From assembly GCF_900637855.1 (NCBI RefSeq), contig NZ_LR134440.1, positions 1,984,001 through 2,048,000 on the forward strand: a stretch of 64,000 bases of DNA, given 5' to 3'. Under the pieces are notes generated by a model that was given only the letters and a program-made list of their open reading frames with translations, made no database searches and had not been told where the DNA came from. The stretch comes from Neisseria animaloris (GTDB taxonomy: Bacteria; Pseudomonadota; Gammaproteobacteria; Burkholderiales; Neisseriaceae). Both the position numbers and the translations under genes were made by a program. Below are positions 1 through 64,000 of this stretch, piece after piece (the first letter of the stretch is position 1; each line of letters starts with the position of its first letter).

Positions 1-936
1 TTCATTACCGGAGCGAACCTGTTTGGGGGTGATAACCAGTGAAATGACGGCTAAAGCAAGTAAGATTAAATCACGTACCAAGTTTTGCAGTAGGTAGTGG
101 CTGCCGAAAATTTCGAAGCCCGGATGGTCGGGTTTCCATAGACCGGACATCAATACCGAGCTTACTACGCCGGCCAGCAGCAGGAAATTCCATTTGCCGA
201 AAATTTGCAGTTTGCTGTCGGGGGTAGGATCCGGTGCTTCTATCTCATCTTCAAGCGAAAAGAAATGGCGGTCGAGAAAATAGAATATGGTGAGCAGGAT
301 GGCAGAACTTAGTAAGACCGGTACAAGCATATGTTGTACCGTCCACATAAAGTCGACCCCTTTTAAGAAACCCAAGAAAAGCGGAGGATCGCCGAGCGGT
401 GTTAAGCCGCCACCGATGTTGGCAACCAGGAAAATAAAGAAAACAACCACATGCACGCGGTGTTTGCGGTTGTCGTTGGCTTTCAGCAGCGGGCGGATAA
501 GCAGCATTGCAGCACCGGTTGTGCCCATAATAGATGCCAAAACCGTGCCGATGGCCAGAATGGTTGTATTCAAGCGCGCACTGCCATGCAGATTACCCCA
601 TACCAAGATGCCGCCTGAAATCGTATAGAGAGCCAATAATAACAGGATGAACGGTATGTATTCTTCAACCAAAGCATGTGCCACGGTTTGTATGCCGGCA
701 TTCAAACCGAAAACGGCAACGAAAGGAATTAAGAAAACGATAGTCCAAAAAGCCGTGATTTTGCCGAAATGGTGGTGCCAAAAGCGCGGCATGAACAATG
801 GTCCGGTAGCGATGGATAACAAAATGAGAAGAAAGGGAATACCCCAAAGCACGCTCAAACTGGCACCGTCAAAATCGGCAGCTTGAGCTGCCAACGGCAT
901 CAGTAGCAAGGGTAGAAGGGCGGATTGAAAACGCAT
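1..936 (-). CDS. NhaD/UIT3-type Na+/H+ antiporter (3' end beyond window)
   Basis: The reverse strand reads open for 312 codons from an ATG at 936 to the window edge, so the C-terminus is missing. An AAAGGAAAG ribosome site precedes the ATG. The N-terminus looks like a cleavable or first membrane segment (MRFQSALLPLLLMPLAAQA), followed by many hydrophobic helices. The motif GGGLTPLGDPPLF near residue 185 is typical of the ion-transporter superfamily branch holding NhaD and UIT3 antiporters. These exchange Na+ for H+ across the inner membrane for pH and sodium homeostasis. Family is fairly certain; the ion specificity is inferred. Confidence 0.8.
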   Translation of the reverse strand, partial: MRFQSALLPLLLMPLAAQAADFDGASLSVLWGIPFLLILLSIATGPLFMPRFWHHHFGKITAFWTIVFLIPFVAVFGLNAGIQTVAHALVEEYIPFILLLLALYTISGGILVWGNLHGSARLNTTILAIGTVLASIMGTTGAAMLLIRPLLKANDNRKHRVHVVVFFIFLVANIGGGLTPLGDPPLFLGFLKGVDFMWTVQHMLVPVLLSSAILLTIFYFLDRHFFSLEDEIEAPDPTPDSKLQIFGKWNFLLLAGVVSSVLMSGLWKPDHPGFEIFGSHYLLQNLVRDLILLALAVISLVITPKQVRSGNE

Positions 937-1436
937 CAGCTTTCCTTTTTTATTTTGATAACACATTCAGGCCGTCTGAAAACAGATACGGCTGAATTTC
1001 GGTATGCAGTAAGTCTGTTTGAAACGCTTGCAGCACTTTTTTCGGCAAGATGCATGAGCAATTTTCTTGCCGTGTGCATAACTTTAAAAATTAAAGTCCA
1101 GATTTACTTTGGGAAACAGCTTTGAAAAGCGGTAATGTGGCAAATTGTAAAAGAAAAACAATGCTGGTTCCAGTTTTCACGGGTTTTTGTTAATGCTTTT
1201 TACACAATTCAGGTGGCTTGAGAGAGACTTTCCTTCTAAAAACAGGAAATTGCGTTAAATATTTAAAGGTCTGTCAGAAAAGGAGGAATAAGGTTTCAGA
1301 CGGCAATTTTCCGAAAAATTAGAGTACGGTATTGAAATTTATGAACCGATCAGGACATGCGGGTGCCTACACCCGCATGTCCGTGCGGTGCGGATAACCC
1401 GTATCTGACGTTTAAAGAAAAAATGATTTTTTTGAC
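937..1436. other. Intergenic region, no gene seen
   Basis: This 500-base stretch lies between the antiporter start and the DUF454 gene. It holds one AG-DUS (about 969-980), a degenerate DUS arm near 1288, the perfect hairpin at 1353-1382 and the antiporter promoter. No credible coding frame or RNA gene was recognised. Confidence 0.6.
1353..1382. repeat. 13-bp perfect hairpin
   Basis: GGACATGCGGGTG and its exact complement are separated by a CCTA loop. The hairpin lies 55 bases past the DUF454 stop codon. No T-run follows on either strand, so it may be an mRNA 3' stem rather than a classical terminator. Confidence 0.6.
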
Positions 1437-1799
1437 TCAGGCATGCGGAAGCCGCCACATCCATACGGCGACGCAGAAGCAGAATATCGATGAAACGGCG
1501 GCTACCCACCAGCGTTCGGGAAATTGCCACCATAGAAAAGTACAAGAGGCAGTCATCATTGAAAAGGCGAACAGCTTGGCTCTTTTGGGAACGGCACGCC
1601 GTTCTTCCCAGTCTCTAACCATGGGGCCGAAGAAGTGGTGCTGGTGTAGCCAACGATGGAAGCGGGGCGACGCTTTGGCCCAGCATGCGGCCGCTAAAAT
1701 AACAAAAGGCGTAGTCGGCAACACAGGCAGGAAGATGCCGATAATTCCCAAGAGCAGCGCAAGTGCGCCAAAGAGCCAGAATACAGAACGTAAGACCAT
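1437..1799 (-). CDS. DUF454 (YbaN family) small membrane protein
   Basis: A 120-residue protein with four hydrophobic segments. The N-terminal part reads LLGIIGIFLPVLPTTPFVIL, the hallmark of the DUF454/YbaN family, followed by the typical AxACWAKASPRFHRWL stretch. It is an inner-membrane protein of unknown biochemical role. It ends 12 bases before the DUF1415 gene stop region and is transcribed in the same direction, so the two probably share an mRNA with DUF1415 first. Confidence 0.85.
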   Translation of the reverse strand: MVLRSVFWLFGALALLLGIIGIFLPVLPTTPFVILAAACWAKASPRFHRWLHQHHFFGPMVRDWEERRAVPKRAKLFAFSMMTASCTFLWWQFPERWWVAAVSSIFCFCVAVWMWRLPHA

Positions 1800-1811
1800 A
1801 GTTTTCCCTAA

Positions 1812-2378
1812 TTATTTTTTATGAACGGGACAACGCGGAATATTTAAATCATCCCAGCCTTGTTGCCCCATTTCTTCTAAAAGTTTAATGTTCCGCCCGA
1901 AAATGGTCTCCGCATCGGGAAACGATTCGGCCGCTCTGCTGATGCTGCTTTCACGGATGAGATGCAGGGTGGGGTAGGGGGAACGGTTGGTGTAATTACT
2001 GATGTCGTTTGCGTCGGTACCCTCAAACTGAAAATCGGGGTGGAATGGTGCAATCTGAATCACACCTTCCAAACCGTTTTCTGCAACCGCTTCATCGGCA
2101 ATATCCAGCATATCGTTAAAAATGAAAAAATCACCGAATAAAGAGGGATGAACCAACAAAGAGGTTTCGATTTCATTTTCAGAAGCGGCGGAGAGTAATT
2201 GCAACTCACGGTCGAGGTCTTCCAAGAAACCATCCAAATGCTTGGCATGGCTTACTGCGATACGCACACGGTTTTTTACGTATGGCGCTTTGGCAAACGG
2301 GCAGAAGTTCAAACCGATAACGGCTTTTTCCAGCCATTGGCGGGTATGGTCGATAACGGTTTCGTCGGAGACTGACAT
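1812..2378 (-). CDS. DUF1415 domain protein
   Basis: A 188-residue soluble protein matching the DUF1415 family from end to end: an N-terminal TRQWLEKAVIGLNFCPFAKAP block, a central FNDMLDIADE block and a C-terminal block with Pro/Thr-rich NRSPYPTLHLIRE. The conserved Cys in NFCPFAK suggests a redox or metal role, but no activity is established. It is upstream of the DUF454 gene on the same strand with 12 bases between them. Confidence 0.85.
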   Translation of the reverse strand: MSVSDETVIDHTRQWLEKAVIGLNFCPFAKAPYVKNRVRIAVSHAKHLDGFLEDLDRELQLLSAASENEIETSLLVHPSLFGDFFIFNDMLDIADEAVAENGLEGVIQIAPFHPDFQFEGTDANDISNYTNRSPYPTLHLIRESSISRAAESFPDAETIFGRNIKLLEEMGQQGWDDLNIPRCPVHKK

Positions 2379-2444
2379 TGAGTGTATATATTTACTTATA
2401 TCAAGAATAATTTCTAATAATAAAGCTTTTCGGTAATAAAAGAA

Positions 2445-2487
2445 ACAGGCCGTCTGAAAGCCGGTTTAAACTTTCAGACGGCCTGTT
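2445..2487. terminator. DUS-dyad terminator
   Basis: Inverted AG-DUS copies at 2447-2458 and 2473-2484 form a 17-bp stem, AACAGGCCGTCTGAAAG and its complement. T-rich sequence flanks both sides. It most likely ends the Lrp-family mRNA coming from the right on the minus strand. Confidence 0.75.
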
Positions 2488-2510
2488 TTTCTTTCAGCCA
2501 AGTGCTGCCG

Positions 2511-2996
2511 TCAATCTTGCTGCTGCAAATGACTGAGCGGCAAAGCAGTTGTACTTTTGATTTCTTTCAATACAAAACTTGATTTGGCATCTTCAACGCC
2601 CGGATGCGAAAGCAAAGTGTCAAGCACAAAGTGCGAAAACGCATTCATATCGGTGAAGAATGTGTGCAGTAAATAATCGGTTTCACCGGTGAGTGCGAAG
2701 CAGCTCAACACTTCGGGCCAGCTTTGTACTGCGGTCGAAAAATTATCACGTGCTTCACTGGCCTTATCGATGGAAACGCGGATAAATGCCTGCAAGCCGA
2801 GTTGCACGGATACAGGAGAAAGCAAAGCTGCATATTTTCGGATGATACCTGCGTCTTCCAACTGTTTGAGTCGGCGCAAACAGGGGGAAGGCGACAGAGC
2901 CACGCGTTCCGAAAGCTCCACATTGGTCAGGCGGCCATTTTCCTGTAAGACTTGTAAAATTTTAAGATCGGTTTTATCTAAAGTAATTTGTGCCAT
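2511..2996 (-). CDS. AsnC/Lrp-family transcriptional regulator
   Basis: The 161-residue reading from MAQITLDKTD is preferred over a longer upstream ATG because AAGG stands eight bases before it. Residues 1-60 form the Lrp winged helix-turn-helix (DLKILQVLQENGRLTNVEL, SPSPCLRRLKQLEDAG). The rest is the RAM ligand-binding domain with GETDYLL. The sequence closely resembles my recollection of the meningococcal regulator NMB0573, an amino-acid-responsive octameric regulator of nutrient-limitation genes. It is a single-gene unit ended by the DUS dyad to its left; the effector here (Leu/Met) is inferred from that relative. Confidence 0.9.
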   Translation of the reverse strand: MAQITLDKTDLKILQVLQENGRLTNVELSERVALSPSPCLRRLKQLEDAGIIRKYAALLSPVSVQLGLQAFIRVSIDKASEARDNFSTAVQSWPEVLSCFALTGETDYLLHTFFTDMNAFSHFVLDTLLSHPGVEDAKSSFVLKEIKSTTALPLSHLQQQD

Positions 2997-3365
2997 GCTG
3001 ATACCTTTTTTTCTTCTGGATGGGTGTTGTGCCGGAAGCACAGTCTTAATATATTCTAATTTAACTTAACGCACAATAGTCTAAAAAACATAGCTTTTTA
3101 AAATTATGTGTAGCGATATAAACTGTTTCTGGTTCATTTTGTTAAAAGGCCGTCTGAAAAGACTTTTCAACGGCAGATAATCTTTGCAAAACGGGTAAAG
3201 CACGGCTTGCAGATTCGGTAGCAGAGTATTACGGCGAACAAGGCTCCGGAGCGGTAACGCAATATAAGGTGCAACCCCTTAAACGATTCGATTTTCCAGT
3301 TATATCAAACAGCCGGCTCAACCTGCTACAATAGCCTTTCCATAAAAAATCCGTCGGGCAAAACA
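2997..3365. other. Divergent intergenic region Lrp/relA
   Basis: About 370 bases carrying the divergent promoters of the Lrp-type regulator and relA. One AG-DUS is present at about 3149-3160, followed by a degenerate complementary arm. No coding frame was recognised. Confidence 0.5.
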
Positions 3366-5579
3366 ATGGCTAATATCAGACAAGTCCCCAGCAGCATCAC
3401 TCCTGATTTGGACAACTACCGCCGGTGGTTTGACGGGTATGTTGCCAAACTTCCCGCAAACGATGCCCAATTATTGCTGAACGCCCGCAAACTTGCCGAG
3501 CAGTATTATCCTTTTGATGCATTTACGCCTTACGGCGAGCCTTTGCTCGGCAATCTTATGGGAGCCGCCCAATTGGTGGCCGACATGGATTTGCTTCCCG
3601 ATGCCGTAGCCGCCACCGTTTTGGCCGATATTTCTTCTTATTGCGGCAACTGGCAGGAATTGGTAACCGGACAATGCAACGCCACTGTGTGCAATCTGGT
3701 AAAAGGTATCGACGAAGTGCAGAAGCTCACGCAGTTTGCCCGCGTGAACAACCTCAACACTCCCGAAGAGCGTGCCCAGCAAGCCGAGAGTATGCGCAAA
3801 ATGCTGTTGGCGATGGTGTCCGATATCCGCGTGGTGTTGATTAAGCTCGCCTTACGTACCCGCACTATGCACTTTATCGGCACGCTGCCCGACAGCGAAG
3901 AAAAGCGTGCTTTGGCCAAAGAAACGCTGGATATTTTTGCACCGTTGGCCAACCGCTTGGGCGTGTGGCAGCTCAAATGGCAGCTCGAAGATTTGGGTTT
4001 TCGCCATCAAAATCCCGAAAAATACCGCGAAATCGCCCGTTTGCTTGATGAAAAACGCACCGAACGGTTGGAATATATCGAAGATTTCCTGCAAACCTTG
4101 CGAACCGAGCTGGACAAATACGGCATCCACTACGACGTGGCCGGCCGCCCCAAGCATATCTATTCCATTTACAAAAAAATGGTTAAGAAAAAGCTTGATT
4201 TCGAAGGGCTTTACGACATCCGCGCCGTGCGGATTCTGGTGGATACCGTGCCGGAGTGCTATACCACGCTCGGTATCGTCCACAGCCTGTGGCAACCCGT
4301 GCCGGGCGAGTTTGACGACTATATCGCCCAGCCCAAAGGCAACGGCTATAAGAGCCTGCATACCGTGATTGTCGGGCCGGAAGACAAAGGCGTGGAAGTG
4401 CAGATCCGCACGTTCGAGATGCACCAGTTCAACGAATTTGGCGTGGCCGCCCACTGGCGTTATAAAGAAGGCGGCAAAGGCGACAGTGCCTACGAGCAGA
4501 AAATCGCTTGGTTGCGGCAACTGCTCGACTGGCGCGAAAACATGGCTGACAACGACCGCGAAGACTTGGCATCCGCCTTCCGCACCGAGCTGTTTAACGA
4601 CACCATTTATGTGCTGACCCCGCATGGTAAAGTATTGTCGCTACCGGCGGGGGCAACACCGATTGATTTTGCCTACGCACTTCACAGCAGCATCGGCGAC
4701 CGCTGCCGCGGTGCCAAAGTGGAAGGCCAGATTGTGCCGCTTTCCACCCCGCTCGAAAACGGCCAGCGCGTCGAAATCATTACCGCCAAAGAAGGAAAAC
4801 CGTCGGTAAACTGGCTGTACGAAGGTTGGGTGAAAAGCAATAAGGCCATCGGCAAAATCCGTGCGTTTATCCGCCAGCAAAACGCCGATGCCGTGCGTGA
4901 AAACGGCCGCAACCAGCTCGACAAACAGTTGGTAAAAGTATCGAACAAACCCAATTTGCAGGATCTGGCGGAAAAACTCGGCTTCAAAAAAATCGACGAT
5001 TTATACACTGCCGTAGGGCAGGGCGAAATTTCCCCGCGAGCCATCCAGAAAGCCTGCGGCACATTGGTGGAACCGCCTCCGGAGCCGTTGAGCGAAACCA
5101 CCATCGTCAAACAGTCTAAAATCAAAAAAGGCGGGCACGGAGGCGTGTTGGTCGACGGCGAAGACGGTTTGCTGACGACGTTGGCAAAGTGTTGCAAGCC
5201 GGCTCCGCCCGACGACATCGTCGGTTTTGTTACCCGCGAGCGCGGCATTTCGATACACCGCAGTAACTGCCCGTCGTTTCGGCATCTTGCCGAGCATTCG
5301 CCCGATAAAGTACTTACCGCAAGTTGGGCGGGGGAGCAGGAAGGACAGGTATTTGCCGTCGATATCGAAATCCGTGCCCAAGACCGTAGTGGCCTGTTGC
5401 GCGACGTATCCGATACCCTTGCCCGCCACAAGCTCAACGTAACCGCCGTGCAAACCCAATCGCGCGATTTGGAAGCCAGTATGCGGTTTACGCTTGAAGT
5501 GCGTCAGGTAAACGACCTACCGCGGGTGCTGGCGAGCTTGGCCGAAGTCAAAGGCGTGTTGAGCGTAACGCGCTTATGA
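3366..5579 (+). CDS. relA: (p)ppGpp synthetase RelA
   Basis: A 737-residue protein, close to E. coli RelA in length. The N-terminal hydrolase region (residues 1-190) lacks the HDxxED metal motif: at that place it reads ADISSYCGNW, so it should be a synthetase without hydrolase activity, RelA rather than SpoT. The nucleotidyltransferase domain (about 225-345) contains GRPKHIYSIYKKM and AQPKGNGYKSLHT. A TGS domain follows (about 400-460, LPAGATPIDFAYALHS), then the zinc-finger-like CCKPAPPDDIVGFVTRERG stretch, and a C-terminal ACT domain (about 660-737). It makes the stringent-response alarmone on stalled ribosomes. The ribosome site is weak. Confidence 0.97.
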   Translation: MANIRQVPSSITPDLDNYRRWFDGYVAKLPANDAQLLLNARKLAEQYYPFDAFTPYGEPLLGNLMGAAQLVADMDLLPDAVAATVLADISSYCGNWQELVTGQCNATVCNLVKGIDEVQKLTQFARVNNLNTPEERAQQAESMRKMLLAMVSDIRVVLIKLALRTRTMHFIGTLPDSEEKRALAKETLDIFAPLANRLGVWQLKWQLEDLGFRHQNPEKYREIARLLDEKRTERLEYIEDFLQTLRTELDKYGIHYDVAGRPKHIYSIYKKMVKKKLDFEGLYDIRAVRILVDTVPECYTTLGIVHSLWQPVPGEFDDYIAQPKGNGYKSLHTVIVGPEDKGVEVQIRTFEMHQFNEFGVAAHWRYKEGGKGDSAYEQKIAWLRQLLDWRENMADNDREDLASAFRTELFNDTIYVLTPHGKVLSLPAGATPIDFAYALHSSIGDRCRGAKVEGQIVPLSTPLENGQRVEIITAKEGKPSVNWLYEGWVKSNKAIGKIRAFIRQQNADAVRENGRNQLDKQLVKVSNKPNLQDLAEKLGFKKIDDLYTAVGQGEISPRAIQKACGTLVEPPPEPLSETTIVKQSKIKKGGHGGVLVDGEDGLLTTLAKCCKPAPPDDIVGFVTRERGISIHRSNCPSFRHLAEHSPDKVLTASWAGEQEGQVFAVDIEIRAQDRSGLLRDVSDTLARHKLNVTAVQTQSRDLEASMRFTLEVRQVNDLPRVLASLAEVKGVLSVTRL

Positions 5580-5606
5580 TGGCTTTTAACCTGAAGCAGA
5601 AATGAA

Positions 5607-5643
5607 GAGGCCGTCTGAAAATATTTTTTCAGACGGCCTTTTT
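5607..5643 (+). terminator. DUS-dyad terminator of relA
   Basis: AGGCCGTCTGAA (5608-5619) and its inverted copy (5628-5639) form the stem, followed by TTTTT. It lies 30 bases after the relA stop. Confidence 0.85.
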
Positions 5644-5658
5644 GCCAAATTGTAGAAC

Positions 5659-5937
5659 CTACTGCTGCATTGAAGCCGCGCCAACCCCCATTCCGAAAAC
5701 CAGAACCGCTGCAATCACGATCGAAACCAACATAAACAATAATTGTGCTTTGCAGAAATTCGCTTTGCTCGGATTGGTGCCGCTACTGAACGCCCATACC
5801 AATAACATAATAATGTTTACCAGCGGAATCATGAGTACAATTAGCGTAACAATCCATTCTCCCAAGCCGACTGCAGGTGCAACGGCGTTTTGATACACGC
5901 GGGATAAATTAGTGCGATGTTGTTGAATATCAGACAT
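5659..5937 (-). CDS. Small two-helix membrane protein
   Basis: Ninety-two residues starting at MSDIQQHRTN; a GAGAG site lies eight bases upstream, which favours this ATG over one 117 bases further out. Two hydrophobic segments (roughly residues 24-48 and 62-85) surround a short polar loop. It resembles small uncharacterised neisserial membrane proteins; I assign no function. It stands alone between relA (convergent) and the que genes. Confidence 0.7.
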   Translation of the reverse strand: MSDIQQHRTNLSRVYQNAVAPAVGLGEWIVTLIVLMIPLVNIIMLLVWAFSSGTNPSKANFCKAQLLFMLVSIVIAAVLVFGMGVGAASMQQ

Positions 5938-6019
5938 TTCGTTTTCTCTCGGCAATTCATTAAAAAATAAATGAGTTGTGGATTTTAGTGTATAACCTTC
6001 CCGTTTGACAAACGAAACA

Positions 6020-6079
6020 AGAGGCCGTCTGAAAAATTTTAGCGAAACCCGCAAAGCCCGTTTCAGACGGCCTTTTTTT
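6020..6079. terminator. DUS dyad with 24-base spacer element
   Basis: AG-DUS at 6022-6033 and its inverse at 6062-6073 enclose a 24-base segment beginning TTTTAGCGAAACCCG (6037-6060). The same 24-mer occurs twice at 14039-14086, again inside a DUS dyad. It probably ends the queCDE mRNA. Confidence 0.6.
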
Positions 6080-6087
6080 GATGGCGG

Positions 6088-6720
6088 CTATTCGATTCCC
6101 GCCCATTTATGCGTTTGCACGCTCAATTGCCAATGCACGGGAGCATTGGGGCGGCTGTTGAGCAGACCGATTTGGCGGATGGTATCGTAAATGTTCATTT
6201 CGCCGTTTTGCTCGCAGGGCGAGAGATAGTAATGCTTGGCACGGATTTTGTGCTCCATACGTTCGCAAAACGCCAGTACGTCGCCGTCGGCCACGATGCG
6301 TACTTCGTCGGCGGTTGCGATGCACTGCTTTTCGTATTTTTCGGCATAGCAGGCTTTGGGGCTGGTGGCGACAAAATCAATCTGTGGCGGCGCAGGGTTG
6401 AGGCCGTTGGTTTCGATGCAGAGCGTGTAGCCTTCGGTTTTCAGTGCATCGAGCAGAATATCGACGTGCGGCTGAATGGTGGGTTCGCCGCCGGTGATAA
6501 TGATATTGCGGGCTGTATGGTTCTTCAGACGGCCTAAAATATCCTGCAAACTCATCATGTTGAATGTGAGGTAATCGGTGTCGCACCATGAGCAGGCGAG
6601 GTTGCATTTGCCGAGGCGGATGAACACTGCGGGCATACCGGTGTTGTAGCCTTCCCCTTGCAGGCTTTCAAAAATTTCAACGATGCGGTATTGCGGGTTT
6701 TCGGGGCGGATTTTGGTCAT
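6088..6720 (-). CDS. queE: 7-carboxy-7-deazaguanine synthase QueE (radical SAM)
   Basis: A 210-residue radical-SAM enzyme converting 6-carboxytetrahydropterin to 7-carboxy-7-deazaguanine in queuosine synthesis. The cluster motif CNLACSWC (C39, C43, C46, C-x3-C-x2-C) is present. FESLQGEGYNTGMP near the N-terminus and TGGEPTIQP in the middle are typical of QueE. It begins four bases after the queD stop, so translation is probably coupled. It is the third gene of queC-queD-queE. Confidence 0.95.
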   Translation of the reverse strand: MTKIRPENPQYRIVEIFESLQGEGYNTGMPAVFIRLGKCNLACSWCDTDYLTFNMMSLQDILGRLKNHTARNIIITGGEPTIQPHVDILLDALKTEGYTLCIETNGLNPAPPQIDFVATSPKACYAEKYEKQCIATADEVRIVADGDVLAFCERMEHKIRAKHYYLSPCEQNGEMNIYDTIRQIGLLNSRPNAPVHWQLSVQTHKWAGIE

Positions 6721-6724
6721 GGCG

Positions 6725-7147
6725 TTATTCCCCTTCGTATTCCGCGCAAGACGTGGGCGTTTCCCACAAGCGGATCAGGTTTACGGGCAGGCCGGCGTTT
6801 TTCAGACGGCCGAATATTTCCACCGTCATGTTTTCGGCGGTGGTGCGGAAACCGAGCCGCAGGGTTTTCATGTTCCAGCTTTCGAGCAGGGCGGCGATTT
6901 GGCTTTCGCGCGGGTTGTTGCCGTTGTAGATAAAGGCGTGGTCGAACGGCTCGATAATGGTGCGTTTGACGATGGTTTTGAGGTCGGAGAAGTCCATCAC
7001 CATGCCGTCTTTTGCACCGCCTTGAATGAGGCCGTCTGAAACCGTGACTTCGAGCTTATAGGTGTGGCCGTGCAGGTTTTGGCATTTGCCGTCGTGTCCG
7101 TCGAGCATGTGCGACGAATCGAATGTGAAGATTTTGGTGATTTTCAT
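6725..7147 (-). CDS. queD: 6-carboxytetrahydropterin synthase QueD
   Basis: A 140-residue member of the PTPS family that makes 6-carboxytetrahydropterin from dihydroneopterin triphosphate. The zinc ligands H13, H26 and H28 (SSHMLDGH, NLHGHTY) and the catalytic Cys22 (GKCQN) are all visible. It sits between queC and queE on the same strand. A 21-bp perfect hairpin separates it from queC, so its expression may be attenuated or driven partly by readthrough. Confidence 0.95.
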   Translation of the reverse strand: MKITKIFTFDSSHMLDGHDGKCQNLHGHTYKLEVTVSDGLIQGGAKDGMVMDFSDLKTIVKRTIIEPFDHAFIYNGNNPRESQIAALLESWNMKTLRLGFRTTAENMTVEIFGRLKNAGLPVNLIRLWETPTSCAEYEGE

Positions 7148-7168
7148 GGTGGGTTTGGTTTGGGGTTC

Positions 7169-7213
7169 AGGCCGTCTGAAACGGGTTTTGCTAAAACCCG
7201 TTTCAGACGGCCT
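7169..7213. repeat. 21-bp perfect DUS hairpin between queC and queD
   Basis: The dyad AGGCCGTCTGAAACGGGTTTT / complement is perfect over 21 bp with a three-base loop (GCT). A T-run follows only on the plus strand, whereas the que genes run on the minus strand, so full termination in the operon direction is not expected. Confidence 0.7.
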
Positions 7214-7238
7214 TTTTTGTTTTGGAAAGATAAGGCGG

Positions 7239-7889
7239 TTAACGTGAAGCGAGATATTCCGCCAGCCCGCGTTCGCGCAGCACGCAGCTTGGGCATTCGC
7301 CGCAGCCGCCTTCCACGCCGTGATAGCAGGTGTGGGTGTGTTGGCGGATGTAGTCGAGGCAGCCCAAGCGGTCGGCCAACGCCCATGTTTGCGCTTTGGT
7401 GAGATACATCAGCGGCGTGTGGATTTGAAAGGCGTAGTCCATCGCCAGATTGAGCGTTACGTTCATCGATTTCACGAATACGTCGCGGCAGTCAGGATAG
7501 CCCGAAAAGTCGGTTTCGCATACACCCACGATGATGTGCTTGATGTTTCGGCTTTTGGCGTAAATGGCGGCGTAGAGCAGAAACAGCGCATTGCGGCCGT
7601 CGACAAAAGTATTCGGCACACCGTTTGAGGCCGTCTGAATTTCTGCTGTGCCGTCCATTAAAGCGTTGTGGGTGATTTGCTGCATCAGGCTTAAATCAAG
7701 CACGGTTTGCGCGATGTCTAAATCTTCGGCAATCCAACGGGCGCGTTCCAGCTCGATGGCGTGGCGTTGCCCGTATTGAAACGTGATGGCCTGCACATTT
7801 TCGCGGCCGTAGGTTTGAACCGCCTGAATCAGGCAGGTAGTGGAATCTTGGCCGCCTGAAAAGACGACCAGAGCTTTTTCGTTTTGCAT
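7239..7889 (-). CDS. queC: 7-cyano-7-deazaguanine synthase QueC
   Basis: The 216-residue product starts at [16 protein letters not shown], directly after the preQ1 riboswitch. Upstream in-frame codons are unlikely because they would run through the aptamer. The PP-loop SGGQDSTT (residues 11-18) binds ATP; the C-terminal cysteines ([14 protein letters not shown]) form the zinc site. The enzyme converts CDG to preQ0. It is the first gene of queC-queD-queE. An AGGAA ribosome site seven bases before the ATG forms part of the aptamer tail. Confidence 0.95.
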
Positions 7890-7894
7890 TTGGG

Positions 7895-7933
7895 TTCCTA
7901 GTTTTGGTATCGCGGGAGGATTTCGAACCGCGT
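7895..7933 (-). promoter_or_regulatory. preQ1-I riboswitch of queC
   Basis: Read on the minus strand: stem CGCGG (7932-7928), loop TTCGAAATCCTC, closing CCGCG (7915-7911), then the A-rich tail ACCAAAACTAGGA (7909-7897). This matches the preQ1-I pseudoknot layout (hairpin plus AAAACTAGG-like tail). The tail contains the queC Shine-Dalgarno, so ligand binding should block translation. Confidence 0.8.
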
Positions 7934-8422
7934 GGAAAGAATCGCCTAATTGTACAGCAAAAGCACCCGGGCCGTCTGAAACGGAAGAGGGCACGGGTTT
8001 AAAAAACACCTGCATTTTGCTAAACCGTTTCGCAGCAAACACAGCTTCGGCGGGCAAGGCCGTCTGGAAAGTAAATGTCATCCCCGGCATTTGCTTTTCA
8101 GACGGCCTTTATTCGTCCGGTATGGTTGGTAAAGTTAAGGCTCTAAAAATAAATATTTGAAACAAATATGCTTTTTAATTGTGTTGCATTATGTAGTCAA
8201 AAAAAAACGTTTAAAAGTTAATGGGTTGTGAAAAAGTTCCTGTTTAGGGGTAAATTTTCTGTAAGTTTTCTTTGTATTATTACGTCATTCCAGAAAACGT
8301 GGGCAGGGAGTAATGCCGGGAGACATTGTCTACAGTAATCTGGTGCTCTGAAGTATTTTTCACTGGGCGGGCAAACCTGCCTGATACTGTTTTTTTTACT
8401 CAAACATGAAGGAAATCTCAAA
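7934..8422. other. Intergenic region queC/NadA-like
   Basis: Contains a DUS near 7970, a DUS-like dyad with one mismatch (about 8057-8107), and the AT-rich promoter region of the adhesin. Homopolymers A9 (8199-8207) and T8 (8390-8397) precede the adhesin start. No gene was recognised. Confidence 0.5.
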
Positions 8423-9715
8423 ATGAAAAAACAATCATTCAATACTTTACTTTCATTGACCGCAGCGGCAGTACTGACTGTGTTTGCCGGCCAAGCTCAA
8501 GCGCAGAATAATGCAGATTTGGCGAAGAAAGTTGAGCAAAATGCACAAGATATCAAAAAAAATCAAGGTACTATTGGAGGTTTGGCTGCATTATCAGGTT
8601 TAAATCATGGTGCTGTTAAAACTCTTGAACAGCGTGAAAGAGAAGGTAGACAACAGCGTGAAGCACAGCAAAATGCCATCAATAAAATCAACGCAGATTT
8701 GAGCGCAGCACAAAAAAATATTAACGGTAATCAAATTAACATTGATTCGCTTAGAGACGGTTTGTCAAAACAGGAAGATCAGGTTAGAAATCATACTCAA
8801 CGGTTGAATCAGCTGCAAGCGGGTGCAACTGAGCAAGATAAACAAATCAAAGCCAACAAAGATGCCATTGAGCGCATTTCTCTCGGTAAAGGTGTGGATC
8901 CTGAAAAAGTGAAACAAATCAGCAACAATGCCGATGCCATCAAGAGCAATAATATTGTTATCAATGGCAATACCAATGCTATCAAGCTCAACACCGAGGA
9001 TATCGAAACCAACAAAGCAGGTATCGCAGCCAACAAACAGGCTACCGAAACCAACAAGAATGCCATCAAGAGCAATTCTATTGTTATCAATGGCAATACC
9101 AATGCTATCAAGCTAAACACTGAGGATATCGAAACCAACAAAGCAGGTATCGCAGCCAACAAGCAGGCTACCGAAACCAACAAGGCCGACATCGCAGCCA
9201 ACAAACAGGCTATCGAAACCAACAAGAAGGTTATCGATAGCAATACCAATGCTGCCAAGCTCAACGCCGAAAATATCGAAACCAACAAGACTGGTATCGC
9301 TGCAAACAAACAGGCTACCGAAGCCAACAAAGCCGCTATTGCCGCCAACCTTGCCGCCATTAACCGTCTTACTCAAAGCAGCAGTTTAGATCCGAAACGT
9401 TTGGAAAGCGTTGAAGCGAGAACCGCACAAAATGCCGCCAAAATCCAACAGCTGGATAAGAAGGTTAACGATTTAGATAAAGAAGTGCGCCGCGGTTTGG
9501 CTTCCCAAGCTGCATTGGGCGGATTGTTCCAACCTTACAACGTAGGCAAACTGAACGTTTCCGCAGCCGTTGGCGGCTACCGTTCTGAAACTGCCGTTGC
9601 CGTGGGTACCGGTTTCCGCTTCAACGAACACTTCGCTACTAAAGCGGGTGCGGCGTTCAATACCAAAAAAGGCGGTAGCGCATCTTACAACGTAGGCGTG
9701 AACTTTGAATGGTAA
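8423..9715 (+). CDS. NadA-like trimeric autotransporter adhesin
   Basis: A 430-residue surface protein. Residues 1-27 form a signal peptide (cut after GQAQA). A helical neck and stalk occupy 30-360. In residues 170-315 the heptads repeat as Ile at one core position and Asn at the next ([14 protein letters not shown]), the asparagine-in-core pattern known from trimeric adhesin stalks. The last 66 residues (365-430, starting [15 protein letters not shown]) are the YadA-type membrane anchor and resemble the NadA anchor strongly. No globular head is obvious, only a short N-terminal segment. It is a single gene with its own terminator. AAGGAA stands eight bases before the ATG. A role in adhesion is inferred from the family. 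Confidence 0.9.
8936..9187 (+). repeat. 126-bp tandem duplication in the adhesin stalk
   Basis: Residues 172-213 and 214-255 of the adhesin are nearly identical 42-residue units ([19 protein letters not shown] onward) with few nucleotide differences. Further degenerate units follow. Such repeats can shorten or lengthen the stalk by recombination. Confidence 0.85.
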
Positions 9716-9741
9716 TCTGAATTGGTTTAAATGCCGATAAC

Positions 9742-9776
9742 AAAAGTGCCGGATAGCAATATCCGGCACTTTTTTG
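9742..9776 (+). terminator. Terminator of the adhesin gene
   Basis: GTGCCGGATA (9746-9755), loop GCAA, TATCCGGCAC (9760-9769), followed by TTTTTT. A strong intrinsic terminator 30 bases after the stop. Confidence 0.9.
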
Positions 9777-9992
9777 TTTTTTAGAGCGTAAGCCCGCTGT
9801 CCTGCCGCATCACGGAGCGGCGAACGGTTCGGGCGGAAAGAACCGCGTTGTTTTCTACCGAGAGAAAAGGGAATTGCCCCGCAGTCATATAAATATACCG
9901 CTGGGGTGGAATTGGGATGCCTTTGTTTTGAAACTGATAAGATACGGTTAAGTTTTTTCAGACGGCCTCTTTAGCGATACGGGTATCCGCTT

Positions 9993-10143
9993 ATGGGCAA
10001 TTATGCCCTCAAGCCCAAGTTTTTCAAAACCTGCTGCGCCCGTTGGTGCGGAGCCTGTATGTGCGCGGTGTTGCCGCCAATCAGGTAACGCTGTTTAGCC
10101 GTGCGGTTTCGGTGCTGCCTGCCGGGGGCAGCGTTATGCGTGT
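9993..10143 (+). pseudogene. Remnant of a CDP-alcohol phosphatidyltransferase
   Basis: ATG at 9993 gives MGNYALKPKF. After a TTTTT tract the frame must shift to continue QNLLRPLVRSLYVRG and AANQVTL, which is the conserved N-terminus of CDP-alcohol phosphatidyltransferases (first TM region and NxxT motif). The similarity stops after about 50 residues and the catalytic DGxxAR motif is absent. It lies just upstream of the hydrolase/methyltransferase gene, where intact ynbA-type genes occur in other bacteria. Confidence 0.6.
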
Positions 10144-10409
10144 ATGCCGATACGCCGCCGCATGTGCAGCATGAAGCTGGCGTTTTTCTTTTCGCTGTTT
10201 TTCATTATGGGCGTGGCGGCGGCTTATGAAATCATCGAGGAGCAGTATGCCGTGCTGGAAGGCGGGGGGCAGGTATCGGGTTTTTAGGTTCGCAAGGCGA
10301 CATTTGAGATATCCGGAAAGATATGTCGGCAGATACGCTGGGCGCGCTGACGGCACCGGCGGTCTGTCTGCTTGCCCGACCCGACAAGCGTATGAAAACC
10401 GTCCCGTAA
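10144..10409 (+). pseudogene. Remnant of a DUF2238 (YjdF-like) membrane protein
   Basis: The frame from 10144 encodes MKLAFFFSLFFIMGVAAAYE and then IIEEQYAVLEGG, up to a TAG at 10285. Shifting one base at the TTTTT tract restores FLGSQGDI, then a TGA where the family has Trp, then DMSADTLGALTA. This is the recognisable end of DUF2238 proteins (YEIIEW...GSQGDIWD...DMxxxxxGA). One frameshift plus one nonsense change make it a pseudogene. Confidence 0.6.
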
Positions 10410-10492
10410 TGGTTCAGACGGCCTCTTTTCCTTAATGTGTATGTGTAAGGATGCAAGCCGTTTGTTTTATCCCTTCCGATTAAGGAAATATC

Positions 10493-12235
10493 ATGCAAGA
10501 ACTGCAAAAAACGTTTACAGCTTCCGACGGCACGGAGCTGTTTTACCGTTACCGCCCGGCTGAGAACGGCAGCGGCGATAAGGCCATCGTTTTATTCCAC
10601 TGCGGGCACGAGCACTCGGGCCGCATGATGTTTGTGGCCGACGAGCTGGGTTTAGACGACTTCGCCTATTTCGCGTGGGATGCACGCGGCCACGGCCACA
10701 GCCCCGGCGAGTGCGGAGACAGCCCCGGCTTCGGCACATCGGTTGCCGACATCCAAAGTTTTATCCGGCACATCAGGTGCGAATACGGCATCAAACCTGA
10801 AAACATCGGCGTGATCGCCCAAAGCGTAGGCGCGGTGCTGGTGTCGGCATGGTTGCATGATTATGCGCCCAAAATCCGCTGCGCCGTGCTGGCCTCGCCC
10901 GCATTCAAGGTTAAACTTTATGTGCCGTTTGCCCGTATCGGCCTGAAACTGATGAAGAAATGGCGCGGCAACTTTTTTGTGAACAGCTATGTTAAGTCGC
11001 ACTACCTGACCCATGATCGAGAGCGGCAGCGGAGCTACGACAATGACCCGCTGATTGCACGTGCCATTTCCGTGCGTACTCTTTTGGGCCTGTATGATGC
11101 CGCCGAGCGCGTGGTGGCCGATGCCCAAGCCATTACTACGCCGATACAGCTGTTGGTGTCCGGCAGCGATTGGGTGGTGCATCACAAACCGCAGCACGAT
11201 TTCTACAACCACCTCGGCAGCCACATTAAAGAACGCCATATTTTCAGCGGCTTTTATCACGATACTCTTGGCGAAGAGAACCGCGAATTGGCGTTTGTGG
11301 AAGTGCGTCGTTTTATCCGCGAACGCTTCGCCGAAGCACTGGAAACCGTAGACGTTACCTGCGCCCATATTCACAGCGACAGCCGCCGCGAGGCCGACGA
11401 ACTGGCCACGCCGTTGTCGCCGTTTACCTTGCACGGCGCATATTGGGCGGCTCTGCGCTGGTTGGTCGGACTCGGTGCCAACTGGAGCGAAGGCTTGAGA
11501 ATCGGCAAAGAAACCGGCTTTGATTCCGGCAGCACCCTTGATTATGTGTACCGCAACCAACCGCAAGGTACCAATAAATTCGGCGAAGCAGTCGATAAAT
11601 ATTATCTGAATGCCATCGGCTGGCGCGGTATCCGCCAACGTAAAGAAAACATCGGTAAAGCCATTCAGACGGCCTTTGCCCGATTGCGTGAACACGGCAA
11701 ACCCTTGCATGTGTTGGACATCGCTTCAGGTCGCGGCCGCTATGTGCTTGATGCGCTTACTGCCGAAAGCTTGCCCGACAGCGTGCGCCTGCGCGATTAC
11801 AGCTCTGTAAACGTAGAAGCGGGGCGCAAGCTGATTGCCGAACGTAAGCTGCAAAACATTGTTATTTTTGAAGAGGTTAATGCCTATAACCGCGCCAACT
11901 ACCAAAACCTCAACCCGCGCCCCACGCTCGGTATCGTTTCCGGCCTGCACGAGCTTTTCCCCGATAACGACTTGATTATGCGTTCGCTCAAAGGCTTCCG
12001 CGATGCACTTGAATACGGCGGCTGCCTTATCTACACCTGCCAGCCGTGGCATCCGCAACTTGAAATGATTGCCCGTGTGCTGACCAGCCACAAAGAAGGC
12101 AGCCCCAATTGGGTAATGCGCCGCCGCAGCCAGCAGGAAATGGATCAGCTGGTGGAGCTGGCGGGCTTTAAGAAAATCCACCAATGGATTGATGAAGACG
12201 GTATCTTTACCGTGAGTTTGGCCGTGAAGGAGTAG
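10493..12235 (+). CDS. Alpha/beta hydrolase-methyltransferase fusion (YnbC-like)
   Basis: A 580-residue two-domain protein. Residues 1-300 form an alpha/beta hydrolase of the monoacylglycerol-lipase type: AWDARGHGHSPG, nucleophile elbow AQSVGA in place of GxSxG, and a late His in FYHDTLGE. Residues 310-580 hold a class I SAM-dependent methyltransferase with HVLDIASGRGRYVLDAL as the cofactor loop. The fusion matches E. coli YnbC (about 585 residues), part of ynbABCD, a putative phospholipid-headgroup locus. Here the flanking genes are remnants (CDP-alcohol transferase upstream, CdsA-type downstream), so its pathway may be lost. Substrates are unknown. Confidence 0.85.
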   Translation: MQELQKTFTASDGTELFYRYRPAENGSGDKAIVLFHCGHEHSGRMMFVADELGLDDFAYFAWDARGHGHSPGECGDSPGFGTSVADIQSFIRHIRCEYGIKPENIGVIAQSVGAVLVSAWLHDYAPKIRCAVLASPAFKVKLYVPFARIGLKLMKKWRGNFFVNSYVKSHYLTHDRERQRSYDNDPLIARAISVRTLLGLYDAAERVVADAQAITTPIQLLVSGSDWVVHHKPQHDFYNHLGSHIKERHIFSGFYHDTLGEENRELAFVEVRRFIRERFAEALETVDVTCAHIHSDSRREADELATPLSPFTLHGAYWAALRWLVGLGANWSEGLRIGKETGFDSGSTLDYVYRNQPQGTNKFGEAVDKYYLNAIGWRGIRQRKENIGKAIQTAFARLREHGKPLHVLDIASGRGRYVLDALTAESLPDSVRLRDYSSVNVEAGRKLIAERKLQNIVIFEEVNAYNRANYQNLNPRPTLGIVSGLHELFPDNDLIMRSLKGFRDALEYGGCLIYTCQPWHPQLEMIARVLTSHKEGSPNWVMRRRSQQEMDQLVELAGFKKIHQWIDEDGIFTVSLAVKE

Positions 12236-12251
12236 AGGCCGTCTGAAAACC

Positions 12252-12572
12252 ATGAAGCCCGCGTTTAAAACCACTTTCATCAAACTCTTAGTAGCCGGCA
12301 CGGTGGGCGCCATTGCCTCTGCCGTGCTGGTGGCGGTGTTGATGTCGCCGATTACGCCGTTTTCGCCAGTTCAGGCGGCTTTGATCGGGCTGGTGATTTG
12401 TTTGATGGGCTTTTTCGGCGGTTTGGTAATGTCGGCCATCAAACGCGATTACGGTGTGAAAGATTGGAGCAATATGATTCAGGGCCACGGCGGTATGTTG
12501 GATCGGGCGGGTTCGGTCTGTTTCGCCGCGCCGGTGTTTTTCCATATCGTGCGTTATTTTTGGCACGGGTAG
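12252..12572 (+). pseudogene. Truncated CdsA-family (YnbB-like) phosphatidate cytidylyltransferase
   Basis: The 106-residue frame covers only the C-terminal third of a CdsA-family protein (usual length about 280-300). It retains two TM helices and the signature SAIKRDYGVKDWSNMIQGHG followed by GMLDR. The Asp that normally follows (DRVDS) reads AGS, so a metal ligand is missing. No ribosome site precedes the ATG: a DUS lies directly before it. Probably a non-functional ynbB remnant. Confidence 0.7.
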
Positions 12573-12583
12573 GCAGGATAAGT

Positions 12584-12623
12584 AAAAAGGCCGTCTGAAA
12601 ACTTCTTTTCAGACGGCCTTTTT
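12584..12623. terminator. DUS-dyad terminator
   Basis: AG-DUS 12588-12599 and inverse 12608-12619 with AAAA and TTTTT flanks, between convergent genes. It can work in both directions. Confidence 0.8.
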
Positions 12624-12641
12624 GAAACCTTTCCCCTGTTA

Positions 12642-13826
12642 TCAGCCGGTTAGCTGGTGGGTAATCAGTTTTTTAAGCGGCGGCAGGTTGTTACTCACGC
12701 GCAGAACCAAGCCGCGCAGCAGTTTGGCGGGCGGGGTTTCGTTGGTAAACAGCTTCAGCAGCATATTGGTGCCGTGATAGAGCGGGCGCGACTGGAGCAT
12801 ATGTTTGCTATCGTATTGCGAAAGCAGCGACGCGGCTCCGATGTCTTTGCCTTGTTTGGCGGCATTGAGCACCAGCTTGGACAAAATATCGGCACTGGAA
12901 AGGCCGAGGTTGAAGCCGTGGGCGGTAACGGGATGCATGCCTACGGCGGCATCGCCGATTAACGCGCTGCGCGTACCGTAAAAACGTTGGGCGTGCATGC
13001 CGACCAACGGGTAGGAGTGGATGGTGCTGGCCAGCTCCATATCCCCCAAGCGGCCGCCCAGTTGTTTTTTAACGCTGGCGGCGAGTTCTTCCGGACTGAG
13101 GTTTTGAATGCTTGCCGCTTGGTCGCTGTCTACCGTGAGCACGGTGTTGGTTAAGTGCTCTTCCAGCGGCAGCAGGGCGATGGTGCGGCCGTAGTGGAAG
13201 CATTCGTAAGCGGTATGCTGATTGGAAAGGGTGTGCTTCATGCGGCAGACGAACATGGTTCGGCTGTAATCGTGCATATCGGAAGCGATACCGAGCTGAC
13301 GGCGTGTTTGCGAAAAGCGGCTGTCGGCGGCAACCAGCAGGCGGGCGGTTAGGGTTTCGCCGTTTTCCAACACTACTTCGGCTTTTTCGGGGCCGGTTCG
13401 GACTTCTTTCACACCGCTGCCGCACTCAATCGAAACATTATCCAAGTTGCAAACCACATCATAAGCAGCCTTGCGGATGTTGTGGTTGGAAACCAGATAG
13501 CCCAAGCAGTCGGCGGGCTTGCCGCGGGCCTCGGTGGGTTGCGGGAAGTGCAGTTGGTAGGAAGACTGCCCGTTCAATACTTTGGCATCACGCAGCGGGT
13601 AGATTTCGTTTTCGGGAATAAGCTGCCACATGCCGAGCTGTTGCATGATGGCTTTCGACGGATGGGTAAGGGCGATTTCGCGGCCGTCGTAGGCAGGGTT
13701 TTGCAGTGATTCCGAAGAGCTTTTCTCAATTATTGTTACGTTTAGCCCGCTGTTTGCCAGTGCCGCGGCAAAGCTTAATCCGGCAGGGCCTGCACCAACA
13801 ATGATGATGTCGCTATGAAAATTCAT
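12642..13826 (-). CDS. ubiM: UbiH/UbiM-family ubiquinone hydroxylase
   Basis: A 394-residue FAD monooxygenase. The Rossmann motif VGAGPAGLSFAAAL begins at residue 11; the second FAD motif GDAAVGMHPVTAHG lies near residue 290. This places it in the UbiH/UbiF/Coq6 family that hydroxylates the quinone ring during ubiquinone synthesis. Neisseria is known to use a single broad enzyme, UbiM, which suggests the symbol; UbiH cannot be excluded by reading alone. It is monocistronic, convergent with the CdsA remnant. Confidence 0.85.
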   Translation of the reverse strand: MNFHSDIIIVGAGPAGLSFAAALANSGLNVTIIEKSSSESLQNPAYDGREIALTHPSKAIMQQLGMWQLIPENEIYPLRDAKVLNGQSSYQLHFPQPTEARGKPADCLGYLVSNHNIRKAAYDVVCNLDNVSIECGSGVKEVRTGPEKAEVVLENGETLTARLLVAADSRFSQTRRQLGIASDMHDYSRTMFVCRMKHTLSNQHTAYECFHYGRTIALLPLEEHLTNTVLTVDSDQAASIQNLSPEELAASVKKQLGGRLGDMELASTIHSYPLVGMHAQRFYGTRSALIGDAAVGMHPVTAHGFNLGLSSADILSKLVLNAAKQGKDIGAASLLSQYDSKHMLQSRPLYHGTNMLLKLFTNETPPAKLLRGLVLRVSNNLPPLKKLITHQLTG

Positions 13827-14128
13827 GGACCGATTCCTTTGAGTATGAAATTTTGTTTAGGATAAACCAAAAGATGCAGATAATGTGGAGGTTTTTTGTC
13901 TGTTTAGTGCCTGTTTAATATAAGTCAAATCGAAAAGCGGCGGATTATGGCCGAATGATACGTTATTTTGAGTTTATGCCGGGTTTCATTCGGCTGTCCC
14001 GCAAAATGAGGAAGATGTGCAGCGGCCGTTTGAAAATCTTTTAGCGGAACGCGCAAAGCTCGTTTTAGCGAAACTCGCAAAGCTCGTTTTCAGACGGCCT
14101 CTTTGTTGCGGGATCAGTACGGGGAGGA
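13827..14128. other. Intergenic region with a repeat cassette
   Basis: Holds the ubiM promoter and, at 14023-14099, a degenerate DUS arm (GGCCGTTTGAAAA) and a full inverse DUS enclosing two tandem 24-base units (14039-14062, 14063-14086). The cassette probably terminates rmuC on the minus strand. Confidence 0.6.
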
Positions 14129-15745
14129 TCAATCCGTTTCTACTTCGCTGCCGTTTTCATCAGGGGCAACCAGCTGCCGTTCCGGTTCCTGTGCACGTTC
14201 CGCCAAACTTTTTTCAAGCTGTTTCGAGGCTTTTACGCCCAGTTTGCGCAGTTTTTCGGCGCGGTTCACCAGATTGCCTCGGCCTTCGGAAAGCTGTTTG
14301 AACGCGGCTTGGTATTGGCTTTGCGCCTGCTCGATGTTTTTGCCGACGCTCTCCAGCGTGGTGACGAAGCCGACGAATTTGTCGTAGAGCTTGCCGCCTT
14401 CTTCGGCGATGGCGATGGCGTTTTGGTTTTGCTGCTCGTTGCGCCAAATATTCGCCACCGTGCGCAGCGTCGCCAGCAAGGTGCTGGGGCCGACGGGCAT
14501 GATGCGTTTGTCGAAGCACTCTTGAAACAGGTTGTCGTCGTGCTGCAAGGCCAACAGGTAGGCGGGTTCGACGGGGATGAACATAAACACGAAATCAAGC
14601 GTGTTCACGCCTTCGATATGGCTGTATTGCTTGAGCGACAGGCTCTTGATGTGGTTGCGGACGCTGGCGGCATGGGCGGCGAGTGCGCGTTCGGCTTCTT
14701 CGGGCGTTTGCGCCTGCGTGTAGCGCACATAGGCGGTGAGCGATACTTTGCTGTCGATGATGATTTGCTTGTTGTCGGGCAGGTTGACCAGCACGTCGGG
14801 TTGCAGGCGGCGGGTGCTGCCGTCTTCTTCGTGGCGCACGGAGGCCGCCTGAACAATATATTCGCGCCCTTTCACCAAGCCGGAATTTTCCAGCACGGTT
14901 TCCAGAATCATTTCGCCCCAGTTGCCCTGCGTTTTGTTTTGCACGCCGGTGAGTGCGTCGGTGAGGGCTTTGGCATCGGTGTGAAGCTGGGTGTTGAGGG
15001 TTTGCAGGCGTTTGAGTTCGTTTTCAAGCGTGAGCCGTTCTTTGGCTTCTTTTTCGTAAGTGCTTTGCACCAGCTCGCTGAATTTGCCCATGCGCTCGTT
15101 AAGCGGAGTGAGCAGACGGTTGATGTTTTCGGTGTTGTGTTCGGTAAAACGTTTGGTTTTTTCTTCGAGAATGTTGTTGGCGAGATTTTGGAATTGGTCG
15201 GTTAAGCTTTGGCGCGCTTCGGCCAGCAGGGCGAGTTTTTCTTCCGAGGCAAGGCGTTCCTGCTCGATTTGGGTGTGCAGGCGTTCGTTGCGCACGTTCA
15301 AATCGGCCACGGTTTGCTGCAAACCGGCATATTCTTCTTTCAGACGGCCTAATTCGCCCTCGCGCGCCTGCAAGCCTTCGATGTGCTGTTTGGCGGCGGC
15401 AAAGCGGCTGTGGATTTCCTGCATTTCGGCCTGCAAATCCTGCGCGTGGCGGCGGCTTTGCGCCAGCTCGTTTTGCAGCGGCTCGATCTGGCTGCTGCGC
15501 GTTTCGGCGGCGGCAAGAGCGGTTTGGGCCGTCTGAAACTGCTGTTGCAGGGCATCAAGCGCGTTTTCCGCCTCGGCCTGCTCGCGGGCTGCGAATTGGT
15601 ATTGCTGGGTGCGCTCGGCAAGCTGGCCGTTCAAGCGGTTTTGCTCGGCCTGATGTTTGTTGCGCAAAACCAGCCAAGTGATAAGGATGCCGAAAAAGGC
15701 GGCGGCAAGGGCGGTGAGGATGAGGTAAAGCGTAGGTGTGTCCAT
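14129..15745 (-). CDS. rmuC: DNA recombination protein RmuC
   Basis: A 538-residue protein starting at MDTPTLYLILTAL, preferred over an upstream ATG that lies in a DUS. Residues 5-25 form a membrane anchor. A long coiled coil follows (about 30-215). The conserved RmuC domain (about 220-470) holds NKTQGNWGEMILETVLENSG and IIIDSKVSLTAY, with a PD-(D/E)xK-like nuclease core. RmuC limits recombination at inverted repeats. A DUS dyad sits directly upstream (15754-15806). Confidence 0.93.
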   Translation of the reverse strand: MDTPTLYLILTALAAAFFGILITWLVLRNKHQAEQNRLNGQLAERTQQYQFAAREQAEAENALDALQQQFQTAQTALAAAETRSSQIEPLQNELAQSRRHAQDLQAEMQEIHSRFAAAKQHIEGLQAREGELGRLKEEYAGLQQTVADLNVRNERLHTQIEQERLASEEKLALLAEARQSLTDQFQNLANNILEEKTKRFTEHNTENINRLLTPLNERMGKFSELVQSTYEKEAKERLTLENELKRLQTLNTQLHTDAKALTDALTGVQNKTQGNWGEMILETVLENSGLVKGREYIVQAASVRHEEDGSTRRLQPDVLVNLPDNKQIIIDSKVSLTAYVRYTQAQTPEEAERALAAHAASVRNHIKSLSLKQYSHIEGVNTLDFVFMFIPVEPAYLLALQHDDNLFQECFDKRIMPVGPSTLLATLRTVANIWRNEQQNQNAIAIAEEGGKLYDKFVGFVTTLESVGKNIEQAQSQYQAAFKQLSEGRGNLVNRAEKLRKLGVKASKQLEKSLAERAQEPERQLVAPDENGSEVETD

Positions 15746-15753
15746 AATGAAAC

Positions 15754-15806
15754 AGGCCGTCTGAAAATGATAAAGCGCGTGCACTATATCATGTTTCAGA
15801 CGGCCT
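15754..15806. repeat. Widely spaced DUS dyad upstream of rmuC
   Basis: AG-DUS at 15754-15765 and its inverse at 15795-15806 flank 29 bases immediately before the rmuC start. A stem here would sit in the rmuC 5' leader. Confidence 0.6.
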
Positions 15807-16190
15807 AGAGCCAAGTAAAACGGTTATTTTTCAGAGGCTTTGGAAGGGGAGGTTTAAGATGCAGGCTTCGTTACTTCGTCGGAGACCAAGCAACTTGAAT
15901 TTATGGCTTAGTGTTTGGGGGCCTTCTGATTGGTAAGCGTCGTATGGCAGAGGAAAAAAGATATATGCGGATTTAAATTTAAAGTATTTGTGATGATATT
16001 TGAAAATTTATAATAAGGATTGATAATTATTATTATTTTTTGATAAAATTAAAGAAATACTAATAATGTTATTAATTATTGTATTTTAAATGGATAAAGC
16101 AGATCGTAAATTTGTTTTTAATGGTTTCGGTTAATTTATCTTTTTTTACACACATTTTTTTTAAGTTTCTTAACTAGAAAGAGTAGCTCA
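15807..16190. promoter_or_regulatory. AT-rich promoter region with Fur-box-like site (16022-16040)
   Basis: The segment before the TbpB-like lipoprotein is very AT-rich. GATAATTATTATTATTTTT at 16022-16040 agrees with the 19-base Fur consensus at 14 positions by my count. No coding frame was recognised in the region. The site would allow iron repression of the lipoprotein gene. Confidence 0.45.
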
Positions 16191-17513
16191 GTGAAAAAAT
16201 TATCATTGCAAGCAGTTTTAGCGGTTACATGCGCTATTGTTTTAAATGCATGTTCTTCAGGGGGCGGTTCTGCACCGGCTTCTTTATCTACACCCCAAAA
16301 TAATCAAAATCAGGCACAAAATCAAAAAGAGGAGAAAGAGGAAGCCGAACGTAAAAAAACCGAAGAACAGGCTAAAGCAGAGGCTGAGCGCAAAAAAGCC
16401 GAAGAGTTAGCCAAACAAGAAGCCGAACGTAAAAAAGCCGAAGAGTTGGCCAAACAGGAAGCCGAGCGTAAAAAAGCCGAAGAGTTGGCCAAACAGGAAG
16501 CCGAACGCAAAAAAGCCGAAGAGTTGGCCAAACAGGAAGCCGAACGCAAAAAAGCCGAAGAGTTGGCCAAACAGGAAGCTGAACGTAAAAAAGCCGAAGA
16601 GTTGGCCAAACAGGAAGCCGAACGCAAAAAAGCCGAAGAGTTGGCCAAACAGGAAGCTGAACGTAAAAAAGCCGAAGAGTTAGCTAAACAGGAAGCCGAT
16701 CGTAAAAAGGCTGAAGAAGATGCTAAAAATCAAGCCAACAATAATCCGAAACCTCAACCGGAAAAAGGCGGTTTGTTTGCAGAGGCTTTGGCAAAAGGCT
16801 TTGCTGCCAATAATTCTAAAAAAGCGGGTTTTATGGACAGTAAATCTGTGAACGGTATCTTATTGAGCATCGACAATGCCAGCGGTACAGTAACCGGCCA
16901 GCTTCCTCCAAAGACCGAAGCATTCAACGAACTCGTGCTCAACGGAACTAAAATCCTTTTATTGGCTGGAGCAAGGGACAAATTGAATCAAATCGGTATG
17001 CGCCCCTTGGCTGAACGTGATTTCCCTAATGGTGGCTATAAAGCGGAAGGTAAAGGTTTGGTCGGCAGTACCGGAGATGAACGTGCCGGAAACTTCCAAG
17101 ATGTCCGTTACGGCGTTTATACCGTTGACGGCAAATCACATCTGTTTGTACAAGGTAATCCGAGTGCATGGCTGCCTTCGGCAAAATATTCCTACAGTGG
17201 TAATGCGGTTTACGGTAAAGACGGCGAATACAGCAGGGCCAAAACTGATGCAATTGTAGATTTTGCTAAAAAAACAGTTGATATAACCATCACCCCGCCG
17301 AGTGTTGCCGGTAAAGCTGCCCCTTCTCCGTTGCAGTTTGGTGGAACCATCAACGGCAATATCTTTAGCGGTACTAAAAACGGTATTGAAACTAAGGGTG
17401 GTTTCTTCGGCGGTGGCGGTGCTGATTTAGGTGGCGTTTACAATGTTAAAGAAGGCGAGCATAAAGGCTACAATGGAGCCTATGGCGCATCAAACCGTCA
17501 GATTGTCAAATAA
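16191..17513 (+). CDS. TbpB-like surface lipoprotein with repeat stalk
   Basis: A 440-residue lipoprotein read from a GTG start; no ATG lies nearby and stops precede. The lipobox is VLNAC at about residue 21, followed by a Gly/Ser linker. Residues 45-180 are a charged helical stalk of eight 13-residue units (AERKKAEELAKQE). The C-terminal part (about 190-440) looks like a TbpB-type beta-barrel: LFVQGNPSAWLPSAKYSYSG, AIVDFAKKTVDITI, GNIFSGTKNGIETKGGFFGG. Such lipoproteins are moved to the cell surface by Slam and often bind host proteins or haem. No TonB receptor or Slam gene is adjacent. The Fur-like site upstream fits iron control. The ligand is unknown. Confidence 0.8.
   Translation: MKKLSLQAVLAVTCAIVLNACSSGGGSAPASLSTPQNNQNQAQNQKEEKEEAERKKTEEQAKAEAERKKAEELAKQEAERKKAEELAKQEAERKKAEELAKQEAERKKAEELAKQEAERKKAEELAKQEAERKKAEELAKQEAERKKAEELAKQEAERKKAEELAKQEADRKKAEEDAKNQANNNPKPQPEKGGLFAEALAKGFAANNSKKAGFMDSKSVNGILLSIDNASGTVTGQLPPKTEAFNELVLNGTKILLLAGARDKLNQIGMRPLAERDFPNGGYKAEGKGLVGSTGDERAGNFQDVRYGVYTVDGKSHLFVQGNPSAWLPSAKYSYSGNAVYGKDGEYSRAKTDAIVDFAKKTVDITITPPSVAGKAAPSPLQFGGTINGNIFSGTKNGIETKGGFFGGGGADLGGVYNVKEGEHKGYNGAYGASNRQIVK
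16398..16709 (+). repeat. 39-bp tandem repeat, eight units
   Basis: Eight 39-base units encode AEELAKQEAERKK with only synonymous third-base changes, except the last, which has Asp for Glu. A degenerate unit precedes. Copy number is likely variable between strains by slippage or recombination and keeps the frame. Confidence 0.95.
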
Positions 17514-17530
17514 TTACTATTAATTTGCAA

Positions 17531-17566
17531 AATCGGAACCTCAAAATAAAAGGTTCCGATTTTTTA
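17531..17566 (+). terminator. Terminator of the TbpB-like lipoprotein
   Basis: AATCGGAACCT (17531-17541) pairs with AGGTTCCGATT (17551-17561), followed by TTTTT. Confidence 0.9.
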
Positions 17567-17575
17567 TTCTGAAAT

Positions 17576-17610
17576 AAAGGCCGTCTGAAAAAACTTTTCA
17601 GACGGCCTTA
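17576..17610. terminator. DUS-dyad terminator
   Basis: AG-DUS 17578-17589 and inverse 17597-17608, between the convergent lipoprotein and pabBC genes; likely ends pabBC. Confidence 0.7.
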
Positions 17611-17674
17611 GTTTTATTGGGTGGGCACAGCTTTTTTGCCCTGATGTTTGTGTGATATTTGAAAATACACAGGA

Positions 17675-19471
17675 CTATGCGTTTTCAATTTTCACCGGAA
17701 ACACGCCGCGCAAGGCATTGCTTAGGCGGATTTCGTCGGCCTGCATCAACATTTCGCGGTTGATGCGGCTTTGGTGCACGGTGTCGGTACCGAGATGGGT
17801 TTTCGGGTCGGCGAGTACGGCTTGGCGCATCACGCCGTTGAGGATGTCCAAATCCAATGCGGGGGTGTGCCATTCGTTGCCGAGGCGGATAAAGACGTTG
17901 CTGCGACCGCCTTCGAGCAGGAGGCCGTCTGAATTGAAAAACAGGCTGTCAAACGCGCCTTGCCGTTCGGCTTGCTGCCAGCCGTGGTCGTAGATGCTGC
18001 GGCAGGTGGTTTTGAAGCGGCGCAGGTAGTTTTGCGGCGGCAAAGAAGTTGCGGACAGGCATACCGTTTGCTCGGGCGGCAATTCGTTGAGCGGCGCATG
18101 GCTGAGACTGAGGCCGTCTGAAGGGTTTAGGGCGGCTTTGACGCGGTAAAGGCCGTGGTCGGGCAGTTGGGCGAGATAGCTGTGTATCTGCTGTTCGATA
18201 CTATCGGGGAACGGCAGGTTCAGGGCGGCGGCGGATTGTTTCAGACGGCCTATGTGCAGGAGCAGCAGCGGGCATTGTTTTTGCTGCACGCGCATGGTTT
18301 CGAAGATGCCGAATTCGGGGGCGAGATCGGTAAGGAAACGGGCTTTCCAGCGGCATTCGGTGTATTCGTCGGCAGGCACGCTGTCGGCGACGATGCCGGA
18401 GCCTACTCCGTACACGCCGCGGTAGAGGCCGTCTGAAAGCGGAGTAAGCTGCAAGGTGCGTATCACGACGTTGAGGGTGCCGCTGAATCCCAAACCGCTG
18501 TCGCAGGGGTTGAGAAAGCCGATACTGCCGGTGTAAAGGCCGCGCGGGGCGGTTTCGATGTCGCGGATAATCTGCATGCTCATGCGTTTGGGTGCGCCGG
18601 TAATCGAGCCGCAGGGGAAGGCGGCGCGGATGATGTCGGCGGCGCGGGTGTTCGGTTTGGCTTGCGCTTCGATGGCGGTGGTCATCTGCCACACGCTGCC
18701 GAAGCGGGATACTTTAAAAGGTTCGGGCACGCGCACCCGGCCGGTTTGGGCGATTTTGCCAAGGTCGTTGCGTAGCAAATCGACAATCATGATGTTTTCG
18801 GCGCGGTTTTTGGGGTCGGCCTGCAAATCGCGCGCGCGTTGCTCGTCTTGCCCGTCGTTGAGGATGGGGGCAGTGCCTTTCATGGGTTCGGTGGTGATGA
18901 GGCCGTCTGAACCGATATTCAGGAAGAGTTCGGGCGAAAAGCATAATGTCCAGCGGCTTTGCCCCTGATGGTCGGGCAGGCAGCTCAGGGCAGCGTAAGG
19001 CACGGGCTGGCGCAGGCGGCGGTAAAGTTTTATGGGGTTGCCGTAGGCGGTAAGGTGCAGGCGGGTGGTGTAGTTGATTTGGTAGGTGTCGCCGCGGGCG
19101 ATGGCCGCCTGAATATCGCGCACGGCTTGCAGATAATCGGCCTCAGCGGTGTCGCTTGCGGGTGTGCCGATGCCCGCCGGTTGCGTTTCTCCGCCGTGCT
19201 GCGCCAGCCATGCTTCGGGGTCGGTTTCGGTGCAGCGTTCAAACCAATGCAGGGCGAGATGGGAGGGCGGTTGTGCGGGCAGGTTGAGCAGCGGCAGGCC
19301 GAATTCGTAGTCGGCAAACAAAACGGCGTGCCAACCTTGCTGCCAGCCTTCGCGCAGGGCGGCATCCAGTCCGTCGATATCGTCGGCGGTGAAAAAACGG
19401 CTGCCGGTGTGGATTTGGTAAAGTTGGGCGCGGTTGGCGGCTGCGTCGTCTAAAAGCGCAAAATGGGGCAT
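17675..19471 (-). CDS. pabB: Fused aminodeoxychorismate synthase / lyase (PabB-PabC)
   Basis: A 598-residue bifunctional protein of folate (PABA) synthesis. Residues 1-370 form PabB, the chorismate-binding component, with YQINYTTRLHL, GTAPILNDGQDEQRARDL and the motif CGSITGAPKRMSMQII. From about residue 385 (EFGIFETMRV) a class IV aminotransferase (PabC, 4-amino-4-deoxychorismate lyase) follows, with YRVKAAL carrying the candidate PLP lysine and EGGRSNVF. The fusion is common in Betaproteobacteria. A PabA glutaminase is not in the window. The gene stands alone. Confidence 0.92.
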   Translation of the reverse strand: MPHFALLDDAAANRAQLYQIHTGSRFFTADDIDGLDAALREGWQQGWHAVLFADYEFGLPLLNLPAQPPSHLALHWFERCTETDPEAWLAQHGGETQPAGIGTPASDTAEADYLQAVRDIQAAIARGDTYQINYTTRLHLTAYGNPIKLYRRLRQPVPYAALSCLPDHQGQSRWTLCFSPELFLNIGSDGLITTEPMKGTAPILNDGQDEQRARDLQADPKNRAENIMIVDLLRNDLGKIAQTGRVRVPEPFKVSRFGSVWQMTTAIEAQAKPNTRAADIIRAAFPCGSITGAPKRMSMQIIRDIETAPRGLYTGSIGFLNPCDSGLGFSGTLNVVIRTLQLTPLSDGLYRGVYGVGSGIVADSVPADEYTECRWKARFLTDLAPEFGIFETMRVQQKQCPLLLLHIGRLKQSAAALNLPFPDSIEQQIHSYLAQLPDHGLYRVKAALNPSDGLSLSHAPLNELPPEQTVCLSATSLPPQNYLRRFKTTCRSIYDHGWQQAERQGAFDSLFFNSDGLLLEGGRSNVFIRLGNEWHTPALDLDILNGVMRQAVLADPKTHLGTDTVHQSRINREMLMQADEIRLSNALRGVFPVKIENA

Positions 19472-19672
19472 GGCGGGTAGCGTGGATAAAAGGCGTTATT
19501 ATAACGGCAATGGGCGGCTGCCGACGGCTTTTTCGGTGCGCGGACTATGTGGCGGCAGGGCAAAAAGTGCTGTAATTTTCCGTAGCGTTTTTTGTTTGTT
19601 TATGTAAATAGGAGTAGAATAGTTCTAAAGAATTAAACATTTCCAAATCAATTGACATACAAGGAGCGCTGC

Positions 19673-20602
19673 ATGACCGATCACCAGTTAAAGCCGTTCG
19701 AGCAAGTTCATCTGGGGGAGAAAAAAGAAGAATTAAAGGTTTTTGAAAAAGCAGTTTTGGAACACAAAGGCCGCATTACCAATGAAGATTCCAGCTCCGC
19801 TCCTTTGCCGGAAAGTTATCCTTACCGCACGCGCATGAGCCGCAGTGTTTATGAGAGGGAAAAGAAAAAGCTGCAAATCGAGTTGTTGAAAGTTCAAAGC
19901 TGGGTAAAAGAGTCCGGTCAGCGTATCGTAAGCCTGTTTGAAGGCCGTGATGCGGCGGGCAAGGGCGGTACGATCAAGCGTTATATGGAGCATTTGAACC
20001 CGCGCGGTGCGCGCGTGGTGGCTTTGGAGAAACCGACCGAAACCGAACGAGGCCAATGGTATTTCCAGCGTTATATCCAAAACTTGCCGACAGCGGGCGA
20101 AATGGTGTTTTTCGACCGCTCGTGGTATAACCGAGCGGGAGTGGAGCGCGTGATGGGCTTCTGCCAGCCGCACGAATATCTACTGTTTATGCGCCAAACG
20201 CCCGAATTCGAGCGTATGTTGGTTTCCAGCGGTATCCATCTGTTTAAATTCTGGTTTTCGGTAAGCAGGGAAGAGCAGTTGCGCCGCTTTATTTCCCGCC
20301 GCGACGATCCGCTGAAACACTGGAAACTTTCTCCCGTCGATGTTCAGTCGCTTGATCGTTGGGACGATTACACCGATGCGAAAAACGCGATGTTCTTCCA
20401 CACCCACACAGGCGACGCGCCGTGGACAATCGTTAAATCGGACGATAAAAAACGTGCACGTTTGAACTGCATCCGTTATTTCCTGCATGCGTTGGATTAT
20501 CCGGGCAAAGATGAAAAAGCCATCGGGGAAGTGGATCCGTTGATTGTGAAAGTGCCGGATACCAAGTTTGCCGACAACAATTTTGATGTGATTGCGGATT
20601 AA
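19673..20602 (+). CDS. ppk2: Polyphosphate kinase 2 (PPK2)
   Basis: A 309-residue protein beginning at ATG 19673, seven bases after AAGGAG; an upstream TTG start is unlikely. The Walker A motif GRDAAGKGG (residues 91-99) and Walker B FFDRSWYNR are typical of PPK2, which transfers phosphate between polyphosphate and nucleoside diphosphates. The lid region (SRRDDPLKHWKLSPVD) is also visible. It is monocistronic and ends in a DUS-dyad terminator shared with dapB. Confidence 0.93.
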   Translation: MTDHQLKPFEQVHLGEKKEELKVFEKAVLEHKGRITNEDSSSAPLPESYPYRTRMSRSVYEREKKKLQIELLKVQSWVKESGQRIVSLFEGRDAAGKGGTIKRYMEHLNPRGARVVALEKPTETERGQWYFQRYIQNLPTAGEMVFFDRSWYNRAGVERVMGFCQPHEYLLFMRQTPEFERMLVSSGIHLFKFWFSVSREEQLRRFISRRDDPLKHWKLSPVDVQSLDRWDDYTDAKNAMFFHTHTGDAPWTIVKSDDKKRARLNCIRYFLHALDYPGKDEKAIGEVDPLIVKVPDTKFADNNFDVIAD

Positions 20603-20635
20603 TATTCTGGTGGCACGAATTGTCTGTTTAATTGG

Positions 20636-20670
20636 AGAAGGCCGTCTGAAAAGATTTCAGACGGCCTTCA
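20636..20670. terminator. Bidirectional DUS-dyad terminator
   Basis: AG-DUS 20639-20650 and inverse 20656-20667 with a five-base loop, between convergent ppk2 and dapB. Confidence 0.8.
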
Positions 20671-20689
20671 TATTGATTTATTCAAACAA

Positions 20690-21514
<825 letters not shown>

Positions 21515-21904
21515 TTACTGTTGTTGCGCTTTTTGGGCGGCCGCTTCTTCAGCTTGAAGTTGCTGAATGGCGTATTCGATGGCGTTGCCTTCTGCTTTAA
21601 CCAGTTGGTTATTGCTGAAATGCAGGGTCAGGGTGCGTATATCTTCCACTACGCCGTTGCGGGCGACGTTGTAAGTGTAATCCCAGCGGTCTGCATGGAA
21701 CGGGTCGCGCAGCAGCGGCGTGCCGAGCATAAGCTGCACTTGGTCGCGGCTCATGCCGGGTTGCAGTGATGCGACGGCACGGGCATCAAGATGGTTGCCT
21801 TGTATGACTTTGAGTTTATAGGAAGGAAACAGGGATACCCGTTCGGCTGAACAGGCTGCTAAGCCCAGTAGGGCGGCTAGGGCAAGACATAAGGTTTTGT
21901 TCAC
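21515..21904 (-). CDS. bamE: Outer-membrane assembly lipoprotein BamE
   Basis: A 129-residue lipoprotein with lipobox LGLAAC near residue 18. SLQPGMSRDQVQLMLGTPLL and the Trp-Asp-Tyr in RWDYTYN are hallmarks of BamE/SmpA, an accessory subunit of the BAM complex that inserts beta-barrels into the outer membrane. It is divergent from fur, an arrangement seen in many proteobacteria, and upstream of dapB. Confidence 0.95.
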   Translation of the reverse strand: MNKTLCLALAALLGLAACSAERVSLFPSYKLKVIQGNHLDARAVASLQPGMSRDQVQLMLGTPLLRDPFHADRWDYTYNVARNGVVEDIRTLTLHFSNNQLVKAEGNAIEYAIQQLQAEEAAAQKAQQQ

Positions 21905-22051
21905 GGTTTTGCCTTTCGTTGAAAATCCGTTAGGTGTCAGTATGCCCGAAAAGGTTCGGGCAATTGAAAGCCTCTATCATCTTATAGTGGGCAAAGGAGC
22001 CAAAAGTGCGTATTATAACGAGAATAGCACCACACGGGAAAGGATACAATT

Positions 22052-22489
22052 ATGGAAAATAATTTCAACAATATCGCGCAGTTAAAAGACAACGGATTGA
22101 AAGTAACCGGTCCGCGCCTGAAAATTTTAGACCTTTTCGAAACGCATGCCGATGCACATTTGAGTGCCGAAGACGTTTACCGCATTTTGTTGGACGAAGG
22201 CATTGAAATCGGTGTGGCCACTATTTACCGTGTGCTGACCCAGTTCGAGCAGGCCGGTATTTTGCTCCGCCATCATTTTGAAACCGGTAAAGCGGTGTAC
22301 GAGTTGAACCAAGGCGATCATCACGACCATATCGTGTGCGTGAAATGCGGCGTGGTAACCGAGTTCCACAATAAAGAAATCGAGGAACTGCAAGAGAAAA
22401 TCGCCGAAGAAAACGGCTACCGTGTTGTCGACCATGCTTTGTATATGTACGGTATCTGCGGAAATTGCCAAAAGAAAACCCCGCGCTGA
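22052..22489 (+). CDS. fur: Ferric uptake regulator Fur
   Basis: A 145-residue Fur. The winged helix (residues 10-85) contains [14 protein letters not shown] and [16 protein letters not shown]. The dimerisation domain has [11 protein letters not shown] and a C-terminal CGNC zinc site. It represses iron-uptake genes when loaded with Fe2+. GGAAAGG lies seven bases before the ATG. The candidate Fur site at 16022 in this window could be one of its targets. Confidence 0.97.
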
Positions 22490-22507
22490 ACATAAAATAC
22501 CGTTTTT

Positions 22508-22543
22508 TTCAGACGGCCTTAATGATATTGAGGCCGTCTGAAA
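22508..22543. terminator. DUS dyad after fur
   Basis: Inverse DUS (22509-22520) precedes a direct AG-DUS (22531-22542), forming a 13-bp stem with an AT-rich loop. No clear T-run follows. Confidence 0.5.
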
Positions 22544-22623
22544 CGTATAAGGCCACGGTAAATCCGTTCCGCCGTAATCAGATTTTCCAATCTATCGTGC
22601 CGTTTTTTCAAACCGCCTGACAC

Positions 22624-23355
22624 ATGGATATTCCTTTACTCAACCGTAACAGCAAAGCTTTTCCCGATGTGCGTGAGGCCATCGAGCAGCGGGAAGGGTT
22701 GGTGGCCGTGGGCGGCGATTTGAGCCCCGAAAGGTTGCTGACGGCGTATCCGCAGGGCATCTTTCCGTGGTTTTCAGACGGCCAACCCGTGTGCTGGTGG
22801 GCATTGTCGCCGCGTACCGTGCTGTATCCCGAAAAAATCCATATCGGCCGTTCGCTGAAAAAAACTTTACGTAACAAACCTTATGTGGTTACCGTAAACG
22901 AAAACTTTCCCACCGTGATTGCCGCCTGTGCCGCTGCTCCGAGGGCGGAACAGCACGGCACATGGATTACTTGGTCGATGCAGCAGGCCTATACCCGGCT
23001 GCATGAAATGGGGCATGCCCATTCGTTTGAGTGTTGGTATCCTGATGGAAACGGCCGTCTGGAACTTGCCGGCGGTTTGTACGGTGTGCAGATTGGACGG
23101 ATGTTTTTCGGCGAATCGATGTTTGCTTTACGGGACGATGCTTCTAAAATCGCCTTTGCCCATGCCGTTCCGTATTTGGCGCAATGCGGCATCGGGTTGA
23201 TTGATTGCCAGCAAAACACGCACCATTTGGCGCGGTTTGGGTCGGAACAGGTGCCTTTTGAGGATTTTCAGACGGCCTTGAAGAAGTTGACTGAAATGCC
23301 GCTGCGTAAAAAAATAAACAGGCATTTGGTTGCTTATAACGGTATTGATGTATAG
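22624..23355 (+). CDS. aat: Leucyl/phenylalanyl-tRNA-protein transferase
   Basis: A 243-residue Aat. GGDLSPERLLTAYPQGIFPW is the family signature, and the GNAT-like core includes YGVQIGRMFFGESMF and LIDCQ. It adds Leu or Phe to proteins with N-terminal Arg or Lys for ClpAP degradation (N-degron pathway). The ribosome site is weak. A DUS occurs inside the frame as FSDGQP, and another near the 3' end. Confidence 0.96.
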   Translation: MDIPLLNRNSKAFPDVREAIEQREGLVAVGGDLSPERLLTAYPQGIFPWFSDGQPVCWWALSPRTVLYPEKIHIGRSLKKTLRNKPYVVTVNENFPTVIAACAAAPRAEQHGTWITWSMQQAYTRLHEMGHAHSFECWYPDGNGRLELAGGLYGVQIGRMFFGESMFALRDDASKIAFAHAVPYLAQCGIGLIDCQQNTHHLARFGSEQVPFEDFQTALKKLTEMPLRKKINRHLVAYNGIDV

Positions 23356-23506
23356 CAGATTGTTTTACGGAATTGTTATGTGCCGGTGCTGCGGTTTTCC
23401 CGGCATAAAACTTTTGCTAAAGTTGTCGTCTGCATCGCGTGTTTGCGTTGCATGTTGCCCGGGCATCGGCTTGCTCCGCACGGGTGGCGTTGCAAAAGTT
23501 TAGGCA

Positions 23507-23522
23507 TATAATGCCGTCTGAA
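23507..23522 (+). promoter_or_regulatory. TATAAT box overlapping an AT-type DUS before dapD
   Basis: TATAAT (23507-23512) overlaps ATGCCGTCTGAA (23511-23522), the rarer AT-DUS form in this genome. The -35 region is poor. A transcript start about seven bases downstream would fit dapD. Confidence 0.35.
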
Positions 23523-23582
23523 GGGCTTTTGCCTGTTTTTCAGACGGCCTCCGTTTCCATTTAACCAACTCAGGACAGAATC

Positions 23583-24401
23583 ATGTCATTACAAAACATC
23601 ATCGAAACAGCATTTGAAAACCGGGCCGGTATCACGCCCGCTACCGTTACCGAGGAAGTGAAAGCGGCAGTTGAAGAAACGTTGAAACAGCTTGATGCCG
23701 GCACTTTGCGTGTTGCCGAGAAAAAAGACGGCAAGTGGGTGGTGAACGAGTGGGCGAAGAAAGCCGTGTTGTTGTCGTTCCGCATTCAAGACAATGAGGT
23801 GCAAAACGACGGCGTGAACCAGTATTTCGATAAAGTGCCGACCAAATTTGTCGATTGGAGCGAAGAAGAATTTAAAACCGCCGGTTTCCGCGTCGTGCCT
23901 GGCGCGGTGGCACGAAGGGGCAGCTTCGTGGCGAAAAACGTAGTGCTGATGCCTTCTTATGTGAACATCGGCGCGTATGTGGACGAAGGTACGATGGTGG
24001 ACACTTGGGCTACTGTCGGTTCGTGTGCACAAATCGGTAAAAACGTGCATTTGAGCGGCGGTGTAGGCATCGGCGGCGTATTGGAGCCGTTGCAGGCCAG
24101 CCCGACCATCATTGAAGACAACTGCTTCATCGGCGCGCGTTCGGAAATCGTCGAAGGCGTGATTGTAGAAGAGGGCAGCGTGATTTCGATGGGCGTGTAC
24201 ATCGGCCAATCGACCAAAATTTACGACCGCGAAACCGGTGAAATCCACTACGGTCGCGTGCCTGCCGGTTCGGTGGTGGTGTCGGGCAGCCTGCCGAGCA
24301 AAGACGGCAGCCACAGCCTGTATTGCGCGGTGATCGTGAAGAAAGTGGATGCGCAAACCCGCGCCAAAACCAGCGTGAATGAATTGCTGCGCGGCGTTTG
24401 A
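23583..24401 (+). CDS. dapD: Tetrahydrodipicolinate N-succinyltransferase
   Basis: A 272-residue DapD with an N-terminal helical domain and a left-handed beta-helix of hexapeptide repeats (about 105-230: [32 protein letters not shown]). The enzyme acylates tetrahydrodipicolinate with succinyl-CoA in the lysine/DAP pathway. AGGACAG precedes the ATG. A perfect 18-bp DUS terminator follows. Confidence 0.97.
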
Positions 24402-24428
24402 TCGGGTGTAAACCGTATCGTCGGATAA

Positions 24429-24470
24429 CGACAGAGGCCGTCTGAACATGTTTTCAGACGGCCTCTGTCG
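24429..24470. terminator. 18-bp DUS-dyad terminator after dapD
   Basis: CGACAGAGGCCGTCTGAA and its exact complement flank a six-base loop between dapD and the convergent metallopeptidase gene. Confidence 0.75.
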
Positions 24471-24552
24471 TTCCGGGGTGGTTGCAGAAGTTGCATTTTA
24501 TGATTCCGAGGTTCCGCCGTTACGGTGGGGACGGATGGCGGTATTGCCTGCA

Positions 24553-25227
24553 TCAATCCAGCAGAAACAGCTCGGTGCCGTGTTGTTTCAGCCATTGCTT
24601 GGCATCGGCGGTATGGGGCGTGTGGCGGTTGACCAGCGTCCAAAACCGCGGACTGTGGTCGGGATGGGGAAGGTGGCAAAGTTCGTGGACGCACACATAG
24701 TCAATCACGAAATCGGGTGCGCCGATCAAACGCCAATTCAGACGGATGCCGGTGCGTTGTCGGCATACGCCCCAAAAGGTTTTGGCGTTGCTGAGGGCGG
24801 TGGCGGCGGGGAAGAGTTGCAGGGCGTGGGCGTGTTGCTGCAAACGCGGCAGCAGGGTTTCGGCGGCGCGTTCGGTGAGGAAGCGGCGCAAATGCGTTTT
24901 TTGCTGCGCCCACGGTTGTTCCGGCAGCAGAAAGTGCGGCGGTTGGTGGCTGATGTGGTGGTGCGTATGGGTGCGGAGTTGGTGGGGTTGGCCGCGATAC
25001 CAAATGTGTTCGGGCGCGGGCGGTGTGTGCCGCAGGGTGCGCAGAACGAGTGCTTCGTTGTGTTGCAGCCACAGACGCAGTTGCCGTTCGCTCAGAAAAG
25101 GCGGAATGTTGATGCGGATAGCGGCTGCTGACAGCGGGCGCAGGATGATGTTTTTCTTGGCGCTACGTTTCAGATGGAGCGTGATGTCGAGGCCGTCTGA
25201 AAGGGTATGGGCAAGCTGCATGGTCAA
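24553..25227 (-). CDS. YgjP-type (DUF45/M48-like) metallopeptidase
   Basis: A 224-residue protein with the zinc motif HELCH in VCVHELCHLPHPDHSPRFW, which is diagnostic for the YgjP/SprT-like (DUF45) family. The N-terminal part (LKRSAKKNIILRP...IRINIPP) also fits. No substrate is known. Its ATG overlaps the stop of the preceding small membrane gene (ATGA), so the two are translationally coupled. Some members are described as UTP pyrophosphatases, so the peptidase role is not assured. Confidence 0.85.
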   Translation of the reverse strand: MTMQLAHTLSDGLDITLHLKRSAKKNIILRPLSAAAIRINIPPFLSERQLRLWLQHNEALVLRTLRHTPPAPEHIWYRGQPHQLRTHTHHHISHQPPHFLLPEQPWAQQKTHLRRFLTERAAETLLPRLQQHAHALQLFPAATALSNAKTFWGVCRQRTGIRLNWRLIGAPDFVIDYVCVHELCHLPHPDHSPRFWTLVNRHTPHTADAKQWLKQHGTELFLLD

Positions 25228-25403
25228 ATCAGGCCGAGATAATACAGCACGCAGCCGGTAATCACGGCGGCTCCGACGGCGAGCAGGGAGGTGCGGGCGT
25301 TCGCCGACACGCCTGCATCGCGCAGACTGCGGTTGAAATAAGCTCCACCGATCAGGGTAACCAGCAGGGCGAAGATGAGGGCGGAATAAGTGTCGCTGTT
25401 CAT
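25224..25403 (-). CDS. 59-residue two-helix membrane protein
   Basis: Starts at MNSDTYSALIFALLVTLIGG; the longer upstream reading would run through a DUS dyad and is unlikely. Two hydrophobic helices (residues 6-20 and 36-57) surround a basic loop (NRSLRDAG). It overlaps the metallopeptidase start by four bases. Function unknown. Confidence 0.65.
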   Translation of the reverse strand: MNSDTYSALIFALLVTLIGGAYFNRSLRDAGVSANARTSLLAVGAAVITGCVLYYLGLI

Positions 25404-25429
25404 GGGTTGGTATGATGTTGTTGGGTGTG

Positions 25430-25460
25430 GAGGCCGTCTGAAATGTTCAGACGGCCTTTT
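25430..25460 (-). terminator. DUS dyad at the end of plsC
   Basis: AG-DUS 25431-25442 and inverse 25446-25457 with a three-base loop. The inverse copy also encodes the last two residues and stop of plsC. Confidence 0.55.
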
Positions 25461-26181
25461 TGGCGGCAAACGGCCCGGCGCCGTCGATTTTTTCCTGTTG
25501 GCATTCAATCCAGTTTTCGCATTGAGCCATCAACTCTTCGGGTGTGCCGCTGCTGTGGGCAACGGGTGTGCCGATGATTATGGTGATTTCGCCCGGGTAT
25601 TTCAAAAACGAATTGCGCGGCCAAAATTCGCCGCTGTTGAGGGCAACGGGCACCAAATCCATCTCGAACATTTTCGCCATGCGTGCGGCGCCGAGCTTGT
25701 ATTTGCCGCGCGTGCCGGGCGGCAGGCGTGTGCCTTCGGGGAAAATGGTAATCCAAAAGCCTTCTTTTTTACGCGCCAAGCCTTGCTCCATCAGCTGGCG
25801 GTTGGCTTGGGTGCGGTTGCTGCGGTCGATGCCGATGGTTTTGGCAAGTTTCAACCCCCAGCCGAAGAAGGGCAGTTTGAACAGTTCTTTTTTGGCCACG
25901 AAAACGTGCAGGGGAAAGATTTCTTGAAAAGCGAGCGTTTCCCAGCCCGATTGGTGCTTGCTGCAAATAATCGAGGGGCGGTCGGGGATGTTTTCTGCTC
26001 CGACCACGCGGTATTTGAGGCCGATGATGTGCTTGAGCATCCACACCAAAATCAGCGCCCAAGCGCGGCCGACGTGGTTGGCACCTTTGGGAATCAGGGC
26101 GGCGGGAATGATAACGGTGAACATCGGCGGGGTAATCAATACCAATACCAGCCAGTAAATCAGGTTGCGGATATAGAGCAT
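25447..26181 (-). CDS. plsC: 1-acylglycerol-3-phosphate acyltransferase (PlsC/NlaA type)
   Basis: A 244-residue membrane-associated acyltransferase. Motif I reads KHQSGWE (HX4E instead of the common HX4D), motif III is FPEGTR, and GxxFIxR is replaced by TIGIDRSN. Residues 7-30 are hydrophobic. It acylates lysophosphatidic acid to phosphatidic acid. It lies directly after gmhB, the pairing known in meningococcus (gmhX-nlaA). The last codons and stop (AV-stop) are supplied by a DUS. Confidence 0.9.
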   Translation of the reverse strand: MLYIRNLIYWLVLVLITPPMFTVIIPAALIPKGANHVGRAWALILVWMLKHIIGLKYRVVGAENIPDRPSIICSKHQSGWETLAFQEIFPLHVFVAKKELFKLPFFGWGLKLAKTIGIDRSNRTQANRQLMEQGLARKKEGFWITIFPEGTRLPPGTRGKYKLGAARMAKMFEMDLVPVALNSGEFWPRNSFLKYPGEITIIIGTPVAHSSGTPEELMAQCENWIECQQEKIDGAGPFAAKKAV

Positions 26182-26204
26182 CGGGAGCTTTCTTTAACGG
26201 GTTT

Positions 26205-26783
26205 TCAGACGGCCTGATGTTCTGCCGCCTGCTGGCGTGCGCTTTCCTGCATCAGGTATTGCGAAAAAGCCAGCAGGTTGTCGAAAATTTGCGTGCGTTC
26301 GGGCAGGTCGTCGCCTTGGTTTTCGAGCGTTTTTTTGCCTTTGCCGGTCAGCACCAGCGCGGATTTGCCGCCGACTGCGTCAATCGCCTGCAAATCGCGC
26401 AGGCTGTCGCCCACCAGCCAAGTTTCGGCGGCATCTGCGTTGAAACGTTCGATGATGTCGGTAATCATGCCGGGCTTGGGTTTGCGGCAGTCGCAGTTGT
26501 CGTCGGCAAGATGGGGGCAGAACCAGATGCCGTCGATTTTGCCGCCGGCCTGTTGTACCAAGCGGTGCATTTTGGTGTGCATTTCGGTCAGGTCTTGCAG
26601 GGTAAAGTATTTTCTGCCGATGCCGGATTGGTTGGTGGCCACGGCGATGGTGTAGCCTGCTTCGGTTAGGAAGGCGATGGCATCCATGCTGCCTTCGATG
26701 GGCACCCATTCGTCGACGGATTTTACGAAGTCGTCGCGGTCGTGGTTAATCACGCCGTCGCGGTCGAGAATAATCAGTTTCAT
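26205..26783 (-). CDS. gmhB: D,D-heptose 1,7-bisphosphate phosphatase
   Basis: A 192-residue HAD phosphatase starting at MKLIILDRDGVIN (D7 and D9 are the nucleophile and acid). The zinc loop CPHLADDNCDCRKPKPGM and VGDSLRDLQA complete the GmhB pattern. It makes heptose 1-phosphate for ADP-heptose, needed for lipooligosaccharide inner core. It lies between a GT4 glycosyltransferase and plsC on one strand. Its final AV-stop comes from a DUS. Confidence 0.94.
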   Translation of the reverse strand: MKLIILDRDGVINHDRDDFVKSVDEWVPIEGSMDAIAFLTEAGYTIAVATNQSGIGRKYFTLQDLTEMHTKMHRLVQQAGGKIDGIWFCPHLADDNCDCRKPKPGMITDIIERFNADAAETWLVGDSLRDLQAIDAVGGKSALVLTGKGKKTLENQGDDLPERTQIFDNLLAFSQYLMQESARQQAAEHQAV

Positions 26784-26799
26784 GGTTCGGATACCTTTT

Positions 26800-27852
26800 T
26801 CAGACGGCCTCAAGCATGGCTTGAAGCTCGGTAATGTGCTGTTCTAAAGAAGGGTTGTAAGTTAATGCCTGTTGCGGGTCGGCCAGTTTGTGCGTGCCGC
26901 TCTGTTTGAGGGCGACGGCTTGTTCCACGGCTTGTGCCAGCGTTTCGGGGCGTGTGCGCGAAAAGAAAAATCCGGCACGGTCGTTCATCACTTCCGTGCA
27001 GGCCATGTTGTCGGCCAACACCACGCGCGTGCCGCTCAACACCGATTCTACACCCACCAAGCCGAAAGGTTCGTACAACGAGGCCATGATGGTGAAATCA
27101 GCGGCGCGGTAAAGTTCGGGCATGTTTTTGCAGAAGCCGAGTTCCACCACATTGTTCATTGGGCGAGGCAGCGGCGAACCGGCCACGGCAAGTTTTACCG
27201 GCAAACGGGTGTGCTCGAAAAAGTTTGCCAGCATTTCCAAGCCTTTGCGTTTGTGGCCGGTGGAGGGGAAGAGGAACACGGTTTCGTCTTCGCCAAAGCC
27301 GTATTTGCGGCGGAGGTTGGTGGTTTCTTCGGGTACGGGGAAGAAGCGTTGGGTGTCGGCGGGCGGATACACTACGCGGATTTTGTTCGGGTTCACGCCG
27401 TAGAGTTCGATCAGTTCGCGCTGCATTAAAGCGGAATGCGCCATGATGGATTTGGCGGTGCGGTAATTGGTGCGGTTGCGGCGGATGGTGAGTTTGTCGA
27501 GCAGAGTGGCTTGCTGCTGCATACCGCGCAAATAGCCCAGATGCGTGCCGCCGCAGACGAAAATATCGGCGTGGTCGCTGGGATTGCAGGCGATCAGCCG
27601 TTCACCGCTTCGGCGCATTTTTTGCAACTGGTGCGAAAAGAAAAACGGACGCAGTTTTTTGGGAATGCGCTTTTGGTTGACGGTTTGCGCGTCGATTTGC
27701 GCGTATTCGGGCAGGGAAGTGTCGAACCTCGAAGCGTAAACGCGCACCGGTATGTTTTGTGCGGCCAGCACGCGGACGATATCGAAGGTGTAGCTTTCCA
27801 TGCCGCCGCCGCGGTTGAAACGGTTGATGCTGATGGCGATATTTTGAGGCAT
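26800..27852 (-). CDS. Family 4 glycosyltransferase
   Basis: A 350-residue GT-B enzyme. The N-terminal SINRFNRGGGMESYTFDIV is the acceptor-side start; FPSTGHKRKGLEML and EPFGLVGVES (the EX7E motif) form the donor site. The neighbouring heptose genes suggest a lipooligosaccharide core transferase, possibly the RfaK-type GlcNAc transferase of neisserial inner core, but this is inference. The gene ends in a DUS (EAV-stop) and begins 24 bases after the first GT9 gene. Confidence 0.85.
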   Translation of the reverse strand: MPQNIAISINRFNRGGGMESYTFDIVRVLAAQNIPVRVYASRFDTSLPEYAQIDAQTVNQKRIPKKLRPFFFSHQLQKMRRSGERLIACNPSDHADIFVCGGTHLGYLRGMQQQATLLDKLTIRRNRTNYRTAKSIMAHSALMQRELIELYGVNPNKIRVVYPPADTQRFFPVPEETTNLRRKYGFGEDETVFLFPSTGHKRKGLEMLANFFEHTRLPVKLAVAGSPLPRPMNNVVELGFCKNMPELYRAADFTIMASLYEPFGLVGVESVLSGTRVVLADNMACTEVMNDRAGFFFSRTRPETLAQAVEQAVALKQSGTHKLADPQQALTYNPSLEQHITELQAMLEAV

Positions 27853-27876
27853 AAGGGTCTTTCAGACGGCCTGATA

Positions 27877-29010
27877 TTATGTTGTAGTTGGTTGGGACGT
27901 TTGAACAGGATGTTTAGCAATTTGTTCGCTGATTTGTGCATTCAGCCATTGTGTAGCGTTATCCAGAGGAAATTTTTCTCTTGCCGTCCAACTTGCCAAT
28001 TCATCTTCTGACTTTCTCATACCGGATTCCGCTACCACCATCAAATGAGGAACGCCTTCATTATGTAGAGGACTCCACGAGTGGATATTATGGCTGGTGT
28101 AAAAGCTCAGTAAAGGTTTGCTTAGTGCGCAGGCAAGATGAACGGTGCCGCTGTCGACACCAATAACAATATCTGAAGAAGCGGTAAGGGCAACATATTG
28201 GGGTAATGAAGTCTTGGGCGATAAAATCAAAGGGATATCGTGATCGCATAGCGATTTCAAACGGGCGAAATACTCTTCGCTGTTTTTTGAATTGCACATT
28301 ACGAATTGTACTTTAGGCAACAGCGATTTATCGCATTTGTTTAAAAGTTCAGCCAATTCGTTTTCAGGTAGACGCTTGAATTTGACACTTCCTTGCGGTG
28401 CAATATATATCCTGACTTTGCGGGAACCGTTTTCCTGCCAATATGGAACAACCTGATTTTGTTCTGCTTCGGGAATAGACAGATATGAATGTGGTTGAGG
28501 AGTTGTGAAATATTCTGCAAATTTGGAAGTGCATAAGTGCTCGGATACATGGTTGTCCGGATTGTAAGGGCAGTAGAAGTCGTAGTTGCGGATGTTTTGC
28601 ATGCTGTAATATTTGCGGTCGCGTTTTTTGAAAATCATGACAGCATCGGGAGACAATACAGACGCAGCGATAATGCTGCGGCTGTCCAGTTGCTCTTCAA
28701 AGTCCAGCATCAACTGCCATTTTTTACGGTGCTTCAAATAGTTGGCAGGCTTTTTTTCGATGAGTTCGTCTATTAAATCGGAATGGGCAAAAATATCTTT
28801 GTTCCTATCAGTAACCAATATGCCGAGTTTTAAATTCGGATACATATCTTTTAGTTGCCGAGCATAGGCAAGATTGATTACGGCATCGCCTACCGCATCA
28901 CCCAAGGGGCGGATCAGAATCGATTCCACCTGTTTGAAATTAAAATCTGGGCAAGGTTTCTTTTGCCCAAACAAACGGATAACGAGTTGCTTAGATAATT
29001 TTGGTTTCAT
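27877..29010 (-). CDS. Family 9 (heptosyltransferase-like) glycosyltransferase A
   Basis: A 377-residue GT9 protein: ESILIRPLGDAVGDAVINLA at the N-terminus (heptosyltransferases have RxxxxGD) and IVIGVDSGTVHLACAL near residue 280. The family transfers heptose or other sugars to LPS core. It is clearly paralogous to the next gene upstream (29072-30151), showing a tandem duplication. GC content is lower than in flanking housekeeping genes. Sugar specificity unknown. Confidence 0.8.
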   Translation of the reverse strand: MKPKLSKQLVIRLFGQKKPCPDFNFKQVESILIRPLGDAVGDAVINLAYARQLKDMYPNLKLGILVTDRNKDIFAHSDLIDELIEKKPANYLKHRKKWQLMLDFEEQLDSRSIIAASVLSPDAVMIFKKRDRKYYSMQNIRNYDFYCPYNPDNHVSEHLCTSKFAEYFTTPQPHSYLSIPEAEQNQVVPYWQENGSRKVRIYIAPQGSVKFKRLPENELAELLNKCDKSLLPKVQFVMCNSKNSEEYFARLKSLCDHDIPLILSPKTSLPQYVALTASSDIVIGVDSGTVHLACALSKPLLSFYTSHNIHSWSPLHNEGVPHLMVVAESGMRKSEDELASWTAREKFPLDNATQWLNAQISEQIAKHPVQTSQPTTT

Positions 29011-29071
29011 GCTTAAATATTCCTTAGCCGTTGTTTTCAGACGGCCTTATGGAAAATAAATGATCGTATTA

Positions 29072-30151
29072 TTAGGCTAAGTGTGCTTTGATTTGTGTAT
29101 TTAACCAATCGGCAGCTTGTTCCAACGGGAAATTGCGAGTTTCCTTAGAATTTTTATCTTCCGATGGCGCAACAACCATCAAATGGGGTACGCCTTCGTG
29201 GGGGAGCGGGTGCCATAAGTGCAAGTTGTGGTTAGCATAAAAACTTAATAAAGGTTTTTTTAGGGCACATGCCAAGTGGACTGTACCACTGTCTACGCCG
29301 ATAACGATGTCTGCCGATGCTGCCAACGCCAGATATTGCCCTAAGCGGGTGGGAGGAGACAAGGAAATGGCTACATTCGAATTACACAGGCTTTTTAACC
29401 GATTGAAATATGCTTCGCTGTTAGTGGTACGGCACATGATAAATCGGACATGTTGCAGATATTCTTTGTTGCATCGGTTTAATAGGGCTGCAAGTTCTTC
29501 TTCGGGAATATATTTGCCTGCTTTAAAACTGCCTTGAGGAGCAACTAAAATTTTAATCGTACTCTTGCTTGCGGCTGTATCAGGTTGCCAAAAAGCCATA
29601 ATTTTATCGATTTCACTTTGTGAAACCGATAATTCGGGTTTTACTTGCGAAATATCGAAATATTCAGCAAATTTGGATGTGCATAAATGTTCAATAACGT
29701 GGCTGTTGGGATTAAACGGGCAACGGAAATCGTAATTGGAGATATTGTCCAAATTATAGTGTTTTTTGTTTTGTTTGGAAAAAATCATCACAGTTTCGGG
29801 AGCCAAAACAGCGTCGGCAATTAGATTCGGAGTGTTGAATGTTTCACAAAGATCCAACATCAGTTGCCATTTTTTACGGTTGCGCCAATAGCTCGCGAAT
29901 GAATCGTCAACGAGTTCGTCAAACAAAGGGCTTTGGGCGAAAATATCGCGGTTTCGGCCTACTAACACACCGAGGCGGGCATGGGGATATATTGATTTTA
30001 ATTGGCGGGCGTAGGCAAGATGAATCATCGCGTCTCCCAATGCATAGCCGAAAGGACGGATAAGGATCGAAGAGACGTTTTTGAAGTCGAAATTCCGACA
30101 AGGCTTTTTACGTCCGCAAAGTAAAACGATCAATTTTTTGAATAAATGCAT
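29072..30151 (-). CDS. Family 9 (heptosyltransferase-like) glycosyltransferase B
   Basis: A 359-residue paralogue of the preceding gene, sharing SSILIRPFGYALGDAMIHLA, the CPFNPNSHVIEHLCTSKFAE block and IVIGVDSGTVHLACALKKPL. The RPxGxxxGD motif has Tyr before Ala-Leu, a difference between copies. It is probably a lipooligosaccharide glycosyltransferase. AT-rich relative to its surroundings. Confidence 0.8.
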   Translation of the reverse strand: MHLFKKLIVLLCGRKKPCRNFDFKNVSSILIRPFGYALGDAMIHLAYARQLKSIYPHARLGVLVGRNRDIFAQSPLFDELVDDSFASYWRNRKKWQLMLDLCETFNTPNLIADAVLAPETVMIFSKQNKKHYNLDNISNYDFRCPFNPNSHVIEHLCTSKFAEYFDISQVKPELSVSQSEIDKIMAFWQPDTAASKSTIKILVAPQGSFKAGKYIPEEELAALLNRCNKEYLQHVRFIMCRTTNSEAYFNRLKSLCNSNVAISLSPPTRLGQYLALAASADIVIGVDSGTVHLACALKKPLLSFYANHNLHLWHPLPHEGVPHLMVVAPSEDKNSKETRNFPLEQAADWLNTQIKAHLA

Positions 30152-30198
30152 TATTTTTTAGTTTCTATCTATTTAAAAGGAATGAGCAAGCCTTTTAT

Positions 30199-31089
30199 TT
30201 ATTGGAATGGGACGATTTTTTTCCGGCTATCTTCATGTTGCTTGAGTATATCCCCGCACTCAGCGATATATTCGTCAATAATCCGTTGCCGATATTTTTC
30301 ACGTTCGCGGCCGATTTTTGTTAAAGCATGAATTAAACGCTGTTTCCATGATTTTTTCGGCGGTGCTGGAACGGGAGGTTCTGCATGTAAGGCAATGTGT
30401 TTTTCTTTGCGGTCTTGTTCCAGTTGGCTGTGCAGAGTGATTTTTTCATTATATTTGTCTTCTTGTATACACAAGGCCGGTTCCATTTGGCAGATTAATA
30501 AATCGGGGCGGAGTATGAGTGTGCCGAACATCAAGATATCGATTGCCTTGAGTTCTTCGTCGGTAAAGGTGGGCAATACTTGAAGGAGTAATTGTGCTGC
30601 TTTAAACGAAATAATATATCCTGCAGTCCCCCACTGCGTGCTTCCGAGTAAGGAAAAATGTCGGTTTACATACGGTAATACTGCCGGGCAGGGATAATAC
30701 ACCGAAGGCAATAAAGAAGTTTCAAGGCGCACGATGAAAGTATGTTCTGAAGAAAAACGCTTATCCAGCCAGCTTGCATCGCGCAAAAAACAAGCGGCAT
30801 TTTCTCCTAACAAAACATCATCTTCGTAAACGGCAATATATGGCAGATTTTCATCAATGCATTTTTGCCATAATAAAACATGGCTCATGAAGCACGCTTT
30901 TTCACCAGAGGTCAAATGATCGGCATGTGCCAGATTGGGAAGGTGCTGGCGGATGGCTTGATCTAACGTTTCAGAAGGAGTTAAGGCATCGAAAAAAGTA
31001 AAAGGAATATTTTGTTGGGTAAATTGTTGTTGAAGATGCCGTCTGCGTTCTATAGCAGTTTTAATACTGATAACGTAATTTGTTAGCAT
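30199..31089 (-). CDS. Family 25 glycosyltransferase (LOS outer core)
   Basis: A 296-residue member of the LPS glycosyltransferase family GT25, like LgtB/LgtE. MLTNYVISIKTAIERRRHL is the canonical start; GEKACFMSHVLLWQKCID and IAVYEDDVLL (acidic catalytic motif) follow, and QWGTAGYIIS lies in the middle. Such enzymes add galactose to LOS. A C-terminal charged region (about 215-296) looks membrane-peripheral. It is in the galE-to-plsC minus-strand cluster. Confidence 0.88.
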   Translation of the reverse strand: MLTNYVISIKTAIERRRHLQQQFTQQNIPFTFFDALTPSETLDQAIRQHLPNLAHADHLTSGEKACFMSHVLLWQKCIDENLPYIAVYEDDVLLGENAACFLRDASWLDKRFSSEHTFIVRLETSLLPSVYYPCPAVLPYVNRHFSLLGSTQWGTAGYIISFKAAQLLLQVLPTFTDEELKAIDILMFGTLILRPDLLICQMEPALCIQEDKYNEKITLHSQLEQDRKEKHIALHAEPPVPAPPKKSWKQRLIHALTKIGREREKYRQRIIDEYIAECGDILKQHEDSRKKIVPFQ

Positions 31090-31194
31090 AATGAAATCTC
31101 GGATTCTCTTGGTATATTTAGATGTATTTTAACGATGGCGCAGTAAGCTGTTATGAAGAGCATGTCGGCAAAAAAGGTGAATAAAGAAGAATGC

Positions 31195-32211
31195 TTAATC
31201 GGCATATCCGTGAGGATTGCTGCATTGCCAAAGCCAGGCATCCCGCATAATGGTTTGCAAACTCCGCTGGGCACTCCACTCTAATTCAAGATTGGCTTTT
31301 TTTGTGTCCGCATAATATTCGGCAATATCGCCGTCCCGTCTTGGGCATAGGGTGTAAGGGATGGTTATACCCGTTGTTTCTTCAAAAGTTTTAACTATTT
31401 CTAATACTGAATGCCCTTTTCCTGTGCCTAAATTGTAAATATGAAGGCCGGGTTGGTTTTGTTTGACTTGCATGGCTTTCAGATGGCCCTCTGCCAAGTC
31501 GACAACATGGATGTAGTCGCGGATTCCCGTGCCGTCGGGGGTAGGGTAATCGCTGCCGAATACTTTGAGTTGTTCGATTTTCCCTGAAGCTACTTGGCAG
31601 ATATAGGGCAGAAGATTATTGGGGATTCCATGCGGGCTCTCGCCGATTCTGCCGCTTTCATGTGCGCCGATTGGGTTGAAGTAGCGCAATATAATGGCAC
31701 TCCAACGGGTATCGGCAGCAGCAGTATCTTTCAAGATATTTTCTACTATATGCTTGGTTTGGCCGTATGGATTGGCGGTTAAACCAGTCGGCATGTCTTC
31801 GGTAACCGGTATGCGAGGAGGTGTGCCGTAAACGGTTGCGGAAGAGCTGAAAATGATGTTAAAAACGCCAGCTTTGCTCATTTCTTCGATGAGTACCAAA
31901 CTACCGTAAACGTTGTTGTTATAGTATTTGAGAGGCTGTTCTACGCTTTCGCCTACGGCTTTTAATCCTGCAAAATGTATTACTGCTTCAATAGAGTGGG
32001 CGGCAAATATTTGTTGCAGTAGTTCTCTGTTGCGAATATCGCCGTGATAAAAAGGGATATTCTTTCCAATCATTTGTTCAAGGCGCGGAAGGATGTTGGG
32101 GGAAGAATTGCAAAGATTATCGATGATCACGATGTCGTATCCTGCTTCTCCGAGCGATACAACGGTGTGCGAACCGATAAAGCCCGCTCCTCCTGTAACC
32201 AATATAGCCAT
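31195..32211 (-). CDS. galE: UDP-glucose 4-epimerase
   Basis: A 338-residue short-chain dehydrogenase-type epimerase. GGAGFIG (residues 6-12) binds NAD, and YGQTK near residue 149 holds the catalytic Tyr and Lys. It makes UDP-galactose for LOS, which fits the GT25 neighbour. It is the first clear gene of the minus-strand LOS cluster. Confidence 0.97.
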   Translation of the reverse strand: MAILVTGGAGFIGSHTVVSLGEAGYDIVIIDNLCNSSPNILPRLEQMIGKNIPFYHGDIRNRELLQQIFAAHSIEAVIHFAGLKAVGESVEQPLKYYNNNVYGSLVLIEEMSKAGVFNIIFSSSATVYGTPPRIPVTEDMPTGLTANPYGQTKHIVENILKDTAAADTRWSAIILRYFNPIGAHESGRIGESPHGIPNNLLPYICQVASGKIEQLKVFGSDYPTPDGTGIRDYIHVVDLAEGHLKAMQVKQNQPGLHIYNLGTGKGHSVLEIVKTFEETTGITIPYTLCPRRDGDIAEYYADTKKANLELEWSAQRSLQTIMRDAWLWQCSNPHGYAD

Positions 32212-32272
32212 TTTATTTCCGTTTTTATCGAGTTCGTAATAGTAAGTATGCCCTTTGATTTGAGTCGAGGGA

Positions 32273-32707
32273 TTACGGTTTTAAGCTGTCCAGCCATTTG
32301 TCAAAGGCCGTCTGAAAAGTTTGATTCAGAAGGCTTTGATTTTGCCGATTATCTTGAGTGCGATAGAATTCGTTTTCACTTTCGATGCCCAATGTTTGAA
32401 AATAATCGGTCATAAAGTTCCCATAGCCTTCATCTTCATCGTCGTAGTAATACTGGGTGAAGCGGTTGCCTAAGTCGTTGAAGCAGGTTTTATCGATACC
32501 GCCTTTTAGTTGCTTCAGTACGAATTCTGCACCGGAAACGGTACCGTTTTGCAGCTTGTCAAACTGAGGCAATGTTTCGGCTTCGGGGCTGTGCAGATTT
32601 TGCGAAACGGCCCATGCATAGTAATAGCCGATATGGTGGGCGGCATGGGTTTTAGGCAGGTCGGTCGGATAGTTTTCCGCGGTATGGAAGCTGATATGGT
32701 CGTACAT
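32273..32707 (-). CDS. Hypothetical 144-residue protein
   Basis: Read from MYDHISFHTAENYPTDLP; upstream in-frame codons run through a DUS. The protein is acidic, soluble, with HHIGYYYAWAVSQNL and FTQYYYDDEDEGYGNF. It resembles a small uncharacterised family whose members start KYDDxxWH and contain ATHIGMFLAW (possibly DUF7832); the assignment is weak. It lies 61 bases upstream of galE on the same strand. Confidence 0.6.
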   Translation of the reverse strand: MYDHISFHTAENYPTDLPKTHAAHHIGYYYAWAVSQNLHSPEAETLPQFDKLQNGTVSGAEFVLKQLKGGIDKTCFNDLGNRFTQYYYDDEDEGYGNFMTDYFQTLGIESENEFYRTQDNRQNQSLLNQTFQTAFDKWLDSLKP

Positions 32708-32786
32708 GGCGAGCTTTGTTTTCAGACGGCCTGCAGGCCGCAAGATGATATAGATTCGGTATTGTATCAAAAATATAGACACTAAT

Positions 32787-32834
32787 AGACAAACAGGCCG
32801 TCTGAAAAATGGATTTCAGACGGCCTGTTTGTCT
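32787..32834. terminator. 21-bp DUS-dyad terminator
   Basis: AGACAAACAGGCCGTCTGAA extends as a stem of about 21 bp with its complement around a six-base loop. It ends glyS on the minus strand. Confidence 0.8.
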
Positions 32835-32846
32835 GGCTGAATCGGG

Positions 32847-34907
32847 CTATTCTCCCAATAAAGCAATATCTGCTACGGCATTCATCAAATCTGCCAATTT
32901 ATTCAGAAGGTTGAGGCGGTTTTGTTTTACCGCGGCATCGTCGGCCATTACCATTACATTGTCGAAGAAGGCATCTACTTGCGGTTTCACCGAAGCCAAA
33001 GCGGATAAGGCCGTCTGAAAATCTTGGGCAGCCAAGGCGGCTTTGATTTTCGGCTGCAAATCTTTTGCAGCAGCAAACAGGGCTTGTTCTTCGTTTTGTT
33101 GCAGCAGGCTTTCGTTTACTGCGCCTAATTCGGCATCGGCTTTTTTCAACAGGTTTTGTACGCGCTTGTTGGCGGCGGCAAGGGCGGCTGCTTCGGGCAG
33201 TTGTTTGAACGCGGCTACGGCTTGCAGCTTGGCAGCCAAGTCGTTTAAACGGCTCGGTTTTTTGGCCAATACGGCTGCAACGATGTCTTGCGGGTAATCG
33301 TTTTGCAGCAACACGGCCAAACGTGCCTGCATGAAGTCGGCAACTTCGGCAACGGTGTTGTCGGCGAGTTTGCCTTGCGGGAAGCTGTTGTAGGCCGTCT
33401 GAAGCAGATCGTTGATGTCGAGATCGTTACCCATCAGCATACGCAATACGCCAAGTGCGGAGCGGCGCAGGGCATAGGGGTCTTTGTCGCCGGTAGGAAT
33501 CAGGCCGATGCCCCAAATGCCGACCAGGGTTTCCAGTTTGTCGGCCAAGGCGACGGCGGTGGCAATCGGGCTTTCAGGTAGCTTGTCGCCGGCAAATCGG
33601 GGTTGGTAATGTTGTTCGACGGCATCGGCAATTTCCGGGCTTTCGCCGTCAAGTTGGGCGTAGTATTTGCCCATGGTGCCTTGCAGTTCGGGAAATTCGC
33701 CGACCATTTCGGTAACGAGGTCGGCTTTGGCCAAGCGGGCTGCGCGTTCTGCCGTGGCTTTGTCGGCTCCCAATTGTGCGGCAATGTGTGCGGCCAGGCT
33801 TTGCAAACGCTCGATACGTTCGGCTTGCGAACCGATTTTGTTGTGGTAAACCACGTTGGCCAGTTTGGGCAGACGGCTTTCGAGCGAGGCTTTTTGGTCT
33901 TGTTTGTAGAAAAATTCGGCATCAGACAGGCGGGCGCGCAATACGCGTTCGTTGCCGTGAATGATGTGGCTCGGGTCTTCGGTTTGCAGGTTGGAAACGA
34001 GCAGGAAGCGGTTCATCAGCCTGCCGTTTTGATCGAGCAGCGGGAAGTATTTTTGGTTTTGCTGCATGGTAAGAATCAGGCATTCCTGCGGCACGGCGAG
34101 GAAGTGTTCTTCAAAACCGGCCTCCAATACCACCGGCCATTCCACCAGCGCGGTGACTTCGTCGAGCAAGGCTTCGTCGGCGGCAACCGTGGCGTTCAGA
34201 CGGCCTGCCTGTTGGTTTAAGGCTACTTGAATGGCTGCTTTGCGTTCGGCAAACGATGCAATCACTTTGCCCTGTTCGCGCATTTGCTCGGCGTAACGGT
34301 CGGCGTGGGTAATGTCGAACAGGCCGTCTGAAAGGAAACGGTGCCCTGAAGTTTGACGTTGGCTTTCCAATCCCAATACGGAAGCGGCAACGGTATCTGC
34401 GCCGTGCATCACGATTAAACCGTGAACCGGGCGCACGAAGGTGTGCGTGCTGCTGCCCCAACGCATCACTTTAGGAATCGGCAGTTTTTTCACGGCTTGG
34501 GCGAGAATGTCTTCCAGCAATTCAGGCAGGCTTTTGCCTTGTTGGGTGAATTCGTATGCGTAAACGTCTTGCTTGCCGTCGTGAACGATTTTTAAGTCGG
34601 CAATATTGGCACCGCAAGAGCGGGCAAAGCCTTCCAATGCTTTGGTGGGTGTGCCGTCTTTCATGGCATTGGCGACCGCCGGGCCTTTTTTCATCACCTC
34701 TTGGTCGGCTTGAACGGCTTTGACGTTTTTAACCTGCACGGCAAGGCGGCGGGGCGAGGCATAGGCGGTGTATTCGGCAGCACCTTCGATTAATTGCGCT
34801 TTTTCCAAGCCTTCTACAATGGAAGCGGCAAGGCTGTTGCCCAAGTTGTTCAGGGCTTTGGGGGGGAGCTCTTCGGTGAGGAGTTCGATTAACAGGGTTT
34901 GGGTCAT
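32847..34907 (-). CDS. glyS: Glycyl-tRNA synthetase beta subunit
   Basis: A 686-residue GlyS beginning MTQTLLIELLTEELPPKAL, the conserved N-terminus. The body includes LKIVHDGKQDVYAYE, GLIVMHGADTV and SALGVLRMLMGNDLDINDLL; the C-terminus is the anticodon-binding domain. It forms an alpha2beta2 enzyme with GlyQ. A 441-base gene for an SRA-like protein is inserted between it and glyQ, an unusual arrangement. Confidence 0.97.
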   Translation of the reverse strand: MTQTLLIELLTEELPPKALNNLGNSLAASIVEGLEKAQLIEGAAEYTAYASPRRLAVQVKNVKAVQADQEVMKKGPAVANAMKDGTPTKALEGFARSCGANIADLKIVHDGKQDVYAYEFTQQGKSLPELLEDILAQAVKKLPIPKVMRWGSSTHTFVRPVHGLIVMHGADTVAASVLGLESQRQTSGHRFLSDGLFDITHADRYAEQMREQGKVIASFAERKAAIQVALNQQAGRLNATVAADEALLDEVTALVEWPVVLEAGFEEHFLAVPQECLILTMQQNQKYFPLLDQNGRLMNRFLLVSNLQTEDPSHIIHGNERVLRARLSDAEFFYKQDQKASLESRLPKLANVVYHNKIGSQAERIERLQSLAAHIAAQLGADKATAERAARLAKADLVTEMVGEFPELQGTMGKYYAQLDGESPEIADAVEQHYQPRFAGDKLPESPIATAVALADKLETLVGIWGIGLIPTGDKDPYALRRSALGVLRMLMGNDLDINDLLQTAYNSFPQGKLADNTVAEVADFMQARLAVLLQNDYPQDIVAAVLAKKPSRLNDLAAKLQAVAAFKQLPEAAALAAANKRVQNLLKKADAELGAVNESLLQQNEEQALFAAAKDLQPKIKAALAAQDFQTALSALASVKPQVDAFFDNVMVMADDAAVKQNRLNLLNKLADLMNAVADIALLGE

Positions 34908-34952
34908 TTGGAATGCTTTCAATTTTAATTTTTTGCTTTAGGCCGTCTGAAA

Positions 34953-35393
34953 TTATTTCAGTTTGTTTAAATGAAATATGAACACATTTCGTTTGGGGCC
35001 ATTGTTGGTGCTATGTTCTTGTTTGACCGAATAAGGTTTTAGCTCGTCAATTTGAAACTCACCAATATAACGAACATAGCCAGTTTTTTCAGTGTGCTGA
35101 AAAACATATAAAGCACGATTATCGTTTTTGTGTTGAAAAATGGCTTTATTGCCACGTTTCATTTCTTGGTCGCCAGTTTGACCTTCGCCTGAATAATGAA
35201 ATACTTGGCCATTTTTATCCCAGCTGTCATAGTAACCATGCTCTTCACCATGTTCGGGGTTGGTGAAAATAAAAACACTATTAGACTTTAAAGATGGAGA
35301 AATGCCACTTTGGCGACTTCCACCAAACTTATCATGTAATTCTGAACGTTTAATAATGTCATTTGGTTTCAAATCAAAAGGTACTTTATTCAT
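34953..35393 (-). CDS. Stand-alone SRA-like (ScoMcrA-type) domain protein
   Basis: A 146-residue protein. The order RSELHDKFGGSRQSGISPS, VFIFTNPEHGEEHGYYDSWD, GQVFHYSGEGQTGDQEM and GNKAIFQHKNDNRALYVF, then GYVRYIGEFQ, is the pattern of the SRA-type modified-base reader found at the N-terminus of McrA-like HNH endonucleases. Here the protein ends after the domain: no HNH motif follows. It lies between glyQ and glyS on the same strand and is more AT-rich than either. It could be a truncated restriction enzyme or a free-standing reader. Family call is from recall. Confidence 0.7.
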   Translation of the reverse strand: MNKVPFDLKPNDIIKRSELHDKFGGSRQSGISPSLKSNSVFIFTNPEHGEEHGYYDSWDKNGQVFHYSGEGQTGDQEMKRGNKAIFQHKNDNRALYVFQHTEKTGYVRYIGEFQIDELKPYSVKQEHSTNNGPKRNVFIFHLNKLK

Positions 35394-35409
35394 AGTCTTA
35401 AAGCCTGTT

Positions 35410-36315
35410 TTAAGCTGCTTTATCCCTAATCAACGGAAATCCCAACTTCTCCCGGCTCTCCACAAACTTCTGCGCCACAATCCGGCTTAAGGTGCGGATG
35501 CGGCCGATATAGGTGGCGCGTTCGGTGACGGAAATGGCGCCGCGTGCGTCGAGCAGGTTGAAGGTGTGGCCGGCTTTGAGCACCAGTTCGTAAGCGGGCA
35601 GGGCGAGTGAAGTGTCTTCTACTTCCAGCAGGCGTTTGGCTTGGGCTTCGTAGTCGTTAAATTGCTTCAACAGCCATTCGGCATCGGAATATTCAAAGTT
35701 GTAGGTGGATTGTTCCACTTCGTTTTGGTGGTACACGTCGCCGTAGGTAACGGTTTGGCCGTCGGGGGTTTTCGACCACACCAAGTCATACACGTTTTCT
35801 ACGCCTTGCAGATACATGGCGAGGCGTTCGATGCCGTAAGTGATTTCGCCCAAAACAGGTGTGCAGTCGATGCCGCCGACTTGTTGGAAATAGGTAAATT
35901 GGGTGACTTCCATGCCGTTGAGCCACACTTCCCAGCCCAAGCCCCATGCGCCGAGGGTGGGGTTTTCCCAGTCGTCTTCTACAAAACGGATGTCGTGTAC
36001 TTTCGGGTCGATGCCCAGCTCGCGCAGCGAATCGAGGTATTGTTCTTGAATGTCGGCAGGGGCGGGTTTTAAGGCCACCTGAAATTGGTAGTAGTGTTGC
36101 AGGCGGTTGGGGTTGTCGCCGTAGCGGCCGTCTTTGGGGCGGCGGCTGGGTTGGACATAAGCGGCATACCACGGCTCGGGGCCGAGTGCGCGCAGACAGG
36201 TGGCGGGATGGCTGGTGCCGGCGCCGACTTCCATGTCGAAAGGTTGGATGATGGTGCAGCCGCGTTCGGCCCAGAAATTCTGTAATTTAAAGATAATTTG
36301 TTGGAAGGTAAGCAT
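35410..36315 (-). CDS. glyQ: Glycyl-tRNA synthetase alpha subunit
   Basis: A 301-residue Gly[41 protein letters not shown] and [18 protein letters not shown] are diagnostic of the catalytic alpha subunit. It charges tRNA-Gly together with GlyS. It is the first gene of the glyQ-SRA-glyS unit and is divergent from the OmpA-like gene. Confidence 0.98.
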
Positions 36316-36483
36316 GGTAAATTTGTTGGTATCGTTAGCAGAAATTAAGTGCGTTATTCTACTGTTTTGTCAGGTAGTTGAATAGGGCTTGTCTGTTGTA
36401 TCTGCTGTTAAGTTGGGTATAATGAAAAAGATTTTAAATGTTGTTTAATATGATTTGTTTACTTAGATAGGAGAGAATTTAGG

Positions 36484-37098
36484 ATGTCGGATAACGAAAA
36501 TAAAGAGCAACGTTTGGGACTATGGGTAGCCGGTACGGCTGCTGCTTTGGCTACTGTGGGCGTATTGTTTTTTGCTGCATGGGATCCAGAGGCAAAGCCT
36601 GTTGGTGGTGAAACTGAAGTAGTAAAAGTGGAATCTGACCAGGCAGCATCAGTTGAAATGGTAGAACCTTCGGCTGAACAAACGGCAGCAGCTTTTGCGG
36701 AAGTTGAGGCAAGCAGTCCGGCCGAAGTGGTATTGGCTGCCGAATCCGAAATGCGAAATAAGGTTGATAGCGATGCCAAAGTGATTGTTGAGAATGGTAT
36801 CGTGAAGTTTTATTTTGCAACCGGTAAAGCAGATTTGGCACAAGGTGCGGATGATGCTTTGAAAGATGTGCTGGCCGGTGTGCGTGAGGGCAAGAAAGCG
36901 ATTGTATCGGGTTTTCATGATTCAACCGGTAATAAAGCGAAAAATGAAGAGTTGTCTAAGCAGCGTGCTTTTTCTGTGCGCGATGCGCTTTTGGCTTTAG
37001 GTGTACCTGAATCTCAGATTGAATTGCGTAAACCTGAGAATGCAAAAGGCAGCGGTAATAAGGTCGAGGCCCGCCGCGTAGAGGTGGTATTGGAATAG
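36484..37098 (+). CDS. Membrane-anchored OmpA-like protein
   Basis: A 204-residue protein with a cytoplasmic charged N-terminus, one TM helix (about 13-32, WVAGTAAALATVGVLFFAAW), an acidic periplasmic linker and a C-terminal OmpA-like peptidoglycan-binding domain (about 105-204: VKFYFATGKADL, SGFHDSTGN, NEELSKQRAFSVRDAL). The peptidoglycan-binding Arg region is ARRVEV. It probably tethers the inner membrane to the cell wall. Transcribed alone. Confidence 0.85.
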   Translation: MSDNENKEQRLGLWVAGTAAALATVGVLFFAAWDPEAKPVGGETEVVKVESDQAASVEMVEPSAEQTAAAFAEVEASSPAEVVLAAESEMRNKVDSDAKVIVENGIVKFYFATGKADLAQGADDALKDVLAGVREGKKAIVSGFHDSTGNKAKNEELSKQRAFSVRDALLALGVPESQIELRKPENAKGSGNKVEARRVEVVLE

Positions 37099-37125
37099 TA
37101 TAGAAAGGAATATCATCAAAAATAG

Positions 37126-37165
37126 TAATAAAAGCCTGAGCTTATGGTTGTTTGGGCTTTTATTG
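37126..37165 (+). terminator. Terminator of the OmpA-like gene
   Basis: AATAAAAGCC and GGCTTTTATT form a stem around an 18-base loop, followed by GTTTTC. Confidence 0.6.
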
Positions 37166-37236
37166 TTTTCAAACGGCTTCCATTTATATCTATAAGGACG
37201 GACGTTTTATTTAAGATAGAAGCAGGCATTTGAAGT

Positions 37237-37269
37237 AAAAAAAGCACCGAAATTATTGGTGCTTTTTTA
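37237..37269 (-). terminator. Terminator after tRNA-Asp
   Basis: AAAAAAAGCACC (from 37237) and GGTGCTTTTTT form a bidirectional hairpin eight bases after the tRNA 3' end. Confidence 0.8.
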
Positions 37270-37276
37270 TTTGAGT

Positions 37277-37353
37277 TGGCGGAGTGGACGGGGCTCGAAC
37301 CCGCGACCCCCGGCGTGACAGGCCGGTATTCTAACCAACTGAACTACCACTCC
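37277..37353 (-). tRNA. tRNA-Asp (GTC)
   Basis: A 77-base cloverleaf with acceptor GGAGTGG/CCACTCC, discriminator G and encoded CCA. The anticodon loop CTGTCAC gives GTC. The T-loop is TTCGAGC. It lies downstream of tRNA-Val on the same strand, 12 bases apart. Confidence 0.95.
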
Positions 37354-37365
37354 GCACAAGAAACT

Positions 37366-37441
37366 TGGTGGGTGATGACGGAGTCGAACCGCCGACATTC
37401 TGCTTGTAAGGCAGACGCTCTACCAACTGAGCTAATCACCC
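37366..37441 (-). tRNA. tRNA-Val (TAC)
   Basis: A 76-base cloverleaf with acceptor GGGTGAT/ATCACCC on the genomic strand, discriminator A and encoded CCA. The anticodon stem-loop CTGCCTTACAAGCAG gives TAC. Probably cotranscribed with tRNA-Asp. Confidence 0.95.
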
Positions 37442-37507
37442 GTGTCGCTGTAAGAACGTAATTAAACCAAAACTTGATAATTGATGCAAGCGGTTTTTTT
37501 TAAGGTT

Positions 37508-39490
37508 TTATTGGTTTCCTTGTAATGACCAGTTTTCAAAGGAAATTATTTTATCTTTTTTCCCTGCTACAACCAGAATATCGTTTGCTTCCAAGCAGAA
37601 GTTTTCATCAAATTCTTCAATACGGTGAGTATGGCGGCGCACAAACAACAGTTTTATATTGAGATGCTTGAGTGGAAGCTCGTTCGTGTTTTTACCGATG
37701 GCATAGGCTTCGTCGGTAAGGGTAAATGCATAACGGCTGATGCTGTTGCTTTCGTCGTAGAAACCGGATTCGTCATCACTGCCGACAAACAAATCTTCCA
37801 GTATGGCATAGCGGCTGCGGCGGATGTTCATGATGGTTTGATGAACATGTTGATACGATAATCCTGCACCCAACATCGCATATGAGGCGAGTGCGAGGCT
37901 GGTTTCTTTGGTGTCGGATACTGCTTCTTCCGCTCCCATGTGGGTGAAAACTTGCAGGTAATCGTCGCTAACGGCACGTACGTGCACGGGCATGGTGGGG
38001 TGAAGCCTCATAATATTATCGAGTACATGTTGGGTTTCGAGCATGTTGTTGAGCGTGATAACGACCATTTTTGCACGGCTGAGACCGGCGGCTTCGAGTA
38101 CTTCGCGCCGTTTGGCATCGCCGAAAGAAACCGGCTCACCCGCGCTTCGGGCAATTTGTACGCGCTCGGCATCCAAATCAAGCGCGTAATAGGGGATGTT
38201 GTCTTGGGCGAGAATACGGCCTATAGTTTGTCCGCCGCGTCCATAGCCGATAATCAACACATGGTCGGATTTGCTCATGGTGGCGATTAACATGTTTTGC
38301 AGGTCGACGGCTTTCATGTCCCAATTCGATTTCACCAATTTATTCACGAGCTTGTCGCTGCCATTCAAAATAAACGGTGCAATAATCATGGAAAGCAAGA
38401 TGGCGGCGGTGGCTGCTTGCTCCAATTCAGTGGAAACCATATCGATTTTGCTAGAAACCGCCAGCATAACAAAACCAAATTCCCCGCCTTGTGCCAGATA
38501 GAAAGCGGTTTTCATACTGTCGCCGACGGTATAGCGCATACGGTAGGCAATCAGAAAGATAATTAACGCTTTGAGGGCAATCAAAATGCCGAGTAATATG
38601 AATACAAGCTGCCAGCCGTCAACCAAGGCTTGAATATCCAGTTTCATGCCGACGGTGATAAAGAAAAAACCGAGCAGGATATCGCGAAACGGACGGATAT
38701 CGTCTTCCACTTGGAAGCGGTATTCTGTTTCCGAAAGCAGCATGCCTGCCACAAATGCACCGAGAGCCAACGAAAGACCTTCTAGTTCGGTCAGGTAGGC
38801 CACACCCAAAGTAACGAGCAATACGTTAATCATGAAGAGTTCGGATGATTTGCGTTTGGCAACCATGCGGAACCACGGGGTCATAATGCGGCTGCCGACA
38901 AAGAACAATACGCCGAGGGTTGCTATCATTTTTAAGGCGGCCAAACCCAGTTCCAGCCACAGGTTGCCGCTGTTGCCGCCGGCAAGAGCAGGCAAAAGAA
39001 TCATGAGCGGAACCACGGCGATGTCTTGCATCAACAATACGCCCATTGCCATTTGGCCGTGAGATTGGCCCAATTCGGTTTTTTCGGAAAGAATACGGCT
39101 GACAATGGCGGTGGAAGACATGGTCAACGCGCCGGCAACGGCAAAAGCCCAGTTAAATTTAGTGCCGCTTGCCAATAAAATACCGATAACTGCCAAGATG
39201 GTGATCACAACTTGCATGCCGCCCAAACCGAACACCAAGCGTCTCATGGCTTTGAGTTTGGGTAGGGAGAATTCCAAACCGATGCTGAACATCAGGAATA
39301 CAATACCGATTTCACCCAAATAGTCGGTCGCCTCGCTTTTCGGAATCAGATGGAGTACGCTGGGGCCAGCCAGAAAACCTGATAATAAATAGCCGAGCAT
39401 GGAAGGAATGTTGAATTTGCGGCAGATTATAACGGCAATAACCGCAACCAGTAGCACGATAACGATAGGAGCGAGGGAAATGGTGTGCAT
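37508..39490 (-). CDS. KefB/KefC-type CPA2 K+/H+ antiporter
   Basis: A 660-residue protein. Residues 1-390 contain about 12 TM helices of the CPA2 exchanger family (MLGYLLSGFLAGPSVLHLIP, IGIVFLMFSIGLEFSL, LAQGGEFGFVML). A TrkA-N/RCK domain follows (about 410-530: HVLIIGYGRGGQTIGRILAQ), then a TrkA-C domain (to the end). It likely exports K+ in exchange for H+; glutathione-adduct gating as in Kef is possible but not shown. It stands alone. Confidence 0.9.
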   Translation of the reverse strand: MHTISLAPIVIVLLVAVIAVIICRKFNIPSMLGYLLSGFLAGPSVLHLIPKSEATDYLGEIGIVFLMFSIGLEFSLPKLKAMRRLVFGLGGMQVVITILAVIGILLASGTKFNWAFAVAGALTMSSTAIVSRILSEKTELGQSHGQMAMGVLLMQDIAVVPLMILLPALAGGNSGNLWLELGLAALKMIATLGVLFFVGSRIMTPWFRMVAKRKSSELFMINVLLVTLGVAYLTELEGLSLALGAFVAGMLLSETEYRFQVEDDIRPFRDILLGFFFITVGMKLDIQALVDGWQLVFILLGILIALKALIIFLIAYRMRYTVGDSMKTAFYLAQGGEFGFVMLAVSSKIDMVSTELEQAATAAILLSMIIAPFILNGSDKLVNKLVKSNWDMKAVDLQNMLIATMSKSDHVLIIGYGRGGQTIGRILAQDNIPYYALDLDAERVQIARSAGEPVSFGDAKRREVLEAAGLSRAKMVVITLNNMLETQHVLDNIMRLHPTMPVHVRAVSDDYLQVFTHMGAEEAVSDTKETSLALASYAMLGAGLSYQHVHQTIMNIRRSRYAILEDLFVGSDDESGFYDESNSISRYAFTLTDEAYAIGKNTNELPLKHLNIKLLFVRRHTHRIEEFDENFCLEANDILVVAGKKDKIISFENWSLQGNQ

Positions 39491-39596
39491 GGTGAGCCAG
39501 TGTCAGTTAGAGGGCAGGGAAGGGAAATTTTAGTTTGTAATCAGGTCAAACCCAAATTATAACGGGTTTTATCTTAAAATTGATTTGTCTGAAACA

Positions 39597-39630
39597 AGAG
39601 GCCGCCTGAAAATTTTTCAGACGGCCTCTT
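39597..39630. terminator. DUS-variant dyad terminator
   Basis: AGGCCGCCTGAA (one mismatch to DUS, 39599-39610) and a full inverse DUS (39616-39627) form the stem; it ends fabG. Confidence 0.7.
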
Positions 39631-39646
39631 GCCTATTTCGACATGG

Positions 39647-40393
39647 TTAAGGCATCAGCATACCGCCGTTTACATGCAGGGTTTGCCCGGTGATGTATTT
39701 GGCTTGGTCGCTGGCCAAGAACAATACCGCATCGGCGATATCCTGTGCTTCACCAAAACGGCCCAGTGAGGTTTGGGCTGTAAACATTGCACGCTGTTCT
39801 TCGGGCAGGGCGCGGGTCATGTCGGTATCGATAAAGCCGGGAGCGACACAGTTTACCGTGATGCCGCGGCTGCCGACTTCACGGGCCATAGATTTGGAGA
39901 AACCGATTAAGCCGGCTTTGGCTGCGGCGTAGTTGGTTTGGCCGGCGTTGCCCATGGCACCTACCACGGAAGTGATATTGATCACGCGGCCGCTGCGCTG
40001 TTTCATCATGCCGCGTAAAACGGCTTTACTGGCACGGAATACGGATTTCAAATTGACTTGCATGATTTCATCCCACTCTTCTTCTTTCATGCGCATCAAC
40101 AAGTTGTCGCGGGTAATGCCGGCATTGTTCACCAGAATATCCAGTTTGCCGAATTCTTTTTCGATTTCTGCAATCAGGGTTTCAATGCTGCCTTCTTCGG
40201 TTGCATTTAAAGCACGGCCTTTACCGTTCCATTTTGCCAAGCGTTCGCTGATGGCGTTTGCGCCGTTTTCAGAAGTGGCCGTACCAATCACTTTTGCTCC
40301 TGCGGCGGCTAAAGTGTCGGCGATGGCCGCACCGATACCGCGTGATGCACCGGTAACTAAAGCGACTTTGCCGCTTAAATCTTGTGAACTCAT
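39647..40393 (-). CDS. fabG: 3-oxoacyl-ACP reductase FabG
   Basis: A 248-residue SDR reductase. GASRGIG (NADP binding), NNAGITRDNLLMRM, ITSVVG and YAAAK (catalytic Ser-Tyr-Lys) are all present. It reduces 3-ketoacyl-ACP in fatty-acid elongation. AAGGAAATACTA precedes the ATG. Follows fabD on the same strand with 270 bases between. Confidence 0.97.
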   Translation of the reverse strand: MSSQDLSGKVALVTGASRGIGAAIADTLAAAGAKVIGTATSENGANAISERLAKWNGKGRALNATEEGSIETLIAEIEKEFGKLDILVNNAGITRDNLLMRMKEEEWDEIMQVNLKSVFRASKAVLRGMMKQRSGRVINITSVVGAMGNAGQTNYAAAKAGLIGFSKSMAREVGSRGITVNCVAPGFIDTDMTRALPEEQRAMFTAQTSLGRFGEAQDIADAVLFLASDQAKYITGQTLHVNGGMLMP

Positions 40394-40619
40394 TAGTATT
40401 TCCTTTTTTCAGTTAGTTTCAGACGGCCTTATACCATAATTGGAGCAGTTTATCTAATTGTCTATGATAGACGGAAAAGTGTGCTGTTTCTGACATGGTC
40501 GACATTGACCGGGAGGATTGTTTATGAGGCCGTCTGAAAAAGCATGTGGGTACGTAGAAATGTTGTTTGAAAAAGACGGCAATCATGGACGGCAGTTGTT
40601 TTTTCGATTACAGATATAA

Positions 40620-40659
40620 TTTTCAGACGGCCTCTGTTAGGGAGAGGCCGTCTGAAAGT
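40620..40659. terminator. 15-bp outward DUS dyad after fabD
   Basis: TTTCAGACGGCCTCT and its complement surround GTTAGGG, immediately after the fabD stop. It would separate fabD from fabG transcripts at least partly. Confidence 0.6.
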
Positions 40660-40667
40660 TTAACCGA

Positions 40668-41600
40668 TCAATTGTTGTGTGCGGCGATAAACGCTTCAAC
40701 CTGCGCAGCATCGGTTAAGGCTGTACATGATGCCTCTTTGTTGATGCGTTTGGCCAATCCGGCCAATACCTTGCCGGGCCCGCATTCGGCAGATTGGGTA
40801 ATGCCGTCTGAAACCAAGGCGTTGACTGTTTCTGTCCAACGCACAGGGCTGTAGAGTTGGCGGACCAATGCATCTTTGATTTGGTCGGCATTGTCGTAAG
40901 CGGCAACGTCTGCATTATGGATTACGCGGATTTGCGGTTGTTTGACAGTTACGTTTTTCAGTGCTTCGGCCAATTTTTCAGCAGCAGGTTTCATCAGGCT
41001 GCAATGCGACGGCACCGACACGGGAAGGGGCAGGGCGCGTTTGGCTCCTTGTTCTTTTGCCAGATTCATGGCACGTTCCACAGCGGCAATGCCGCCGGCG
41101 ATGACCACTTGCCCGGGAGAGTTGAAATTAACCGCTTCTACTACTTCGCCTTGTGCAGCATCGGTACAGACTTGGCGTACGACATCATCATCCAAGCCTA
41201 AAATCGCTGCCATTGCACCTTCTCCTTGCGGTACGGCATTTTGCATCAACTCGGCACGCAGGCGGACGAGTTTGACGGCATCGGCGAACTCCAACGCACC
41301 CGCTGCAACCAGCGCGGTGTATTCGCCCAAGCTGTGGCCCGCAACCACAGAGGGTGTTTTGCCGCCGGCTTCCAAATAGGCACGGTAAGCGGCAACGCCA
41401 GCAGCCAGCATCAAAGGTTGGGTATTGACGGTTTCATTAATGGGAGCGGTATCTTCTCCGTTTATCATCGCCCATAAATCTTGGCCGAGGGCAGCAGATG
41501 CTTCGTCAAATGTGGCTTTCACGGTAGCATTGCCTGCAAAGCCGTTCATCATGCCGAGACTTTGCGAGCCTTGGCCGGGAAAGAAGAATGCAAAAGACAT
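40668..41600 (-). CDS. fabD: Malonyl-CoA:ACP transacylase FabD
   Basis: A 310-residue FabD with FPGQGSQSLGMM at the N-terminus, catalytic Ser in GHSLGEYTAL and His in SVPSHCSLM. It loads malonate on acyl carrier protein. AAAGGAATATC precedes the ATG. It starts nine bases after the CSD/DUF1294 gene stop, so both are likely in one mRNA with fabH. Confidence 0.97.
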   Translation of the reverse strand: MSFAFFFPGQGSQSLGMMNGFAGNATVKATFDEASAALGQDLWAMINGEDTAPINETVNTQPLMLAAGVAAYRAYLEAGGKTPSVVAGHSLGEYTALVAAGALEFADAVKLVRLRAELMQNAVPQGEGAMAAILGLDDDVVRQVCTDAAQGEVVEAVNFNSPGQVVIAGGIAAVERAMNLAKEQGAKRALPLPVSVPSHCSLMKPAAEKLAEALKNVTVKQPQIRVIHNADVAAYDNADQIKDALVRQLYSPVRWTETVNALVSDGITQSAECGPGKVLAGLAKRINKEASCTALTDAAQVEAFIAAHNN

Positions 41601-41609
41601 GATATTCCT

Positions 41610-42848
41610 TTAATTTTTCAAAAATGAAGCAATCGGATTATCGGTGTAATGTATCAGTATGGCGTAGGTGATGGCAATATTTAAGACGGCCACCACCCAA
41701 AATATGCGGATAAAAGAAGTTTTACGGGTTTTATGGTTGAATAAGGCGCGGGCCAGCAAAGCTCCCGGCCAGCCGCCGATTAAGCCGATTTGGTGCAGTT
41801 TTTGTTCCGGTATACGGCCGATATAGCCGCTGTCCGGTTTTTGGGATTGGGTAACGGCAGTTTGTTTGTCGTTACGGTAAAGCCAAAATGCTGCGATGCT
41901 GGCCAATAGATAAACAATGGCCAGTTTAACGGAAAAGAAGGCAACCGCCAGCAGATAGGCCGTGCCGGGAGCACCGAAGCACAACAATTTTTTCATATTT
42001 AAATTAAAGCCGTGGGAATCGTAGGGGCGGTCGGAGAATAAGGATGCTTCATGCCCTCTTAAAACCACTTTAATCGCTTTTTGCGGTTCGCCGCCTATGG
42101 GCCGGTTGCAATAAAAGCTGACCGGCTGGCCCACTTGAGGGCGGTGGGTAGAGTAATGGAAGGCGGAAATATGGAAGAAAACGGCTTGGCCGCGTTCGTC
42201 GGCGTGGATGAAGCCGTAACCCTTTTCATCGTCCCAACTGACAATATGCCCACTCAGCACTTTGTTGTGAGGCAAGGGTTTGGCTGCACTGTAAGCAGGT
42301 TTGATCGGGTGTTCCGGTTGGGTTTCCGATGGAGAAGCAACGGTAGGAAGTGTTTCCGGCGGTAGCATGATTTCGGGGGGTACTTCCAGGCTTGCAGGTT
42401 CTTTTTCAATAATGTCGATTTCGGTCATCAACCATTGGCCGTTGCTGTGCTTGACGAGCCGGCCTTCCAGAGTTTCCCCTTCTTCGGGAACACGGGTTTG
42501 ATCATTTAGAAACTGCCCGAGTATAAATATCGGAGTGGTTTTCTGAATGTTGTGGATGCCGTAACCGCCGTTTTGTTGAAAATCCCATTCGGCCAGAGAT
42601 ACTTCGGTTCGTTCGTTTTCCACTAGAGGAGGCAGCAATGCGACGGATTTTGCACACAGGCGGTTTTTTTCGTCGTAGAAAAGATCGAAGCTGATCCGGT
42701 CGCCGCTGGCAGGAAGCAGATAATCCAAACTCAGCGAACGTGCGTCTATATAGATACGCTGTCCGCCGTGATCGTCGGATAGAATGGATCCGCGTTGAAG
42801 TTCCCTGAACCAGTGGGTTACCGTGCCGTAATGTGTTTGTTTATTCAT
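41610..42848 (-). CDS. Cold-shock domain-DUF1294 membrane fusion protein
   Basis: A 412-residue protein. Residues 5-70 (GTVTHWFRELQRGSILSDD) resemble a divergent cold-shock/OB fold. Residues 195-265 are a clear cold-shock domain (GHIVSWDDEKGYGFIHADE, AVFFHISAF). The last 130 residues hold three to four TM helices of DUF1294 (HQIGLIGGWPGALLARALFN). Thus a nucleic-acid-binding part is tethered to the inner membrane. It sits between fabH and fabD, a position held by no such gene in typical fab clusters. Function unknown. Confidence 0.85.
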   Translation of the reverse strand: MNKQTHYGTVTHWFRELQRGSILSDDHGGQRIYIDARSLSLDYLLPASGDRISFDLFYDEKNRLCAKSVALLPPLVENERTEVSLAEWDFQQNGGYGIHNIQKTTPIFILGQFLNDQTRVPEEGETLEGRLVKHSNGQWLMTEIDIIEKEPASLEVPPEIMLPPETLPTVASPSETQPEHPIKPAYSAAKPLPHNKVLSGHIVSWDDEKGYGFIHADERGQAVFFHISAFHYSTHRPQVGQPVSFYCNRPIGGEPQKAIKVVLRGHEASLFSDRPYDSHGFNLNMKKLLCFGAPGTAYLLAVAFFSVKLAIVYLLASIAAFWLYRNDKQTAVTQSQKPDSGYIGRIPEQKLHQIGLIGGWPGALLARALFNHKTRKTSFIRIFWVVAVLNIAITYAILIHYTDNPIASFLKN

Positions 42849-42946
42849 TTTTATCTTTAAAATTATTTATTTCAATCAGGAGTATATTCCTCGGTTTCCG
42901 TGTAGCCGTCTTAAAGAAGTACTCCTGAGTGCTCCTATGTAAACGG

Positions 42947-43912
42947 TCAGTATTTTAATAATACTGCCCCCCACGCAAAACCACCGCCGATACCTTCCAA
43001 CAGCAGGTGCTGTCCGCGTTTGATCTGCCCGCTTTTAATACCGTTATCCAAGGCTAAAGGAATGGATGCGGCGGATGTGTTGCCGTGTTCTTGAACGGTC
43101 AGTATGACTTTATCCATGCTCAGGCCGAGATGTTTGGCCGTGCTTTCAATAATGCGTTTGTTGGCTTGATGCGGCACAATCCAATCAATTTGTTCGGCGG
43201 TGTAGCCGGCTTCGGTAATAACATCGTCGGCTACTTTTGCCAGCATTTTAACGGCAAATTTGAATACGCCGGGGCCGTCCATTTTTAGAAACGGCGTACC
43301 GCAAATCTGTCCGTTGGCAATTTGACCGGGTGTGTTTAGAAGATCGATATAATCGCCGTTGGCTTGTAATTTGCTGTGGATAATACCCGGTTCGCCGGCT
43401 GCACCGAGTACTGCTGCTCCTGCGCCGTCACCGAATAGAACGCAAGTGGTGCGGTCGTTCCAATCCAAAATGCGGCTGAAAATTTCCGCACCGATAACCA
43501 GCACTTTTTCAGCCATGCCGCTTTTAATATAGGCGTTGGCCGTTGACAATGCATACATAAACCCTGCGCACACCGCTTGTACGTCGAATGCGGGGCAGCT
43601 TGTGCCTGCGATGCCGAGTTTTCTTTGAATAATGGTAGCGGTGGAAGGGAACTGCATATCCGGTGTGGAGGTGGCCACAATAATCAAGTCGATTTCTTCC
43701 GCACCGATGCCTGCGTCTGCCAATGCACGGCGGGCGGCTTCTGCGCCCAGGTCGCTGGTTTTCTCGCCATCGTCTGCAATGTGGCGGAACTTAATGCCGG
43801 TGCGGGTAGTAATCCACTCGTCCGATGTGTCCACTTTTTTGGCTAAGTCATCATTGCTGACGCGGTTTGCGGGTAAATAGCTACCTGTTCCGAGAATTTT
43901 GGCATATCGCAT
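42947..43912 (-). CDS. fabH: 3-oxoacyl-ACP synthase III FabH
   Basis: A 321-residue ketoacyl synthase III. The catalytic triad is visible as Cys in [13 protein letters not shown], His in PHQANKRI and Asn in EHGNTSAAS. It condenses acetyl-CoA with malonyl-ACP to start fatty-acid synthesis. It is first in the fabH-CSD-fabD order; plsX is not in the window. Confidence 0.97.
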
Positions 43913-44039
43913 AGCGTGGTCTTTACTTTAAATGAATGGTTGTTTCGCAGGAGAAGAGGTATTGTAAGGTAATTTTTAAGATTTTCCTAACGGTAAATCA
44001 ACAGGACTGCATGTTTTATGGTTATTGTTTCAAAAAGGT

Positions 44040-44051
44040 TTTCAGACGGCA
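44040..44051 (-). repeat. AT-type DUS
   Basis: ATGCCGTCTGAA on the minus strand, the less common dialect in this genome. Confidence 0.8.
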
Positions 44052-44069
44052 TTTGCTGGAAATAGAATC

Positions 44070-44098
44070 AGGCAGCTTGTTTGAGCCAAGCTGCCTGA
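44070..44098. terminator. Hairpin after tRNA-Pro with Simonsiella-like DUS arms
   Basis: AGGCAGCTTG pairs with CAAGCTGCCT. The right arm, AAGCTGCCTGAA, matches the AG-simDUS AGGCTGCCTGAA at 11 of 12 positions. It lies just past the 3' end of tRNA-Pro. Confidence 0.5.
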
Positions 44099-44104
44099 AA
44101 TATT

Positions 44105-44181
<77 letters not shown>

Positions 44182-44314
44182 AATAAGGCGCGTATTATAG
44201 GGAAATCGGATGGGATTGACAAGTTGGAAATTGATTGCGGTGTTTGTTTGAGGAATACGGCCTCCGAACCTGATAGCAAAATATGCGTTAAGTCCAAATA
44301 ATAAGGAGGGTGCT

Positions 44315-44419
44315 ATGTCGATAAATCATTTGAGGTTTTTAGATAGATACAGAGGGATTAAATTTGCAGGCTGTATGGCGCAGTGTTTCGGTTTGAGTGA
44401 GGAAGAAAAGGCCGTCTGA
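44315..44419 (+). CDS. Candidate 34-residue protein ending in a DUS
   Basis: ATG at 44315 follows a perfect AAGGAGG site. The frame (MSINHLRFLDRYRGIKFAGC onward) runs 34 codons and stops at the TGA of a DUS (KAV-stop). Two Cys and several aromatic and basic residues are present. There is no family match I recognise. It may be a real small protein or the remnant of a longer one. Confidence 0.4.
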   Translation: MSINHLRFLDRYRGIKFAGCMAQCFGLSEEEKAV

Positions 44420-44476
44420 AACCTTTTCAGAAATAAATATAGTAAACTGCTGCCACTTTAATACTTTCTACCGACT

Positions 44477-45598
44477 ATGCGTCATCTGATACCTACAGAC
44501 AGCGCCGCCCGAATCGAATGGCGTAACGAAAGCTCGCAAAAGCCTCCAAAACAAGCCGTTTATCTGAATGAAACCGGTGCGGCCGAGATACTTAAAAATG
44601 CCCACGCGCACATTGCCAGTGTATGGAACGGCGATTTTCACAACGCCAAGCAAGTTTTGGCCGCCATGAAAAAACGTGTGCGTAGGCCTGCTTCCAATAA
44701 AGCAGCCGATATTCAGACGGCCTTTCATATCTATCGCATGCAACAAGCGCAGCAAAGCCGTGTTCTGAACATGCTTGCGGTGGAAATCGGCGTAGGTTTT
44801 ACCTTGAATCTGCCGCGGGCTCCCGATGTTTATTCCGCGTTGCTTGATGTGTACGGTGAAGAAAACAACCAGCCGTTTTTGCTGCCGTTGAATCAGTTGC
44901 TCGGCTTTATCGGTGCCCACGAGTGGCATAAAAAAGGTGTTTATATTCCTGCTTTGGAAAATACTGTTCATGTGCCTTTCGGTGTATTTTCTCCGTTACG
45001 GGGAGAATATCTCGATTTAATCTCTCAGGCTCCGTTGCCGCCGGATTGTAAAACGGCTTTCGATATCGGCACCGGCAGCGGAATTATTGCCATGTTGCTT
45101 GCCAAGCGCGGTATTGCTGATATTACCGCAACCGATACCAATTCGCGTGCCATTGTCTGTGTGCAAGCTAATCTGCAACGGCTTGGGTTTGACCGGCAAG
45201 TTTGTATTGAAGCTGCCGATTTATTCCCCGTGGGTCGTGCCGATTTGATTGTTTGCAACCCTCCGTGGCTGCCGGCAAAGCCGACTTCCGCCATTGAGTC
45301 TGCCCTTTATGATCCCGACAACACCATGCTGAAAGGCTTTTTAAACGGCGTTTGCGAACATTTGCATGAAAATGGCGAAGTATGGTTGGTAATGTCGGAT
45401 TTGGCCGAACATCTGCATTTGCGTGCTGCCGATTTTCTCGAACAATGCTTTCAGACGGCCTCTCTGGAGGTGGTGGAGGTGCTGAAAACCAAGCCTACCC
45501 ATAGCAAGGCTGTTGATGTTAATGACCCGTTGGCTTTTGCTCGCAGCAAGGAAACGACTTATTTATATCGTTTGAAGCCGATGACGGTGGAGCAATAG
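44477..45598 (+). CDS. Class I SAM-dependent methyltransferase
   Basis: A 373-residue protein. The C-terminal half (about 185-330) is a Rossmann methyltransferase with AFDIGTGSGIIAMLLAKRG (SAM loop), ATDTNSRAI and the catalytic NPPW, the motif of N- or Q-methylating enzymes such as PrmC and RlmG. The N-terminal 180 residues are helical without a known motif. The likely target is rRNA, protein glutamine or DNA; I cannot choose. An internal DUS encodes IQTAF. Monocistronic. Confidence 0.8.
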   Translation: MRHLIPTDSAARIEWRNESSQKPPKQAVYLNETGAAEILKNAHAHIASVWNGDFHNAKQVLAAMKKRVRRPASNKAADIQTAFHIYRMQQAQQSRVLNMLAVEIGVGFTLNLPRAPDVYSALLDVYGEENNQPFLLPLNQLLGFIGAHEWHKKGVYIPALENTVHVPFGVFSPLRGEYLDLISQAPLPPDCKTAFDIGTGSGIIAMLLAKRGIADITATDTNSRAIVCVQANLQRLGFDRQVCIEAADLFPVGRADLIVCNPPWLPAKPTSAIESALYDPDNTMLKGFLNGVCEHLHENGEVWLVMSDLAEHLHLRAADFLEQCFQTASLEVVEVLKTKPTHSKAVDVNDPLAFARSKETTYLYRLKPMTVEQ

Positions 45599-45901
45599 CC
45601 GACCAATAATTTTTGATTATGGGGAAGCAGGTTGGCTGCGATGCCGATATGGTCAGATACAATAGTATTAAAGCAGTTATCAGTGAATGGTTGATAACCG
45701 CCTAAGAATAGGCCGTCTGAAAATATTGGTAGGCAAGTGTATTGTTGGGCTAAATCAACTTTTATCTGATTAAACGATAAAGGCCGTCTGAAAAAGCGTA
45801 TATTTTAGAAGGCCTTATCATTTGAAAGCAACATCAAACAGTATCTTTTATTCCAACCGTTTCAAACAACCGACCGCCTTTCAAACAACAGGAGCCTGAC
45901 G
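45599..45901. other. Intergenic region with DUS copies
   Basis: AG-DUS at about 45710 and 45780; the second is followed by a degenerate arm (AGAAGGCCTT) that could make a weak hairpin. No gene seen. AACAGGAGCC before 45902 is the ribosome site of the next gene. Confidence 0.5.
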
Positions 45902-46426
45902 ATGAAACTTAAAACTTTCGTCCTTATTTTATCTGCCTTATTGCTTGCTGCCTGTGGTAGCACCGCCAATGAAACCCAAACTCTGCACGACCAGCTTGCC
46001 GAGGCGCAAACTGCTGTCAAACTTTCCGCAGAAAACACGAAAAGGTTGGAAAGTACTTATTCCGATATCTATTTCGAACTGAACAGCCTGACTGTTGAGA
46101 ATTTCAAAGCTAAAGTAGCCAAAGGAGAAACGTTTTATGCCTATATAGGGCGGCCAAGTTGCGGGGATTGCAATGCATTCGAACCGTTGCTCAAACATTA
46201 TATCCGCGACCGCAAACTGCAAGACAAAATCTACTTTGTCAACGTTCATCGGTTAAATCAAGACAAGCCTGCTTGGGCTGAATTCAAACAGCAATATAAC
46301 TTAACAGGCACGCCTGTTTTGGCTAAATATGGGAAACGCCGTCAAATCAACAAACTTGATTTTGAGAATAAAGGGGGTATCAGTGCGGAAGATTTGGAAA
46401 AATGGCTGGGAATGAATGGATTGTGA
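45902..46426 (+). CDS. Thioredoxin-fold lipoprotein with CGDC
   Basis: A 174-residue lipoprotein: lipobox LLLAAC at about residue 18, a short coiled segment (about 27-55), then a thioredoxin-like fold with YAYIGRPSCGDCNAFEPLL and the cis-Pro GTPVLAKYG. The CxxC in GRPSCGDC resembles bacteriocin-transport accessory proteins (PedC/BrcD). It should act in the periplasm on disulfides. It lies just upstream of the exported four-gene cluster but is separated by 0.9 kb and a terminator. Confidence 0.75.
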   Translation: MKLKTFVLILSALLLAACGSTANETQTLHDQLAEAQTAVKLSAENTKRLESTYSDIYFELNSLTVENFKAKVAKGETFYAYIGRPSCGDCNAFEPLLKHYIRDRKLQDKIYFVNVHRLNQDKPAWAEFKQQYNLTGTPVLAKYGKRRQINKLDFENKGGISAEDLEKWLGMNGL

Positions 46427-46614
46427 GCATTGAAAATGTTATAAGTTCTTTCAAAGAGTTACGCTATAGTGAGCAAGTGGAGGCACATTATATATTAAGT
46501 ATGTAGGTAACACGGAAATATGGTGGTTAGTGGTCTTGTAAATTTTTTATTTCGTATATGCTGATGAAAAGATTTTTCGGTTTTTCTTGAATTCATTATA
46601 TTGATGGCTATACA

Positions 46615-46652
46615 GGGCCGTGCAAGTTAGAAAATCTTGTACGGCTTTCTTT
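46615..46652 (+). terminator. Terminator before the AT-rich region
   Basis: GCCGTGCAAG (46617-46626) pairs with CTTGTACGGC (46636-46645, one G-T pair), followed by TTTCTTTAT. Confidence 0.75.
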
Positions 46653-47366
46653 ATAATTAATATGGCAATAATAATTATATGTAAATATATTAATGATTTT
46701 AGTGCCAAGAAATAATATAACAGATGATTTTTTATTTTGGTAAAGATGATTATTTCTTATATACAATGATTTACAGGTAATAAAAATGCTGCAAACAGAT
46801 GAAATAGCATAATATGGGAAAATAAATTATGTAACCATAAAGTAATTAAATTAAGAGCATCAACTCTAATATAATTTAATGGTTATATTTTCTTTTTTTT
46901 ATATTTTTTTGTCTTAAAATAGAAAAGTAAAATTAAATAATGTTAAATTTAGTTTAAATTCTCATACTTTTTAAAGAGTTCCTTATAAAAATACTTTAAA
47001 TAGTAATATTTAGTTATTAAACTACAACTCAATATGCATGAGGCGTGATGAAGAATGTTCATGCCTTATGAATATAAAACTCCATATAATAAAATTCCTA
47101 TATCATATATTGATAACGAAAATTAATATTATTTATGTTATAGAAATTTTTTTAGACTGTTCTATAATTCACTCAAGAAATCAATTGAACACATTGAATT
47201 AAATGATACTTTATAGGTGTTGTTGTGATTTGGTATGGCTCAGTTGGTTTCTTAAATGTCGGGAGTCTTACAATCTCCTTTGTAACTGACCGTTTAAAGC
47301 ATGCAAAATAAACCGTTTGGCATGAATGGTCTGCTTATGAAAACTGTCTATTAAGGAATATATATC
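46653..47366 (+). promoter_or_regulatory. Long AT-rich leader/promoter of the exported cluster
   Basis: About 700 bases, the most AT-rich part of the window, with no credible gene. Two possible RNA structures stand out: a nested hairpin at 47037-47070 (CATGAGGC...GCCTTATG with inner ATGAA/TTCAT), and a stem TCAGTT (47240) / AACTGA (47284) enclosing GGAG/CTCC. AAGGA lies nine bases before the ATG at 47367. The length is compatible with complex control. Confidence 0.45.
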
Positions 47367-47753
47367 ATGAAAAATAAATTTGTTTCTGCTGTTGTCGTAT
47401 TGGCCGGTTTGGGTCTGAGTGCTTCTGCTTTTGCTGCAGGTTCATTTGCACAATCGGCATTGATTGAAGACCAAGCGCATCTGACTATTAGAGAAGGTGT
47501 TTTTAACGTCCAAGGTATTAACGTTTTAGATGCCGGTGGGAAAAGCCTTGACAATGTAGAACAAGCGGTAGTGGGTAAAACTCTGAATCTGCAATTGCAA
47601 GATGCAAATTACTCCGTTCAAGGTGCGAACGTGGTAAATGCAGCTACTAAAAACAGCAAAGTTGAGCAAGATGCCTTTTTTGATCGTGTAAGCCTGCACG
47701 TAAAAGGCGGTGGTTTCAACACTCAAGGTGTTAACGTAATCACTCTGCAATAA
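47367..47753 (+). CDS. Secreted three-repeat protein, candidate fibre subunit
   Basis: A 128-residue exported protein: signal peptide to about residue 23 (SASAFA). The mature part consists of three units of about 36 residues, each with a beta-rich segment and a closing motif: FNVQGINVLDA, YSVQGANVVNA, FNTQGVNVITLQ. The alternation of hydrophobic residues with conserved Gln-Gly-x-Asn recalls curlin repeats (QxGxxN), although it is not a standard curlin. No Cys. First of four exported proteins on one strand. The amyloid or fibre role is inference. Confidence 0.65.
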   Translation: MKNKFVSAVVVLAGLGLSASAFAAGSFAQSALIEDQAHLTIREGVFNVQGINVLDAGGKSLDNVEQAVVGKTLNLQLQDANYSVQGANVVNAATKNSKVEQDAFFDRVSLHVKGGGFNTQGVNVITLQ

Positions 47754-47848
47754 ACACTAGCATGAGTTGATTTGAGTCGGCAGCAGCATTTATAGCTGTC
47801 TGCCGACTTGGTACATTTTAGTTTGCTAAAAAGAGAAGGGAGCATGAA

Positions 47849-48199
47849 ATGACTCAAAAATCAAGTTGGTTGCTATGCACATTGTTGATTGGCGGAATTT
47901 CTTTACCTGCTTTGGCAGAACATCCGGGGGTGCCCAAAATTCCTACCTCCAGAAGCCCGACTACTCCGGCTATGATGATTCATGCGGCTCGGGTACGGCC
48001 TCAAGAAACCAAAACTGACGGCTATCATGTTACTGATTCTACCGGTAGATCTTTTTACATAGATAATATTGTCAAACCCAGATGTGCCTTTTATGCGAAC
48101 CATGTGGACACTACGAATGTTCCCGGATATAAGGCAAATAAGATAAAAATTATAAGCAAAGCTTACATTGGAAAAGTGGATATTAAAGGCTGCCATTAA
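47849..48199 (+). CDS. Small secreted protein of the four-gene cluster
   Basis: A 116-residue protein with a signal peptide (cut after SLPALA, about residue 23). The mature 93 residues are basic and carry two Cys (PRCAF and the C-terminal KGCH), likely a disulfide. DGYHVTDSTGRSFYIDNIV and NKIKIISKAYIGKVDIKG suggest beta structure. I recognise no family. The position between the fibre-like protein and the CsgG-like lipoprotein suggests an export or capping role, comparable in place only to CsgE/CsgF. Confidence 0.6.
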   Translation: MTQKSSWLLCTLLIGGISLPALAEHPGVPKIPTSRSPTTPAMMIHAARVRPQETKTDGYHVTDSTGRSFYIDNIVKPRCAFYANHVDTTNVPGYKANKIKIISKAYIGKVDIKGCH

Positions 48200-48237
48200 C
48201 CGGTTTGGGTAAGCGACTTGATAGGAAATTAGGCACT

Positions 48238-49128
48238 ATGAAGCTTTCTTTTTTGAAAATGTTCAGTTTGGCTTTGCTGGCTACCGGTTGTTCTTCGCAA
48301 TCGATAGATTTTGTTTCTACTCGAGCTACTCCAAACTATACACAATCTTCATTGGATAAATCTTTGGATTGTGCGGGTAAATTACTGAGTGAGTTTTCTC
48401 CTAAAACCCCTCGGGTATCGCTGTTTATCATTTCCGGTATTACAGATGGCACTGTACGGCCGCAAGCATTGAGCAGCCCTTTGGCCGATTCGGGTGCGTT
48501 TCATTTGAGAACACGCATTCACGCATTGTTTCCTTCGACATTGGCAAAAATTGTTAAGGAAGAACCGATTATTTTTCAGGCGGTTAATGGGCCGATAGGG
48601 ATCAATGCATTTGGTTTGGTTAATACCGATTATTTGAAAGCGTATCAACAAGGGAATTTGGCTTCGATGAATTTCGGCCGCACTCATGCGGGGCTTCCTC
48701 CTGCTTCTTATTTGCAACTGATACCGATTGAAGGTGCTTTTACCCGCAATGATCATGAAGATTTTTTCAGTAGAGGACGAGGAGCGAATGCTTCGCAAAG
48801 TAAAGCCCGCGTGAACGGTAATTTGGATTACGGGATTAGTAATTCATCGAAAATCATCAGTTTTGCCGTGAATGTAACCGATCCTTCAACCAATACCATC
48901 GCTTATGCCACTTCTTTTGATTTAAAATATTCCGCAACCCGAAAAGAGTTTAGTTTGCAACTTTCCGGTACGGAACCCGGAATAGGGTATTCTTTCTCTT
49001 CAGGACAAATCGAAAGCGTGCAAAGTGCACAGCAAGTATTATTGGATGCCGCCAGTTTGTGGGTGGCTGATTTGGCTTATCCGGAATTGCAATTGCAGAA
49101 AAAATGCTACCGCAGTCAAATTTCCTAA
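48238..49128 (+). CDS. CsgG/HfaB-like outer-membrane lipoprotein (tentative)
   Basis: A 296-residue lipoprotein starting at ATG 48238 (an earlier TTG is unlikely); lipobox LLATGC at residue 17. The layout parallels CsgG: an early hydrophobic strand followed by a TDGT turn (RVSLFIISGITDGTVRPQAL), a helical segment, LQLIPIEGAFTRND, a Gly-rich loop, then paired strands KIISFAVNVTDPSTNTIAYA and a C-terminal helix (VLLDAASLWVADLAY). CsgG/HfaB proteins form the secretion pore for curli or holdfast-anchor subunits. The match is by pattern only and could fail in a profile search. Forms a unit with its neighbours (39-38-base gaps). Confidence 0.5.
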   Translation: MKLSFLKMFSLALLATGCSSQSIDFVSTRATPNYTQSSLDKSLDCAGKLLSEFSPKTPRVSLFIISGITDGTVRPQALSSPLADSGAFHLRTRIHALFPSTLAKIVKEEPIIFQAVNGPIGINAFGLVNTDYLKAYQQGNLASMNFGRTHAGLPPASYLQLIPIEGAFTRNDHEDFFSRGRGANASQSKARVNGNLDYGISNSSKIISFAVNVTDPSTNTIAYATSFDLKYSATRKEFSLQLSGTEPGIGYSFSSGQIESVQSAQQVLLDAASLWVADLAYPELQLQKKCYRSQIS

Positions 49129-49164
49129 CCCGTCCTTGAAATTGGCATAGGAAAGGATTTTTCG

Positions 49165-49707
49165 ATGATTTTCGGTTTTATCAATTCCCAAAAGCACCGT
49201 TGTTTGGGCATCTGTTTATCGGTAGCCGCCCTGACCGCTTGTGCACACATAGATGAACAGCCAGCTGCCGCAGCCGTTCAGTCCGGTAAGCAAGAGGCTG
49301 CCAACCAATTCGGCAAGGAACTTAAAGTTACACCGTCTTCAGCCCGTCCGGAACGGCATTATTCCGTTAAAAAAATGTCGCATCAGGCCAAGCAGATCGC
49401 CTCAGAATCCGGCCGTGGTAGTCCTTCAAGGGTGGCCAGCTCGGTAACGCCGGTTGTCAGTTCAGAAAAAGTGGCTGCATCAGCGCGGCAGTATGAAGCC
49501 AAAATTCGTCAGAACCCTCCCGTTAAAGATGTGGAAGATCTTGATGAAACAGAGCGTGAGGAATTACTGAAAAAAACTCTGCCGATGATAGGTCAATACG
49601 GTAATCTCGACTCCACCGGCTTGGGTACTCATCCCCGGGTAGAGGGGGAAGTTTATCAATCCAACAGACGGTTGATTTACCATATAGAATATTTGGAAGA
49701 GGAATAG
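49165..49707 (+). CDS. Lipoprotein of the four-gene cluster
   Basis: A 180-residue protein with lipobox AALTAC (about residue 26) and a preceding AAGGA site. The mature part is hydrophilic, rich in Ser/Ala/Lys and likely disordered to about residue 100, then acidic (DVEDLDETEREELLKKTL). No family recognised. Last gene of the exported cluster; a DUS dyad follows. It may be a periplasmic or outer-membrane accessory factor of the system. Confidence 0.6.
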   Translation: MIFGFINSQKHRCLGICLSVAALTACAHIDEQPAAAAVQSGKQEAANQFGKELKVTPSSARPERHYSVKKMSHQAKQIASESGRGSPSRVASSVTPVVSSEKVAASARQYEAKIRQNPPVKDVEDLDETEREELLKKTLPMIGQYGNLDSTGLGTHPRVEGEVYQSNRRLIYHIEYLEEE

Positions 49708-49756
49708 CCTGTACCTGTGTTTAGCCAGGTTGATCGGCAGAAGCTGCTTAAAGGTA

Positions 49757-49792
49757 GGGGCCGTCTGAAAACACTGTTTCAGACGGCTTCTT
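49757..49792. terminator. DUS-dyad terminator after the exported cluster
   Basis: GGGCCGTCTGAA and an inverse copy (last base varied) around ACACTG, then TTTTTAT. It serves the exported cluster and the convergent deacylase gene. Confidence 0.75.
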
Positions 49793-49793
49793 T

Positions 49794-50285
49794 TTATAAA
49801 TCGATGATTTGATAGTCGTAAGAAAGATGATTTAAGAATCGATACACGTCTTCCATTTTGATAAACACGGTATTGGTGTTTTCGTTTCCATGAAAAGTTA
49901 TCCGTTCTTGAGACAGTATTTCTTTGTCGAGATACACGTTAATGTCATGATCTTTATTGTTCAACAGGCCGAATAGCGATACCACGCCCGGCTCCAGCCC
50001 CATTTTTTCCTTTAACCGTTCGGCCGAACCAAAACTCAGTCTGTTTTCTTGCAGCAAGTCTGTTAGCTTTTCCATATCCAAACGCTTGGCATCATCTGTA
50101 ACCACTAAATAAAAGGCCGTTTTCTTGCGATTGGTTAAAAATAAAGTCTTGGTTCGGACCCCTTCTTTGCCTTCTATGAAACGGTCGGCTTCTTCGGTTG
50201 TTAAGGCCGGCGGATGTTGTGCGACATCATAATCAATGCCCATTTCTTTGAGCGATTTGAAAACATGATCAGATAAAGCACCCAT
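49794..50285 (-). CDS. YbaK/ProX-type aminoacyl-tRNA deacylase
   Basis: A 163-residue protein starting at MGALSDHVFKSLKEMGIDYD, seven bases after GAGGAGG. KTLFLTNRKKTAFYLVV and LEPGVVSLFGLLNNKDHDINVYLDKEI are characteristic of the PrdX/ProXp branch of YbaK-like proteins, which remove Ala from mischarged tRNA-Pro. Acts in the cytosol. Monocistronic. An ATG 105 bases further upstream lies in a different context and is not favoured. Confidence 0.9.
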   Translation of the reverse strand: MGALSDHVFKSLKEMGIDYDVAQHPPALTTEEADRFIEGKEGVRTKTLFLTNRKKTAFYLVVTDDAKRLDMEKLTDLLQENRLSFGSAERLKEKMGLEPGVVSLFGLLNNKDHDINVYLDKEILSQERITFHGNENTNTVFIKMEDVYRFLNHLSYDYQIIDL

Positions 50286-50455
50286 AAATCCTCCTCGTAT
50301 ATTTCTTTCTATGCTTGTTCGACCTTTACACGTTCGGGCCGATATAAAAAACCGGATAAATATACGGTACATTGCAATACAACAGCACAAATCGCGCTGT
50401 ATAAAGCAACCCCGTAAATATTATCCGGCTATTTTTAGCAGAGATTTCTTGCTGA

Positions 50456-51484
<1,029 letters not shown>

Positions 51485-51510
51485 CTAATAAATCTTTGAA
51501 TTAAAGGGTT

Positions 51511-51816
51511 TTATTGGATTGAATTATCGGAGATGTCGTGCATTTGTATGATTTCTAAGCTTTCGGTTTTGCCTTCGATGGCTTTGAGGAAGTCTTGAAA
51601 ATGTACGGTGGTAGCATGTGCATCAACTGCGGCTTGCGATCGCCAGATTTCGAAAAATACCACGCGATCCGGGTTTTCAATATCTTGATGAAGGTCATAG
51701 CGCAAATTGCCTGCTTCTTGCCGGCTAGCCGATACCAATCGTTGGAATACGTCGAACAATTCTTGGCCATATTCCGGTTTGATAACAATGGCAGCGACAA
51801 TTTTTACGGGTTGCAT
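51511..51816 (-). CDS. Antibiotic-biosynthesis-monooxygenase (ABM) domain protein
   Basis: A 101-residue protein. ATG 51816 is chosen over 51822 because AGGAG lies seven bases before it. The ABM ferredoxin-like fold is shown by RYDLHQDIENPDRVVFFEIW and DAHATTVHFQDFL. Such small dimers are quinol or flavin-independent oxygenases, or haem-degrading, but most are uncharacterised. Its place between ilvH and ilvC is unusual for a branched-chain operon. Confidence 0.88.
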   Translation of the reverse strand: MQPVKIVAAIVIKPEYGQELFDVFQRLVSASRQEAGNLRYDLHQDIENPDRVVFFEIWRSQAAVDAHATTVHFQDFLKAIEGKTESLEIIQMHDISDNSIQ

Positions 51817-51888
51817 AATCATGCTCCTATTTGTTTTCAGACGGCCTGTTGTGCTTTGTATGTGTTGCAGGCCGTCTGAAATGTCCGA

Positions 51889-52380
51889 TCAGATTTTCAG
51901 TATACGTTCCCCCCGACCGATGCCTGCCGCACCGGTGCGCACGGTTTCGAGAATTTGGGCCCTACCTACGGTTTCCAAGAAGGAGTCCAGTTTGTCGGAA
52001 GAACCTGTAACTTCAATGGTGTAACTTTTATCGGTAACGTCAACAACATGGCCGCGGTAAATTTCAGTTAGGCGTAGAAACTCATCACGGTCTTTACCGA
52101 TTGCACGTACTTTTACCAGCATCAATTCACGTTCGACAAACCGGCTTTCGTTCAAATCGACTACTTTTACCACTTCAACCAGTTTGTTGAGTTGCTTGGT
52201 AATTTGTTCCAATACGGTATCGTCGCCATGGGTAACGATGGTCATGCGTGAAAGGGTTTTGTCTTCGGTAGCGGCTACCGCTAGTGAGTCGATATTATAA
52301 GCACGTGCGGAGAAGAGACCGACAACGCGGCTCATTGCGCCTGATTCGTTTTCCATCAGGATAGATAATATGTGTCGCAT
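51889..52380 (-). CDS. ilvH: Acetolactate synthase small subunit
   Basis: A 163-residue regulatory subunit with an ACT domain (MRHILSILMENESGAMSRVV) that binds valine for feedback control, and a second ACT-like half (FLRLTEIYRGHVVDVTDKS). The start overlaps the ilvI stop (TAATG), showing translational coupling. Confidence 0.97.
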   Translation of the reverse strand: MRHILSILMENESGAMSRVVGLFSARAYNIDSLAVAATEDKTLSRMTIVTHGDDTVLEQITKQLNKLVEVVKVVDLNESRFVERELMLVKVRAIGKDRDEFLRLTEIYRGHVVDVTDKSYTIEVTGSSDKLDSFLETVGRAQILETVRTGAAGIGRGERILKI

Positions 52381-54158
52381 TATGGCACGCTCCTTATATC
52401 GTAATCACGGTCTTTGACATCATTTACGTCGGAATCCATCGGTGTTTCGCGCATGTGCGGCGGCAGTACCATTTCGTCCAGACCTTTGCCGTTACCCACC
52501 ATCGGGAATACGTTTTGCTTTTTGTCAGTAATGAAGTCCAAAAATACCAAACGGTCTTTTTGTTTGACGGCTTCACGTAACACGCCTTCCACGTCGGATT
52601 TTTTGTCGACACGGATGCCGATATGCCCGTAGGCTTCGGCCAATTTCACAAAATCGGGCAGCGAATCAAAATAAGTTTCCGATTCGCGGTTGCTGTAATA
52701 CAGTTCCTGCCATTGCCGCACCATGCCCAAATAGCCGTTATTGAGGGTAACGATGTTGATCGGCAGTTTGTATTGAAAACAGGTGGAAAGCTCTTGGATA
52801 TTCATTTGAATTGAGCCCTCGCCGGTAATACAAAATACATCTTGATCGGGTGCGGCGAGTTTGGCACCCATCGCATACGGCAAACCCACACCCATTGTGC
52901 CGAGGCCGCCTGAATTCAGCCATTGGCGCGGCCGCTCGAACGGATAATATTGGGCGGCAAACATTTGGTGCTGACCTACGTCTGAAGTGATGATGGCCGA
53001 GTTGTTGGTAACTTCGGCAAGTTTTTTAACGACGTATTGCGGTTTGATGAGTTCGTCTTCACATTCAAACCACAGGCAATTTCTGCTGCGCCAAGTTTCC
53101 AAAGTTTCCCACCACTTTTCCAATGTGGTTTGATTCAGCATTAATTCCTGTTTCTTCCACAGGCAAATCATTTCTGAGAGTACGTTTTTTACATCGCCGA
53201 CAATCGGCACATCCACTTTTACTCGCTTGGCAATGCTTGAAGGGTCTACATCTACATGAATGATTTTTTTAGGTTTATCGAGGAATTTGGACGGCACGGA
53301 AATAACGCGGTCGTCAAAACGGGCACCGACGGCCAATACCACGTCGGCATTTTGCATAGCCAAGTTGGCTTCGTAAGTGCCATGCATGCCCAGCATGCCG
53401 AGATATTGGCGGTCGCTTGAGGGGTAGGCTCCCAAGCCCATTAATGTACCTGTGCATGGCATGCCTGTTAAACGCACCAAATCAACCAATTCTTGATGGG
53501 CATTGCCTAGTACCACGCCGCCGCCGAAATACACCAAAGGACGTTTGGCAGAGGCCAGTATCTGTATGGCTTTTTTAATTTGTCCGGTATGGCCTTGTGT
53601 AACCGGTTGGTAGGAACGGATGAAGATATTCTCCTGCGGATAGCTGAACTTTGCCATTGCCTGAGTAACATCTTTCGGAACGTCTACCACTACGGGACCG
53701 GGACGGCCGCTGGCGGCAATTTGAAATGCTTTTTTAATGGTAGATGCCAGTTCGTTGACATTGGTTACAAGGAAATTGTGTTTCACACAGGGGCGGGTGA
53801 TGCCCACGGTATCGACTTCCTGAAAGGCATCGGTGCCGATAGCAGGCGTACCTACCTGACCGGTAATGATAACCATCGGAATGGAGTCCGAATACGCCGT
53901 AGCGATGCCGGTAATCGCATTGGTTGCACCTGGGCCGGATGTGACCAATGCCACGCCCACTTTACCGCTGGTACGGGAATAGGCATCGGCAGCATGTACG
54001 GCTGCTTGCTCGTGCCGTACCAAAATGTGTTTTAATTTATTGAATTGGAAAAGCGCGTCATAAATTTCCAGAACTGCGCCCCCCGGATAGCCGAAAACGT
54101 ATTCCACACCTTCGGCCTTAAGACTTTGCACGAGTATTTGTGCTCCTGATAATTGCAT
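52380..54158 (-). CDS. ilvI: Acetolactate synthase large subunit
   Basis: A 592-residue thiamine-diphosphate enzyme beginning MQLSGAQILVQSLKAEGVEY after AGAGG; an ATG 51 bases upstream would lie within the leader. The catalytic Glu is in FGYPGGAVLEIYDAL...RHEQAAVHAADAY, and the ThDP site is GEGSIQMNIQELST. It makes acetolactate and acetohydroxybutyrate. First gene of the branched-chain unit; a possible leader peptide with four Val codons lies upstream. Confidence 0.97.
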   Translation of the reverse strand: MQLSGAQILVQSLKAEGVEYVFGYPGGAVLEIYDALFQFNKLKHILVRHEQAAVHAADAYSRTSGKVGVALVTSGPGATNAITGIATAYSDSIPMVIITGQVGTPAIGTDAFQEVDTVGITRPCVKHNFLVTNVNELASTIKKAFQIAASGRPGPVVVDVPKDVTQAMAKFSYPQENIFIRSYQPVTQGHTGQIKKAIQILASAKRPLVYFGGGVVLGNAHQELVDLVRLTGMPCTGTLMGLGAYPSSDRQYLGMLGMHGTYEANLAMQNADVVLAVGARFDDRVISVPSKFLDKPKKIIHVDVDPSSIAKRVKVDVPIVGDVKNVLSEMICLWKKQELMLNQTTLEKWWETLETWRSRNCLWFECEDELIKPQYVVKKLAEVTNNSAIITSDVGQHQMFAAQYYPFERPRQWLNSGGLGTMGVGLPYAMGAKLAAPDQDVFCITGEGSIQMNIQELSTCFQYKLPINIVTLNNGYLGMVRQWQELYYSNRESETYFDSLPDFVKLAEAYGHIGIRVDKKSDVEGVLREAVKQKDRLVFLDFITDKKQNVFPMVGNGKGLDEMVLPPHMRETPMDSDVNDVKDRDYDIRSVP

Positions 54159-54581
54159 GTCAACCTCTATTTCTGCGTGTAAACCAATAGGGGCAACCGG
54201 CCTCGCCACAGCACCTGTAATGCAATTCCTGCAAGCAGCGGTTTAGGGTACGCGCATCACAGGAAAACGACGACAACCAAGCAGCCCAATCAATTGGATT
54301 CAGACGCTTTATAGTTTATTTGAAGTGAAGAAATTGCAAGATAACCTAAACACGCTATGTCGGGCAAGACAAAAACTTTCATCTGTTAACATAAAAAATT
54401 CATAAATTACTTAATTATTGATTTTTATGAAAATAAAAATTTACTACGGTAAACTACAAAGTTTTCCGATATGATTAAGGCCGTCTGAAGATATATTTTC
54501 AGACGGCCTTAAAAAAACGATGCCGCATGTTGTTATCGCTTCATCAAAAAAAGCTGCATGCGGCCGTATCAGAATAATTTA
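54159..54581 (-). promoter_or_regulatory. ilvI leader region with a Val-rich mini-frame
   Basis: No gene of normal size. At 54289-54257 (minus) a short frame from TTG reads LGCLVVVVFL-stop with four successive Val codons, reminiscent of ilvB leader peptides. It lacks an obvious ribosome site, and no clear terminator stem follows. A DUS-dyad terminator (54477-54511) and AT-rich sequence complete the region. Confidence 0.3.
54477..54511. terminator. DUS-dyad terminator
   Basis: AAGGCCGTCTGAA and its complement around GATATATT, followed by AAAAAAA on the plus side, which reads as TTTTTTT before the stem on the minus strand. It separates tRNA-Arg from the ilv leader. Confidence 0.6.
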
Positions 54582-54657
54582 TGGCGCACCCAACAGGGAT
54601 CGAACCTGTGACCTCCAGCTTCGGAAACTGACGCTCTTCCAACTGAGCTATGGGTGC
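54582..54657 (-). tRNA. tRNA-Arg (CCG)
   Basis: A 76-base cloverleaf with acceptor GCACCCA/TGGGTGC, discriminator G and encoded CCA. The anticodon loop TTCCGAA gives CCG. Confidence 0.95.
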
Positions 54658-54817
54658 GAAAAAATGTAAGATTAGCGTAAAATCGCAGAATTGGCAAAAA
54701 CATTTGCAGTATACACATATCTAAAGTGGCTGTATAAACAATGCAGGGCTTTTCAGACGGCCGTTGCCTCGATGAATAAAACCGACAAACTTTTTTAGAA
54801 AAAGCCCAATCAGAAAG

Positions 54818-54878
54818 ATTGGAAAGACACCGTGAATTCAGTATAATCCAGCAAATTTTGTTAATTGAAATTAACAAA
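54818..54878 (+). promoter_or_regulatory. Cytochrome c5 promoter with 22-bp palindrome
   Basis: TTGGAA (54818-54823) and TATAAT (54842-54847) are separated by 18 bases. Starting about ten bases after the -10 box is the perfect palindrome TTTGTTAATT-GA-AATTAACAAA (54857-54878), placed where an operator would block early transcription. Confidence 0.5.
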
Positions 54879-54941
54879 TCCAGACAAATGACAACTTAAA
54901 AATTTCGTCACAACCTACCAAAAAACGGCGAGGCCAACCAC

Positions 54942-56108
54942 ATGAATCAACTGAACAACAATAAAGCCCAAGGTTCTGCACTAACCACCCTTTTGGGCGG
55001 CATCGTTATCTTGCTTGCAGTATTGTTCTTTCTGGTGAAGCTAGCAACCAGCGGCTATTACAGCGATGTAGAAGAAAGCACCCAATCTGCCATTGAAACA
55101 CGAATCACGCCAGTAGGCAAAGTTACCCAAGGTGACGGTGTTGCCGTTGGGCAGCGCGCGGGCGACAAAATCTTTGAAAAAATATGTATCCAGTGCCATG
55201 CAGCCGACAGCAACGTACCTAACGCACCCAGAATTACCAATAACAGCGATTGGGCTCCCCGTATTGCCCAAGGTTTCGAGGCAATGTTCAACAACGCATT
55301 GAACGGCTTTAATGCCATGCCGGCCAAAGGTGGGGCTGCCGATTTGACCGACGACGAATTGAAACGCGCCATTGCCCATATGGTTAACCAGTCCGGCGGA
55401 AAATTCGAAGCACCTGCCGTAGGGGGAGCTGCGGCCGCACCTGCTGCTGACAATGGATCGGAAAGCAGTCCGGCAGTATCCGCACCTGCGGCAGACGGCC
55501 AAAAAGTATTCGAGAGCGCATGTATGGCTTGTCATAATGCCAATTCAGCCATTCCTAATGTTCCGAGAATTACCAACAACGACGATTGGGCTCCCCGTAT
55601 TAAGCAAGGTAAAGAAATCCTGTTTAAACATGCCATTGAAGGCTTTACCGGTAAAGAAGGCGGTGTTATGCCTCCTAAAGGCGGTAATCCGGGCTTGAGT
55701 GATGACGAAGTTAAAGCAGCCGTTATTTATATGGTGAACCAATCGGGCGGTAAATTCGAAGCGTCTGCCGGAGCGGCAGCAGCTGCACCCGCTGCCAAAA
55801 AAACAGCTAAACCCGAAAGCAGCCCGGCGGTATCCGAGGCAGAAGGTAAAAAAATATTCGAGAGCGTATGTATGGTTTGCCACAATGCTAATTCGCTAAT
55901 TCCTAATGTTCCGAGAATTACCAACAATGCTGACTGGGCTCCCCGTATTAAGCAAGGCAAAGAAATTCTGTTTAAGCATGCCATCGAAGGCTTTACCGGC
56001 AAACAAGGCGGTGTTATGCCTCCTAAAGGCGGTAATTCGAGTTTGAGTGATGACGAAGTTAAAGCAGCCGTTACTTACATGGTGAACCAATCAGGCGGAA
56101 AAATTTAA
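54942..56108 (+). CDS. Three-haem membrane-anchored cytochrome c5
   Basis: A 388-residue cytochrome with an N-terminal TM anchor (about 15-36) and three c5-type domains: CIQCH (82-86), CMACH (194-198) and CMVCH (310-314), each with a distal Met in MPxKGG. Domains two and three differ at only about 10 of 86 positions, so one arose by recent duplication. Ala/Pro-rich linkers join the domains. The known neisserial c5 carries two haems and passes electrons from the bc1 complex to cbb3 oxidase and AniA nitrite reductase. An extra haem lengthens the periplasmic reach. Confidence 0.92.
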   Translation: MNQLNNNKAQGSALTTLLGGIVILLAVLFFLVKLATSGYYSDVEESTQSAIETRITPVGKVTQGDGVAVGQRAGDKIFEKICIQCHAADSNVPNAPRITNNSDWAPRIAQGFEAMFNNALNGFNAMPAKGGAADLTDDELKRAIAHMVNQSGGKFEAPAVGGAAAAPAADNGSESSPAVSAPAADGQKVFESACMACHNANSAIPNVPRITNNDDWAPRIKQGKEILFKHAIEGFTGKEGGVMPPKGGNPGLSDDEVKAAVIYMVNQSGGKFEASAGAAAAAPAAKKTAKPESSPAVSEAEGKKIFESVCMVCHNANSLIPNVPRITNNADWAPRIKQGKEILFKHAIEGFTGKQGGVMPPKGGNSSLSDDEVKAAVTYMVNQSGGKI

Positions 56109-56127
56109 TTTCTCATCCATGTCGCAA

Positions 56128-56166
56128 TAAATAAAGCACACCTTTTCGGTGTGCTTTATTTTTATG
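56128..56166 (+). terminator. Terminator of cytochrome c5
   Basis: AATAAAGCACACC (56130-56142), loop TTTTC, GGTGTGCTTTATT (56148-56160), then TTTT. Confidence 0.92.
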
Positions 56167-56640
56167 TACGCCCGACTAAATGCTTTAATTTGTATTTTTT
56201 TGGTCTGATTGCCAACGTGATGATTGACGTGAGAGAGCCTCATAGAGATATTTGTTGGAAATGGTATGGCAATTGGAGCTTTTTTGTCGTGATAACAAAT
56301 TGGCGAAATCCGAAATTAGAGTAAGCAGCTTTATACGTTTTTTGTCAAAAAAATCAAACGGGATTTTGCAAAATTGTTATTTGAGTATTGTTTCATAGGT
56401 GCCGTGTTTGCTGCTTTGCTATCGGTATGAAATATTTATGGCTTTTTCCGTCGCTGCATGCTGGGGCGTATTTATATCTTCATGAGGCCGTCTGAAAATA
56501 ATTTAGACAAAATGTATATTAAAATTTAATCTTCTAAAGATTTACTGAAGAAATTAAATAATTGTTGCCGTTTTGTCTGATTTGCGTATAATCAGGTTCA
56601 TGCGAATCACTATCCAAATAAAATTAGACAAAGGTATATC
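56167..56640 (+). promoter_or_regulatory. leuA promoter region with repeated TTAGACAAA sites
   Basis: About 470 bases without a gene. A likely promoter is TTGCCG (56565-56570) with TATAAT (56587-56592), spacer 16. TTAGACAAAATGTATAT at 56503 and TTAGACAAAGGTATAT at 56624 are direct repeats; an inverted TTTTGTCT lies in the promoter spacer (56571-56578). One DUS is near 56485. Confidence 0.45.
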
Positions 56641-58428
56641 ATGCAATTAGACATTGACCGCTTAATCGCTTATTTCGGCGGCGTTAATGCGCTTGCCGAG
56701 GCGTTGAAACAGCACGATCCCGAACATGCGGCGAGTACGGCGGCTATTTATAAATGGCGTACGCGCGGGTCGTTGCCGCTCAATCAATTGCAGAAACTGA
56801 CGGCATTGGCCGAAGCACAAGGCAGGCCGTTGGATCTGAACGCTTTTTTACAACAACAAATATCTCTGGAGAAACAGACCATGCCGCAAAACAACCGCGT
56901 GATTATTTTTGATACCACTTTGAGGGACGGCGAGCAGTCGCCTGGTGCAGCCATGGCGAAAGAAGAAAAAATCCGTATTGCCCGCCAGCTGGAGAAACTG
57001 GGCGTAGATGTTATTGAAGCAGGCTTTGCCGCGGCCAGCCCCGGTGATTTCGATGCGGTAAACAGCATTGCCAAAGCCTTGACAACCGCCACAGTGTGCT
57101 CATTGGCGCGTGCTACCGAGCGCGACATCCGTGCTGCGGGCGAAGCGGTGAAACCGGCGGCCAACCGCCGCATCCACACCTTTATCGCCACCAGTCCGCT
57201 GCATATGGAACACAAGCTGAAAATGAAGCCCAAGCAAGTATTGGAAGCGGCCGTAAAAGCAGTGAAGCTGGCGAAAGAATATACCGATGATGTGGAGTTC
57301 TCGTGCGAAGATGCGCTGCGCTCCGACGTGGGTTTTCTGGCTGAAGTGTGCGGTGCCGTAATTGAAGCGGGGGCGACCACGATTAATATTCCCGATACCG
57401 TCGGTTATTCCGTGCCGCATCGCACCGAAGTGTTTTTCCGCGAACTGATCGCCAAAACGCAAGGCAGCGACAAAGTAACGTGGTCGGCGCATTGCCATAA
57501 CGATTTGGGTTTGGCAGTGGCCAACTCTTTGGCAGCCGTATTGGGCGGCGCGCGGCAGGTGGAATGCACCATCAACGGTTTGGGCGAGCGCGCGGGCAAT
57601 GCCAGTTTGGAAGAAGTGGTGATGGCATTAAAAACCCGCCATGACGTATTCGGTTTGGAAACCGGTATCGACACAACGCAGATCGTGCCTACTTCCAAAT
57701 TGGTTTCAACCGTTACCGGCTATCCCGTGCAGCCGAATAAGGCCATTGTGGGTGCAAATGCTTTTGCGCATGAATCGGGCATCCACCAAGACGGCGTGTT
57801 GAAACATCGCGAAACTTACGAAATCATGTCGGCCGAATCGGTGGGTTGGGCAGCCAACCGCCTGACCTTGGGCAAACTTTCCGGCCGCAATGCGTTCAAA
57901 ACCAAACTATTGGATTTAGGCATCGATTTGGGCAGCGAAGAAGCATTGAATGCCGCTTTTGCCCGCTTTAAAGAATTGGCCGACAAAAAACGCGAGATTT
58001 TCGATGAAGACCTGCATGCGCTGGTGTCGGACGAAATGGTTAATCTCTCGCACGACCATTACAAATTCATATCGCAAAAAATCACCACCGAAACCGGCGA
58101 GCAGCCCGTTGCCGAAGTGGTATTCAGCGTGAGCGGCACCGAACACAGAGCCAGTGCGACCGGCTCCGGCCCCGTGGATGCGATTTTCAAAGCGATTGAA
58201 AGCGTAGCCAACAGCGGCGCGAGCTTGCAGATTTATTCCGTGAACGCCGTTACCGAAGGCACCGAAAGTCAAGGCGAAACTTCCGTGCGGTTGGCCCGCG
58301 GCGGGCGCGTGGTAAACGGGCAGGGTGCAGACACCGATGTGTTGGTGGCTACCGCCAAAGCCTATCTTTCGGCCTTGAGCAAGCTCGAATTCGGCGCAGA
58401 GAAAATCAAAGCGCAAGGCGATATTTGA
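56641..58428 (+). CDS. leuA: 2-isopropylmalate synthase with HTH-like N-terminal extension
   Basis: The frame is open for 595 residues. From Met81 (56881) it is standard LeuA (about 515 residues): [17 protein letters not shown] (catalytic TIM barrel), [15 protein letters not shown] (metal His), and the LeuA dimer domain from about 470 for leucine feedback. Residues 1-80 ([36 protein letters not shown]) look like a Cro/YdaS-type helix-turn-helix. Both ATGs have ribosome sites (AAAGG before 56641; GGAG nine bases before 56881), so a fused and a short form may both be made. LeuA commits 2-ketoisovalerate to leucine. Confidence 0.92.
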
Positions 58429-58448
58429 TTAACCGAACCCGATTGGAA

Positions 58449-58485
58449 GAGGCCGTCTGAAAGCAAAGCTTTCAGACGGCCTCTT
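58449..58485 (+). terminator. DUS-dyad terminator of leuA
   Basis: AGAGGCCGTCTGAAAG, loop CAAAG, and complement, then TTTTC. Shared with convergent gcvH. Confidence 0.8.
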
Positions 58486-58497
58486 TTCTATGATGGG

Positions 58498-58881
58498 TTA
58501 GCCGATTTCCGCAGCGTATTGTTCCGCAGTCAGCAAACCGTCCAAATCAGCAGCGTTGGCCGGTTTGATTTTGAAGAACCAGCCTGCACCGTAAGGCTCG
58601 CTGTTGGCCGTTTCGGGCGCATCTACCAAAGCATCGTTCACCGCCAAGATTTCGCCGGCAATCGGCGCGTACACATCGGAAGCCGCTTTTACCGATTCCA
58701 CCACGCCGGCCTGCTCTTCCGCAGCCAGATTCGCACCCACTTCGGGCAGTTCCACAAATACGATGTCGCCCAACAACTCTTGCGCATGATGGGTAATGCC
58801 CACGGTTACGCTGCCGTCGGCTTCCAAACGCAGCCATTCGTGGCTGGGCACATATTTCAATTCAGCGGGGATATTGCTCAT
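58498..58881 (-). CDS. gcvH: Glycine cleavage system H protein
   Basis: A 127-residue GcvH starting [18 protein letters not shown], after GGAGAAC. The lipoylated Lys lies in [15 protein letters not shown] (about residue 64). It carries the aminomethyl group between GcvP and GcvT. A MITE sits 39 bases upstream of its start, so its promoter may come from that element; the leader CCTATGGAGAAC is shared with gcvT. Confidence 0.97.
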
Positions 58882-58919
58882 GGTTTGTTCTCCATAGGTT
58901 TCAAAATTAACACTGCCGT

Positions 58920-59026
58920 TATAGTCAATTAAATTGACTTTTAATACAAGGCAGCAAGCCGCAGACAGTACAGGTAGTACGGCAAGGCGCAGCAACGCCG
59001 TAGTAAAAGTTAAGTTGATTGACTAT
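58920..59026. mobile_element. Correia-like MITE (about 107 bp)
   Basis: Terminal inverted repeats TATAGTCAATTAA (left) and TTGATTGACTAT (right) enclose CAGCAAGCCGCAGACAGTAC and ACGGCAAGGCG.AACGCCG segments that I recognise as the core of neisserial Correia elements. The ends differ from the canonical TATAGTGGATTAA. It lies between gcvH and the 41-residue lipoprotein, and supplies that gene's stop codon. Confidence 0.8.
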
Positions 59027-59148
59027 TTCTCGCATTGCTTGGTGGTTTCATTATAGCTGCCGCCTTGATCCAAGCAAGCGTCTTTCGCATCGCAGCCCGC
59101 TAAGGCCAGCGACGACAAAACAGCAGCTAAAAATAATATCTTACGCAT
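59023..59148 (-). CDS. 41-residue lipoprotein
   Basis: ATG 59148 follows AGAGGA by ten bases. The product has a lipoprotein signal (MRKILFLAAVLSSLALAGC) and a mature part of 23 residues with two more Cys (DACLDQGGSYNETTKQCEK). It resembles entericidin-size neisserial lipoproteins with a CLDxGGxYNxxxxxC motif. The stop TAG lies inside the MITE terminal repeat, so the original C-terminus may have been a few residues different. Confidence 0.7.
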   Translation of the reverse strand: MRKILFLAAVLSSLALAGCDAKDACLDQGGSYNETTKQCEK

Positions 59149-59282
59149 AGTAATGAATCCTCTTGTGTTCGGCATGACGGTTCGCCGGTTTGAAAATGCC
59201 GTTTTATCTTTTTCAGACGGACTTCTTGGTTCGGAGGCCGTCTGAAAGTTTGGTATCAGTTAAACGACCCTTGCTTGCTCCG

Positions 59283-59361
59283 TGTAGGGTGTGCAGCCTA
59301 AGCCGCGTACGCGGTCTCAACCATTCCCGATCAACGCGTGCGTGCAGGTGGAACACACTAC
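59283..59361. repeat. Imperfect palindromic element
   Basis: GTAGGGTGTGCAGCC at the left and an inverted GTAGTGTGTTCCACC at the right match at about ten of 15 positions; the centre has a perfect CCGCGTACGCGG palindrome (59303-59314). Possibly a small transposable or REP-like element; no second copy is in the window. Confidence 0.3.
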
Positions 59362-59376
59362 TTGCAACTTTGACTT

Positions 59377-60234
59377 CTACTCTTCTTCTATCTTCACATT
59401 CTGAATAAATTCAACCCCCAACAAGTTAACCAAAGGAATTAGCTCTTCAGGAAGATCCCCTCCTAAGGCAAGAACTGCTCGGGAATTTTGGGGCTCATTT
59501 TCAGCAATCAATACCGCATCAAGCACAGCACGATACTTTACACATTGAAATATGCCTCTTGTAATATCTGAAATAGCAGCTGTACTCGGTTTCACTTCTA
59601 CTGCAACCCAAATTGATTTATTTCTAAACGAAACATCCAAAGAATCTCCAGATGGCAATCGGTATTCAATTTGTGTTTCTACTTTTGCATTTATTCCAAA
59701 TAATTCAGGTCTATTAGCTATGTATTCTTTGAGTTTTTTGTGCTCCTCACCTTCACCAGTTCCCCTGAAATTAGCTGCTTCTGAAATAATTTTGCTGAAA
59801 TCTTTTTGTGCCTCAGAAAGCCCTAAAGCTTCAAGAAGCTCATGCCACTTAGGGTAAATATAAATGCGTTGCAGTTCTGCCTGAACAATGTCTCTACGCC
59901 TTTTTAAAGACAGTTTAGAAAAGTCTTCATCTTTGATTAAAAAATCACCAATCCCCCCTCCTGGCAACCCTGTATGCTTATTGACTACTAAAGATTGTAT
60001 TGGTGGAATTTCCTGTTCATTTTTTTCATTTAGACATTCAATAGTTTTTCCAATACAACCAAGTACATAATCTAAATTTCTTGGATTTGGCATTCCCATT
60101 TCCAAAGCCAAGTTAGAATATAAAATAGGCTCTTGCGACCCAGCCTGCCGAATTAAGATTGGCAAAGCTATTCTTGCCCGCTGTTGATAAAGTTTGTTAC
60201 CCCAAATAGGATCTGCTTTTTGAGCTGCTGCCAT
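59377..60234 (-). CDS. Predicted PD-(D/E)XK-type nuclease-like protein
   Basis: A 285-residue protein. The N-terminal half is helical (NKLYQQRARIALPILIRQAG, a winged-helix-like part). The C-terminal half reads LPSGDSLDVSFRNKSIWVAVEVKPS: Asp, then Glu-x-Lys on the next strand, the layout of PD-(D/E)XK nucleases and restriction enzymes. It is more AT-rich than its neighbours and sits alone between gcvT and gcvH, with a terminator in front. I recognise no named family. A restriction or defence role is inference. Confidence 0.55.
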   Translation of the reverse strand: MAAAQKADPIWGNKLYQQRARIALPILIRQAGSQEPILYSNLALEMGMPNPRNLDYVLGCIGKTIECLNEKNEQEIPPIQSLVVNKHTGLPGGGIGDFLIKDEDFSKLSLKRRRDIVQAELQRIYIYPKWHELLEALGLSEAQKDFSKIISEAANFRGTGEGEEHKKLKEYIANRPELFGINAKVETQIEYRLPSGDSLDVSFRNKSIWVAVEVKPSTAAISDITRGIFQCVKYRAVLDAVLIAENEPQNSRAVLALGGDLPEELIPLVNLLGVEFIQNVKIEEE

Positions 60235-60286
60235 AATTACTCTCTCTAAAAACTCATGTAGAAAATTTTAAAATTATTCAAGGTAA

Positions 60287-60333
60287 AAAACGTAATAAGT
60301 TGATTAGTAAACAATCTAAACTTATTACGTTTT
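60287..60333 (-). terminator. 15-bp terminator of gcvT
   Basis: AAAACGTAATAAGTT and AACTTATTACGTTTT form a perfect stem with a 17-base loop; on the minus strand it is followed by TTTTTT. The nuclease-like gene downstream is thus a separate transcript. Confidence 0.88.
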
Positions 60334-60343
60334 AATTTAATAA

Positions 60344-61444
60344 TCAATCAAACTGCTTCTGCCCATTCCGAACAAACGGCAGTTTCAACACGCGCACATC
60401 CACTTCCTTACCGCGAATCACCACTTTGGCCGCGTCGCCTTCAAACGTTTTGGGCACGCGGGCGATGGCGATGGATTGTTTCAGGCTGGGGGAAAACACG
60501 CCGCTGGTGGTGATGCCTTTGCCTTGTTCGGTAACGACTTCCATGCCTTCGCGCAATACGCCGCCTTTGGCCAGCAGCAGGCCTACTTGTTTCACATCCA
60601 CGCCTTTTTCTTTGAGGGCGACGAGGGCGGTTTTGCCGATAAAGTCGCGGTTTTCGTCTTTCAAATCCACCGTCCAGCCCATGCCGGCTTGCAGGGGGCT
60701 GGTTTCGTCGTTCATGTCGTGGCCGTAGAGGTTCATGCCGGCTTCCATGCGCAGGGTGTCGCGTGCGCCGAGGCCGCAGGGTTGTACGCCGGCTTCGCGC
60801 AGGGCGGTGAAGAAGGTGGTGGCTTCGGTGCCGGGCAGAATCACTTCTACGCCGTCTTCGCCGGTGTAGCCGGTGCGGGCGACAAACCAGTCGTTGCCTA
60901 AATCTGCGCCTTGGAAGGGCTTGAGTGCGTTCACGGTTTCGGCCCATTCGGGTTTGACGGCAAGCAGTTTTTCAATGGCTTTGGGGCCTTGCACGGCGAG
61001 CATGGCGAGGTCGTAGCGGGGGATGATTTCGACACCGAACGCTTTGCCGACTTTGGCAAATTGTGCCAAGTCTTTTTCGCGGGTGGCGGCGTTGGATACG
61101 ATGCGGTATTGGGTTTCGGCTTCGTTGGTGCGGTAAACGATAAGGTCGTCCATCACGCCGCCGTTGTCGTTGAGCATGGCGGAATAGAGGGCTTTGCCGA
61201 CGAACGAAAGTTTGGCTACGTCGTTGGCGAGCAGTTTTTGCAGCCATGGTTTGGCTTGGCTACCTTTGATGTCGGAAACGAGCATGTGGGATACGTCGAA
61301 CATGCCTGCGTCGGTACGCACGGCTTCGTGTTCTTGGATTTGCGAGCCGTAGTTGACGGGCAGCTCCCAGCCGGCAAAATCAACAAGTTTGCCGCCTGCG
61401 TCTTTATGGGCTTGGTTGAACGGGGTGGTTTTGAGGGTAGTCAT
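60344..61444 (-). CDS. gcvT: Aminomethyltransferase GcvT
   Basis: A 366-residue T protein starting [47 protein letters not shown] and [13 protein letters not shown] are diagnostic. It transfers the methylene to tetrahydrofolate in glycine cleavage. The leader carries a tandem glycine riboswitch. gcvH follows on the same strand after the inserted genes; gcvP is not in the window. Confidence 0.97.
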
Positions 61445-61492
61445 TGCTCTGGTTCTCCATAGGTTAAGGGCTGCGATGCTTTTCACGCGCCC

Positions 61493-61722
61493 CTATCTGT
61501 CCTTGAACCTGAGATTTTCGGCAACAGGCCGTCTGAATCGAATGCCTGTGTGTTCGCCCGAATGTTTTCAGACGGCCTTCTCCCCTTCGGTGGGCGCAGC
61601 CGCGCCGCTCTCCAGATGATTGTGATGAAATGCAGTCCTTTTGCCTGAGCGATTTAAGGGTGTCTGCGCCTTCGGCGGCTTGCCGTACAGTTGATGTAGT
61701 ACGGTGTAGCACTCTCCTGCAT
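61493..61722 (-). promoter_or_regulatory. Tandem glycine riboswitch of gcvT
   Basis: On the minus strand, aptamer 1 shows GGAGAG (61718-61713), CCGAAGG (61675-61669) and CTCAGGCAAAAGGAC (61649-61635). Aptamer 2 shows GGAGAG (61613-61608), CCGAAGG (61590-61584), CTCAGG (61513-61508) and AAGGACAG (61504-61497). This order is diagnostic of the glycine (gcvT) RNA. The variable stem of aptamer 2 is formed by a DUS dyad (61526-61578). Control is probably on gcvT translation or transcription (activation by glycine is usual). Confidence 0.92.
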
Positions 61723-61791
61723 CGGTTTGATTATGGCGGGAATCGGCTGTTCGGGCAAGCGGTAGTTCGGCTTGTTCGCCGGCACGGTTGG

Positions 61792-61850
61792 CCTGCGGTA
61801 TTGTGCAAATACCGCAGGCCGTCTGAAAAAGTTGTTTCAGACGGCCTGTG
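61792..61850. terminator. Overlapping hairpins: 11-bp stem and DUS dyad
   Basis: CCTGCGGTATT/AATACCGCAGG (61792-61818) overlaps an AG-DUS (61816-61827), whose inverse is at 61836-61847. The two stems exclude each other. It lies upstream of grxB and outside the gcvT leader. Confidence 0.45.
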
Positions 61851-61903
61851 GTGCTAAGGTTCGGTCATATCTTTATTTGGAAACGATGATTCGGAGAGCT
61901 ATG

Positions 61904-62551
61904 ATGAAACTCTATACTTACGACCATTGCCCTTTCTGCATACGTGCGCGCATGATTTTCGGTTTGCGCGGCATACCGTTTGAAGAAGTGGTTTTGTTGA
62001 ACGACGACGAAGATACGCCCATCGGCATGATAGGTGCCAAACAGGTGCCGATTCTGCAAAAGCCCGACGGTTCGTATATGGGGGAAAGTTTGGATATTGT
62101 GCGTTTTGTCGACGGGATGGCCGGAGAGGGCCGTCTGAAAGAAGAAATCCGCCCCGAAATACAGGCTTGGTTGGATAAAGTGGGCGAATACGTCAATAAG
62201 CTGATCCAACCGCGCGATGTGCTTATCGGCCTGCCGGAGTTTGCTACGCAAGCGTCGATTGATTATTTCGTCCGCAAAAAAGAGCAGAATATCGGTAATT
62301 TTGAAACCAACCTGTCTAACACGCAACAATACCTCGACAATCTATATACAGATTTGGCCGAACTCGAACCGTTGATAAAAGAATCTAACGGTTTAAACGG
62401 CGAATGGGGAATGGAAGATATTTTGGTGTTTCCCATTCTGCGTAATTTAACCATCGTGCGCGGCCTGCAACTGCCGCCGAAGATACAGGCTTATGTTGCT
62501 GAAATGAGCGGGCTTTGCAAAGTACCGCTTTATACGGATAAAGCAGTTTAA
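61904..62551 (+). CDS. grxB: Glutaredoxin 2 (GrxB)
   Basis: A 215-residue GST-like glutaredoxin, the same length as E. coli GrxB. The active site is CPFC in YTYDHCPFCIRARM; cis-Pro lies in KQVPILQK. The C-terminal half is all-helical as in GSTs. The second of two adjacent ATGs is chosen for spacing from GGAG. It reduces protein and glutathione disulfides. Confidence 0.95.
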   Translation: MKLYTYDHCPFCIRARMIFGLRGIPFEEVVLLNDDEDTPIGMIGAKQVPILQKPDGSYMGESLDIVRFVDGMAGEGRLKEEIRPEIQAWLDKVGEYVNKLIQPRDVLIGLPEFATQASIDYFVRKKEQNIGNFETNLSNTQQYLDNLYTDLAELEPLIKESNGLNGEWGMEDILVFPILRNLTIVRGLQLPPKIQAYVAEMSGLCKVPLYTDKAV

Positions 62552-62597
62552 TACCGTATTGTTGCCTGAAGCCGAGTTACTTTGCGGCCTTCGAAGC

Positions 62598-62633
62598 AGA
62601 GGCCGTCTGAAAACAGTTGTTCAGACGGCCTCT
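62598..62633. terminator. DUS-dyad terminator of grxB
   Basis: AGAGGCCGTCTGAA and its complement around AACAGTTG. Confidence 0.75.
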
Positions 62634-62642
62634 GTAAAATGC

Positions 62643-62675
62643 AAAACGGCTGCCAGAGCAAAGCAGCCGTTTTCT
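62643..62675 (-). terminator. Terminator of the small lipoprotein gene
   Basis: AAAACGGCTGC and GCAGCCGTTTT around a nine-base loop, 14 bases after the stop codon. Confidence 0.8.
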
Positions 62676-62686
62676 CCTCAATCGGA

Positions 62687-62932
62687 TTACTTGGTAGGAG
62701 CGGGAACCGCGGGAGCGGCAGCGCCGGCATCGGCTGCCGGACGCTCAAAACCTTTATCTTTCATGCAAGCGTCGAAAGCGGCACGGTCTTGAGTACCGCC
62801 AAGGGTTTGTTGGCACTCTTGCATAGCTTGTTCAACAGTTAAATTAGCTTCGGGAGCTTTTTCAGTTTTGCTGCTTGAGCAAGCAGACAACATCAAACCA
62901 GCGAAAGCAGCAGCAATTAGTACTTTTTTCAT
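62687..62932 (-). CDS. Small Cys-containing lipoprotein
   Basis: An 81-residue protein from MKKVLIAAAFAGLML with lipobox LSAC at residue 18. The mature part has a helical stretch with two Cys (QAMQECQQTLGG, FDACMKDKGF) spaced like a small disulfide hairpin, then an Ala/Pro-rich tail. Similar small lipoproteins are common in Neisseria; function unknown. A longer upstream ATG is not favoured. Confidence 0.8.
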   Translation of the reverse strand: MKKVLIAAAFAGLMLSACSSSKTEKAPEANLTVEQAMQECQQTLGGTQDRAAFDACMKDKGFERPAADAGAAAPAVPAPTK

Positions 62933-63121
62933 GAAACGAATCCTTTCTTCGATTGATTGACGGATACCCAACAAACAGGGCAGCCGTAACCGGCATTAAA
63001 GCCGAACAGATGCAGGGTAAGCTGCATTGTGTAGTGAGAGTAATCTCGTTTTATTTAGTTTCTAAAATTTCGCAAGATAATGCCAAAATTGATGTTTTAA
63101 ATAGAATTTATGTTAATTTAA

Positions 63122-63148
63122 ATGCTAATAACATGAATACATTAGCAT
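63122..63148. repeat. 8-bp hairpin ATGCTAAT/ATTAGCAT
   Basis: Perfect inverted repeat around an 11-base AT-rich spacer in the region between lctP and the small lipoprotein. No role assigned. Confidence 0.4.
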
Positions 63149-63169
63149 GTTGGTGTTTCGTTAGTCAAA

Positions 63170-63208
63170 AAAAACGCCCGCTCATCGAAATCCGGCGGAC
63201 GTTTTTTT
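63170..63208 (-). terminator. Terminator of lctP
   Basis: CGCCCGC (63175-63181) and GCGGACG (63195-63201, one G-T pair) with A- and T-runs on both sides, 28 bases after the lctP stop. Confidence 0.8.
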
Positions 63209-63229
63209 CAAGCTCGGTAACAAGAGCCG

Positions 63230-64000
63230 TTACTGCTTTTTACCGGTCAGCGACATTACCGTGAAAAACAACAAAGGCAACGCTACGGCGGCAATCCACC
63301 AACCGGTGTTTCCGGTAATCAGTGCCTGGCCTATCAAACCGGCCTGCAACACATAGTAAAACATCGGAATCAACGTTTGACGGATTACCTCGCCTTCACG
63401 GTTCAATAAACCCACAACTGCGGCGGCGGCCACCACATTATGCACGGAAATCATATTGCCTGCGGCTCCGCCGATCGCCTGTAAAGCCACTACCACGGAA
63501 GACAGATCGGTATTCAGCCCGATTTGCTGCGCGGTAGAGAATTGGAAGTAAGAGAACATCATGTTACTGATAGTGTTCGAACCTGCGATAAATGCCCCGA
63601 GCGCGCCGATCCACGGAGAAATATTCGGCCATATGCCGCTAAACCAAGCGGCGGCACTTTGAGCCAACACCATCGGCATAGCGGGTAATGCATCCGCGGC
63701 GGTCATATCTCCTGATTGCGAATTAATAAACACTTGTACCATAGGTACAGCCAAGAACAACGCCGGTGCCGCAGCAATCAAAGTTTTACCGGCATCGCCC
63801 CAGCCGCGTTGGAAGCGTTTGATGTCCATTTTAAAAATGAAGATACACATAATCGCCACCAGAATCAGAATCGTGCCGGGCGAGTAACCGAACTGTACTT
63901 TGCTGGTAATCGACGTACCGAATAAATTGGCCAGTTTGATGGTAGTCAGATCGCCGGTGAGGAACGCCTTCAATTCAGGAATCACACGGGTTAGAATCAA
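63230..64000 (-). CDS. lctP: L-lactate permease LctP/LldP (5' end beyond window)
   Basis: The C-terminal 256 residues of a lactate permease; the reading frame continues past the window edge, so the N-terminus is missing (full length is about 530). Six or more TM helices are visible. SPWIGALGAFIAGSNTISNMMFS and LQAIGGAAGNMISVHNVVAA are family hallmarks. It imports lactate with H+, an important carbon source for neisseriae. Confidence 0.93.
   Translation of the reverse strand: MILTRVIPELKAFLTGDLTTIKLANLFGTSITSKVQFGYSPGTILILVAIMCIFIFKMDIKRFQRGWGDAGKTLIAAAPALFLAVPMVQVFINSQSGDMTAADALPAMPMVLAQSAAAWFSGIWPNISPWIGALGAFIAGSNTISNMMFSYFQFSTAQQIGLNTDLSSVVVALQAIGGAAGNMISVHNVVAAAAVVGLLNREGEVIRQTLIPMFYYVLQAGLIGQALITGNTGWWIAAVALPLLFFTVMSLTGKKQ

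Follow-up and report, generated by a model that had tools for sequence, protein, structure and literature searches.

A candidate CsgG-type export and assembly cluster in Neisseria animaloris and in gammaproteobacteria of another order

The g1-g4 locus and its surroundings

The window, that is, the whole 64,000-nucleotide stretch of Neisseria animaloris DNA analysed here, is part of a complete 2.34-Mb genome (G000) and contains four successive plus-strand ORFs, g1 to g4 (47367-49707), which are spaced by 36-95 bases and lie between an AT-rich leader and a DUS terminator (Table 1). An earlier note, made from the sequence alone, had described these four genes, the 0.9-kb leader and the terminator, and all of them were recovered. 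It had also taken all four products to be exported. This agrees with the signal peptides of g1 and g2 and the lipoboxes of g3 and g4, all assigned by eye, but in one of the four g4 orthologues, that of genome G077 (L010:6828-7349), the lipobox cysteine is absent by eye, so that lipidation of g4 is not conserved.

Table 1. Features of the g1-g4 locus, in positions of the window.
Feature	Position	Strand	Description
AT-rich leader, 0.94 kb	46427-47366	+	74% AT; upstream of g1
g1, secreted repeat protein, 128 aa	47367-47753	+	signal peptide ..SAFA/A; proposed fibre or anchor subunit (substrate)
g1 repeat motif 1, NVQGIN	47505-47522	+	
g1 repeat motif 2, SVQGAN	47613-47630	+	
g1 repeat motif 3, NTQGVN	47718-47735	+	
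g2, secreted protein, 116 aa	47849-48199	+	signal peptide ..ALA/E; proposed accessory or chaperone
g3, lipoprotein, 296 aa from ATG	48238-49128	+	lipobox LATGC; predicted CsgG fold; proposed outer-membrane secretion pore
g4, acidic lipoprotein, 180 aa	49165-49707	+	lipobox LTAC; accessory, seen in Neisseria loci only
DUS inverted-repeat terminator	49756-49791	+	15-pair hairpin, T-rich tail; 3' of g4

The three-repeat character ascribed to g1 is seen in three [NS]xQGxNV motifs, spaced by 36 and then 35 residues. When residues 23-128 were shuffled 20,000 times, one such motif occurred in 36 shuffles and more than one in none; this is a test of repetition and not an independent prediction, the general pattern NxQ[GA]xN having been derived from the same proteins. 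The mature part of g2 contains the two cysteines noted earlier, both invariant, together with a core of the form YxVxxxxGxxxYxDNIxKPxC. An alternative TTG start at 48205 would extend g3 to 307 aa, and in g4 a block, LPMIGQYGNxDSTGLG, is invariant across the four orthologues.

None of the four proteins reaches the cut-off of any Pfam or NCBIfam family; the rows obtained for g1-g4 in these two libraries, and for g1 and g3 in PDB, were all sub-cut-off or at chance level. Among 5.8 billion proteins, and counting the queries themselves and near-identical copies, g1 had four matches (those named being N. montereyensis and unclassified Neisseria) and g3 had five, of which the named one is Neisseria dumasiana. 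A near-identical g3 is also present in Neisseria sp. MVDL19-042950.

The leader is presumed to be the promoter or regulatory region of g1. At all four Neisseria loci identified in this study, including those at other chromosomal sites, g1 is preceded by a leader of 888-998 bases with 73-80% AT. What recurs is length and composition, and not convincingly the sequence; the exception is the window and G017, whose leaders are 85% identical. In a comparison without the complexity filter, a full-length match was obtained for this pair only, while the other pairs gave short AT-rich matches, some of them inverted, with a best E of 5e-7. Promoter-like sites in 46300-49900 were at chance level (9 found vs 10.3 expected), and nothing reached the gathering threshold of Rfam in 46000-50500. 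The DUS hairpin is the longest among 8 terminator-like sites, where 3.0 were expected.

Directly upstream of the leader lies a gene for a thioredoxin-fold lipoprotein (45902-46426) with Pfam thioredoxin-like matches above cut-off; its top NCBIfam row, the PedC/BrcD disulfide isomerase, is sub-cut-off. This protein was considered as a partner of the g2 cysteines and rejected, since among the three other Neisseria loci it is present only at that of G017, which shares the flanks of the window. On the other side, the cluster adjoins a ybaK-like gene (named by eye; 49797-50285) that is rare in the genus. Only three of the 46 genomes had a match, which in one case was partial, so that this flank was uninformative as a marker of an empty site.

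Distribution and conservation within and outside Neisseria

Profiles of g2, g3 and g4 each detected the same four of 83 Neisseriaceae genomes (the window's own, G017, G077 and G024), all belonging to the genus Neisseria, which was sampled with 46 genomes, and a search with the single g1 sequence returned the same four. The g1 profile matched 10 of the 83 at E <= 0.01; the six additional matches (E from 1.9e-4 to 0.009) lie within profile positions 1-64, where the signal peptide takes up roughly the first 24, and were left out. The order g1-g2-g3-g4 and the strand are kept at all four loci, and the co-occurrence of the four genes, on which the earlier note had made its proposal depend, is therefore found in G017, G077 and G024. 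None of four flanking genes tested was found within 17-18 kb around the G077 and G024 clusters. By eye, the G077 cluster has an asparaginase-like gene on one side and an argD-like gene on the other, and the G024 cluster a lepB-like and a ruvB-like gene; given these differing flanks, the cluster occupies three chromosomal sites. We also observed that in G077 a DUF2789 gene (L010:7934-8203) lies on the opposite strand between g3 and g4, so that g4 may be transcribed alone in this genome.

The ORFs behave as genes, given that their orthologues in the three other Neisseria genomes are free of internal stops and that dN/dS was below 1 in all ten computable comparisons (12 in total). Identity to the window in G017, G077 and G024, respectively, was 98%, 79% and 81% for g3, 91%, 53% and 53% for g2, 84%, 43% and 42% for g1, and 89%, 41% and 36% for g4. 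The corresponding dN/dS values (Nei-Gojobori; three pairs, with some dS near saturation) were 0.03-0.08 for g3, 0.11-0.19 for g2 and 0.25-0.67 for g1, and 0.18 for g4, computable for one of three pairs. Judged by the conservation of g3 vs that of g1, the predicted machine is fixed and its putative substrate variable.

Among 399 genomes of the order to which the window belongs, only two matched, both of them Neisseria, and no g3 match was found on plasmids. A class-wide search detected the unit in 3 of 369 genomes, namely the window's own, G723 and G818, and a search of the order of G723 detected it in 4 of 109, adding G841 and G884. In G723, G818 and G841 the gene order is a repeat protein of ~470 aa with 8 motifs, a 143-aa protein, a g3 homologue and a second repeat protein of 231-237 aa, the repeat-protein lengths depending on the readings chosen. 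The 143-aa protein is homologous to g2, as an HMM built from the four neisserial g2 sequences matched it with E 3.3e-15 and 2.6e-14 in the two genomes tested (G723 and G818), the best of 2000 shuffles reaching 0.079. The G884 contig begins just upstream of g3, and a repeat-protein gene (263 residues as read here) comes after it. At its C terminus, the G884 g3 homologue (L071:68-1405) has a SPOR domain (E 1.9e-12), a peptidoglycan-binding module, which suggests that the putative pore can be linked to the cell wall. The order of subunit, accessory and pore lipoprotein proposed for N. animaloris is thus found again both within Neisseria and in a second order. The place given to g4 in a four-gene unit does not extend that far: no g4-like ORF was noticed by eye at the gammaproteobacterial loci, and the gene content of these loci indicates a core of repeat protein, g2 and g3.

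None of the gammaproteobacterial repeat proteins and g2 homologues scanned reached a Pfam or NCBIfam cut-off, and PDB gave only sub-cut-off or chance-level rows for the g2 and the large repeat protein of G723. An HMM of 40 gammaproteobacterial repeat units did not single out the neisserial g1: the best score, 7.6 bits for G024, was exceeded by 3 of 2,500 shuffles, and the other three g1 proteins scored below 0 bits. Common descent of the subunits therefore rests on motif, position and operon. The placement of a large and a small repeat protein on either side of g2-g3 (L066:7162-8676 and 10381-11094), a pattern found in three gammaproteobacterial loci, is reminiscent, by analogy, of a major subunit and a nucleator.

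Relation to CsgG and to known surface systems

The predicted model of g3 matches the CsgG fold (Foldseek, VIA), the model being of moderate confidence and the lists leaving other folds possible. In a scan to E 10, g3 gave no row for the Pfam CsgG family (PF03783), and at E <= 10 the family was absent from the window's own genome (0 of 1) vs 6 positives among 14 control genomes. None of the g3 homologues of G723, G818 and G884 matches it either. A g3 profile search of the protein collection, which scored only the 7,999 candidates with most words in common, added four distant relatives, one of them from a Pseudomonadales MAG; P0005, one of five g3 relatives, aligned with Pfam CsgG over residues 135-272 (E 0.022) and, at 14.5 bits, missed the cut-off of 20.8.

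Profiles were then compared with hhalign. With 9 g3 sequences, the first comparison was weak (probability 1.1%, score 21.8 vs at most 17.8 in 20 shuffles). CsgG profiles were built from 16 of 30 CsgG-family loci plus E. coli CsgG. With 13 g3 sequences, the score was 26.3 against seven curli-type CsgG proteins (probability 3%; best of 100 column shuffles 23.8) and 38.0 against ten other CsgG-superfamily proteins (probability 42%; best of 100 shuffles 18.9), and no shuffle scored as high in either comparison. Reversed profiles scored ~16, a g2 decoy ~17, and the positive control, curli CsgG vs other CsgG proteins, 113. As judged from these scores against shuffles and controls, g3 groups with the CsgG superfamily, though far from curli CsgG. 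The CsgG-like layout read from the sequence in the earlier note is thereby upheld by the predicted fold and the widened comparison; an assignment of the lipoprotein to some unrelated family, which that note would have taken as a refutation, did not occur.

The cluster resembles curli in that a lipoprotein with a (here predicted) CsgG fold in the outer membrane shares its locus with beta-repeat proteins and an accessory, all of them small and secreted. It differs in that g3 falls under the Pfam CsgG cut-off and in its repeat, NxQ[GA]xN every 34-44 residues vs QxGxxN in curli. The curli repeat is spaced by ~22 residues. As given in the available part of one report, the minimal curli repeat is X6QXGX2NX10 (PMC3521004). 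QxGxxN motifs were absent from all 11 repeat proteins, vs five each in CsgA and CsgB, and neither g1 nor the gammaproteobacterial repeat proteins matched the Pfam curlin repeat. Among the cluster proteins scanned against Pfam CsgE and CsgF (g2, g4 and the gammaproteobacterial g2), no row was obtained. With the CsgG and curli-repeat families both unmatched, and CsgE and CsgF missing from the cluster, the cluster is, by sequence, not a member of the curli family, while its predicted mode of working is that of curli or Hfa.

The Hfa proteins of Caulobacter, known here by description only, are similar in combining a CsgG-like pore with a short, presumably amyloid-like repeat protein. According to the available part of PMC6707917, HfaA resembles CsgA, HfaB is a CsgG-like lipoprotein and HfaD is adhesin-like, and the three form an anchor spanning the outer membrane. 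Around the g1-g4 loci, in contrast, neither a large adhesin nor polysaccharide genes were noticed among the ORFs listed nearby. The Fap system of Pseudomonas also has Q/N-containing repeats, and FapC headed the Foldseek list for the g1 model, without reaching significance; Fap, however, uses a trimeric barrel, FapF, where a CsgG-fold pore is predicted here.

Proposed function and alternative explanations

We consider it probable, at roughly 60%, that the cluster is a dedicated CsgG-type export and assembly system. The computed support consists of the export signals read by eye, the predicted fold of g3, the repeats of g1, and the linkage of repeat protein, g2 and g3 in two orders; we infer that a pore forms, which protein is its substrate, that this protein polymerises, and what g2 and g4 do. 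Curli and, in part, HfaABD show the pattern of a CsgG-fold lipoprotein encoded with a secreted beta-repeat protein and an accessory; by analogy, the likeliest reading is that the repeat subunit is exported through a ring of g3 and assembles at the surface. In the proposed mechanism, lipidated g3 would reach the outer membrane and oligomerise into a ring like that of CsgG, with a beta-barrel as its pore; the beta-repeat protein g1 would pass this pore unfolded and polymerise on the surface; g2, a periplasmic or surface protein conserved with g3, would escort or nucleate the subunit in a role like that of CsgE or CsgF; and g4 would be an outer-membrane accessory specific to Neisseria. Since g1 has only three repeats, what Neisseria assembles may be a short fibre, or else a tip or anchor.

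We give even odds to the stronger statement that this is a previously undescribed functional-amyloid (nucleation/secretion) system, with an NxQ[GA]xN subunit, the g2 family and a far-diverged CsgG-fold pore, found in a few Neisseria and in gammaproteobacteria of another order. Among the open PMC matches listed, no title or abstract describes the g1-g4 cluster. The undescribed neisserial surface fibre suggested in the earlier note is accordingly retained in part: the cluster is absent from those matches, but its core also occurs outside Neisseria and the fibre itself is putative. CsgG serves as the model of amyloid secretion and also supplies the pore in a major sequencing technology. If the proposed system is real, a pore family this divergent from CsgG and with a substrate and an accessory of its own would test what is essential to amyloid export, and Neisseria would gain a kind of surface structure not found described for the genus among the literature matches listed.

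A rather unlikely alternative is that the same parts build no long fibres and instead form, as in the Hfa system, a small surface complex tethering polysaccharide or another surface structure. The parts of HfaABD are comparable, as far as the available part of PMC6707917 describes them, and the shortness of g1 would suit an anchor or tip; the large first repeat protein in three of the four gammaproteobacterial loci, however, is more like a fibre subunit, and by eye no polysaccharide genes were present among the ORFs of the 6-7.5 kb covered at each Neisseria locus. Less probable still is that g3, with a CsgG/TolB-like fold, serves as a structural periplasmic lipoprotein and forms no pore, g1 being periplasmic or exported independently. 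It is very improbable that the cluster is a known CsgG-family lipoprotein operon unrelated to fibres, such as the three-lipoprotein operon of Acinetobacter genomic islands: CsgG-family lipoproteins do exist in Neisseria (L030-L032), and the available parts of two reports label the gonococcal antigen NGO0834 as CsgG-like (PMC11306574) and describe an A. baumannii three-lipoprotein operon with a CsgG homologue (PMC3224125), but L030-L032 reach 94-95 bits with the Pfam CsgG model, whereas g3 stays below its cut-off of 20.8; G077, which has both, carries its copy of such a protein at a separate locus ~1.3 Mb from g1-g4; and the partners in the present cluster are repeat proteins and g2.
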